A stretch of DNA of 40,403 nt from Bacilli bacterium (lineage in GTDB: Bacteria > Bacillota_I > Bacilli_A > RF39 > UBA660): assembly GCA_017515795.1 (NCBI GenBank), contig JAFWEE010000016.1, positions 1-40,403 on the forward strand. The letters run 5' to 3'. Shown piece after piece: positions 1 through 40,403 of the stretch. The notes below the pieces were generated by a model. The model was given only the letters and a program-made list of their open reading frames with translations, made no database searches and was not told where the DNA came from. A program made the position numbers and the translations under genes. Each line of letters begins with the position of its first letter. Positions within the stretch are counted from its first letter, which is position 1.

Positions 1-439
1 ACTTAAAAACTTAAGAGCAGGTACAACATTAGAAAAAACTATGAATACTAATATTAAACTTGAAAAAGCTAATATTACTAAAGTACAAATGAGTTATTTA
101 TATTCAACTGGTGATGAATATGTATTTATGGATATGAATACATATGAACAAGTTACATTACCAGAAAAACAAATAGAAGACGAAGCTAAATTCTTAAAAG
201 AAAATTTAGAAGTAGAACTTGTATACTTTAATGATGAATTATTAGGAGTTAATCTTCCAGATAAAATTGATTATAAAGTTGTTTCTACTACAGATGCTGT
301 TAAAGGTAATACTTCAACTAATGCACAAAAAGATGCTGAATTAGAAAACGGTTTAACTATTAAAGTTCCATTATTTATTAATATAGATGATGAGGTTGTA
401 GTTTCTACTTCAGATGGAAAATATGTTTCAAGAAAATAA
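1..439 (+). CDS. efp: Elongation factor P, 3' part (5' end outside window)
   Basis: EF-P binds the ribosome between the P and E sites and relieves stalling at proline stretches. The open frame runs in from base 2, and its first visible residues (LKNLRAGTTLEKTM) match the EF-P KOW-like domain just after the modified-residue loop. The internal ATG at 41 is therefore not the real start. The OB-like middle is visible (YVFMDMNTYEQ, then LPDKIDYKVV) and the C-terminal OB domain ends with GLTIKVPLFINIDDEVVVST, a strong family signature. About 145 residues are present, so roughly 40 N-terminal residues, including the modified lysine/arginine loop, lie outside. Stop is TAA, followed by a short hairpin and then the tRNA-Arg promoter. 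Very sure of the family. Confidence 0.95.
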   Translation, partial: LKNLRAGTTLEKTMNTNIKLEKANITKVQMSYLYSTGDEYVFMDMNTYEQVTLPEKQIEDEAKFLKENLEVELVYFNDELLGVNLPDKIDYKVVSTTDAVKGNTSTNAQKDAELENGLTIKVPLFINIDDEVVVSTSDGKYVSRK

Positions 440-459
440 CTCTTGAAATAGAGTTTAAT
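438..459 (+). terminator. Weak hairpin after efp
   Basis: A 6-bp stem AACTCT (438-443) / AGAGTT (450-455) begins at the efp stop codon and is followed by TTAATTTG, a poor T-tract. The -35 box of the following tRNA promoter starts inside it, so termination here may be leaky. Confidence 0.4.
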
Positions 460-471
460 TTGTGTTATTAT
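443..471 (+). promoter_or_regulatory. Promoter of tRNA-Arg
   Basis: -35 TTGAAA (443-448), 17-base spacer, -10 TATTAT (466-471). Transcription would begin near 478, about 22 bases before the tRNA. A 6-bp hairpin TTGTCC (476-481) / GGACAA (488-493) fills the short leader. Confidence 0.6.
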
Positions 472-499
472 TTATTTGTCCGTTCAAGGACAAGTATTT

Positions 500-576
500 G
501 CCTCAGTAGCTCAGTTGGATAGAGCAACGCCCTTCTAAGGCGGCGGTCGGGGGTTCGAATCCCTCCTGGGGTACCA
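500..576 (+). tRNA. tRNA-Arg (anticodon TCT), CCA encoded
   Basis: A 77-base cloverleaf. Acceptor GCCTCAG pairs with CTGGGGT (566-572), followed by discriminator A and an encoded CCA. D-arm GCTCAGTTGGATAGAGC is clear. Anticodon loop CTTCTAA gives TCT, which reads AGA/AGG arginine codons, the main arginine codons in these AT-rich genes. T-arm is GGGGG-TTCGAAT-CCCTC. The acceptor contains G1-U72 and U4-G69 wobbles. Confidence 0.95.
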
Positions 577-586
577 CTGTAAATTA

Positions 587-612
587 AAAGAATCATAAGA
601 TTCTTTTTTTAT
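587..612 (+). terminator. Terminator after tRNA-Arg
   Basis: Stem AAAGAATC (587-594), loop ATAA, GATTCTTT (599-606), then a run of T. A TATAAT box at 623-628 just downstream probably starts the next transcript. Confidence 0.8.
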
Positions 613-646
613 TTTATTTTGATATAATATAAATAGAGGTATAATT

Positions 647-1201
647 ATGGAATTAAATAGTATAATTGAAACAATAGATAAATGTGTTATACTAAAAAAA
701 GAAATTTCTGAATATGAGGCTACTATTACTACTACTGAGAATGTAAAAGATAAAATAGTAACTAAAATAGAAAAAGCTAAAGCAGATAATGAAATTGAAT
801 TAATAGATAGATTAACAAAGTATAGTCAAACCCTAAACACATTTATACAAAGAGCAGCAACAGGTATAAATTCTATTAAACCTACGCTTGATAAAACTCA
901 AAAATTATATCAGGATTCTATGAATTCTTTAAATAAAGAGGATAAACAAGAATTATTAGGTATGTTAAGAAGTAAGGTTTCTGTTTTAGAAGATAAAGCA
1001 TCTGAATTATCTAATAGTATTAATACTGCTGTTAGAAATGGTAATAAAGCATATAAACAATTAGATTTTATAAAAGAGGGAAGGTATAATGATATAGTAT
1101 CTGATAAAGCATTAGAATTAGTTAATCTAAAAAGTACGTTAGATCAATATTATATATTTATTAAAGATATAGAAAATAGAATCTCATTTGGAGGTAAATA
1201 A
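647..1201 (+). CDS. Unrecognised all-helical protein, 184 aa
   Basis: I do not recognise a family. The protein is charged, rich in K, E, I, N and S, lacks cysteines apart from one near the N-terminus (C13), and has long heptad-like stretches (about residues 30-75 and 95-150), suggesting a cytoplasmic helical bundle or coiled coil. There is no signal peptide or membrane segment. The start is set by AGAGGT about 6 bases before ATG, with a TATAAT box at 623-628 close upstream, so the leader would be very short. It is monocistronic: a terminator precedes it and another follows the stop. It may belong with the next two unknown genes in a lineage-specific cluster, but only proximity supports that. 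Confidence 0.75.
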   Translation: MELNSIIETIDKCVILKKEISEYEATITTTENVKDKIVTKIEKAKADNEIELIDRLTKYSQTLNTFIQRAATGINSIKPTLDKTQKLYQDSMNSLNKEDKQELLGMLRSKVSVLEDKASELSNSINTAVRNGNKAYKQLDFIKEGRYNDIVSDKALELVNLKSTLDQYYIFIKDIENRISFGGK

Positions 1202-1227
1202 AACTAGCTTATAACTAGTTTTTATTT
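1201..1227 (+). terminator. Terminator after 184-aa gene
   Basis: Stem AAACTAG (1201-1207) / CTAGTTT (1215-1221) followed by TTATTT. It starts at the last base of the stop codon, and its T-tract merges into the next promoter's -35 box. Confidence 0.8.
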
Positions 1228-1254
1228 GACAAATAATGTTTTAAATATTATATT
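1226..1254 (+). promoter_or_regulatory. Promoter of 176-aa gene
   Basis: Consensus -35 TTGACA (1226-1231), 17-base spacer, -10 TATATT (1249-1254). It directly abuts the preceding terminator. Confidence 0.75.
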
Positions 1255-1281
1255 AATTAGTATTAAAAAAGGAGAAATAAT

Positions 1282-1812
1282 ATGAAATTTAACAAAGATG
1301 GAAAAGTATATGTACATAAACAAGATGTAATGTATTTATTTGATGCAGAAATTGGAATTCCTTTATGTTTACTTGATAAAATGGGTATGTTAACTGGTGT
1401 AACAATTGTTGATAATAGTAACAGATTTGAATTACTTGAATTTAAAGAAGAAAAAGATATTAAGACTGTTAATGGAGTAGAAACATTTGTAGATTTTGAT
1501 GAAATAAAACATTTATCTGTAGATGACTTAAAAAGATTAATTGAAAAGAGACAAGAAGAGTTAAAAAAGACAAGAGAAATGTATTTTTCATTAACTGATG
1601 CTACTGAAAAAAGTGTTATGTCAAAGAGATTTAATAGATTAGCTCTTCAATTATTTTCTTTAAGAGATTTTCTTTTATATAAATGTGGTGAAATAAATAT
1701 GGAAATACCTAAAGGTATAGAAATAGAAAGAGATACACCTAAAGGAAAAGGCTCAATATTAGATGGATTAAAAGTTATATTTAAGAAAAAAAATAAAAAA
1801 GACAATAATTAA
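1282..1812 (+). CDS. Unrecognised protein, 176 aa
   Basis: No family recognised. Residues 1-75 look beta-rich, with KVYVHKQDVMYLFDAE and a TVNGVETFVDFDE strand-turn-strand. Residues 78-135 form charged helices containing RLIEKRQEELKKTREMY. The tail (about 150-176) is very basic (FKKKNKKDNN), which may contact nucleic acid or membrane. No signal peptide or membrane helix. GGAG at 1271-1274 places the ATG. It has its own consensus promoter. Its last codons are the left arm of a perfect inverted repeat shared with the convergent gene, and the two coding regions overlap by four bases. Confidence 0.75.
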   Translation: MKFNKDGKVYVHKQDVMYLFDAEIGIPLCLLDKMGMLTGVTIVDNSNRFELLEFKEEKDIKTVNGVETFVDFDEIKHLSVDDLKRLIEKRQEELKKTREMYFSLTDATEKSVMSKRFNRLALQLFSLRDFLLYKCGEINMEIPKGIEIERDTPKGKGSILDGLKVIFKKKNKKDNN

Positions 1813-1826
1813 TTATTGTCTTTTTC
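1796..1826. terminator. Bidirectional terminator between convergent genes
   Basis: Perfect inverted repeat AAAAAGACAATAATT (1796-1810) / AATTATTGTCTTTTT (1811-1825). Each strand ends in a T-run. It contains the stop codons and final residues of both flanking genes, which explains why both proteins end in the same KDNN tail. Confidence 0.85.
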
Positions 1827-2588
1827 TTTGCTTTTATATGTTAGTCTTTTATCAGTAGATAGATCTGCTACTACAGTTAATTTAGTACTTGTTTTACAAC
1901 TGTTTTTATCATAACCTCTAATATATGATAGTAAGTAGTTTTCAACATTTCTAAAATGTCCATTATTTCTTCTATCATTAGATCTAACTAAATAACCATA
2001 TTTAGTTAATGTGTCTATAAATCTTCTTAAATCAACTATTCCTTCTACAGAATTGTTTTTAATAAAATCATCTATTTCTTGATATGTTTTAGTATAATCT
2101 TTTCCTATATTATCTTGTCCTTCACTACTAAATGAACTCTTTTCTAAGTTTAATCTAAAATCTACAGGAACATATACTTTATCAAAACTTGATACTAAAC
2201 TAGAATATATTAAATAGTATATATCTTCTTGTAAATTTTCTATTTCTTTTTGCTCTTCTTCTTCTCTTGGAAGGTATCCTCTTAAAACATTTAGTCTTTT
2301 TGAAATAGTAGTTATTCTATCTACGAAACTCTTTTTACATAGAAAACCAACATCAGTAGTTAAAGCTACTTTATCAAATGGAATACCATTTCTAGAAAGT
2401 AATTTCATAGATTTTCTCATATAATCTTCCATTTGTGTTATTGTATCTTCTGTATTAAAAGCTCCTTCAGGATTATCTATATCATATGGAACATTTATAG
2501 TTTCAAAATTACCATCATGATCTATAAATGCTTTATATTCTTTTTCATTTTGAAGTTTTTTATTAAAAGTTATTCTATCTTTTGTCAT
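1809..2588 (-). CDS. Unrecognised protein, 259 aa
   Basis: No family recognised. The protein is soluble and mostly helical. There is an N-terminal segment rich in D, E and N (1-50), a helical part with a Glu-rich run at about 110-120 (REEEEQKEIENL), and a C-terminal region of mixed charge (DLRRFIDTLTKYGYLVRSNDRR). No signal peptide or membrane segment is apparent. The start is well supported: AAGGAG lies about 9 bases before ATG, behind a TATAAT box. It converges with the 176-aa gene and shares its terminator. The strong RBS, promoter and open length argue that it is a real gene. Confidence 0.75.
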   Translation of the reverse strand: MTKDRITFNKKLQNEKEYKAFIDHDGNFETINVPYDIDNPEGAFNTEDTITQMEDYMRKSMKLLSRNGIPFDKVALTTDVGFLCKKSFVDRITTISKRLNVLRGYLPREEEEQKEIENLQEDIYYLIYSSLVSSFDKVYVPVDFRLNLEKSSFSSEGQDNIGKDYTKTYQEIDDFIKNNSVEGIVDLRRFIDTLTKYGYLVRSNDRRNNGHFRNVENYLLSYIRGYDKNSCKTSTKLTVVADLSTDKRLTYKSKEKDNN

Positions 2589-2613
2589 AATAATATCTCC
2601 TTATATGCAATGT

Positions 2614-2642
2614 ATTATATATTAATAATTAAATAAAGTAAA
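2614..2642 (-). promoter_or_regulatory. Promoter of 259-aa minus-strand gene
   Basis: On the minus strand, TTTACT (-35, at 2637-2642), 17-base spacer, TATAAT (-10, at 2614-2619). Confidence 0.55.
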
Positions 2643-2738
2643 CTAATAATTATATTTATTTCATATTGAAATAATATATATTTATATAGTAAAATAAAAT
2701 TGTAGGATACTTATGAGTTTATAAAACACTTAAATTTT

Positions 2739-2767
2739 TTGATTTTTTTAGAATTTAATGATAATAT
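2739..2767 (+). promoter_or_regulatory. Promoter of acyl-CoA synthetase-like gene
   Basis: TTGATT (2739-2744), 17-base spacer, TAATAT (2762-2767). The rest of the 205-base gap between the divergent genes is AT-rich with no further recognisable element. Confidence 0.5.
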
Positions 2768-2793
2768 ATAGCTAATTTTTATGGAGGGGTTTC

Positions 2794-4542
2794 ATGGAAA
2801 AAAAGTATTTTATGAGTCAATATGATTATTTGTTAGAGTGTAACAAGAATTATATGGATTATATTGCGCTTTCGTTTGGTGATAGAAAAATCACATATGA
2901 AGAGTTACATGATAGGATTGATAAATACGCTAGATTATTATATAAAAAGGGAATTAGAGCTGGCGATATAATTGGATTCAGTTCATATAACACACCTGAA
3001 GCAGTATATTTATTATGGGCTTTAAAGAAAATAGGTGCAGTTGTTGCTGGATTTAATCCTCTTGAACAAACTAAGTCTTCAAAAAAACAAACTAAATCAG
3101 ACCTATTAAGTGTAAAACCTAAAATGGTTATAACAGTTGATAAAAATTTTAGTAATTTTAAACAATGGGAAAAGGCATTAGATTTTTCAACAATCTTATT
3201 TTCACCATTAGAGTCTGTTCCAGATACAAAAGAAACTAGTAAACTAAAAAAAGGATATAGACTTCAACAAATAGCTTTAGGTAATTTTAAATTATCTAAA
3301 GAAAATAATCTAAAATCACTTCTTGAAAGAGATTATAGTGATGTTGTTGTTCCAACACCTGAATACTCTAAGGGCAAATTAGGAGATATTATTTTTACTG
3401 GTGGTTCAACTGGTACTCATAAAGGTGTAGACCTTGCAGAAGAGAGTTTTAATGCTGTTGTAGAAGGTATGAATTCAATATTTCCTGCAAAACCTGGTAT
3501 GATTCACTTAGGAAATATACCTTTTTGTAGTATGGCATATGGTAGATCTATTTTAAATTTCTCACTATGTAATAACATGGAATATGCTTTAACATTAAAA
3601 GCTATGCCAAGTGATTTTGTAAGTGAACTTGAAAGAACACATGCTAATGCTGCTGTTGGTGGACCTGTTCATTGGGTTACATTAATTGAAGAAAAAGATG
3701 GTAAATATGTACCAAGTAGTCAATTAAAACCTGGGTCATTAGTAGATCTTCATTATGCTACTTCAGGTGGTGAAGCAAAAAAGGCTGCAACTGTTAATGC
3801 AATTGATGCTGCTTTAGCATATTGTGGTAGTGATGCTAAATTAGGTGATGGTCTAGGATCTACTGAAACAGCTGCTTCAATAATGATTAATAATGGTAAA
3901 ATTCATCATCAAAATACAGTTGGTGTTCCTATATCTACTGTAAATGTTAAATTATTTAAACCTGGTACTAAAGAAGAAGTAAAAAAGGGTGAAGATGGAG
4001 AATTAATTACATGCGGTGATACTGTAATGCTTGGTTACCATGGTAATAAAGAAGAAACAGATAAAGTATTATACTATGATGAAAATGGTACTAGATGTCT
4101 TCGCTCTGGAGATTTATTAAGATTAAACGAATATAATGAATATGAATATATTGGAAGATTAAAGAGAAACTTCGTTTCAGGTTGTGATAATATTTATTCT
4201 GAAGCATTAGAAGAATTATTAATGACTTTACCTGAAATTAAGGAAGTTGTTGTTACTCCTATTTCTGATCCAATGGTTCAATATGTTCCTAGATATCATA
4301 TATCTTTATCACATTCTGATATAGATATAACATCATTAGAAAAGAAAATAGAAAAATTAGTTTTATCTAAATATAATATTAACTGGCTTCCAGGGTCAAT
4401 AGTTTATTATGATAAACCACTAGTTAGAATGTCTAACTCTAAAATTAATATTGGATATTATAAAGAAAAAGATGCAAAAGATTTTGAAGAAGGAAAAATA
4501 GATATTTCCGCTGCAAAAGAATTAAGATTATCATTAATATAA
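2794..4542 (+). CDS. AMP-binding enzyme, acyl-CoA synthetase-like, 582 aa
   Basis: ANL-superfamily enzyme that should activate a carboxylic acid with ATP, probably passing it to CoA. Visible core motifs: A3 phosphate loop IIFTGGSTGTHKG at about 198-210, A5 DGLGSTETAAS at about 352-362, A7 ribose aspartate in RSGDLLRL (D440), the A8 hinge region GRLKRNFVSGCDNIY, and a plausible A10 catalytic lysine (K550 in SNSKINI). Length is normal for a fatty-acyl or short-chain acyl-CoA synthetase. The start follows a very strong GGAGGGG site. It is monocistronic, with its own promoter and terminator. No carrier protein or thioesterase neighbour helps define the substrate. The A8 loop departs from the usual GR-x-KD form (LKRN), so the substrate is left open. 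Confidence 0.88.
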   Translation: MEKKYFMSQYDYLLECNKNYMDYIALSFGDRKITYEELHDRIDKYARLLYKKGIRAGDIIGFSSYNTPEAVYLLWALKKIGAVVAGFNPLEQTKSSKKQTKSDLLSVKPKMVITVDKNFSNFKQWEKALDFSTILFSPLESVPDTKETSKLKKGYRLQQIALGNFKLSKENNLKSLLERDYSDVVVPTPEYSKGKLGDIIFTGGSTGTHKGVDLAEESFNAVVEGMNSIFPAKPGMIHLGNIPFCSMAYGRSILNFSLCNNMEYALTLKAMPSDFVSELERTHANAAVGGPVHWVTLIEEKDGKYVPSSQLKPGSLVDLHYATSGGEAKKAATVNAIDAALAYCGSDAKLGDGLGSTETAASIMINNGKIHHQNTVGVPISTVNVKLFKPGTKEEVKKGEDGELITCGDTVMLGYHGNKEETDKVLYYDENGTRCLRSGDLLRLNEYNEYEYIGRLKRNFVSGCDNIYSEALEELLMTLPEIKEVVVTPISDPMVQYVPRYHISLSHSDIDITSLEKKIEKLVLSKYNINWLPGSIVYYDKPLVRMSNSKINIGYYKEKDAKDFEEGKIDISAAKELRLSLI

Positions 4543-4570
4543 GGAATTAAAATTCCTTATATTTTTTTAT
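4539..4570 (+). terminator. Terminator after acyl-CoA synthetase-like gene
   Basis: Perfect stem ATAAGGAATT (4539-4548) / AATTCCTTAT (4551-4560) with a two-base loop, followed by ATTTTTTTA. A TATAAT box for the kinase lies at 4583-4588. Confidence 0.85.
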
Positions 4571-4611
4571 TTATTTTTGTGTTATAATTATTATAGTATG
4601 GAGTAGAGAAT

Positions 4612-6426
4612 ATGGAAGTAGGGTTTTATTTTTCAATTAGTACTTTTATTATTATCGGTATTATTACAATAATATTTTGTTTAAAACAAAGAGTTGATAA
4701 TATAGAAACTAAAATATATGGACAAATTCTTGTAATAACTTTATTGGGGATATTTTTAGAAATAGGTACATGTATTTGGTATAGACTAGGCGTTAACTTA
4801 AATAATAATATATATCAATATGCATGTAAATTAACTGCTTCTTATTACATGATATGGTCTAGTTTATTCGTTAATTATTTGATTAGTATTACAAATGCTA
4901 AAAAAGGTTTTAAAAGAGGATTTAATATTATAAATATTATATGTTTTGCATTAATAATGATTTTACCAATTTATTATAATAGAACTGATACTGGTGTTAT
5001 TCCTGGTGGACCATCAATTATACTTACATATAGTGTTTGTTTTGTATATGCTATAATTGATGCTGTAATAACTATTAAATATAGAAAAACAATTACTAGA
5101 GCAAAATTTACTCCGGTATATTCATTACTATGTCTTGGAGGATTAGATATAGTTATTGGAATATTTTTTCCACAATTGTTTTTAATAGGATATATTTATT
5201 CATTAATTGTAATTATAATGTACTTTACAATTGAAAACCCAGATGTAAGATTAGTTCAACAATTAAATGCTGCTAAGAATCAAGCAGAGAAGGCTAACAG
5301 AGCTAAAACAGACTTTCTTAGTTCTATGTCTCATGAAATTAGAACTCCTTTAAACGCAATTGTTGGTTTATCAGAAGATAATCTTGAATATAAAGATAAA
5401 TGTCCTCCTGAAGTTATAGAGAATTCTAATGATATAGTTAGTGCTTCTCAAACATTACTAGAGATAGTAGGCAATATACTAGATATTAATAAGATAGAAG
5501 CTAATAAAATGGAATTAGTTAATAATCCATATAACTTTGTAGAAGAAATAACTCAAATGTGTAAAGTAACAGAAACTCGTATTGGAGATAAACCTATTAA
5601 GTTTAATTTATCATTTGCACCTGATATTCCATATGAACTTAATGGCGATAAAGGTAAAGTAAAAGAAATAGTTAATAATATTTTATCTAATGCTATTAAG
5701 TATACTAATGAGGGTGAAGTTAATTTATACTTTAAATGTATTAATAATATAGAGAAAAAAGATTGTATATTAATTATAACTTGCCAAGATACTGGTATAG
5801 GTATAAAAGCAGAACAAATAGATAGATTATTTAACAAGTTTGATAGATTAGATGTAGAAAAGAATACTACTACTGAAGGAACAGGTCTTGGTCTTGCTAT
5901 TACTAAAAGACTTGTTGGTATGATGGGTGGTAAAATAAATGTTCAATCTCAATATGGAAAAGGTTCAATATTTATGATTCAAATACATCAAGAAATATCT
6001 AAAATGGAAGCTCCTACTGTAGATACTAATATAACTCAAACATATGAAGAAAAAGATTTTGGTCATAAGAGAATTCTAGTAGTAGATGATAATAAATTAA
6101 ATATAAAAGTTGCTAGAAAATCATTATCGGCATTTAATTTTGAAATAGATGAATGCTATGATGGAGTTGAATGTTTAAATAAAATTAATTCTGGAGAACA
6201 TTATGACTTAATTTTAATGGACATTATGATGCCAAATATGAATGGTGAAGTAGCATTATCAGAACTTAAGAAAATACCTGGATTTAGTATTCCCATTATT
6301 GCTTTAACAGCAGATGCTATAGCAGGTTCTCAAGAAAAATATATAAGTGATGGTTTTACTGATTATATAGCAAAACCATTTAATAGAGATCAAATTAAAA
6401 GTAAATTAGATAGGATATTTAGATAG
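4612..6426 (+). CDS. Membrane hybrid histidine kinase with receiver domain, 604 aa
   Basis: A sensor kinase that autophosphorylates a histidine and passes the phosphate to its own aspartate. Residues 1-205 contain about seven hydrophobic segments, like 7TM-type sensor modules. A linker leads to the HisKA site [10 protein letters not shown] with His241, then the ATPase domain: N-box [15 protein letters not shown]1 DTGIGI, G2 [14 protein letters not shown]-terminal receiver (about 485-604) has VVDDNKLN, phospho-acceptor Asp537 in [16 protein letters not shown] and the conserved lysine in IAKPF. There is no His-phosphotransfer domain, output domain or separate regulator nearby, so the downstream target is unknown. 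A TATAAT box at 4583-4588 is the likely promoter. The RBS before the ATG is only GGAG-like. The stop codon overlaps the RBS of the next gene, so the two are co-transcribed. Confidence 0.93.
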
Positions 6427-6437
6427 GAGAATTTATT

Positions 6438-6818
6438 ATGAGAAAGAAAAGAATTATTATTGGTTTAATAGCAGTTATTATAGCTATTATTGTATGTGCA
6501 TTTATAATGAATTATTTTAGAAATAGAAAGAATAATAATGAAATAGTATTATCTACTAATGGTGGCTCAGTTTATAAATGGGAATGTGATATTGAAAATA
6601 GTAATATAGCATCTATTAGTGATGCATCTTATAAAAGAGTTGATGATTTAGATGGAGGAGAAGTTCTAGTATATTTTACTATTACTGGTAATAAAAAAGG
6701 AACTACTAAAGCATCATGTAAATATATAAATCCATCAAATAATTCTTCTATTGATTCAAGTAATTATAAAATATATGTAGATAAAGATCTTAATGTAACT
6801 ATTCAAAATAGTAATTAA
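6438..6818 (+). CDS. Small membrane-anchored extracytoplasmic protein, 126 aa
   Basis: An N-terminal uncleaved signal anchor (MRKKR followed by hydrophobic residues 6-27) leads to an exported domain of about 95 residues that looks like a beta sandwich. The order NGGSVYKWECDIEN, then GGEVLVYFTITGNKKGTTKASCKY, resembles chagasin (inhibitor I42)-type or Ig-like folds. The key RPW loop of chagasins is absent, so inhibition of cysteine peptidases is only a guess. Two cysteines (WEC and ASC) could form a disulfide. The RBS AGGAGA overlaps the stop of the histidine kinase 11 bases upstream, so it is in an operon with it and could be an accessory to the sensor. A strong terminator follows. Confidence 0.7.
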   Translation: MRKKRIIIGLIAVIIAIIVCAFIMNYFRNRKNNNEIVLSTNGGSVYKWECDIENSNIASISDASYKRVDDLDGGEVLVYFTITGNKKGTTKASCKYINPSNNSSIDSSNYKIYVDKDLNVTIQNSN

Positions 6819-6843
6819 AAAGTGTTTTTATAACACTTTTTTT
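6817..6843 (+). terminator. Terminator after kinase operon
   Basis: AAAAGTGTT (6818-6826) / AACACTTTT (6832-6840) followed by TTT. It starts at the stop codon. Confidence 0.8.
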
Positions 6844-6869
6844 GTTATAATAATTTATAGGTGATAATT

Positions 6870-8135
6870 ATGCAAATTAAAGATATTAAAAAGATAAATA
6901 ACAATACATATTATTACTATGATGATAGTGGAGTAGACTTTGTAATAAATAATACTTTTGTTTTCGATACATCAAGAATAAATAGTTTAAAGGCAGAAAT
7001 ATTATCTGATTATTTGACTACTATTAATAAAAAATATGATAGTGTTAAAAAAGTATACAATAAAAAAAGGGAACTATTTAGTCCGGTATTATCAATGTTT
7101 TCTATGTCATATAGTAATAAGTCTTTATTTACTATCAATTATAGAATGATAGATCCTAAAATAGTTAAAGAAGACTATTTTGATGATTCATTAGAGTTCC
7201 TTCATGATATGATTTTTAATCCATTATTTATAGATGGTAAATTAGATAGTGATAGAGTTAGTATTATAAAAAAGGATATATATGATAGATTTATTAATAC
7301 TGTTAAAGACTTCTATTATGAAGTAAATACTAAGTTTGATAAAACTGTATTAAAGGGTTATTCTAATAATCTTTTAATCTATGATACTAAAGAAGAGTTA
7401 AAGAAAGAATTGGATTCTATTACAGATAAAGATATTATAGATTTTTATAATGAGATTATTAATAATCATTATAAAACATTATTATTTGGAAAAATAAATA
7501 AAGAACAAATTAATAAAGTTCTTAAAACAATTAAGCTTAAGGGTACTAATAATTCTAAAATAGAAAAGAGAGAATATATAGATCTTCAAAGTGAATATAA
7601 TGAATACATTTCAAAAGAATATACTCAATCAGTATTACATATAACATATAATATAAAGAATGTTGATAAATATACTACAAGACCATATATTACTGTATTA
7701 AATACATTTATAAATGGTTTAGAGGGATTATTATATCAAACTTTAAGATATAAATATGGTTTAGTATATAACTGTGGTGGTTATATGTTATTTAGAAAAT
7801 CTAATGTAATAGTATTTGATGCAAGTATTGATAAAAAGAATAAAGATAAAACAATAGAAGCCATTAAAGAAGTAATAGAGGGTTATAAAGATATCAAAAA
7901 AGTAGAAGAAAGATTAGATATAACTAAGAAAAAGATTAAACAAAATGCATATCTAGCTGACGAATTTTCATATAATATTTTTGATAAAGTATATAATTAT
8001 TTATATAATGAAGGTTTATCTGATAAGAAATATATTGAAATGATTAATAAGATTACTGCAAAAGATATAGTAGAGTTCTTCAGTAGCTTAGATAAAGAAA
8101 ATATATTCTTCTATGTAGGTGATAAAGATGAATAA
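6870..8135 (+). CDS. M16 family peptidase-like protein, inactive YmfF-type subunit, 421 aa
   Basis: This resembles the Bacillus YmfF partner of the YmfF/YmfH pair. No HxxEH zinc motif is found anywhere, so it should be catalytically silent. It keeps the C-terminal R/Y-type element TLRYKYGLVYNCGG (about 290-303), which in two-subunit M16 enzymes helps bind substrate across the chamber. Length and the two M16 half-domains are normal. The start is ATG 6870: AGGTGAT lies 4 bases upstream, and the in-frame GTG at 6861 is part of that RBS. Its last 8 bases overlap the next gene's start, so translational coupling and a heterodimer are likely. The substrate of the pair is unknown. Confidence 0.85.
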   Translation: MQIKDIKKINNNTYYYYDDSGVDFVINNTFVFDTSRINSLKAEILSDYLTTINKKYDSVKKVYNKKRELFSPVLSMFSMSYSNKSLFTINYRMIDPKIVKEDYFDDSLEFLHDMIFNPLFIDGKLDSDRVSIIKKDIYDRFINTVKDFYYEVNTKFDKTVLKGYSNNLLIYDTKEELKKELDSITDKDIIDFYNEIINNHYKTLLFGKINKEQINKVLKTIKLKGTNNSKIEKREYIDLQSEYNEYISKEYTQSVLHITYNIKNVDKYTTRPYITVLNTFINGLEGLLYQTLRYKYGLVYNCGGYMLFRKSNVIVFDASIDKKNKDKTIEAIKEVIEGYKDIKKVEERLDITKKKIKQNAYLADEFSYNIFDKVYNYLYNEGLSDKKYIEMINKITAKDIVEFFSSLDKENIFFYVGDKDE

Positions 8136-9387
8136 AAGATTTACTAAAATAGTTTTAGATAATGGAATTAGATTATATGTTCATGGTGATAAAACTATGA
8201 AAAAACATCTTGTTTCGTATGCTGTTAATTATGGATCATCAGGTATTTATAGTAAGTTTAATTATGATGGTAAAGATTATGAAGTTCTTCCTGGTTGTGC
8301 TCATTTTCTAGAACATATTCTTCTTGAAAATAGTAAATATGGAAACTTATATACTTACTTTAGAGATTTAAAATATATTTCTAATGCATATACTGGAGAT
8401 ATAATTACTAAGTTTTATTTTTCTGGTGTTGGTAATATTAAGTCTTCTATTAAGAAGTTAATAGACACTTTAGAAAATCCTGTATTTAATGAAAATGATG
8501 TAAAAGATGCATCTCATGCAATAGAAGAAGAAACAAAAAGAGGATTAGATGATCCATATTGGTGTGCATTATACTTATTGTACCGTAATTTATATAAAAA
8601 TATGGATTATACTCATGAATCATTAAACAGTATTGGCACTGAAGAGACAACTAAGAAAATAGATTATAATATGCTTAGATTATGTCATAATGCATTTTAT
8701 AATGATGAGAATAAAATAATTACTATTACAGGTCCGTTTGATGAAACTGAAATGATTAATTATATAAAAAAAATATATAGTAAGATTCCAAGACATGAAA
8801 ATAAAGTCAAACTATTTATTCCAGATAATATTACTGAAATAAGAAAAAAAGAAGATATACTTGTAAGAAAATCTGTCGAAGATGATTATTTATTTATAGG
8901 CTATAATAATAATTTAAAAGACTTTTCTTGGTTTGAAAAAAATAATTATATATCTTATATATGTACTGTTAAGTTTTCTTCTAAAACAGAGTTTTATGAA
9001 AGACTAAAAAAAGATAATATTTTGGTTACAGGTTATGGATCAAACTGTGATAATGTTTTTAATGATGGTAATTCTAGTTTTAATTTTGTATTTATAGTTA
9101 AAGATAAAGATAAATTCTTAAAAGAATTTGAAAAAGAATTAAAAAATATTGATTTTGATGAAAAAGATTTTGAATTATTTAAAAAGGGATTAATATCTAA
9201 TCATATATATTCATTAGAAAATAAGTATTATGATTATGATTATTTACCAGATCAAATATTTAGATTTAATGAAGAAACTGATTATGTAGATAGAGTTAGA
9301 AATTTATCTTTTGATAGATTTATTAAATTTTATAATAGTATAGACTTTAATAATAGAAGTATAGTATTATTAACTAAGGAGGGTTAA
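8128..9387 (+). CDS. M16 zinc peptidase, active YmfH-type subunit, 419 aa
   Basis: It carries the inverted zinc motif HFLEH (His59, Glu62 catalytic, His63), and the third zinc ligand lies in the AIEEETKRG helix (about Glu133-135), about 75 residues later as expected for M16. The C-terminal half is the usual degenerate repeat of the fold. The start is ATG 8128 behind AGGTGAT (8118-8124), and the coding region overlaps the preceding subunit by 8 bases. It most likely forms a closed chamber with the YmfF-like subunit and digests short peptides in the cytoplasm. There is no signal peptide. The next gene follows after one base with its RBS inside this gene's 3' end, so the three genes are one operon. 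Confidence 0.92.
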   Translation: MNKRFTKIVLDNGIRLYVHGDKTMKKHLVSYAVNYGSSGIYSKFNYDGKDYEVLPGCAHFLEHILLENSKYGNLYTYFRDLKYISNAYTGDIITKFYFSGVGNIKSSIKKLIDTLENPVFNENDVKDASHAIEEETKRGLDDPYWCALYLLYRNLYKNMDYTHESLNSIGTEETTKKIDYNMLRLCHNAFYNDENKIITITGPFDETEMINYIKKIYSKIPRHENKVKLFIPDNITEIRKKEDILVRKSVEDDYLFIGYNNNLKDFSWFEKNNYISYICTVKFSSKTEFYERLKKDNILVTGYGSNCDNVFNDGNSSFNFVFIVKDKDKFLKEFEKELKNIDFDEKDFELFKKGLISNHIYSLENKYYDYDYLPDQIFRFNEETDYVDRVRNLSFDRFIKFYNSIDFNNRSIVLLTKEG

Positions 9388-9388
9388 G

Positions 9389-10075
9389 ATGGAAAAAGGT
9401 AAGTTAATTGTAATAGAAGGGGCATGTGATAGTGTAGGTAAGTCTACACAATCTGAGTATTTAATTAAAAGATTAGAAAAAGATGGTAAAAGGGTTTTTA
9501 ATCATCACTTTCCAACATATGATGAAAATGGTATAGCAGTAGATCCAGAAGTTAGAAAATTATTAGATAAAGATGATCCTGCATATAAAAACTGTACTCC
9601 ATATGAAGCAAATAAAGTATTTGCTAATGATAGAAAAACAATATGGGAAGAAAGATTTGAACCAGTATTTAATAATCCAGATAATTATTTATTATTTGAT
9701 AGATATACTACTTCAAGTTTTATTTATCAATCATCTAAAATGTCTAATCCAGAAGATATAAAAAGATTTATAAATGATGTATCTCACTATGAATTTGATG
9801 AACTTGGTTTACCAAGACCTGACTTAGTAATATTTTTATGTCCTAGTTATGATTTAGCTATGAGATTAATGGCTGAAAGAGAAAAAGATAGATCAGTAAA
9901 GAAAGATGTTTTTGAAGCTGATCCAGAAGGAATGCGTAGAATATATAATAATGCTTTATTTGTAGCAGAATATCTTAAATGGAATATGGTTAAATGTGAT
10001 AATGATGGTGAAATGAGATCAAGAGAAGACATTCATGAAGAAATATATAGATTAGTAAAAAAGATGGATAAATAA
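9389..10075 (+). CDS. tmk: Thymidylate kinase-like nucleotide kinase, 228 aa
   Basis: A P-loop kinase of the dTMP kinase group, predicted to make dTDP from dTMP. Residues 6-20 read LIVIEGACDSVGKST: a Walker A with five residues between the first glycine and GKS instead of the usual four, an unusual insertion. The substrate-side motif FDRYTTSSFIYQ (about 104-115) is characteristic, and a LID-like basic region (EREKDRSVKKD) follows DLVIFLCPSYDLAMRLM. Length is close to the usual 205-215. AAGGAGGG at 9376-9383 fixes the start. It is last in the M16 operon and ends in a terminator. It might instead be a deoxynucleoside kinase relative. No second tmk is visible in this window. Confidence 0.82.
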   Translation: MEKGKLIVIEGACDSVGKSTQSEYLIKRLEKDGKRVFNHHFPTYDENGIAVDPEVRKLLDKDDPAYKNCTPYEANKVFANDRKTIWEERFEPVFNNPDNYLLFDRYTTSSFIYQSSKMSNPEDIKRFINDVSHYEFDELGLPRPDLVIFLCPSYDLAMRLMAEREKDRSVKKDVFEADPEGMRRIYNNALFVAEYLKWNMVKCDNDGEMRSREDIHEEIYRLVKKMDK

Positions 10076-10086
10076 TCCATCTTTTT
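10058..10086 (+). terminator. Terminator after tmk-like gene
   Basis: GATGGAT (10063-10069), loop AAATA, ATCCATC (10075-10081), extended by A/T pairs and ending in TTTTT. Confidence 0.85.
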
Positions 10087-10093
10087 ATATTAA

Positions 10094-10122
10094 AAAAAGG
10101 ACTTAGTTATTAAGTCCTTTTT
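10094..10122 (-). terminator. Terminator of HD phosphohydrolase gene (nearly symmetric)
   Basis: AAAAAGGACTTA (10094-10105) / TAAGTCCTTTTT (10111-10122). On the minus strand it ends in a long T-run. It spans the minus-strand stop codon and could also act on plus-strand read-through. Confidence 0.8.
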
Positions 10123-10723
10123 GTTTTGTAGTTACTCCAACATATTTTACTAAACGTTTAGGTTCTACATCAAATGTCCATGATACTTTTTTATCTATAT
10201 ACATTATTACAAAACTTTCAGTACAATTAGGCATTTTGTAATCAGTAAATAGTGAAAGTGGAAACATATGTGTTACAATCGCATTTTCAATATTTTTATT
10301 CATATATTCTGGAAAGTATTCTCTAGAATTTTCTAAGGCCTCTATTGGATGAGTAAACCCATGTTTTTCAAATAGTTTAAGTTTTCTTGGATGAATAAAC
10401 TTTTCTCTATATTTATCATCTAATTGACTTAATTCTTCACTATCTTGCCATGCTCTTGTATAAAAGTCATGCAATAAACCTGCAATAGCACAGTTATACA
10501 TATTAAATCCATTATTCTTAGCAAATACATATGAATTAAATGAAACCTTTATAGAATGTGACCATACACTTTCATTTTCATGATGTAAGAATAGTCTTCT
10601 TTTTTGAAATTCATCACTATTTAATATATTACTAACTATTTCATACCATGAATCAAAGTCAGGATTATTTTTATATAAGTCTAATACTTCAAATTCATCT
10701 ATACATTGATATTTATATCTCAT
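10103..10723 (-). CDS. HD-domain phosphohydrolase, 206 aa
   Basis: Metal-dependent phosphohydrolase of the HD superfamily. The metal-ligand pattern is complete: His56 (SVWSHSIKV), His85-Asp86 (AGLLHDFYTR), His125 (HGFTHPIEA), His152 (IVTHMFPL) and Asp177 (MYIDKKVS). The extra histidines suit a two-metal or nucleotide-type HD enzyme, but the substrate cannot be read from sequence. No signal peptide, regulatory domain or partner is fused. GAGG lies about 7 bases before ATG. It has its own promoter, embedded in the end of the upstream methyltransferase gene, and its own terminator. Both genes run in the same direction, so read-through from the methyltransferase promoter is possible. Confidence 0.88.
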   Translation of the reverse strand: MRYKYQCIDEFEVLDLYKNNPDFDSWYEIVSNILNSDEFQKRRLFLHHENESVWSHSIKVSFNSYVFAKNNGFNMYNCAIAGLLHDFYTRAWQDSEELSQLDDKYREKFIHPRKLKLFEKHGFTHPIEALENSREYFPEYMNKNIENAIVTHMFPLSLFTDYKMPNCTESFVIMYIDKKVSWTFDVEPKRLVKYVGVTTKQKGLNN

Positions 10724-10742
10724 AATTTTTCCTCACTCGATA

Positions 10743-10771
10743 ATTATAACACTAATGAGTATATTATTCAA
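10743..10771 (-). promoter_or_regulatory. Promoter of HD gene, inside the methyltransferase 3' end
   Basis: On the minus strand, TTGAAT (-35, 10766-10771), 17-base spacer, TATAAT (-10, 10743-10748). The -35 box lies in the last coding codons of the upstream gene. Confidence 0.7.
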
Positions 10772-11540
10772 ATTTTTGAAGTATATCTAAAACATGTCTT
10801 CCGGCTCCTAATAATTCTGGGTATTCACATGTTTTTAAGTGATAATCAAAGAATATATCTAATGTTTTATTATCCATTTTATTTACACTTTTTTTAATAT
10901 ATTCAGTTGGACCATCTTGAGATAATATGGTTACTCTAGATAGGTTAGAGTTCTCTAATAATTTGTTAATATCATCTAATCTTACAAATGAGTATAAATC
11001 ATCCTCTTTAGAGGTAATTTTATAGTCATTATTTACACGTTTATTATCTATTTCACTAATTATATTATTATCTATAAAACCATGCGTAATAAGGGCATAT
11101 TCATTCATACAATAACTAATAAATATATAACCATTATTTTTAGTAACTCTTTTAGCTTCATTTAATGCTTTTAATTTATCTTCATAAGATATTAAATGAT
11201 ACATAGGTCCAAATAAGAGAGTAATATCATATGTATTATCTTTTATCATAGAAAGATCTATAGCATTCCCTAATATGCATTTAATATCTTTATTATTCTT
11301 TTCTATTACTTTTAGATTATGTTTAACAAGTTCTACTGCTGTTACATCATAACCTTTATCACTATAATAAATAGAGTATTTACCTGTTCCAGCTCCTATA
11401 TCTAGTATTTTATTATTAGGTTTAATATATTTATCTATATAATATAAAGCAGTCTTAAATTCTATGTTACCATGTTTAGTATTTAATCTTTTATCTTCAT
11501 TAAACTTATTATAGTATTTTATTAGATTTTCTTCATTCAT
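10764..11540 (-). CDS. SAM-dependent class I methyltransferase, 258 aa
   Basis: A Rossmann-fold methyltransferase. Motif I is LDIGAGTGKY (about 46-55), followed by an acidic strand end (VTAVEL), then GNAIDL and the motif IV-like region YDITLLFGPMYHL, and a post-motif sequence EAKRVTKNNGYIFIS typical of Methyltransf_11/25-type enzymes. The substrate is not evident. I place the start at ATG 11540 because AGGTGAT precedes it by 4 bases; an upstream in-frame ATG at 11630 would add a hydrophobic, non-family stretch and run over the promoter region. The promoter is divergent from, and overlaps, that of the eight-repeat protein. Most likely a small-molecule methylase. Confidence 0.88.
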   Translation of the reverse strand: MNEENLIKYYNKFNEDKRLNTKHGNIEFKTALYYIDKYIKPNNKILDIGAGTGKYSIYYSDKGYDVTAVELVKHNLKVIEKNNKDIKCILGNAIDLSMIKDNTYDITLLFGPMYHLISYEDKLKALNEAKRVTKNNGYIFISYCMNEYALITHGFIDNNIISEIDNKRVNNDYKITSKEDDLYSFVRLDDINKLLENSNLSRVTILSQDGPTEYIKKSVNKMDNKTLDIFFDYHLKTCEYPELLGAGRHVLDILQKFE

Positions 11541-11556
11541 ATTATCACCTAAAGAT

Positions 11557-11585
11557 ATATTACATAAAAACTTGTTTAAAAACAA
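11557..11585 (-). promoter_or_regulatory. Promoter of methyltransferase gene
   Basis: On the minus strand, TTGTTT (-35, 11580-11585), 17-base spacer, TAATAT (-10, 11557-11562). Its -35 box is the other arm of the inverted repeat that also holds the plus-strand -35 box. Confidence 0.6.
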
Positions 11586-11600
11586 TAGATATATTATAAT
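11572..11600 (+). promoter_or_regulatory. Promoter of eight-repeat protein gene
   Basis: TTGTTT (11572-11577), 17-base spacer, TATAAT (11595-11600). The two divergent -35 boxes form TTGTTTAAAAACAA (11572-11585), so polymerase can hardly occupy both at once. Confidence 0.7.
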
Positions 11601-11624
11601 AATATCAATTTTGGTGGTGATAAC

Positions 11625-13568
11625 ATGCAAAGAAAAAGTATTATGTATAAGGGTGTAACTTTAACTAGTTATTGTAAGAGTAATAATTTGCCCATTAGTC
11701 CAATATATTCTTTTATTAGACGTGCTAAAGATAATCCTAAGTATAATTCTATGTCAGATGAGGAAATAGTAGAATTAGCAATAGAAAATAGTTTAGATGA
11801 TAGTTTATATAATTATAGAGGGATATCTTTAAAAACATATTGTGAAGAGCATGATTATCCATTTAATATAGCTATGATTCAACTTAAATATCTTAAGAAT
11901 AGATATCCAACATTAAATAATAAAGAAATAACTAATCTAGTAGTAGAGTATTATATAATTCCATCACTTGCATTATCTTATAAGGGAGTATATTTATTTG
12001 AGTTTTGTAAGGATAATAATTATTCTTATAGTTCACTAAAAGAGTTTATATATGATGCTGCAGAAACTAATCCGTTTTCTAAATTAGAAGATATAGTTAA
12101 ATTATATATAGAACAAGAACATAAAGGACGTTTTAAATATTATTATAAAGGAGTTCCTTTAATAGAGTACTGTAAACAAAATAATCTTAGTTATACATCT
12201 ATTATTGCTTATATAGGAAGACTAAAGGATAATGGAGATTTAGATGGTTTAAATGATACTCAAATAATTGAAAAAGTAATGAAATCATATAAGCCAGTAG
12301 AAAAGAGAATGTATAAGGGAAAATCTTTAGCTAAGTATTGTGAAGAAAAAGATATTAGTTATAGCTATGTATTAGCTCTTCTTAAAAAGAAGAAAGAAGA
12401 AAATCCAAATATTAGTGATAATGATCTAATAACTAAGATAGTAGATAGTATTAAAAATGATAGTATTAAATATTATTATAAAGGATTATCTTTAGAAAAG
12501 TATTGTAGAGAAAACAAATTGAATATTAGTTCTGTTAGAAAAGCAATAAAAGATAAAATTAACGCTGGTGATAATAGACCTATAGAAATAATAATAGATG
12601 AAGTTATGAAAAAATATGAGTCTGTTATTACAAAGTATTGCTATAATGGAATACCACTTAGTTATATATGTGAAAAATTAGATATAGATTTTAATAAAGT
12701 GTTATATAGATATAAAAGAGATTATCAAAACAGTGATATTCCTATGGATGAAGCATTTAAAACTTTACTTAAAGTATTCATAGAAAAGAAAATAAAAAAA
12801 GTTCAATATACTGTAGATGGTATGCCTTTATATGATTATTGTGAAAAAAATGAATTACCATATTATACAATTATAAATTATATAAAAGTAATTAAAGCAG
12901 AAGATGAAAACATATCAGATGAAGAAGTTACTAAAGAAGCAATAAAAAAATATAAAAAACAAGTATATGATGATAAAGCTAATCAAATATTTATCTATTT
13001 AACTGCTAATAAAATAGAGGATATTAATAAAGCTAGAGAATTATGTGATACTTTAAGAATAGATTTTGAAAATGTAATAGACTCTAATCAAGAAGGATTA
13101 TCATATGATAAAGCAATATTACTTATTTGGTATTTTGCAGATAGTAGGGGACGTAAAAACCGCCCAATGGTTTCAGGGAAAACATTAGAGGTAGTTCTAG
13201 GATTTGCTAGTTATTTAAAAACTAGACCATCATTAGATAAAGTAAAACTGTTTTTATTAATAAGAGTTCATAAATGTAAATTATATGATGCTACTAACGA
13301 AATACTTATCAAAGAAACTAAATATATTAATGGAATAATTGATAAATATTCTAATAAATATGGTATTACTTTAGATCATATTAAATCAACTGAATTAATT
13401 AGTAATTATATTATGAAAGCAATAGATAATTCATTTTTTAATAGGGAAGATAAATTAATGGAATATATAGACCAAACTGTAAATACTATGTTTGATTCAT
13501 ATATTAATAAATATTTAATTGGTAATGAACCTAAAACTTTAGAATATAAACCAAAGGAAGAAGAATAA
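11625..13568 (+). CDS. Eight-repeat protein with possible HTH-like units, 647 aa
   Basis: I do not recognise a named family. Residues 1-450 are eight tandem units of 55-57 residues. Each has the motif Y-x-G-x-x-L-x-x-[YFI]-C with glycines at 10, 66, 121, 176, 232, 287, 342 and 399 and a cysteine exactly seven residues later in all eight (17, 73, 128, 183, 239, 294, 349, 406). After it come an N-x-[LIY]-x-[YIF] turn, a helix, and often SDEEI at the start of a third helix. L-x-x-YC-x-x-N-x-L-S-Y-x-x-V-x-x-x-I resembles a helix-turn-helix, so a multi-unit nucleic-acid-binding array is a reasonable guess. Residues 450-630 form a separate helical C-terminal domain with no motif I know; the tail is acidic (PKEEE). 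No signal peptide or membrane helix. GGTGGTGAT precedes the ATG. It is monocistronic with its own promoter and terminator. Confidence 0.8.
   Translation: MQRKSIMYKGVTLTSYCKSNNLPISPIYSFIRRAKDNPKYNSMSDEEIVELAIENSLDDSLYNYRGISLKTYCEEHDYPFNIAMIQLKYLKNRYPTLNNKEITNLVVEYYIIPSLALSYKGVYLFEFCKDNNYSYSSLKEFIYDAAETNPFSKLEDIVKLYIEQEHKGRFKYYYKGVPLIEYCKQNNLSYTSIIAYIGRLKDNGDLDGLNDTQIIEKVMKSYKPVEKRMYKGKSLAKYCEEKDISYSYVLALLKKKKEENPNISDNDLITKIVDSIKNDSIKYYYKGLSLEKYCRENKLNISSVRKAIKDKINAGDNRPIEIIIDEVMKKYESVITKYCYNGIPLSYICEKLDIDFNKVLYRYKRDYQNSDIPMDEAFKTLLKVFIEKKIKKVQYTVDGMPLYDYCEKNELPYYTIINYIKVIKAEDENISDEEVTKEAIKKYKKQVYDDKANQIFIYLTANKIEDINKARELCDTLRIDFENVIDSNQEGLSYDKAILLIWYFADSRGRKNRPMVSGKTLEVVLGFASYLKTRPSLDKVKLFLLIRVHKCKLYDATNEILIKETKYINGIIDKYSNKYGITLDHIKSTELISNYIMKAIDNSFFNREDKLMEYIDQTVNTMFDSYINKYLIGNEPKTLEYKPKEEE
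11652..12990 (+). repeat. Eight degenerate ~165-base coding repeats
   Basis: The repeats are conserved at protein level rather than DNA level; copies are strongly diverged in sequence, so the array is old and stable. Unit boundaries fall near every 55-57 codons, starting at the Tyr-x-Gly motif of each unit. Confidence 0.8.
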
Positions 13569-13583
13569 TTTCTTCTTTTTTTG
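13558..13583 (+). terminator. Terminator after eight-repeat gene
   Basis: AAGAAGAA (13558-13565), loop TAAT, TTCTTCTT (13570-13577), then a T-run. Confidence 0.75.
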
Positions 13584-13611
13584 TTTACAAATATAATATT
13601 TATGATATAAT
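13584..13611 (+). promoter_or_regulatory. Promoter of tRNA-Lys
   Basis: TTTACA (13584-13589), 16-base spacer, TATAAT (13606-13611), immediately after the T-run of the preceding terminator. Confidence 0.65.
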
Positions 13612-13626
13612 TATTTTTGTACTGGA

Positions 13627-13703
13627 TGGACCCTTAGCTCAGTTGGTAGAGCAACTGACTCTTAATCAGTGGGTCTAGGGTTCGAATCCCTAAGGGTCCA
13701 CCA
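13627..13703 (+). tRNA. tRNA-Lys (anticodon CTT), CCA encoded
   Basis: Acceptor TGGACCC pairs fully with GGGTCC A. Anticodon stem ACTGA/TCAGT with loop CTCTTAA gives anticodon CTT (AAG codons). T-arm AGGGTTCGAATCCCT. CCA is encoded at 13701-13703. It is followed by a T-rich stretch without a hairpin. Confidence 0.95.
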
Positions 13704-13724
13704 TTTATTTTTTTAATTTATCTA

Positions 13725-13753
13725 TTGACTAATAGATTTAAATAAGGTAGAAT
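13725..13753 (+). promoter_or_regulatory. Promoter of tRNA-Ile/tRNA-Glu
   Basis: TTGACT (13725-13730), 17-base spacer, TAGAAT (13748-13753), about 27 bases before tRNA-Ile. Confidence 0.6.
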
Positions 13754-13779
13754 TATAAAGCAATGGGGAAGCTTATTAT

Positions 13780-13856
13780 GGACCTATAGCTCAGCTGGTT
13801 AGAGTGCACGCCTGATAAGCGTGAGGTCGATGGTTCAAGTCCATCTAGGTCCACCA
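13780..13856 (+). tRNA. tRNA-Ile (anticodon GAT), CCA encoded
   Basis: Acceptor GGACCTA pairs with TAGGTCC, discriminator A, CCA encoded. Anticodon stem CACGC/GCGTG with loop CTGATAA gives GAT. T-arm ATGGTTCAAGTCCAT. It lies 9 bases before tRNA-Glu, so the two share a transcript. Confidence 0.96.
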
Positions 13857-13865
13857 TTTATATTT

Positions 13866-13942
13866 GGCCTATTGGTGAAGTGGCTTAACACACCGCCCTT
13901 TCACGGCGGCATTCATGGGTTCGAATCCCGTATAGGTCACCA
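13866..13942 (+). tRNA. tRNA-Glu (anticodon TTC), CCA encoded
   Basis: Acceptor GGCCTAT pairs with ATAGGTC (one G-U), discriminator A, CCA encoded. Anticodon stem CCGCC/GGCGG with loop CTTTCAC gives TTC. A terminator follows directly. Confidence 0.95.
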
Positions 13943-13951
13943 TATGAAAAT

Positions 13952-13977
13952 AACTAACATTTATGTTAGTTTTTTTA
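13952..13977 (+). terminator. Terminator after tRNA-Glu
   Basis: AACTAACAT (13952-13960), two-base loop, ATGTTAGTT (13963-13971), then a T-run. Confidence 0.85.
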
Positions 13978-14006
13978 TTGCTTTTATTTTTATAAAATGT
14001 TAAAAT
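13978..14006 (+). promoter_or_regulatory. Promoter of tRNA-Ser
   Basis: TTGCTT (13978-13983), 17-base spacer, TAAAAT (14001-14006), directly after the previous terminator. Confidence 0.55.
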
Positions 14007-14019
14007 TAAGTAGTCAGCT

Positions 14020-14110
14020 GGAGTGGTACTCAAGAGGCTGAAGAGGCGTCCCTGCTAAGGATGTAGACCGGGTAACTGGTGCGAGGGTTCAAATCCCTCC
14101 CACTCCGCCA
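14020..14110 (+). tRNA. tRNA-Ser (anticodon GCT), CCA encoded
   Basis: A 91-base class II tRNA. Acceptor GGAGTGG pairs with CCACTCC, discriminator G (usual for serine), CCA encoded. Anticodon loop CTGCTAA gives GCT (AGC/AGT codons). The long variable arm GACCGGGTAACTGGTGC is present. Confidence 0.95.
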
Positions 14111-14118
14111 TATAAAAA

Positions 14119-14146
14119 TAACTAGTCATTTGACTAGTTTTTTTAT
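14119..14146 (+). terminator. Terminator after tRNA-Ser
   Basis: AACTAGTCA (14120-14128), two-base loop, TGACTAGTT (14131-14139), then TTTTT. Confidence 0.85.
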
Positions 14147-14180
14147 TATAAAAAAACAAGAATTAATATAATTCTTGTTT
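14147..14180 (-). terminator. Terminator of yidD/ZnuA-like operon
   Basis: AAACAAGAATT (14154-14164) / AATTCTTGTTT (14170-14180). On the minus strand the stem is followed by a T-run (14151-14156). It spans the stop codon. Confidence 0.8.
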
Positions 14181-15026
14181 AAACTTATCTATATTTTCAT
14201 TCATAATAGATATATAATCTTTACCATCATTTTTATCTTCAGTAGAGATATTACTTAAATTATCTATTTCTACTACTGTTAATGATGAATTGTCTTCTAA
14301 TAACTTTTTAACTGTTTCTGATTTTTCTTCACCTTTAAACATATAAATATATTTTACTGATCCCCCAGAAATAGCTTTTTTTGCATCACTTAATGTTTTA
14401 TCATTAAGTGTTTTCTCATCTAGAGAGTATACTGTTAAACCATATTTACTTAAGAAGTTTAATTTATCTGTAGAAGTAACCATTACTTTATCATTACTGT
14501 TTTCTACCATTTCTTTAAGTTCTGCATCTATAGTAGATATTTCAACTTTTAAAGATTCATAGTTTTCATTTATTTCTTCTGAAACTAGAGTAGAAGTAAT
14601 ATATTCATTTAATCCATCTTTAATATTTTTAGATATCTTTAATAGATTAGATGGATTAATCCAGATTTCATCAATACTAGATGTATATTCTATTTTAGAA
14701 GTAGCATCTATGATTTTTAGTTTATTATTCTTATTAATCATTTTTACAATATATTTTTGTTCATTCGATAAACCATTATATATAATTAAATCTGATTCAG
14801 AATAATCAGATACTTGCTTATCTGTTAATTTATATTCGTTAGAGTCTATTCCTTGAGGATACATATTAAATATTTTAGAATGATCCCCATATAATTTATT
14901 TGTTACAAACTCTATAGGATAAGAACTTGTATATATAGTTATATTATCCATATTGTTTATTTGAGAACATCCTGTAATAAGTAAACCTGTAATTAATAAA
15001 CCCACTGATAATAATAATTTTTTCAT
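14163..15026 (-). CDS. ZnuA-like lipoprotein lacking the metal-binding histidines, 287 aa
   Basis: The signal peptide and lipobox LLITGCSQ predict a lipoprotein tethered by Cys20 on the cell surface. The body matches the metal ABC transporter solute-binding (ZnuA/TroA) fold: ITIYTSSYPIEFVTNKLYGD, then a PQGIDSNEY loop, SDLIIYNG, an IWINPSN segment and VTSTDKLNFLSKYGL. In true zinc or manganese binders these three sites carry histidines (PHxYE, DPHVWL, SHxAF). Here they read N, E and T. The only histidine left is in YGDHSK, outside the site. No ABC permease or ATPase gene is nearby. The RBS AAGGAGGA lies inside the end of yidD, and ATGA joins the two genes. It either binds another ligand or has a structural role. 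A genuine transport function is doubtful. Confidence 0.82.
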   Translation of the reverse strand: MKKLLLSVGLLITGLLITGCSQINNMDNITIYTSSYPIEFVTNKLYGDHSKIFNMYPQGIDSNEYKLTDKQVSDYSESDLIIYNGLSNEQKYIVKMINKNNKLKIIDATSKIEYTSSIDEIWINPSNLLKISKNIKDGLNEYITSTLVSEEINENYESLKVEISTIDAELKEMVENSNDKVMVTSTDKLNFLSKYGLTVYSLDEKTLNDKTLSDAKKAISGGSVKYIYMFKGEEKSETVKKLLEDNSSLTVVEIDNLSNISTEDKNDGKDYISIMNENIDKFKQELY

Positions 15027-15247
15027 TTTTCCTCCTTATTTGGTACTGGATCATATCCAAACTTTTTATTCCATGGTGTACATCTAAATAATCTTTTAAT
15101 AGTTAGATATGTTCCTTTAAAAAAACCAAATCTTTCATATGATATTTTAGAATACTCTGAACAAGTAGGTGTAAACCTACAAGAGTTATGAAAATTACCT
15201 GGTATCTTTTGATATATATTGATTAATCCTATCATAACGTGTTTCAT
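15023..15247 (-). CDS. yidD: Membrane protein insertion efficiency factor YidD, 74 aa
   Basis: A small basic protein that helps YidC/OxaA-type insertion of membrane proteins. The family hallmarks are all present: CRFTPTCSEYS at 23-33, a YxxxxFGxxKG-like helix, RLFRCTPW and GYDPVP near the end. Length is typical. The N-terminal amphipathic helix (MIGLINIYQKI) should lie on the membrane. Start ATG follows GGTGAA, with a good promoter upstream. It ends in TGA overlapping the next ATG (ATGA), so translation of the lipoprotein is coupled to it. Confidence 0.95.
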   Translation of the reverse strand: MKHVMIGLINIYQKIPGNFHNSCRFTPTCSEYSKISYERFGFFKGTYLTIKRLFRCTPWNKKFGYDPVPNKEEK

Positions 15248-15262
15248 ATATTCACCAAATTA

Positions 15263-15291
15263 ATTTTATCATAAAAAAAAACATGTATCAA
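15263..15291 (-). promoter_or_regulatory. Promoter of yidD operon
   Basis: On the minus strand, TTGATA (-35, 15286-15291), 17-base spacer containing a T9 run, TAAAAT (-10, 15263-15268). Confidence 0.65.
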
Positions 15292-15305
15292 TTGTTTTTG
15301 AAATA

Positions 15306-15314
15306 TGGTATAAT
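15306..15314 (+). promoter_or_regulatory. Extended -10 promoter of C11 peptidase gene
   Basis: TGG-TATAAT: TG at 15306-15307 and TATAAT at 15309-15314. No convincing -35 at the right distance, so it is probably an extended -10 promoter. Confidence 0.5.
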
Positions 15315-15341
15315 TAAGAATAGTAGAGGTAGGTGGTATGT

Positions 15342-17276
15342 GTGAATAAAAATGATGGTTTAACTACAGGGAAAAAAGCCGTCATTATTTCATTACTTTC
15401 TGTTATAGCAGTATTACTATTAGTTGTTGCAATAGTTCTTCCAACATCTTCAAAAAGAAGAGTAGTTAATAGTAGAACTATTATGATTTTTATGGCCGGT
15501 AATAATCTTGAAACTAATAATGCTATAGCATCCTCAGATTTAAGTAAAATAATACCTGAATCAATAGATTTAGATAAAACTAAAGTTTTACTCTATACTG
15601 GAGGAACAAAAAGATGGCATAACTTTGTTAGTTCAGAAGAAGAAGCAATATATGAATTAACAAATAATGGTTTTGTTAAATTACAAACATTTACAAAGAG
15701 TAATATGGGTTATGATGCAGCATTAGCACAGTTTTTAAACTATAGTTATAACTATTCTAAAACTGATGGATATGACTTAATATTCTGGGATCATGGTCTT
15801 GGAGCACTTGGTAGTATATCAGATGAAAATACTAATGATTTCTTAGATTTATCTGAAATAAAGACTGCATTTGAAAGAAGCCCATTTAATGAAAATAATA
15901 AATTAGAAACTGTAGTATTTAGAACATGTTTAAATGCTACTTTAGAAGTAGCTAGTACTATATATCCATATGCTGATTATATGGTTGCTTCTGAAGAAAC
16001 TACTATTGGCGCTAATGGATATGGTGTTCTAGATTTCATTAATAATGTTACTGTTGATAATGATGGATTAGAATATGGTAAAATATTTATTGCATCATAT
16101 CAAAATCAAATAGAAGCATTAAAATTCTATGGTGAAACAGTATCTTCTTATTCTGTAGTAGATTTAAGTAAAATACCAGAATTATTAAATGAAGTAGATG
16201 ATTTCTTTGGAACTATAGATGTTAATTCTAATTATAATGAACTTGCTAGAATGAGAAGTAGTATGTATCAATATGGTGAATCTGAACCTGGTGTATCTGA
16301 TTATGATACAGTAGATTTATATGAATTAATTGATAATTTAAAGAAATATAATACAAAGGGTGCTGAAAAGATTCAAAAGACTTTAAAAAATGATGTAGTA
16401 GTATTTAATTGGGCTACTACTGAACATTCTAATGGATTATCTATATATTATCCTTTCTCAGGAAGAACAACTGCTAAAGCATTACATTTTGCATTATATG
16501 ATAAGATTAATGTAAGTAATAATTATAAGAAGTTTATAACAGACTTTGATAATGGACAAACTTCTTCTAGTTATACATTCTCATTTGATTTATCTAAGAA
16601 TGAAACTAGTCATAAAGGTGATGAATTTAAATTAAAATTAAATAAAGAACAAATAGAAAATTTTGGTAGTGCATCATATATTATTTTTAAGAAGAATGAT
16701 GATGGAACATTTACTAATATTTATGTAGGAAAAGATGCTAAATTAGATGATGATGGCTATGTAACTACAAATATATCAAATAATTTAATAACTATAGTAG
16801 ATGATAATGATAAATCAAAATCATATCCTATAGTATGGCAAGCTGAATCTGCTAGTAAAGATTATAGAGAATATATTATTCCTGTAACTTTAAATAGAAC
16901 TAATGATGAAGGTTGGCCAATACTTGAAAATGCAAATATTCATTTAAAAGTAGATAAAAAGAATAAAGCACATATTTCTGAAGTATTACTTCAAGAAAAA
17001 GGTGATGATATTAATAAAGCTAGTGGTACTCACGTAGACTTAAAGAATTATTCATCTATTGACTTCTATTTATTTAGATATAATATTTTAGATAGTAATG
17101 GAAATTATACTTCTGAATGGACAAGTAATAATACATTATATATGTTTGAAGTAAATGATAATAAATATCATTTTGAAGTAACATCAATTGATAATAAAGA
17201 AGACTATTATTGTGTCTTTGTTATTAAAGATGTTCAAAATAAAGGTTATTATTCAAATCTAATTAGTATGAAATAA
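15342..17276 (+). CDS. Membrane-anchored clostripain (C11) family cysteine peptidase, 644 aa
   Basis: After a short basic N-terminus, residues 12-34 form a signal anchor. The peptidase domain starts at about 45 with TIMIFMAGNNLETNN, the usual C11 opening. The catalytic pair is His151 in FWDHGLGALG and Cys196 in VVFRTCLNAT. A long C-terminal part (about 400-644) looks beta-rich and may be for substrate or surface binding. In C11 enzymes the specificity is usually for arginine or lysine; that is family knowledge. I prefer GTG 15342 as start, since AGGTGG lies 5 bases before it; GTG 15333 would overlap that RBS. A strong AGGAGG for the next gene follows the stop, so the two are one operon. Confidence 0.87.
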   Translation: MNKNDGLTTGKKAVIISLLSVIAVLLLVVAIVLPTSSKRRVVNSRTIMIFMAGNNLETNNAIASSDLSKIIPESIDLDKTKVLLYTGGTKRWHNFVSSEEEAIYELTNNGFVKLQTFTKSNMGYDAALAQFLNYSYNYSKTDGYDLIFWDHGLGALGSISDENTNDFLDLSEIKTAFERSPFNENNKLETVVFRTCLNATLEVASTIYPYADYMVASEETTIGANGYGVLDFINNVTVDNDGLEYGKIFIASYQNQIEALKFYGETVSSYSVVDLSKIPELLNEVDDFFGTIDVNSNYNELARMRSSMYQYGESEPGVSDYDTVDLYELIDNLKKYNTKGAEKIQKTLKNDVVVFNWATTEHSNGLSIYYPFSGRTTAKALHFALYDKINVSNNYKKFITDFDNGQTSSSYTFSFDLSKNETSHKGDEFKLKLNKEQIENFGSASYIIFKKNDDGTFTNIYVGKDAKLDDDGYVTTNISNNLITIVDDNDKSKSYPIVWQAESASKDYREYIIPVTLNRTNDEGWPILENANIHLKVDKKNKAHISEVLLQEKGDDINKASGTHVDLKNYSSIDFYLFRYNILDSNGNYTSEWTSNNTLYMFEVNDNKYHFEVTSIDNKEDYYCVFVIKDVQNKGYYSNLISMK

Positions 17277-17288
17277 GGAGGAATTAAA

Positions 17289-18308
17289 ATGTTTTGTAAG
17301 AATTGTGGAAATGAATTAAATAATAATGATAAATTTTGTAAGAATTGTGGATCTACTAATGATCAATATGTAGAGACTCCTGTAGTAGAAGAACCTACAG
17401 ATAATACTTTTATGAACACTCAACCATTTTCAATAGATGAGGTTGCTCAAAAAGTAGAAGAAAATAAAGAAGCAGAAATGAGTACTCCAGTAGTAGAAAC
17501 TCCTACAGTTGAAGAACCTGTAGCAGCTACTTCAGTTGAACCAGCAGTTGAAGTTCCAACTGAACCTGTAGTTGAAGCACCTGCACCAACTATTAGTTCT
17601 ACACCAATAGAACCTGTTATTAATACTCCTCAAAAGAAGAGTAATGTTGGATTTATAATTATATTAATTACACTTATTGTAATTATTCTTGGGCTTGGTG
17701 GTTTTATAGGATATAAATTATTTAGTGGTAAAACTGATACTCCAACTGTAACACCATCAAATAATAATCAAAATAATAATAATCAAAACAATAATCAAAA
17801 TAATAATAATAATAATACTCAAAAAGATGAAACATATTCTACAGTAGGTTATACTTTTACTATACCAACTGGATATAGTAAAATTGATGAAGGTGGATCT
17901 ATTAGAGTTGGTGATTCTAAATTCCAATTTAGAGTTATGACTACTATTACTCAATATACATATGCAAATTATAAAAGTGATTTAGAAGCTTCAGCAAATG
18001 AAATTAAAAAAGTTTGGGGAGCAGATGGAGCTTCATATATTAGTTCTTCTGAACAAACTTATAATGGAAAGAATTTCTTAATATTCTCATTCGTATATCA
18101 AGGAACTTATAATGATGCTATTTTAACAGAACTTCCAGATGGAACATTATTATGTGTAGTTGCTTATTATAATGATTTATCTTCTAAAACTGAAGGATAT
18201 AATAATTTAGCTAAATTTGTTAAATCTGCTGTTAAAGATACTAACTCATCTTTCTCAGGAGATTCAAAAGTAGAATTTAAATCTTCATCTATAGAAAAAA
18301 TAGATTAG
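17289..18308 (+). CDS. Zinc-ribbon membrane protein with exported C-terminal domain, 339 aa
   Basis: The N-terminus is a zinc ribbon, CKNCG and CKNCG (Cys3, 6, 17, 20), in the cytoplasm. Residues 25-117 are a low-complexity spacer rich in P, E, V and T, followed by one membrane helix (about 119-142), then an Asn/Gln-rich linker (157-176) and an exported domain of about 150 residues starting YTFTIPTGYSKIDEG. The exported part resembles small lipid- or peptide-binding alpha/beta domains, but I do not recognise it. The architecture, cytoplasmic ribbon plus external domain, is common in low-G+C Firmicutes membrane proteins of unknown role. It sits 12 bases after the C11 peptidase with a perfect RBS, and it may be a partner or substrate of it; that is inference. 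Confidence 0.82.
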   Translation: MFCKNCGNELNNNDKFCKNCGSTNDQYVETPVVEEPTDNTFMNTQPFSIDEVAQKVEENKEAEMSTPVVETPTVEEPVAATSVEPAVEVPTEPVVEAPAPTISSTPIEPVINTPQKKSNVGFIIILITLIVIILGLGGFIGYKLFSGKTDTPTVTPSNNNQNNNNQNNNQNNNNNNTQKDETYSTVGYTFTIPTGYSKIDEGGSIRVGDSKFQFRVMTTITQYTYANYKSDLEASANEIKKVWGADGASYISSSEQTYNGKNFLIFSFVYQGTYNDAILTELPDGTLLCVVAYYNDLSSKTEGYNNLAKFVKSAVKDTNSSFSGDSKVEFKSSSIEKID

Positions 18309-18333
18309 TCTTACTTATGTAAGACTTTTTTTT
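18307..18333 (+). terminator. Terminator after zinc-ribbon gene
   Basis: AGTCTTAC (18307-18314), loop TTAT, GTAAGACT (18319-18326), then T8. It begins inside the TAG stop. Confidence 0.85.
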
Positions 18334-18371
18334 ATTATATTTTTATGATAAAATTGTTTTAGGTGATTTAA

Positions 18372-19025
18372 ATGAATACATTTGAAAAATATAATATTAA
18401 TATTAATAATAAGTTATATGAACAAGCATTTACTCATTCTAGTTATGCTAATGAAAATGATACCGTAGATTATGAAAGATTAGAGTTTCTAGGAGACAAA
18501 ATATTAGACTTTATAGTATCAGAATACCTTTATGTTAATGAAAACTTAGAAGAAGGAGAAATGACTAAATTAAGGGCCTCTTATGTATGTGAAAATGCTT
18601 TAAATGAGTATTCTAAAGAATTAGGTTTAGATGAATATCTAAAACTAGGTAAAGGAGAAGAAAGTACTGGTGGTAGAAGTAAACCATCTATAATAGCAGA
18701 TCTATTTGAAGCTTTCTTAGCAGCTACTTATTTAAACTATGGTTTAGATAAAGTTAAAGAAATAGTATATGATATAGTTATTCCTTTTATAGAAGGTAAT
18801 CATCATGAATTCTTAAAAGATTACAAATCTATTCTTCAAGAATATGTTCAAACAGATAAAAAATCTACTGTATATGAAGTAATTAACGAAGAAGGACCTG
18901 CTAATGAAAAGATATTTACTGTTACTGTTAAAGTAGATGATATAGTACTAGGAACAGGAACTGCATCTTCTAAGAAAGAAGCAGAACAATTAGCAGCTAA
19001 AGATGCATTAAATAAAGCAAATTAG
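18372..19025 (+). CDS. rnc: Ribonuclease III, 217 aa
   Basis: A double-stranded-RNA endonuclease that matures rRNA and degrades duplex RNA. The signature ERLEFLGDKILDF (35-47) is intact. The second acidic cluster is in ADLFEAFLAATYLNYG, and a dsRNA-binding domain occupies the C-terminal ~70 residues (KSILQEYVQT to KEAEQLAAKDAL). Length 217 is slightly shorter than the usual 225-250, mainly at the N-terminus. AGGTGAT precedes the ATG by about 6 bases, and a TAAAAT box at 18349-18354 may be the promoter. The rnc-smc order is conserved in Firmicutes, but here a terminator separates the two. Confidence 0.96.
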   Translation: MNTFEKYNININNKLYEQAFTHSSYANENDTVDYERLEFLGDKILDFIVSEYLYVNENLEEGEMTKLRASYVCENALNEYSKELGLDEYLKLGKGEESTGGRSKPSIIADLFEAFLAATYLNYGLDKVKEIVYDIVIPFIEGNHHEFLKDYKSILQEYVQTDKKSTVYEVINEEGPANEKIFTVTVKVDDIVLGTGTASSKKEAEQLAAKDALNKAN

Positions 19026-19046
19026 AACATAATGTTCTTTTTTTTT
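19024..19046 (+). terminator. Terminator between rnc and smc
   Basis: AGAACAT (19024-19030) / ATGTTCT (19032-19038) with a one-base loop, then a T-run. An extended -10 TGG-TACAAT (19061-19066) for smc follows. Confidence 0.7.
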
Positions 19047-19100
19047 ATTGTTTTATATGGTACAATATTACTTAGTTAAATGATAGATAGGCGATGAGGT

Positions 19101-22049
19101 ATGTATTTAAAAAGTTTAAAGGCAATAGGATTTAAATCGTTTTGTGAACCAATAACTATGGATTTTACTGATAAAATATCAGGAGTAGTAGGTCCAAATG
19201 GTTCTGGTAAAAGTAACGTAGTAGATGCTGTTAGATGGGTTCTAGGAGAACAATCAGTTAAATCTCTTCGTGGTGAAGGATCAATGAGTGATGTTATTTT
19301 CTCTGGATCTAAATCTAGAAAAGCTGCTAATTATGCATCAGTTACTTTAATATTTGATAATACTGATAGATATTTAGCTTTTGATAAAGATGAATTAGAG
19401 ATTAAAAGAACAATTTATAAAACTGGAGAAAATGAATATTATATAAATAATGAGAAGTGTAGATTAAAAGATATATTAGAGCTATTTAGAGATACTGGTG
19501 CATCTAAGGAATCATTTAATATTATTTCTCAAGGTGATATTAGTAACATACTTTCATCTAAACCTGAAGATAGAAGAATTATATTTGAAGATGCAGCAGG
19601 AGTACTTAAATATAAAAAGAGAAAAGAAGAAGCTGAAAGAAAGATACTTCAAACAAATAATAATTTAAATAGAGTTAATGATATTATTGGAGAATTAGAA
19701 GAAAGAGTAGGTCCTTTAAAAGAGGCTTCTGAAAAGGCTAAAATATATGTTCAAGATAAAAAAGAATTAGAACAAGTAGAAGTTGCTCTAATAGTAAATG
19801 ATATAGATAAATTTAATATAGAATATAAGGAAGCTAAAGATAATATAGTTAAATTAAATGATAAAATATCTGAATTATTATCTAGTTCTTCACTTGAATC
19901 TAGTAAGATAGAAAACTTAAAAGTTGAAATTAATAAATTAAATGATGAATTATATGCTAAGCAACAATTATTAGTAGAATCTACCTCTTTAATGCAAAAA
20001 TATCAAGGAGAAAAGAATCTTATTAATGAAAGAAGTAAATATAATTCTGATGATATGAAATTACATGATAATATCATATTACTTAAAGAAAATTTACTTA
20101 ATTTAGATAATGAACTTGATTTGTTAAATAAAGAATTAAAAGTACAAGAATTAGAAAATAAAGGACTTCAAACTTCTTTAACTAATAGTGTTAATGAATT
20201 GAATAAACTAGAAAAGAGTAAGAATGATTTATTAAATGAATCATCTAATTTGGTTAGAGAAATAACTTCTTTAAACCATAAAAAAGAAGTACTTGCTAAT
20301 TCTATAGAAAATAATCTAGCTATTCCAACTCCTGTTAAGAGTGTATTAGATAATCCTAAATTATCTAATATGTATGGTACAGTAGGAAAGCTATTTGAAA
20401 CTGAAGAAAGTTATGCTACTGCTATAGAAATATCTTTAGGAGCTGCTATTAACTATATTATTTGTGAAAATGATAGAGATGCTAAAGAAGCTATTAGTTA
20501 CTTAAAGAATAATAATTTAGGTAGAGCTACATTTTATCCACTTGATGTTATTAAACCAAGAAATATAGATATAGATTCATATAATACAGTTAAAAAGATT
20601 AATGGTTTTGTAGATATAGCATCTAATTTAATTAAATATGATAATAAATATAAAAATGTAATGCATAATCTTTTAGGTAATGTAATTATATCTACTGATA
20701 TAGAAGCAGGTACTAAGATATCTAAAGAGATTAATAATAGATATAAAGTAGTATCTTTAGATGGAAATGTAGTAAATGTGGGAGGATCTCTTACAGGAGG
20801 TTCTATTAAATCTAAAACATCTATTATTTCTGAAAAATATGAATTAGAGAATATCTTAAAAGATATTACTAAGAAACAAAACGATTTATCTATTGTTGAG
20901 GATAAGATAAACTCCATAGATACTGAGTACTCTAATATAAATGAAGAAAAGAATAAAATATTGTCTACTATTAATATAAAGAGTGATTTATTAAAAGAAA
21001 AAGAGAATAAAAAATCTGAATTAGATATTAGAAAAGAAAGTATTATTCTAGAATTAAGTAATAATGAAAATGTAGTTAATAATGTTATTTCTAAAGATGA
21101 AGAAGCTATTATTAATAAGTATTATGAAGAAAAGAATAAAGTAGATAGTCTAAAACTAGAAATAGAGAATCTAGTATCTAAGATAGGTAAAGAAAAAGAC
21201 AATTTAACTCATTTAGAGACAAGTTTAAAGATAGATAATAATGATTATAACAATTATCTAGATGAATTAAAGAAGAATGAAATAAAAGAGAGTAGATTAG
21301 ATGTTAAATTAGATACATTACTTTCTAACTTAGAAAGTGATTATACTATTACATATGAAAAAGCTAAATCTGAATATATTCTAGAAATAGATGAAGATGA
21401 AGCAAGAAAGAAAGTAAATAAGTTAAAGAGTGAAATAAGATCTCTTGGAGATGTTAATGTTTCATCTATTGAAGAATATGAAGAAGTAAATAAGAGATAT
21501 ACATTCTTAAATAGTCAAAAAGAAGATTTATTAAAAGCAGAAGATATGCTTATGGATATTATTAAACAAATGGATGAAGTAATGATAGAAAGATTTAAAG
21601 AAACATTTGATTTAGTAAAAGAATCATTCTCTAAGACATTTAAAGAGTTATTTAATGGTGGAGATGCTTCTTTATCATTAACTGATCCATCTGATATATT
21701 AAATACTGGAGTAGAAATAACTGCTTTACCTCCAGGAAAGAAATTACAACATATTTCTTTACTTTCTGGTGGTGAAAAGACTTTAACTGCTATTGCATTA
21801 CTATTCTCAATATTAAAGATAAGACCAGTTCCATTTGCTATCCTAGATGAGGTAGAAGCTGCTTTAGATGAAGTAAATGTAGATAATTTTGGTAAATATT
21901 TAAGTGGTTTAAAAGATAAAACTCAATTTATTGTTATTACTCATAAAAAGAAGACTATGGAATATGTAGATGTTTTATATGGTATAACAATGCAAGAATC
22001 TGGTGTTTCTAAACTAGTTTCTGTTAAATTAGAGGATATCAAAAACTAA
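19101..22049 (+). CDS. smc: Chromosome segregation ATPase SMC, short-armed, 982 aa
   Basis: The core of bacterial condensin, which extrudes DNA loops and organises the nucleoid. Head: GFKSF (10-14), Walker A GPNGSGKSN (31-39), Q-loop SQGDISNI, then after the arms signature LSGGEKTLTA (about residue 888) and Walker B FAILDEVEAALDE. The hinge lies at about 405-575, with GNVVNVGGSLTGGS near its end. Most SMC proteins of this group are near 1180 residues; the ~200 missing residues come about equally from the two coiled-coil arms, giving shorter arms with both heads and hinge intact. The start ATG is right for the family, but GAGG lies only one base before it, so the useful RBS is probably AGGCGAT about 8 bases earlier. 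The scpA and scpB partners are not in the window. Confidence 0.96.
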   Translation: MYLKSLKAIGFKSFCEPITMDFTDKISGVVGPNGSGKSNVVDAVRWVLGEQSVKSLRGEGSMSDVIFSGSKSRKAANYASVTLIFDNTDRYLAFDKDELEIKRTIYKTGENEYYINNEKCRLKDILELFRDTGASKESFNIISQGDISNILSSKPEDRRIIFEDAAGVLKYKKRKEEAERKILQTNNNLNRVNDIIGELEERVGPLKEASEKAKIYVQDKKELEQVEVALIVNDIDKFNIEYKEAKDNIVKLNDKISELLSSSSLESSKIENLKVEINKLNDELYAKQQLLVESTSLMQKYQGEKNLINERSKYNSDDMKLHDNIILLKENLLNLDNELDLLNKELKVQELENKGLQTSLTNSVNELNKLEKSKNDLLNESSNLVREITSLNHKKEVLANSIENNLAIPTPVKSVLDNPKLSNMYGTVGKLFETEESYATAIEISLGAAINYIICENDRDAKEAISYLKNNNLGRATFYPLDVIKPRNIDIDSYNTVKKINGFVDIASNLIKYDNKYKNVMHNLLGNVIISTDIEAGTKISKEINNRYKVVSLDGNVVNVGGSLTGGSIKSKTSIISEKYELENILKDITKKQNDLSIVEDKINSIDTEYSNINEEKNKILSTINIKSDLLKEKENKKSELDIRKESIILELSNNENVVNNVISKDEEAIINKYYEEKNKVDSLKLEIENLVSKIGKEKDNLTHLETSLKIDNNDYNNYLDELKKNEIKESRLDVKLDTLLSNLESDYTITYEKAKSEYILEIDEDEARKKVNKLKSEIRSLGDVNVSSIEEYEEVNKRYTFLNSQKEDLLKAEDMLMDIIKQMDEVMIERFKETFDLVKESFSKTFKELFNGGDASLSLTDPSDILNTGVEITALPPGKKLQHISLLSGGEKTLTAIALLFSILKIRPVPFAILDEVEAALDEVNVDNFGKYLSGLKDKTQFIVITHKKKTMEYVDVLYGITMQESGVSKLVSVKLEDIKN

Positions 22050-22079
22050 GACGTTTTTTTGACAGAAAACGTCTTTTAT
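22048..22079 (+). terminator. Terminator after smc
   Basis: AAGACGTTTT (22048-22057) / AAAACGTCTT (22066-22075), 8-base loop holding TTGACA, followed by TTAT. The stem is good but the T-tract short. Confidence 0.65.
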
Positions 22080-22087
22080 GTTAATAT
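22059..22087 (+). promoter_or_regulatory. Promoter of 261-aa gene, -35 in terminator loop
   Basis: Consensus TTGACA (22059-22064), 17-base spacer, TAATAT (22082-22087). The -35 box occupies the loop of the smc terminator. Confidence 0.7.
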
Positions 22088-22113
22088 ATAGGGCATTAAA
22101 GGAGGGGGAAAAT

Positions 22114-22899
22114 ATGTCAGATTCAATAAAGAAACCTGAATCTAATTTTGATTTACAAGGTTCTAATAATGCACCATCATATCTTCAAAAATTATTTGAA
22201 TATAATGCTCAGTTATTAGAAGAACAAGACCTTGAAACAAGTTATTCAGATATGTTTTTTAAGTATTTTAAAGTTATAGAACGATCTACTTTATGTGATG
22301 TAGATAATTTTGATGCAATACGTGATCAAAATGCTACTAACTATGATGCATGGATTAAACGTAGAAAAGATCTTTTAAAAGTATATATTAATTTCTTAAG
22401 ATTCTGTAATCTAAGTCCAAATAGATTTAAAGAACCCTCTATAGAATTATCTAAAGGAGTATTTGATTCTTTAAAATCAGAATATAGTAAGAATATAATT
22501 GTTTATTCTAAGTATGCTAATACTTTAGGATCCGCTAAAGGTGTAGAATTACATGATATAACAATTAGAGATGGGGTTCCTTGTTTTAAATTACAAAACT
22601 TTGAAGGACGTCCACCTATAATACTTCCTCTAAATATTAATGTATATGATAGATATTATATTCATAATCCATATAGTGATAAGGAAGCAAAGACTTATGA
22701 AAAGTTAGTAGCAAATCCAGATTTAACTGTTATTTATGGATTATATGGTTTTTCTAAAGATGAAGGAATAGACGAAAAAATAGAAGAATTAAAATATTTA
22801 AAATCATATATACCAAAATCTCAATTCTTTGAATTAAGAGGAGAAACTCAAAAGATTGGTGAATACCACGTTGGTTTAATATATAAACCTAAAAAATAA
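22114..22899 (+). CDS. Unrecognised soluble protein, 261 aa
   Basis: No family recognised. The N-terminal ~120 residues are helical with several aromatic residues (YSDMFFKYFKVIE, AWIKRRKDLLKVYINFLRF). The C-terminal half is mixed alpha/beta with VPCFKLQNFEGRPPIILPLNINVYD, a stretch that looks like a small beta domain. No signal peptide or membrane segment. The start is ATG 22114 because AAAGGAGGGGG precedes it; the upstream in-frame ATG at 22078 lies inside the promoter. Its own consensus promoter and a strong RBS suggest good expression. The terminator is shared with the convergent IMPACT gene. Confidence 0.75.
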   Translation: MSDSIKKPESNFDLQGSNNAPSYLQKLFEYNAQLLEEQDLETSYSDMFFKYFKVIERSTLCDVDNFDAIRDQNATNYDAWIKRRKDLLKVYINFLRFCNLSPNRFKEPSIELSKGVFDSLKSEYSKNIIVYSKYANTLGSAKGVELHDITIRDGVPCFKLQNFEGRPPIILPLNINVYDRYYIHNPYSDKEAKTYEKLVANPDLTVIYGLYGFSKDEGIDEKIEELKYLKSYIPKSQFFELRGETQKIGEYHVGLIYKPKK

Positions 22900-22922
22900 A
22901 AACAGACATTAGTCTGTTTTTT
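22899..22922. terminator. Bidirectional terminator, 261-aa gene / IMPACT gene
   Basis: AACAGAC (22901-22907), loop ATTA, GTCTGTT (22912-22918), extended by A/T pairs. T-runs lie on both strands. Confidence 0.8.
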
Positions 22923-23268
22923 CTTTGTACATTTTAACTATTTCAGATGCTGAGTTAGAGTATGCTCTAAATAGACCACCAGCACCTAATTTAATACCTC
23001 CAAAGTACCTTACAACTACTATTAAAACATTATTTAAATCATTCTTTTCAAGTACATTAAATATAGGCATACCTGCAGTTCCTTTAGGTTCTCCATCATC
23101 ATTTATTTTACCAGTATTATTTATTTTATATACATATACTACATGTCTTGCTTTTTTATGTTCTTCTTTAATAGATTTAATAATATCTAATACTTTAGAT
23201 TCATCATCTAATTCATAAAGATATGTTATAAATCTAGACTTTTTAATTTCTATTTCATTTGTAATCAT
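22909..23268 (-). CDS. IMPACT/YigZ family protein, N-terminal domain only, 119 aa
   Basis: The IMPACT-domain motifs are clear: KKSRFI, ARHVVYVYK, DDGEPKGTAGMPI and VVRYFGGIKLGAGGLFRAY. Typical bacterial YigZ/YvyE proteins are 200-210 residues with a C-terminal ferredoxin-like domain. Here the protein stops just after the first domain, in SASEIVKMYKEKTD, and the terminator begins at once. The cause is natural shortening rather than a frameshift, since no matching continuation is seen downstream. The start is ATG 23268, with GGTGAT 4 bases before it; upstream in-frame TTG 23280 overlaps the RBS. The role of the family in bacteria is uncertain. Confidence 0.87.
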   Translation of the reverse strand: MITNEIEIKKSRFITYLYELDDESKVLDIIKSIKEEHKKARHVVYVYKINNTGKINDDGEPKGTAGMPIFNVLEKNDLNNVLIVVVRYFGGIKLGAGGLFRAYSNSASEIVKMYKEKTD

Positions 23269-23307
23269 AGTTATCACCAATTAAATTATATCATATTTAC
23301 ACTTATA

Positions 23308-23337
23308 TTGTTTATATATAAATATTCATGATATAAT
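23308..23337 (+). promoter_or_regulatory. Promoter of 126-aa repeat gene
   Basis: TTGTTT (23308-23313), 18-base spacer, TATAAT (23332-23337) with an upstream TG (extended -10). A mirror TGA-TATAAT on the minus strand (ATTATA at 23285-23290) serves the IMPACT gene. Confidence 0.6.
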
Positions 23338-23364
23338 ATATTATATAAGATAAGGAGACTAATT

Positions 23365-23745
23365 ATGAAAAGAGAAGAATACATTAAATGGGTAGAAAAG
23401 AATCATCCTGCTCATATGACTACTGAAGAATATTTAGAAAAATATCCTCCACATGAAGATATGGATCCAAATGAAATGGAAGATATTTTAATGCGTGGGC
23501 CAAGAACTGAAGAAGAAATGCAAAAATTATCTTGGTATCATGAGTCTTGGATTGAACCTGAAGATAGAGTTCAAAAAAGATCATTTCTAATGAAATTTAT
23601 TAAACCAGAAGGTAGTGTTCAAAAAAGATCATTTATAATGAGATTTATTAAACCTGAAGATAGAACTCAAAAGAAAGCAGCATTAATGGAAGCAAAAGAA
23701 CAATTAGAAGAAATGAAGTCTTCTTCAAAAGGAAAAAGTAAATAA
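23365..23745 (+). CDS. Small charged protein with three 16-residue repeats, 126 aa
   Basis: No family recognised. Residues 1-62 are acidic with HMTTEEYLEKYPPHEDMDP, a region likely to be disordered or in short helices. Then come three tandem 16-residue units at 63-78, 79-94 and 95-110, of the form I-x-PE-x-x-x-QK-R-S-F-x-M-x-F. The first two are nearly identical, the third diverges. The C-terminus is Lys/Ser-rich. There is no signal peptide or membrane helix. Alternating positive and hydrophobic positions in the repeats suggest amphipathic helices that could contact membrane or nucleic acid; this is a guess. AAGGAG precedes ATG, and a terminator follows. Confidence 0.72.
   Translation: MKREEYIKWVEKNHPAHMTTEEYLEKYPPHEDMDPNEMEDILMRGPRTEEEMQKLSWYHESWIEPEDRVQKRSFLMKFIKPEGSVQKRSFIMRFIKPEDRTQKKAALMEAKEQLEEMKSSSKGKSK
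23551..23694 (+). repeat. Three tandem 48-base in-frame repeats
   Basis: Copies begin at 23551, 23599 and 23647. The first two share long identical stretches (CAAAAAAGATCATTT), while the third keeps the frame but is diverged. Confidence 0.8.
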
Positions 23746-23768
23746 GTGAAGTTATACTTCACTTTTTA
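23744..23768 (+). terminator. Terminator before uvrC
   Basis: AAGTGAAGT (23744-23752), loop TAT, ACTTCACTT (23756-23764), then TTT. Confidence 0.8.
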
Positions 23769-23770
23769 AT

Positions 23771-23799
23771 TTGATTATTATATAGTTTTATATTAAAAT
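23771..23799 (+). promoter_or_regulatory. Promoter of uvrC
   Basis: TTGATT (23771-23776), 17-base spacer, TAAAAT (23794-23799). No LexA-type operator is evident. Confidence 0.6.
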
Positions 23800-23821
23800 A
23801 CAATTGAAAAGGAAATAGTAT

Positions 23822-25591
23822 ATGGATACAAAGAGTTTAATCAAAAGAAAACTTGAATTACTTCCATTAAAACCAGGTTGTTATTTAATGAAAGATAATA
23901 CTGGTAAAGTAATCTATGTAGGTAAAGCTAAAAAACTAAAAAATAGAGTATCTAGTTATTTTAATGGAACTAAAACAGGTAAGACTAAAGTATTAGTAGA
24001 TAATATTGTTGATTTTGAATATATTGTAACTTCTTCTGAGAAAGAAGCTCTTTTGCTTGAAATAAATTTAATAAAGAAATATGATCCAAAATATAATATT
24101 ATTTTTAGAGATGATAAACAATATCCATATATTGCACTAGATTATGATAAATATCCAAAATTAAGTGTATTAAGACCATCTAAGAAGTATAAAAATAAGA
24201 ATGTTAAATTATTTGGACCATATCCTAATAGTGGATATGCAAAAAAGATAGTAGAAGTCTTAAATAGAATATATCCTCTTCAAAAATGTAAGAACTTTAA
24301 AAGTGATGTATGTCTTTATTATCATATAGGTGAATGTTTAGGATATTGTAAATTAGATATAACTAAAGAAGTAACAGATAATATAACTAATGAAATAACT
24401 AACTTTTTAAATGGAGATTATTCTAATGTAATAGAGAAACTAACTAAAAAGATGGAAATGTATTCTTCTAGATTAGATTTTGAAAACGCTAAAGAAATAA
24501 AAGAATTAATAGATTATATTAAAGTAATATTATCTAAACAAAAAATAGATCTAAATGATAATATAAATAGAGATATATTTAATTACTATGTAAATGATGA
24601 TTTTATTTCTGTACAAGTACTTCATTATAGAAAAGGTAATCTAGTAGAAAGAAAAAGTAATATATATGAAATAAATAGTGATGAAATAGATGAATTTACT
24701 AACTATATTATTTCTTTCTATGAAGATAATACTTTACCTAAAGAAATATTTGTTCCAAGTAGTGTAGATATAGATCTTCTTAGTGATACTTTAAATGTTA
24801 AAGTTATAACTCCTTTGAAGGGAACTAAAAAGAAACTATTAGATATGGCATACGATAATGCTAAAATAGGTCTAAAAGAAAAAGAAGAATTAGTTAAGAG
24901 AAATATATCTCTTACTGTTAAAGCTAATGAAGAATTAAGTACTCTTATAGGTAAAACTATTCATAGAATTGAATCATTTGATAATTCTCATTTGTTTGGA
25001 GATGCTTCTGTATCTGCTATGGTAGTTTATATTGATGGTAAAAAGGCCCCTAAAGAGTATAGAAAATATAAAATTAAATCTAATTCTAGAGATGATTATC
25101 ATATGATGCAAGAAGTATTAGAAAGAAGATACTCTAGAGTATTAATAGATAATCTAATAGTACCGGATTTAATCTTAGTAGATGGTGGTATAATTCAAGT
25201 ACATGCTGCAGAAGAAATATTAGATAATCTAGGATTAGATATATTAGTTCTTGGTATGCAAAAGAATGATAAACATAAAATATCATTTTTAGTAGATACT
25301 AATGGAATTAGTTATGAAATAGAAAAGAATAGTAATATATTTCATTTACTAGAAAATATATCTGAGGAAGTACATAGATTTGTTATATCATTCCATAGAG
25401 ATTTAAGATCTAAAGGTTCTTTATCATCTATACTAGATAATATAGAAGATATAGGTCCAACAAGAAGAAATAAACTAATAAAGAAATATAAAACTATTAA
25501 TAACATTAAAGAGGCCCCTATAGAAGAGTTAGAAACTCTTATTGGTAAAAAGGGAGCTAAAAATATAAAGGATGCACTAAAAGAAAACTAG
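23822..25591 (+). CDS. uvrC: Excinuclease ABC subunit C, 589 aa
   Basis: The dual-incision nuclease of nucleotide excision repair, recruited by UvrB to cut on both sides of a lesion. N-terminal GIY-YIG-type domain: GCYLMKDNTGKVIYVGKAK (about 19-37), cutting the 3' side. A UvrB-interacting UVR motif lies at about 205-235 (LDFENAKEIKELIDYIK). The second nuclease, RNase H-like, includes IESFDNSHLFGD. Helix-hairpin-helix motifs close the protein (IEDIGPTRRNKLIKKY, then IGKKGAKNI). Length is normal. The RBS AAAAGGAAATA is moderate. uvrA and uvrB are not in the window. It ends in a strong terminator, so mutL is transcribed separately. Confidence 0.97.
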   Translation: MDTKSLIKRKLELLPLKPGCYLMKDNTGKVIYVGKAKKLKNRVSSYFNGTKTGKTKVLVDNIVDFEYIVTSSEKEALLLEINLIKKYDPKYNIIFRDDKQYPYIALDYDKYPKLSVLRPSKKYKNKNVKLFGPYPNSGYAKKIVEVLNRIYPLQKCKNFKSDVCLYYHIGECLGYCKLDITKEVTDNITNEITNFLNGDYSNVIEKLTKKMEMYSSRLDFENAKEIKELIDYIKVILSKQKIDLNDNINRDIFNYYVNDDFISVQVLHYRKGNLVERKSNIYEINSDEIDEFTNYIISFYEDNTLPKEIFVPSSVDIDLLSDTLNVKVITPLKGTKKKLLDMAYDNAKIGLKEKEELVKRNISLTVKANEELSTLIGKTIHRIESFDNSHLFGDASVSAMVVYIDGKKAPKEYRKYKIKSNSRDDYHMMQEVLERRYSRVLIDNLIVPDLILVDGGIIQVHAAEEILDNLGLDILVLGMQKNDKHKISFLVDTNGISYEIEKNSNIFHLLENISEEVHRFVISFHRDLRSKGSLSSILDNIEDIGPTRRNKLIKKYKTINNIKEAPIEELETLIGKKGAKNIKDALKEN

Positions 25592-25610
25592 TATTAGTTT
25601 TCTTTTTTTG
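25580..25610 (+). terminator. Terminator after uvrC
   Basis: AAGAAAACTA (25581-25590), loop GTAT, TAGTTTTCTT (25595-25604), then T5. The stem covers the last codons. Confidence 0.85.
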
Positions 25611-25634
25611 TTATAATTTATATAGGTGATAATA

Positions 25635-27386
25635 ATGCATAAGATAAATGTAATGAATGATGATTTAGTTAATAAAATTGCCGCTGGAGAAGTAATTGAA
25701 AAATGTGCTTCTGTTGTTAAAGAATTAGTAGAAAATAGTATAGATGCTGGTTCAAATGATATTAAAATAGATTTATTAGAATCAGGTACTAAAGAAATAA
25801 AAGTAACAGATAATGGATCAGGTATGAGCGAGGAAGATGCTTATATTTGTTTTACTCCTCATGCTACTAGTAAGATATATGATGAAGATGATTTATATAA
25901 TATAAATACTCTTGGATTTAGAGGTGAAGCTCTTCCATCTATAGCGTCTGTTTCTAAAGTTAATATTAAAACTTGTGATGGAAAAGAAGGTATTTCATTT
26001 GATTTAATTAATAATGAAATAAAAAACAAAGAATCTTATTTAAGAAAAGGAACTATTATTACAGTAGATGATCTATTTTATAATACTCCTGCAAGAAGAA
26101 AGTATTTATCATCACTTCCATCAGAACTTAGTTCTATAGTAGGATTAATTAATAGATTATCATTATCTCATCCAGGTATTAGATTTACTTTATCTAATGA
26201 TAAAAAAGATATACTTAAAACAAGTGGATCTGGTAATTTACTTAAAACCATTAATGAAGTATATGGTTCTACTGTTGCTAAAAAGATGATTGAAATAAAT
26301 TGTGAATCAGATGATTATGAAGTTACAGGTTATATATCTAAACCAGACGAAAATAGATCAAATAAGAATCATATGATAACTATGGTAAATGGTAGAGTAG
26401 TTAAGAATAATGATTTACTGAGATGTATTAATGATTCATATCATAAATATAAACCTGATGGTAAATATCCAATAGTTATATTAAATATTAATGTAGATCC
26501 TAGTTTAATTGATGTTAATATACATCCATCTAAGCATGATATCAAGTTTAGTAAGATGGATGAATTAAAAGAATTAATATCTAGTAATATAGAAAAGTTA
26601 TTAGATAATAATTTCCTTGGAGTAGATATATCTACTAAAGAAGTTAAAATAACTAATATAGTTAGTGAAATAGAAGTTCCTTCTCCTGAAGTAAAAGAAC
26701 TAGTAATGGATTTCTCTGAGATATCTATTAAGGAAGAAGAAACTCCATATGAATATCAAGATATTTCAGTAGAAGAAGTAAAACAAGAGGAAGAAGTAAA
26801 ACCATTTCCTAAGTTATTTGTTATTGGACAAGTGCTTGGTACATATATAGTATGTCATAATGAAAAAGGTATGTATTTAATAGATCAACATGCTGCTGAA
26901 GAAAGAGTTAATTATGAGAAATATAAGAAATATATGACAGACTTTAATGGTGATACTATTGATATGTTATTTCCAATAGTACTTGAATATCCTAAAGATG
27001 AATATATGACTATTAAAGAAAAGATAGATATTATTCGTAATATTGGAATAAATATAGAAGAGTTTGGAGATAATACGTATATTATTAAATCTCATCCTAC
27101 TTGGTTTAAAGAAGGAATAGAAGAAGAGTTCATTAGAGAAATAATAGATAAGATATTATTTGAAGGTAAGAACTTTGATCTTGAAAGATTTAATGATAGT
27201 ATTAGTGCATCTTTGGCATGTCATGCATCTGTTAAAGCTAATACTCCATTATCAATAGAAGAAATGGAAAATATAATAGAAAAATTGTCTAAATGTAAGA
27301 ATCCATATAATTGTGCTCATGGTAGACCATCAATTATACATTATTCTACATATGAGTTAGAAAAATTATTTAAGAGGGTGATGTAA
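25635..27386 (+). CDS. mutL: DNA mismatch repair protein MutL with endonuclease motif, 583 aa
   Basis: A GHKL ATPase that couples mismatch recognition to excision. N-terminal ATPase motifs: AAGEVIEKCASVVKELVENS with the catalytic Glu and metal Asn, DNGSGM, HATSKI, and TLGFRGEALPSI. The C-terminal domain carries DQHAAEERVNYE at 417-428, the DQHA(x)2E(x)4E nicking site, plus ACHASVKA and CAHGRP (usually CPHGRP), so this is a nicking MutL as in MutH-less bacteria. Presence of MutL separates the organism from true mycoplasmas, which usually lack it. The start is ATG 25635 behind AGGTGAT; GTG 25626 is part of that RBS. mutS is not in the window. The stop abuts the next ATG. Confidence 0.97.
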   Translation: MHKINVMNDDLVNKIAAGEVIEKCASVVKELVENSIDAGSNDIKIDLLESGTKEIKVTDNGSGMSEEDAYICFTPHATSKIYDEDDLYNINTLGFRGEALPSIASVSKVNIKTCDGKEGISFDLINNEIKNKESYLRKGTIITVDDLFYNTPARRKYLSSLPSELSSIVGLINRLSLSHPGIRFTLSNDKKDILKTSGSGNLLKTINEVYGSTVAKKMIEINCESDDYEVTGYISKPDENRSNKNHMITMVNGRVVKNNDLLRCINDSYHKYKPDGKYPIVILNINVDPSLIDVNIHPSKHDIKFSKMDELKELISSNIEKLLDNNFLGVDISTKEVKITNIVSEIEVPSPEVKELVMDFSEISIKEEETPYEYQDISVEEVKQEEEVKPFPKLFVIGQVLGTYIVCHNEKGMYLIDQHAAEERVNYEKYKKYMTDFNGDTIDMLFPIVLEYPKDEYMTIKEKIDIIRNIGINIEEFGDNTYIIKSHPTWFKEGIEEEFIREIIDKILFEGKNFDLERFNDSISASLACHASVKANTPLSIEEMENIIEKLSKCKNPYNCAHGRPSIIHYSTYELEKLFKRVM

Positions 27387-28037
27387 ATGAAATTAGTAGT
27401 AGGTAATTGGAAACAAAATAATATTAATATTGATTATAAAGAATATATAAATAAATTAGAAGGTATTACAGATAAGGAAGTAGTTATTGTTCCTCCTTAT
27501 GTATATTTACCATTAATAGAAACAAATAATGTTAAATTAGGTGCTCAAGATGTATCTATATTTAATGGTGGATCTAATACTGGAGAAATATCATGTGATA
27601 TGTTAAAAGAATTTAATTGTGAGTATGTAATTATAGGTCATAATGAAAGAAGAACTAAATTAAATGAATCAAATGAATATATTAATAAGAAAGTATTAAA
27701 TGCATTAGATAATGGTTTAAAAGTAATATTATGTATTACATGTATTGAAGAATTAGTAGAAAGTATTAAAGATGTTACTAACTTTGATAATTTATTAATT
27801 GCTTTTGAACCAAAAGAGTTTATTGGTAAATCTGAAACTATATCAAGAGAGGGTCTAATAGATTTTATTGCTAAGATTAATGAAGTAACTAATAAGAAAT
27901 GTAAAGTCCTTTATGGTGGTGGAATAAAAGCTGATAATATTAGTAATTTATCTAATATTGATGGTCTAGATGGACTTCTTGTTGGTAAAGCATCTCTTGA
28001 CATTGATGCATTTCTTAATATAATAACTACTTGGTGA
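27387..28037 (+). CDS. Short triosephosphate isomerase-like protein, 216 aa
   Basis: TIM-barrel enzyme of the triosephosphate isomerase family, which interconverts dihydroxyacetone phosphate and glyceraldehyde 3-phosphate. The catalytic residues are present: Lys9 in GNWKQN, His85 in IIGHNERR and Glu141 in FEPKEFIGKS. YGGGIKADN and LLVGKASL supply the phosphate loops. It is about 35 residues shorter than usual bacterial TpiA (~250), and loop 6 (EPKEFIG) is closer to the archaeal-type EPPELIG than to EPVWAIG; S-to-N in GHSERR is another change. It starts immediately after the mutL stop, ends in TGA and is followed closely by miaA, a repair/translation context rather than glycolysis. It may be the only TpiA or a paralogue; the rest of the genome decides. 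Confidence 0.85.
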   Translation: MKLVVGNWKQNNINIDYKEYINKLEGITDKEVVIVPPYVYLPLIETNNVKLGAQDVSIFNGGSNTGEISCDMLKEFNCEYVIIGHNERRTKLNESNEYINKKVLNALDNGLKVILCITCIEELVESIKDVTNFDNLLIAFEPKEFIGKSETISREGLIDFIAKINEVTNKKCKVLYGGGIKADNISNLSNIDGLDGLLVGKASLDIDAFLNIITTW

Positions 28038-28041
28038 TTGG

Positions 28042-28911
28042 ATGATTATTGTAATTACAGGTCCTACTGGAGTAGGTAAAACTAAATTAAGTATAGAATT
28101 AGCTAAAAAATATAATGCTGAAATAATTAATTATGATTCAGTTCAAATATATAAAGGTATGGATATAGCATCTGCTAAAGTAACTAAAGAAGAAGCAGAA
28201 GGTATTCCTCATCATTTAATAGATTTTAAAGATTATAGAGATGATTATTCAGTATATGATTATCAAATAGCAGCTAGAAATAAAATAAAAGAACTACAAG
28301 ACAAGAATAAAAATATTATTTTTGTAGGGGGTACAGGTCTTTATATTAAAGCCACTTTATATGATTATAAGTTTGAATCTGATGATGAAATATCTGATAT
28401 AAATTTAGATACCAAAGAGTTATTATATGCTATTCATGAAATGAATCCTGATAGTAAAGTAGATCCTAATAATAGAAGAAGACTTATTAGAGAATATATT
28501 AATTTAAAGTCAGGAGTAGATAATAAAAAGGGTAATAATTTATTATACGATAATGTATACTTTATAGGCTTAGAAATATCTAGAGATATATTATATGATC
28601 GTATTAATAAAAGAGTAGATATAATGGTTCAAAATGGTCTTATAGAGGAAGCTAAATACTTTTTTAAGAAGAAACCTACCAAAGCTATTATGACTCCTAT
28701 AGGATATAAAGAATTATTTAAGTATTTTAGAAATGAAATATCATTAGATGAGGCATTAGATCTAATAAAAAAGAATAGTAGACATTATGCTAAAAGACAA
28801 TTTACTTTCTTTAAGAATCAAATGGATATTAAATGGTTTAATGTAGATTTTAATAATTTTGATAATACTATTAAAGAAGTAGAAGATTATATAGAAAAAA
28901 GAGATAATTAA
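28042..28911 (+). CDS. miaA: tRNA dimethylallyltransferase MiaA, 289 aa
   Basis: It transfers a dimethylallyl group to A37 of tRNAs reading UNN codons, stabilising codon-anticodon pairing. The P-loop GPTGVGKT (7-14) and the DSVQIYKGMDIASAK segment are diagnostic, as are GIPHHLIDF, FVGGTGLYIKA and DPNNRRRLIREY. Length is close to the family's ~300. GGTGAT lies 3 bases before ATG and overlaps the stop of the isomerase gene, so mutL-tpi-miaA are one operon; mutL-miaA linkage is common in Firmicutes. It ends in a symmetric terminator shared with the opposing transglutaminase gene. Confidence 0.96.
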   Translation: MIIVITGPTGVGKTKLSIELAKKYNAEIINYDSVQIYKGMDIASAKVTKEEAEGIPHHLIDFKDYRDDYSVYDYQIAARNKIKELQDKNKNIIFVGGTGLYIKATLYDYKFESDDEISDINLDTKELLYAIHEMNPDSKVDPNNRRRLIREYINLKSGVDNKKGNNLLYDNVYFIGLEISRDILYDRINKRVDIMVQNGLIEEAKYFFKKKPTKAIMTPIGYKELFKYFRNEISLDEALDLIKKNSRHYAKRQFTFFKNQMDIKWFNVDFNNFDNTIKEVEDYIEKRDN

Positions 28912-28925
28912 TTATCTCTTTTTAT
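28896..28925. terminator. Bidirectional terminator, miaA / transglutaminase-like
   Basis: Perfect palindrome centred at 28909/28910: GAGATAATT (28901-28909) / AATTATCTC (28910-28918), flanked by A and T runs, so it works on both strands. Confidence 0.85.
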
Positions 28926-29821
28926 TTTATAAAATCATATATATTCTCATCGAATACATGATCTTTATCTTCTTTACTCTTTAATTCATTAGTAGTTATC
29001 ATAAAATAATCATGTATAGTTAAATCTTTACCATTAGTATATACAGGATCATCCCAAGTAAGATCTATATGATACCATTTATCATTTAATTTAATAGCAT
29101 TCCATACATGTTCATCATTAGTTATTTTAATATTTTCTATTCCTATTTTATCTAGAAAGAACGCTAATACATCAGAATATCCATCACATATAGCATGTCC
29201 TTCGAATAGAGGACCAATAGCACTATTAGAATGATATTCAGATTCTCCATCATTTGCCATTTTACTATCATATTTACTTTTATTTGCTATATAATCATGA
29301 AATACTTTTATCTTGTCATATACCTCTGTATAATTATTAATCTTTAAGTCTCTGATAATTCTATCAATTTCTTCATCTATTCTAATTAAATCTTCATCTG
29401 AATATTTCTTAGTTATATTTAAAGTAATTTTTCTATCAGTAGAGTATGTAGTCTTTATTTCTTTATATGCATTTTTAGTGCTTACTAATTGATTTATTAA
29501 ACTTAGTTTTAATGAATCAATATTATTTATATCATTAAAGCAATCATAAGAATAACTAAAAGTATATATATCATAACCATTATTTAAAATAGTATAGTAC
29601 ATAGAATATAATTCATCTTTATTACTTATAGTATCTTTATCTAAATATGATATATAACTACTATAATTATCTTTAGTATTTTCTTTTTTATAATATAATT
29701 CATTATTAATAATATTGTATTCTAAAGGATTTATAAAATCATATAATGAAGTATTAAAATATAAATGACTAAAAGATATACCTATAATAAATATTGCTAA
29801 TATTATTAATATTCTCTTCAT
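28922..29821 (-). CDS. Anchored transglutaminase-like protein, 299 aa
   Basis: An N-terminal hydrophobic segment (4-21, after MKR) should anchor it outside the membrane. The C-terminal third is a transglutaminase-like fold with the triad Cys212 (HAICDGYSDV), His238 (DEHVWNAI) and Asp253 (YHIDLTWDDP). The WYHIDLTWDDP motif is typical of bacterial secreted transglutaminase-core proteins. Residues 30-140 are a poorly conserved, charged region. It may crosslink or cleave peptides at the cell surface; its substrate is unknown. GAGGT precedes ATG by 6 bases and an extended -10 TGC-TATAAT (ATTATA at 29839-29844) is close upstream. That box lies just downstream of the rpsT terminator, so the gene is expressed on its own. 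Confidence 0.88.
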   Translation of the reverse strand: MKRILIILAIFIIGISFSHLYFNTSLYDFINPLEYNIINNELYYKKENTKDNYSSYISYLDKDTISNKDELYSMYYTILNNGYDIYTFSYSYDCFNDINNIDSLKLSLINQLVSTKNAYKEIKTTYSTDRKITLNITKKYSDEDLIRIDEEIDRIIRDLKINNYTEVYDKIKVFHDYIANKSKYDSKMANDGESEYHSNSAIGPLFEGHAICDGYSDVLAFFLDKIGIENIKITNDEHVWNAIKLNDKWYHIDLTWDDPVYTNGKDLTIHDYFMITTNELKSKEDKDHVFDENIYDFIK

Positions 29822-29847
29822 ATTTTACCTCTAATAGAATTATAGCA

Positions 29848-29876
29848 TAAAAAAAATATCTTATTAAAAGATATTA
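29848..29876 (-). terminator. Terminator of rpsT
   Basis: AATATCTT (29855-29862), loop ATTAA, AAGATATT (29868-29875). On the minus strand a T-run follows (29848-29854). Confidence 0.8.
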
Positions 29877-30110
29877 TTTATTTAATTTTTTGTTTACACG
29901 TGATTTTTCTCTTGCAGCTTTATTTTTAGTTATAATATTTTTAGCAACTGCTTTATCAATTCTCTTGTTTGCTTCGTTTACTGTTTCTTCTGTTGGTTTT
30001 TCTAATGCTTTCTTTATAGCAGTTTTCATTCTAGATTTAATTGGAACATTTTCTTCACTTTGTCTATCTGTAACTAAAATTCTTTTTTTAGCACTTTTAA
30101 TATTTGCCAT
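29874..30110 (-). CDS. rpsT: 30S ribosomal protein S20, 78 aa
   Basis: A small basic helical protein that binds 16S rRNA. MANIKSAKKRILVTDRQ is the standard opening, followed by RMKTAIKKALE, and a Lys-rich C-terminal KNKAAREKSRVNKKLNK. The perfect GGAGGTGA site lies 5 bases before ATG. Its divergent position next to lepA is the usual Firmicutes neighbourhood. Monocistronic with its own promoter and terminator. Confidence 0.97.
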   Translation of the reverse strand: MANIKSAKKRILVTDRQSEENVPIKSRMKTAIKKALEKPTEETVNEANKRIDKAVAKNIITKNKAAREKSRVNKKLNK

Positions 30111-30144
30111 AATTTCACCTCCAATTGGTTGTTTGACTTTATTA

Positions 30145-30173
30145 ATTTTAACAAATATTATTTAAAAAAGCAA
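30145..30173 (-). promoter_or_regulatory. Promoter of rpsT
   Basis: On the minus strand, TTGCTT (-35, 30168-30173), 17-base spacer, TAAAAT (-10, 30145-30150). The divergent lepA -10 TATAAT is at 30195-30200 with no clear -35. Confidence 0.6.
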
Positions 30174-30218
30174 TAAAAACCTTAAAAAATATAGTATAAT
30201 ATTTTTAGGTGAAATAAA

Positions 30219-32006
30219 ATGAATCAAGATAAAATTAGAAACTTTGCAATTATTGCTCACATAGATCATGGTAAAAGTACATTAGCAGATAGAATGCTAG
30301 AACTTAGTGGTAATGTTTCTAAAAGAGAAATGACAGATCAAATATTAGATAATATGGAACTTGAAAAAGAAAGAGGTATTACTATTAAAATGAATGCTGT
30401 TAGATTAAATTATAAAGGTTATGAGTTTAATCTAATAGATACTCCTGGACATGTAGACTTTTCTTATGAAGTTAGTAGATCTTTAGCAGCTTGTGAAGGT
30501 GCTATTCTTTTAGTTGATGCAACTCAAGGTATAGAAGCACAAACTTTAGCTAATTATTATCTTGCTTTAGAAAATGATTTAGAAATTATACCTGTTATTA
30601 ATAAGATTGATTTACCTAACTCAGATGTAGATAAAGTTTCTAATGAATTAATTAATACATTTGGATTTAAAAAAGAAGAAATAATACTTACATCTGGTAA
30701 AACAGGAGAGGGTGTAGATAAATTATTAGATGCTGTAATAGATAGAGTACCATCTCCTAAAGGTGATAAGAATGCCAAATTAAAGGCATTAATATTTGAT
30801 TCAGTTTTTGATAGCTATAAAGGTGTAATAGTACATGTAAGAATAGTAGATGGAACATTAAATAAAAAAGATATTATTAGATTTATGTCTAATAATTCTA
30901 GTTATGATGTAACTGAAATTGGTTATACAACTCCTAAAATAGTTAATGTAGACAGTTTATCTGCTGGAGATGTTGGTTATTTATGTGCATCTATTAAAAA
31001 CATATCTGATATTAAAATAGGAGACACTATTACTTTAGATAAAGATCCTTGTAATGAACCATTAAAAGGTTATTCAGAAGTAAAACCAATGGTATATTCT
31101 GGAATATTTCCAGTAGAAACAAGAGAATATGATCTTCTTAAAGATGCTTTAGAAAAATTAGCTATTAATGATGCATCTTTAACGTTTACTCCAGAAACAT
31201 CAAAAGCATTAGGATTTGGTTTTAGATGTGGATTCTTAGGTCTACTTCATATGGATATTATTAAAGAAAGACTTCAAAGAGAATTTAATTTAAATATCAT
31301 TCTAACTGCACCTTCAGTTATATATAATGTATATCTAACTAATGGAGAAATGGTTAGTATATCAAATCCATCAGATATGCCTCCAATGGAGAAATTATCT
31401 TATATAGAAGAGCCATATATTAAAACTAATATATTTACTCCAAGTGAATATATAGGACCTATAATGGAACTATGTGAAAATAAAAGAGGTACATTTATAA
31501 ATATGGAATATATTAATGAAACTAGAGTTAATATTCATTATGAATTACCACTTTCTGAAATAATATATGATTTCTTTGATAAATTAAAGAGTGCCACTAG
31601 AGGTTATGCTTCATTTGATTATGAATTAATTGGATATAGACAAAATAAACTAGTTAAAATGGATATTCTTCTTAATGGTGAAAAAGTAGATGCTTTATCT
31701 ATGATAGTTCATAAAGATTTTGCTTATAATATTGGTAAGAATATGGTTAATAAATTAAGAGAAATAATTCCAAGGCAGTTATTTGAAGTACCAGTACAAG
31801 CTTTTATAAATAATAAAGCTATAGCAAGAGAAACTATTAAGTCTATGAGAAAAAATGTACTTGCTAAATGTTATGGTGGAGATATAACTAGAAAGAAAAA
31901 ATTATTAGAAAAGCAAAAAGAGGGTAAAAAGAAAATGAAGATGATTGGATCTGTAGAAGTTCCACCAGAAGCATTTTTAGAAATATTAAATATAAAAGGA
32001 GATTAA
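30219..32006 (+). CDS. lepA: Elongation factor 4 (LepA), 595 aa
   Basis: A translational GTPase that acts on stalled or mis-translocated ribosomes. G1 AHIDHGKST (13-21), switch region with ERGITIK, G3 DTPGHVDF, G4 NKIDLPN. The C-terminal LepA-specific part shows [15 protein letters not shown] after a basic stretch. Length matches the family. AGGTGA lies 6 bases before ATG. It is the first gene of a tight run: murE starts one base after its stop. In many Firmicutes lepA is followed directly by hemW and hrcA; here three other genes intervene. Confidence 0.97.
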
Positions 32007-32007
32007 T

Positions 32008-33480
32008 ATGAAATTAGAAAAGATATTAAATAATGTAGATTATGAATTATTACAAGGTTCTTTAGATAAAGAAATTAATGATATAAAATATGATTCTAGG
32101 GAAGTAGTTAATGGAGACTTATTTGTATGCCTTACAGGTTTTTATTCAGATGGACATGATTATATTGAGACTGCTATTGAAAAAGGAGCAACTGCTTTAT
32201 TAGTAGAAAGAGAAGTTAATGTTCCTGATGAAATAACTGTTATTAAGGTAGATAATACTAGAAGAAAATTAAATATTGTTAGTAAAAACTTCTTTGAGAA
32301 CCCAGATGAAGAATTAATAAAGATAGGTATTACTGGTACTAAAGGTAAAACTACTACTACATATATGATTAAAAGTATCTTAGAAAAGGCTGGTAATAAA
32401 GTAGGTATGTTTGGTACTGTTGGTATATTTGTAGGAGATAAAAAATATAAAACAGTTAATACTACTCCTGAATCATATTTAATATACAAATATATGAGAG
32501 AAATGGTTAATGAAGGATGTAAATACGTTGTTATGGAAGTTTCTTCTTTAGGACTTAAACATGGTAGAGTAGATAATATTATGTTTGATTATGGAGTATT
32601 TACTAATTTATCACTTGATCATGTGTCTCCTGATAGTGGTAGAGAACATCCTACATATGAAGATTATGCTAATAGTAAAAAGAAATTATTTAATATATGT
32701 AAAGTAGGTATATTTAATAAAGATAATGATGAATATAATAGAATGGTAGAAGATGCTACTTGTGAAATAATTTCTTTTGGTAAAAAAGATGCAGATGTAA
32801 TAATTAATAAGATTACTAAAGCATCTAGAGTAGATAAAATACATACTTCATTTGAATTAACCGGAAGAGTTAATGGGACATTTGATCTTAATTTACCTGG
32901 TGATTTTAATGTATATAATGCTACTGTAGCAACTATAGTTACTAAATTAATTGGTATTGAAGATAAATATATAGAAGAAGGTTTACTTTCAACTGTAGTT
33001 GATGGTAGATGCCAATTATTTAATGTAGGTAATAAATTTAATGTAATGATAGATTTTGCTCATAATTTAGTAAGCATTGAAAGTATTATTAATACTATGA
33101 GAGAATATAATCCAAATAGAATTATAACTATATTTGGTGTTGGTGGAGGAAAAGGTGAAGCCCAAAGAAAGAATATGGGTAAATTAGTTGGAGAACTTTC
33201 TGATATGGCTATTATTACAATGGATAATCCTAGATTAGATGATATAAATGTAATTAATTCTCAAATAGAATCTGGTATTAAAGAAACTAACTGTGAATAT
33301 AAAATAATTACTGATAGAAAAGAAGCTATAAACTATGCTTTATCAAATGCTGAAGAAAATGATATAATATTAATAGTAGGTAAAGGACATGAAAAATACC
33401 AAGATATTCAAGGTGTTCAATATCCTTTTAGTGAAGAAGATATTATAAAGGAGTTTATAGATAACTATGAAAATAAATAA
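32008..33480 (+). CDS. murE: UDP-MurNAc-tripeptide synthetase (MurE), 490 aa
   Basis: A Mur ligase adding the third amino acid to UDP-MurNAc-L-Ala-D-Glu. The N-terminal UDP-binding domain contains KYDSREVVNGDLFVCL, the ATP site is GITGTKGKTTTTY (about 109-121), and central residues include NTTPES. The amino-acid specificity motif is DNPR (406-409, in MDNPRLDD), the meso-diaminopimelate type; lysine-adding MurEs lack this arginine. Family length is ~490. AAAGGAGATT precedes ATG. Its last 14 bases overlap the start of the M14 peptidase gene, so the two are translationally coupled. Confidence 0.94.
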   Translation: MKLEKILNNVDYELLQGSLDKEINDIKYDSREVVNGDLFVCLTGFYSDGHDYIETAIEKGATALLVEREVNVPDEITVIKVDNTRRKLNIVSKNFFENPDEELIKIGITGTKGKTTTTYMIKSILEKAGNKVGMFGTVGIFVGDKKYKTVNTTPESYLIYKYMREMVNEGCKYVVMEVSSLGLKHGRVDNIMFDYGVFTNLSLDHVSPDSGREHPTYEDYANSKKKLFNICKVGIFNKDNDEYNRMVEDATCEIISFGKKDADVIINKITKASRVDKIHTSFELTGRVNGTFDLNLPGDFNVYNATVATIVTKLIGIEDKYIEEGLLSTVVDGRCQLFNVGNKFNVMIDFAHNLVSIESIINTMREYNPNRIITIFGVGGGKGEAQRKNMGKLVGELSDMAIITMDNPRLDDINVINSQIESGIKETNCEYKIITDRKEAINYALSNAEENDIILIVGKGHEKYQDIQGVQYPFSEEDIIKEFIDNYENK

Positions 33481-35185
33481 GAAAGATAATATTATAGAAG
33501 TTGAAGGACAAAAGACTGGTAAGAATTATAGTTATGAATATGTACTTCCAACTTTAGAGGTAATAAATAAAAGAGTAAGTAATTTTATTAATAATCATAA
33601 AGGTATGTCTGATATAGATATAGTAGGGTTTACTTCTCTTGGATATCCTTTAAATGAAATAAAAATAGGTAATGGACCAAAAGATTTATTTATAGTTGGA
33701 GGAACCCATAGTAATGAAATAATAGCAGTTGATGTTATTTCACAGTTCTTAGAACATTTTGATGAATTTGATAGTTCATTATTAAATGATGTAACTATTC
33801 ATATTATTCCAATTCAAAATCCTGAGGGATATAGAGTTTTAGATTCTCTAATGACTGAAGTAAATGGCTATATAGAGAGAAATGCTTTAGATTTAGAAGA
33901 ATTCTGCCATGATTATTATATTAATTATAGAACTGATGATTTAATATTTAAATCATTCAAAGAAATGAATAAGTTTATGACAGATGAGAACTTTATTGTT
34001 CACTATAGAGATTATATAATTAATAATGAAGCTTATGGAAGACTTCATGAAAATAATGCACTTCCAAGATTAAATAAACAATTTCCATATCTTCAAGAAG
34101 ATGGAGAAGCTCTAATGCTTACATTTGATCAAGCTATATTAAGAATAGATCCAACATTACCATTAGATAAATATTTATATAATGTAAGAACTATTATTAT
34201 GGATACTATTAATAAACTTGATTTAAATAATAAACATGATATTGCATTAAAAATATATTTAGAAATGCTTTCATCATCACTTGTTAAACCACTTACATTA
34301 ATTAATTTAAATACAATTACTAAATTACATCAAAATCAATTAAAACAAGTATCTATGAATGCTTATAATACTTTAAAAAATGAAATAGAAGAAGAAATAA
34401 AAGATGATCCTAAATTAAAAATAGATTTTGAAAAGAGTTATTTATTTACTTGTACTGAAAAGCAAGCTCATACTATTATGGTACAATTTGCATCTAATAT
34501 TATTGATGGAGTTAATTTAAATGGTAATACTCCATATAGTCCTGGTATAGACGCTATTAGAAGTGGTAATGAAGTATATGATTCAAGAGGACCATTATCA
34601 AATATTAGAAATTATTCTAAAGAGGGACCTCTTGGTAGTTCTATTCCAGATGAAAGAAAAGCATTTGGAATAATAAATGAAGAAAATATAGATTTTGTGA
34701 ATGAAAACAAAATATTACTTAGTTTATTAAATAAATCTATGGAATCCGATACATATGGTGGATGTATTTTATGCCATGGTACAGGTGGGCTTTTATACTA
34801 TAAACCAAACGAAGAATTAACTAAAAATAATTATTTAAACATTATAGAATCAAATGAAGATTTAGTAGACTCAATGCAAAATGCTATAGATGGTTCTATT
34901 GAAGACTTAGATCCAGAAAGATATGAAATGTTAATGCTTAAAGGTAAGCATTATTATTCTAAAAGACAAGAAGCTGATAAAACAGGCTTTGGAGATTTCT
35001 TAAGATCTAAGTTTCCAAAAGTAATAATGTATGAAAACTCTGTTATGGGTGGTAATCCATTTTCTCCATATGGAGATAAAGAAAACTATGTAAGAACTGT
35101 AAATTGCTTCTTAAAAGCAATAGAGGCTGCATGTAAGAATGTTAGTTTAGTTAAAAAGAATACAGATGAGGTATTAACAAAATAA
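33467..35185 (+). CDS. M14-family zinc carboxypeptidase-like protein with large insertion, 572 aa
   Basis: The zinc motif HxxE is THSNEI (His81, Glu84), followed by substrate-binding PIQNPEGY. The third zinc ligand is probably His437 in ILCHGTGG, and a catalytic Glu is likely in VIMYENSVMGG (Glu523). The gap between the first and third zinc ligands is about 355 residues instead of the usual ~120, so an insertion of roughly 220 mainly helical residues separates the motifs. No signal peptide: it is cytoplasmic. GGAG lies within the end of murE, 14 bases of coding overlap. A cytoplasmic M14 beside MurE would suit trimming or recycling of murein peptides, as MpaA does with D-Glu-mDAP links; this is inference. 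Alternatively it cuts other peptides. Confidence 0.8.
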   Translation: MKINKKDNIIEVEGQKTGKNYSYEYVLPTLEVINKRVSNFINNHKGMSDIDIVGFTSLGYPLNEIKIGNGPKDLFIVGGTHSNEIIAVDVISQFLEHFDEFDSSLLNDVTIHIIPIQNPEGYRVLDSLMTEVNGYIERNALDLEEFCHDYYINYRTDDLIFKSFKEMNKFMTDENFIVHYRDYIINNEAYGRLHENNALPRLNKQFPYLQEDGEALMLTFDQAILRIDPTLPLDKYLYNVRTIIMDTINKLDLNNKHDIALKIYLEMLSSSLVKPLTLINLNTITKLHQNQLKQVSMNAYNTLKNEIEEEIKDDPKLKIDFEKSYLFTCTEKQAHTIMVQFASNIIDGVNLNGNTPYSPGIDAIRSGNEVYDSRGPLSNIRNYSKEGPLGSSIPDERKAFGIINEENIDFVNENKILLSLLNKSMESDTYGGCILCHGTGGLLYYKPNEELTKNNYLNIIESNEDLVDSMQNAIDGSIEDLDPERYEMLMLKGKHYYSKRQEADKTGFGDFLRSKFPKVIMYENSVMGGNPFSPYGDKENYVRTVNCFLKAIEAACKNVSLVKKNTDEVLTK

Positions 35186-35204
35186 ATAGAAATGAGGTGA
35201 TAAA

Positions 35205-36968
35205 ATGGAAAAATCAAAAGAGGTTATTTTAGATAACGCTAAAAATTATTTGAATACTTTACTTGATGATATTAAAACAGAATACGATAATATTAGAGAA
35301 TTTATAAATAATTATGTTGATAATAATAATGAAGAAGATGATGTTGATTCCATTTATACTCCTCAAATAAAAAGAAAATTAGATAAAATAAAGGAATTTG
35401 AAGAAAAAGGTCAAAAATCATTAGGTCAAATATATAAAACGTTAGAAAGAGAAGAAATTGCTATTGGTAGGGTACTAGGATACAATCCTTTAATGGGAGA
35501 TGCTAAAGGATTTGTTCCATTGATGCAAAGTGTATGCTTGATAGATCCAAAAAAATCATATGAGACTATTTTAATTGTTAGTAAGATTTCAGGATTAGAT
35601 TATCCATTTAGTCAATCAGATTTTATAAAGTATAATGATGCAGTAGTAAAAGCTTTTGCTGCTCAGCAAGATGCATTAACTTATGATGAAACAGATTATA
35701 TTCCAGAAATGGATCATGTTAAAATAATGAGAAGTGTTCAAGATGCACTTAAAAAGTATGATTTTGATACATTTTTTGATAAGAATTTCAATTTTGTAGA
35801 GAAAGCTATAGCAATTATTGAAGATAAAAAAATAGATTATACTAAATCCATTCAAGATGAAAGAGTAAATCAATTAAATATAAGAAAGCAAGAAAAAGAA
35901 AATGAACTAAAAGAATATAATGAAAGAGTAATCTTTTTAGATAACAAAAGAAAACAAGCAAAAGAAACTCTTAACCTTATATCTGAATATGAAACTTCTT
36001 TGGATCCAGATTTGTATAAAACTATAATTCATAATTTATTAGAACTGGATGCTATTAGTTATAGACAGGCTAAAATAAATACATATGAACAAAATTCAAT
36101 GGAAATTATTAATGACCCAGATGATGTAAATAATATTATTGATAATTTAGATATTACAATCAAAGCACCAAGTGAAGCAAAAGAATTATTAGAAAAACCT
36201 GCTAAAGAATTAGATGCAGATTATTTTAGAAATCCTGATGCAGAAAATATTATTTGTTTTCTTGGAGAAACTGGAGATACTATTATTGAAGATCTTTATA
36301 GACACTTTGATAATTCAACTAGAAAACCAGTATTAAAAGAATTAATAAGCTTATTTGAAAGTTTATCTGTTGGTAAAGAACATTCGAGTCAACTAGGAAG
36401 TTATCCAAAAGAAACAACTGAAAATAGAAAAACAACTACTTTACTAAAAGCACCATTTAGATTCCAATATAGAAGATATGGTGTAAGTAAAGATGATTAT
36501 AGAATACATGCTATTACTAAAAGATCCTCAATACTTCAAGAATTAGGATATGGTAATGGTAATATTATATTCTTTGGTTCTATTGGATATAATGATGATA
36601 AGAAAAAGAGTTTTTCATATAGTAGAGTTGGTGCAAGAGCAATTGAATCATTTCCTGCTTCTGGTGAAAAAGCTATATTAAAATCAAATTTTAATGATAT
36701 TGAACATATATTAAGAAGATATATTCCTGTAAATTTATTATGCGATGAAGATAAAACAAAATTTGAACGTGGCAAATTTAGAGGAGTAAATAAAAAATTA
36801 AATAAAGATAGATCAATAGAACGTAATCAATATGTTTTATTTGATGAATTAGAAAACCAAAGTAAAGAAAATGTTAGACTATATTTAAATAAATATTTTA
36901 TAGAACAAACAAATATTATGTTTAAAATAATAGAAGACTATAAAAGAAGGGATAATACTCTTGATTAA
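35205..36968 (+). CDS. Unrecognised protein with coiled coil and C-terminal beta-rich domain, 587 aa
   Basis: No family recognised. The N-terminal ~210 residues are helical and charged, and residues about 218-255 form a coiled coil (rich in E, K, Q). Residues 300-410 are mixed. Residues about 420-500, with FRFQYRRYG, RIHAITKR, NIIFFGSIGYNDDKKK and FSYSRVG, look like a beta-rich module. No signal peptide or membrane segment. GAGGTGAT precedes ATG. It lies 19 bases after the M14 gene and overlaps hemW by 8 bases, so it is part of the lepA-murE run. The role is unknown; its operon suggests wall or translation functions, but that is only context. Confidence 0.78.
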   Translation: MEKSKEVILDNAKNYLNTLLDDIKTEYDNIREFINNYVDNNNEEDDVDSIYTPQIKRKLDKIKEFEEKGQKSLGQIYKTLEREEIAIGRVLGYNPLMGDAKGFVPLMQSVCLIDPKKSYETILIVSKISGLDYPFSQSDFIKYNDAVVKAFAAQQDALTYDETDYIPEMDHVKIMRSVQDALKKYDFDTFFDKNFNFVEKAIAIIEDKKIDYTKSIQDERVNQLNIRKQEKENELKEYNERVIFLDNKRKQAKETLNLISEYETSLDPDLYKTIIHNLLELDAISYRQAKINTYEQNSMEIINDPDDVNNIIDNLDITIKAPSEAKELLEKPAKELDADYFRNPDAENIICFLGETGDTIIEDLYRHFDNSTRKPVLKELISLFESLSVGKEHSSQLGSYPKETTENRKTTTLLKAPFRFQYRRYGVSKDDYRIHAITKRSSILQELGYGNGNIIFFGSIGYNDDKKKSFSYSRVGARAIESFPASGEKAILKSNFNDIEHILRRYIPVNLLCDEDKTKFERGKFRGVNKKLNKDRSIERNQYVLFDELENQSKENVRLYLNKYFIEQTNIMFKIIEDYKRRDNTLD

Positions 36969-38022
36969 GTCATGTTATATACATATTCCTTTTTGTAAAA
37001 AAATATGTTCATATTGTGATTTTTGTAAGATATATTATAATGAATTATTTATAAATAAATATTTAGATTCTTTAGAAAATGAAATAAATACTTTTTATAA
37101 AGGAGATACATTAGATACTATTTATATAGGTGGAGGAACCCCATCATCACTTAGTATTAATGAACTTAATAGATTATTTGATATATTAAATAAATTAAAT
37201 AGAAGTAATAGTATTGAGTTTACAATTGAGTGCAATATAGAAGATATTTCAAAAGATAAACTTCAATTATTTAAATCTAATGGAATAAACAGATTAAGTA
37301 TTGGAGTTGAATCCTTTAACGAAGATAATCTTAAGTTTATGGAAAGACCATCTATAGATATAAATAAAATAAATTTAGCTAAGAAGTATTTTAATAATAT
37401 TAATATAGATTTAATATATGCTCTTCCAAATGAAACATTAGATATATTAAATAATGATTTAGATAAAGTATTATCTTTAGATGTTAAACATATATCTATA
37501 TATTCTTTAATAGTAGAACCTAATACTAAAATAAAAGATATTAAACCTATTAATGAAGATATTGATTATGAAATGTATAAACTTATTTGTAATAGATTAA
37601 AAGATTTTAATCATTATGAAATAAGTAATTTTGCAAAAGAGGGTTATGAATCTAAACATAATCTAACATATTGGAATAACGAAGAGTATTACGGTTTTGG
37701 TCTAGGGGTCTCTGGTTATATTAATAATATTAGATATACTAATACTAAGAGTATTAATCATTATATAAAGAATAATTATAATAGAGATGAAGAAGTACTT
37801 TTAAAAGAAGATAAAGAAAAATATGAATTAATACTTGGTTTTAGGAAACTTAAGGGCATTAATTTAATAGTTTATAAGAATAAATATAATAAAGATTTAT
37901 TAGATAATCAAAAAATAAATAAACTGCTAAATGAGAATAAATTAGTTATAAGAGATAATCATATATGTATTTGTGAAGATTATATTTATTTACAAAACTC
38001 TTTACTAATAGAACTTATATAA
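36961..38022 (+). CDS. hemW: Radical SAM heme chaperone HemW-like, 353 aa
   Basis: Related to the oxygen-independent coproporphyrinogen III oxidase family. YIHIPFC plus the CxxxCxxC iron-sulfur motif (Cys12, Cys16, Cys19, then Cys22) and YIGGGTPS are the hallmarks; RLSIGVESFNEDNL and DLIYALPNET also match. HemW-type proteins bind heme and are not the oxidase itself, and no other heme gene is nearby. Family length is ~375, so this one is slightly short. Start is TTG 36961, overlapping the previous gene by 8 bases, with AGAAGGG about 10 bases before. The hemW-hrcA neighbourhood is typical. Confidence 0.92.
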   Translation: MIKSCYIHIPFCKKICSYCDFCKIYYNELFINKYLDSLENEINTFYKGDTLDTIYIGGGTPSSLSINELNRLFDILNKLNRSNSIEFTIECNIEDISKDKLQLFKSNGINRLSIGVESFNEDNLKFMERPSIDINKINLAKKYFNNINIDLIYALPNETLDILNNDLDKVLSLDVKHISIYSLIVEPNTKIKDIKPINEDIDYEMYKLICNRLKDFNHYEISNFAKEGYESKHNLTYWNNEEYYGFGLGVSGYINNIRYTNTKSINHYIKNNYNRDEEVLLKEDKEKYELILGFRKLKGINLIVYKNKYNKDLLDNQKINKLLNENKLVIRDNHICICEDYIYLQNSLLIELI

Positions 38023-38056
38023 TGTATAATTATAAAAAGAATAGAGGGTGATATAT

Positions 38057-38410
38057 TTGGACAATTTAGAAAATAGTGATAAGAATATATCACTACCTTT
38101 TGATGCTTTAGAAACTGATGAAGAAATAGAAGTTTTAGAGGATCCTAGAAGGTCTGCTAAAGAAGTTATAAAGGATACTGCTTCTAGTATTCAAAATAAA
38201 GCATCTGAAATAAAGGAGAATATTCAAAATCAAGATATATATGAAACTAATATAGATATACCTATAATAAAGGCAACAGAAAAACCTAAAAAGAAAATGG
38301 AAAAAGTTTTAAAGATTCAAATAGCACTAATAGTATTATGGGTTGTATTAACACTTAGCTTATACCTATTTGGTTATGAATTATTTGAACCATTTATACC
38401 AATAAATTAG
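38057..38410 (+). CDS. Small membrane protein with cytoplasmic N-terminus, 117 aa
   Basis: No family recognised. Residues 1-80 are acidic-to-mixed and mostly helical, with ASSIQNKASEIKENIQNQ resembling amphipathic YtxH-like repeats. One membrane helix at about 85-107 (IQIALIVLWVVLTLSLYLF) precedes a short C-terminal tail. I choose TTG 38057 as start, since AGGGTGAT lies 4 bases before it as for many genes here; GTG 38048 is part of that RBS. It lies between hemW and the CIRCE element and probably ends the lepA-hemW run. Confidence 0.65.
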   Translation: MDNLENSDKNISLPFDALETDEEIEVLEDPRRSAKEVIKDTASSIQNKASEIKENIQNQDIYETNIDIPIIKATEKPKKKMEKVLKIQIALIVLWVVLTLSLYLFGYELFEPFIPIN

Positions 38411-38424
38411 TAAGAAAATGTAAA

Positions 38425-38451
38425 TTAGCACTTAACTATTGACAGTGCTAA
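38425..38451 (+). promoter_or_regulatory. CIRCE operator of the hrcA operon
   Basis: TTAGCACTT (38425-38433) - 9 bases - CAGTGCTAA (38443-38451). Eight of nine positions in each arm match the consensus TTAGCACTC-N9-GAGTGCTAA; only the innermost pair differs. HrcA should bind it and release it under heat stress. The stem followed by TTTTTTATTTT may also help terminate the upstream transcript. Confidence 0.93.
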
Positions 38452-38467
38452 TTTTTTATTTTATAAT
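38439..38467 (+). promoter_or_regulatory. Consensus promoter of hrcA-grpE-dnaK
   Basis: Perfect TTGACA (38439-38444), 17-base spacer, perfect TATAAT (38462-38467). The -35 box lies inside CIRCE, so bound HrcA would block polymerase. Confidence 0.9.
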
Positions 38468-38491
38468 TGTAATTGTGTTAGAGGTGATTTA

Positions 38492-39466
38492 ATGCTTGAT
38501 ACTAGAAAAGAGAATATATTAAAACTTATAGTTGAAGAGTATATCAAGAATATTAGACCAGTAGGATCTAAGAGTATATGTGATACATTAAATGTTTCAT
38601 CTGCTACTATTAGAAATGAAATGATGGCACTAGAAAATGAAGGCTACTTAGAAAAAACACATACATCTTCTGGTAGAGTTCCATCTGAAAAGGGTTATAG
38701 ATATTATGTAGATAATATTATGAAACCTAAAGATATAACTGGTGAAGATATGTTAAAACTTCAAACAATCTTTAATAATAATCAATTAGCATTATCAAAT
38801 ACAATAGAAAAAAGTTTAAGTATAATATCTGAAATGACTAACTATACAGCAGTTGTTTTAGAAAATAAAGGTGTTAATGATGATCTTAAAGAGGTATCTA
38901 TTCTTCCTATTAGTGAAGAAAAAGTAGTTGCCTTAGTAGTTACATCATCAGGACATGTAGAAAATAAGACTATAGATATTAAAAATACTAATTTAGATGA
39001 CGTTAAAAAGATTGTAGAACTTATTAATAAATTAATTGTTGGTACTCCAATAAATGAAGTATCTAGCAAATTAGAGTTTGAAATTAAACCAATTATTGGT
39101 CAATATATTATGAACTATGAAATGGTTTATTCTGCGTTCTATAATGCATTTAATGATTTTAAAGATAACAAAGATGAAGTTATTATTAAAGGTAGAGATA
39201 AAATACTTCAATTACCTGAATTTAATAATGTAAATGATCTAAAGAAAGTAATTACTGCTTTAGATGAAGATAAAATTAAACATCTAAAAGAAGAATCTGA
39301 AGATATAAATATTTATATTGGTAAAGAGAATGAATTAGATGAAAATTTATCTGTTATTAAAACAAAAATAGGTGATAGTACTCTAGCTATAGTAGGGCCA
39401 AAGAGAATGGATTATGACTTTGTTGTAGGTCTTATGGAATACATTAAGAATAATATTGAGAGGTAA
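38492..39466 (+). CDS. hrcA: Heat-inducible transcription repressor HrcA, 324 aa
   Basis: A repressor that binds CIRCE and controls class I heat-shock genes. The winged helix includes VGSKSICDTLNVSSATIRNEM and LEKTHTSSGRVPSEKGYRYYVD. The rest is the GAF-like and inserted domains. Length 324 is normal. GAGGTGAT precedes ATG by 5 bases. It auto-regulates through the CIRCE element just upstream. grpE follows after 2 bases with its RBS GAGGTAAT in the hrcA tail. Confidence 0.97.
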   Translation: MLDTRKENILKLIVEEYIKNIRPVGSKSICDTLNVSSATIRNEMMALENEGYLEKTHTSSGRVPSEKGYRYYVDNIMKPKDITGEDMLKLQTIFNNNQLALSNTIEKSLSIISEMTNYTAVVLENKGVNDDLKEVSILPISEEKVVALVVTSSGHVENKTIDIKNTNLDDVKKIVELINKLIVGTPINEVSSKLEFEIKPIIGQYIMNYEMVYSAFYNAFNDFKDNKDEVIIKGRDKILQLPEFNNVNDLKKVITALDEDKIKHLKEESEDINIYIGKENELDENLSVIKTKIGDSTLAIVGPKRMDYDFVVGLMEYIKNNIER

Positions 39467-39468
39467 TA

Positions 39469-39969
39469 ATGGAACAAGAAGAAATAAAAGAAACTAAAAA
39501 AGAAAAGAAATCTAAAGAAAAAGAATTAATTGAAGCACTAAACCTAAAAGTAAAAGAATTAGAAGATAAAAACCTAAGAATAAGTGCTGAAATGATTAAT
39601 TCTTTAAGAAGGAAAGATGAAGATAATGCTAGAGTTATGAAGTATGCTAATGAATCATTAATAATTGATTTATTAACTACTATAGATAACTTTGAAAGAG
39701 CTTTAAATATAGAAACTTCTAATGAAGATATTACTAACTATCAAAAAGGTATGAAAATGATTTATGATAGTTTAATTAATACATTAAGTAAATATGAAGT
39801 ATCAGTAATTGATGCTTTAGATAAAGAATTTGATCCTACATATCATCAAGCAGTGATGACTGAAAAGGTAGAGGGAAAGAATTCAGGTATCGTAATAGAA
39901 GTACTTCAAAAAGGATATATTTATAAAGATAAAGTAATTAGGCCAGCAATGGTTAAAGTTAGTGAGTAA
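39469..39969 (+). CDS. grpE: Nucleotide exchange factor GrpE, 166 aa
   Basis: The DnaK nucleotide exchange factor. The long N-terminal helix (Lys/Glu-rich, 1-50) dimerises, and the C-terminal beta domain is marked by FDPTYHQAVMTEKVEGKN and KGYIYKDKVIRPAMVKVS. Length is a little under the usual 180-200. Between hrcA and dnaK as in most Firmicutes. Confidence 0.96.
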   Translation: MEQEEIKETKKEKKSKEKELIEALNLKVKELEDKNLRISAEMINSLRRKDEDNARVMKYANESLIIDLLTTIDNFERALNIETSNEDITNYQKGMKMIYDSLINTLSKYEVSVIDALDKEFDPTYHQAVMTEKVEGKNSGIVIEVLQKGYIYKDKVIRPAMVKVSE

Positions 39970-39980
39970 AGGAGAAATGA

Positions 39981-40403
<423 letters not shown>

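Follow-up and report, generated by a model that had tools for sequence, protein, structure and literature searches.

Eight tandem helix-turn-helix-like units joined to a putative sigma-70-like domain in a lineage-restricted protein family of uncultured Bacilli

A gene in the genome of an uncultured gut bacterium of the Bacilli encodes a protein of 647 amino acids, in which eight tandem units resembling helix-turn-helix (HTH) modules are followed by a domain that, by homology to its relatives and by its predicted fold, appears to be sigma-70 region-2-like. The gene occupies positions 11625..13568 of the forward strand of the window, that is, the whole stretch of 40,403 nucleotides analysed here. 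We are highly confident of this architecture, an array joined to a sigma-like part. With somewhat better than even confidence, the protein is read as an array-anchored sigma-like regulator, present in the window as a derived copy that lacks region 4. To our knowledge, none of the known sigma factors carries eight HTH modules in tandem, and no tandem-HTH sigma factor was described in the part of the literature covered by our search. The architecture, together with the movement between bacterial genera of close relatives that retain a complete sigma part, points to an array-guided transcription regulator of a kind not yet described. If this is true, the family would join, in one natural protein, a reader of long DNA addresses to a domain that recruits polymerase, and the array might be useful as a small, modular scaffold for binding DNA. 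Passage from genus to genus as little more than an open reading frame (ORF) would be unusual for a sigma factor, and the question arises as to which genes are switched on by such proteins in small-genome gut Bacilli.

The ORF is intact and starts with ATG behind a GGTGGTG leader. The motif G-x2-L-x2-[YFI]-C is found at residues 10, 66, 121, 176, 232, 287, 342, and 399, with 55-57 residues from one motif to the next. A preliminary description of this DNA had reported eight tandem units of that length with an invariant spacing of Gly, Leu, and Cys, and G-x2-L-x3-C is indeed present in all of them; the Tyr two positions before the Gly, given there as part of the same pattern, holds in seven units and is replaced by Val in unit 8. 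By profile matching, units 1 to 8 could be placed at 11640..11804, 11808..11972, 11976..12137, 12138..12302, 12306..12470, 12471..12635, 12636..12797, and 12807..12971, all on the forward strand. When every unit was held out in turn and compared with a profile of the other seven, scores of 12.7-55.7 bits were obtained, whereas 1000 shuffles per unit peaked at 9.9-12.8 bits. Since the held-out scores exceed those of the shuffles, except for unit 7 (the weakest, tied with the best of its shuffles), the units are beyond chance. They are followed by a helical linker domain (residues ~450-535; 12972..13229, +) with a conserved A-x-x-[LM]-I-W-Y-F motif, which may be a degenerate ninth unit. Amino acid identity to unit 1 among the eight units is only 12-37%, and the units are therefore old, with no recent copies. 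Their age and their maintenance by selection, proposed earlier, agree with a unit-by-unit collinearity with relatives: in 7 of 8 cases a unit of the window protein matches best the unit of the same number in the relative, a level reached by 5 of 100,000 permutations.

The C-terminal part of the window protein (approximately residues 450-635) is helical in an AlphaFold model, with pLDDT of about 85-95. A separate helical C-terminal domain with an effector-like role had been anticipated from the sequence; such a domain was found, and its probable identity is sigma-70 region 2 (residues ~536-632; 13230..13520, +). No significant direct match of the window protein to sigma profiles was observed, and the assignment comes through its relatives. 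The relatives of ~750 amino acids extend about 100 residues past the end of the window protein, and the last 200 residues of all 14 relatives compared are matched by TIGR02937 (sigma70-ECF), the best at 1.4e-12 and above the curated cutoff. Pfam Sigma70_r4 was detected in one relative (L118) at 6e-7, above the gathering score, and a profile of the relatives' C-termini matched RpoD/SigA region 4 in the PDB at 4e-5. In the model of a second relative (L112), built like that of the window protein with relatives in the alignment, residues 541-643 fit region 2 of SigI6 with Z 10.7 (98 residues, 3.2 A), and residues 683-745 fit region 4 of SigD with Z 9.5 (61 of 62 residues, 1.8 A), middling Z values of this kind being common among helical folds. 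Among the matches listed in the fold search with the L112 C-terminus, all 50 were sigma factors, and those listed for the window protein were sigma-factor structures or region-2-based scaffolds, the Foldseek E-values of these sigma matches being not significant. PDB 9n9q, an RNA-guided transcription complex, also appeared in the fold-search matches. A region-2 profile (type-B) built without the window protein matches it with an E-value of 8e-11, a level that, among 6681 ORFs, no unrelated one reaches, and the window model aligns with SigB region 2 (VIA-align) with Z 10.8 and 2.6 A over 90 residues.

In sigma factors, the main contact with core polymerase lies in region 2, which also melts the -10 element; the -35 element is recognised and bound by region 4, and promoters are normally located by means of the factor's own regions 2 and 4. 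The window protein aligns with its relatives through region 2 and then ends, without region 4, which is also absent from its three positional orthologues and from one further relative (L125). The family is therefore sigma-like, and the window copy is not a complete sigma factor.

Relatives were identified by whole-genome search. As had been proposed, a unit profile was run against related genomes and the units were counted, giving matches in 33 of 386 genomes and 24 of 150 genera of the host family. A phylum-wide draw of 392 genomes yielded two with matches, both from this same family; the protein family is lineage-restricted. Named records of the relatives come from uncultured Bacilli and include Candidatus Onthousia faecavium; for many of them the isolate label reads Lapin (rabbit), and some are from ruminants. 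Most complete relatives have 743-760 amino acids and eight units at matching positions, and the full-length ones show 30-35% identity with the window protein across ~650 amino acids. The full form of ~750 amino acids, which is found in other genera, is probably ancestral. Split or truncated copies also occur, as do array-only proteins in which no sigma domain is recognised (L122, with two in a row, L126, and L129) and short forms in which one or two units accompany a sigma-region-2-like part (L131 by profile, L130 by eye). Because both array-only and short sigma-bearing forms exist, the array and sigma parts seem to recombine or to get lost independently.

In the window, the gene lies between a divergent methyltransferase gene (10764..11543, -) and a tRNA cluster for Lys, Ile, Glu, and Ser (13628..14110, +), and three species of the same genus carry it at the same place. 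In a sister species (G011), the methyltransferase gene directly adjoins the Lys end of the cluster, the flanks being aligned and no gene lying between them. A candidate -10 box that matches the consensus TATAAT (11595..11600, +) could be read upstream of the gene, and TATAAT with a TTTGGTGGTG-like leader is common to the window gene and many relatives. An AT-rich hairpin with a T-run, resembling a terminator, was read over the stop codon (13558..13582, +); it was not listed by a consensus scan. Given the candidate -10 box and the hairpin with its T-run at the stop codon, the gene is probably transcribed on its own.

By protein identity, the gene product has changed far more rapidly than its neighbours. 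The window protein and that of G006 are 28% identical, as against 88% for the methyltransferase, and between G006 and G002 the array protein is 27% and ZnuA 94% identical. In the unsaturated comparison of G010 with G002, the values are 60% for the array protein and 91% for the methyltransferase, with dN/dS of 0.47 and 0.17, respectively. A dN/dS of about 0.95 in the most diverged orthologues was not accepted as positive selection, these comparisons being saturated. The rapid divergence could reflect decay, although, in the AT-rich DNA of three sister species, reading frames of about 650-740 codons have remained intact. In the tree, the window protein groups weakly (82/85), on long branches, with a paralogue from another locus, and either the four same-site proteins form one orthologous line or the window copy is a replacement. 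This paralogue is found near the gene for elongation factor P (EFP) in two of the three sister species (L013:6462-8997 and L015:637-3409) as a version split into three ORFs with 3, 2, and about 5 units, the C-terminal domain being on the last, downstream of EFP and a tRNA-Arg gene. At the corresponding place in the window, unrelated ORFs are present (647-1812).

The full form consists of eight hairpin-HTH units, the helical linker domain, and sigma regions 2 and 4. While the data show the architecture, the homology, the mobility, the polymorphism of the site, and the divergence, the mechanism that we infer comprises DNA binding, polymerase binding, and a direction of regulation. The array would bind an extended, unit-ordered DNA site, where the sigma part would dock RNA polymerase and thereby start or bias transcription. 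In the genus of the window, the gene was gained (or lost in the sister species) between the methyltransferase gene and the tRNA-Lys operon, and the window copy may serve as an array-anchored co-factor with region 2 only or may compete with the main sigma factor. Without region 4, either the array would have to replace this region or the protein would have turned into a repressor or polymerase competitor. The strongest alternative, which we consider possible and yet unlikely, holds that the window copy has lost promoter initiation and is now a DNA-binding repressor, a nucleoid scaffold, or a polymerase decoy. Its array would still bind DNA, and the residual region-2-like domain would sequester core polymerase or would only aid dimerising or folding. 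It is favoured by the missing region 4 in the window protein, its positional orthologues, and L125, by the very high divergence at this site, and by the relatives that consist of the array without a sigma part; on the other hand, the region-2-like fold has been kept, with high pLDDT, and the long frames of the AT-rich sister species are still open.

Besides its restriction to one host lineage, the family is characterized by movement within it. In the 55 pairs formed by 11 complete relatives, the identity of this protein shows no correlation with that of the housekeeping GTPase Obg (r = 0.0007), and dS of the array-sigma gene is below that of Obg in 54 of the 55 pairs; because divergence does not follow that of the host and dS lies below that of Obg, the relatives are horizontally mobile between genera. 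In the clearest case (G292 and G327, from two genera), Obg is 57% identical with dS of 0.97, compared with 91% and 0.20 for the array-sigma protein; all genomes are metagenome assemblies, in which contigs may have been binned wrongly, but each copy is on a contig of its own and the flanks are not the same. The neighbours differ almost everywhere (including TatD, DnaJ-like, LytTR regulator, NUDIX, RelA/SpoT, KilA-N, GH25, and transglutaminase), and DNA similarity between copies stops close to the ends of the ORF. For most pairs of mobile copies dN/dS is 0.15-0.30 (0.40 for the most distant), and the mobile form is therefore under purifying selection.

This mobility raises the possibility, to which we give little credence, of a selfish gene that regulates an integrative element or is its DNA-binding partner and serves its own spread rather than the host. 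In addition to transfer between genera, such a gene would be in keeping with the location of several copies near tRNA or tmRNA genes, with the split or truncated copies, and with one locus (L108:2641-15271) where a candidate defence gene (PADLOC PDC-S56) and an eight-unit sigma gene that starts 24 bp behind it lie between two units of serine recombinase and Mob-type relaxase. Most copies, by contrast, have no adjoining recombinase; no terminal repeats or flanks are shared around the mobile copies, and IS-like ends were rejected on these grounds; no relative was found in the phages, plasmids, and viral contigs searched, where one weak phage match corresponded to two units within an HNH endonuclease; and a single site is conserved in four species of the window's genus. 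PADLOC models gave no meaningful match to four family members.

With regard to the units, an AlphaFold model computed from 22 family sequences gave the same order in all eight: a short hairpin formed by the YkG.sL stretch, helix 1 with the Y-C position, and, after a turn, helices 2 and 3. The proposed HTH likeness of the units is upheld by this model and by the scores of the window protein on HTH families (NCBIfam IS66 TnpA 7e-13, BcepMu gp16 3e-9, and PHROG 925 HTH 1e-7). Regular units are thus predicted throughout, while the placement of units relative to one another is not reliable, with array pLDDT mostly 65-85, which makes unit folds fair, and pTM 0.40, within a range of 0.36-0.40 for the models. 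Searches of Pfam, NCBIfam, PHROGs, and PADLOC with the window protein returned HTH-like or chance matches only, and a sequence search of the PDB found neither a solved relative of the unit nor a match to the window protein. A grip of the array on a long stretch of DNA is plausible. The order of the units and their unit-specific residues are kept across relatives, as would fit a TALE-like array in which a code lets each unit read a fixed number of bases. The suggestion that each motif cysteine might be a redox or metal site had to be given up: in unit 6, 10 of the 11 full-length relatives carry Ala at this position, and in other units V, A, L, S, or Q may stand there. This pattern suits a small residue buried in helix 1. 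Because the units are near neutral in charge overall, not every one need bind DNA. It is improbable that they are instead protein-protein (helical repeat scaffold) or RNA-binding modules with a purely structural HTH likeness, as their near-neutral or acidic character (unit 7 of L112 has a net charge of -7) and the lack of a solved relative by sequence might imply, given that the best family matches are DNA-binding HTHs, that the second helix of several units contains basic residues, and that the units are joined to a sigma factor.

Comparison with known systems further places the array-anchored sigma-like regulator favoured here. The ECF- and FliA-like sigma-70 factors (TIGR02937 and TIGR02479) share regions 2 and 4 with the relatives by profile and fold, and with the window protein a region-2-like fold without region 4; unlike in these factors, about 540 residues (eight HTH units and the linker) precede the sigma part here. 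MzaA, the sigma factor of the MZA anti-phage system (NF041931), is also large (a model of ~726 positions) with a C-terminal sigma domain and, by score, comes closer than any other large sigma protein. Only the sigma part is matched, and weakly, with about 13-24 bits where the cutoff is 800 (best about 23.5, in a relative, among the full proteins listed), and membership was rejected; no MZA partner genes were seen beside the copies examined. IS66 TnpA (NF047593) and BcepMu gp16 (TIGR04111) share the HTH unit pattern, and their cutoffs are passed by summed weak unit matches. They are small proteins with a single HTH, in contrast to the eight-unit array here, which has no adjoining IS66 partner genes. 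An identity as IS66 TnpA was rejected in view of the length of the window protein, its eight units, and its neighbours (methyltransferase, tRNAs, and ZnuA); with a score of 48.9 against a cutoff of 28 bits on the NCBIfam model, automatic annotation could mislabel it as an IS66 TnpA accessory protein. TALE and PPR modular arrays and RNA-guided sigma complexes offer an analogy only, in that a row of similar modules, or a guide, could direct a domain that recruits polymerase to a chosen DNA site; they differ by the absence here of module homology and of an RNA guide, and a code of one unit per base would be hypothetical. A bolder version of this idea, which we put forward as speculative and rather doubtful, is a mobile array-aimed sigma factor whose eight ordered HTH modules would read a long DNA address, whose fused sigma domain would bring RNA polymerase, and which would be re-aimed in each lineage by divergence of the units.

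Several additional observations were made around the relatives. Copies lie near tRNA or tmRNA genes at L109:10188-10558, L118:9765-9838, L112:6717-6886, L114:4861-4934, and window:13628-14110, the distance being about 150-190 bp in L109 and L118. A dispersed intergenic repeat occurs near several mobile copies, and at two of these it contains an identical ORF for a hydrophobic peptide of 25 amino acids, MTKREFSQFIIILLLFLVVIILLLK (L112:7090-7164 and L113:4481-4555, both on the reverse strand), with promoter-like sequence and a hairpin on the opposite strand; this region resembles a type I toxin-antitoxin module, located near the two copies. A protein of 950 amino acids (L128:7545-10394) is made up of some eight repeats of another kind (YIELLNNG...FSNG..I..FW..NK...EL...PKY..GYE.AK, with no meaningful NCBIfam match), followed by a single YkG-L-C unit. 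Moreover, the array-only genes at L122:2374-4929 (7+7 unit matches, G207) and L129:2069-2872 (4 unit matches, G300, of the same genus) lie beside the same conserved chromosomal genes, and the G300 array resembles a deletion fusion of the two G207 arrays, that is, unit recombination.
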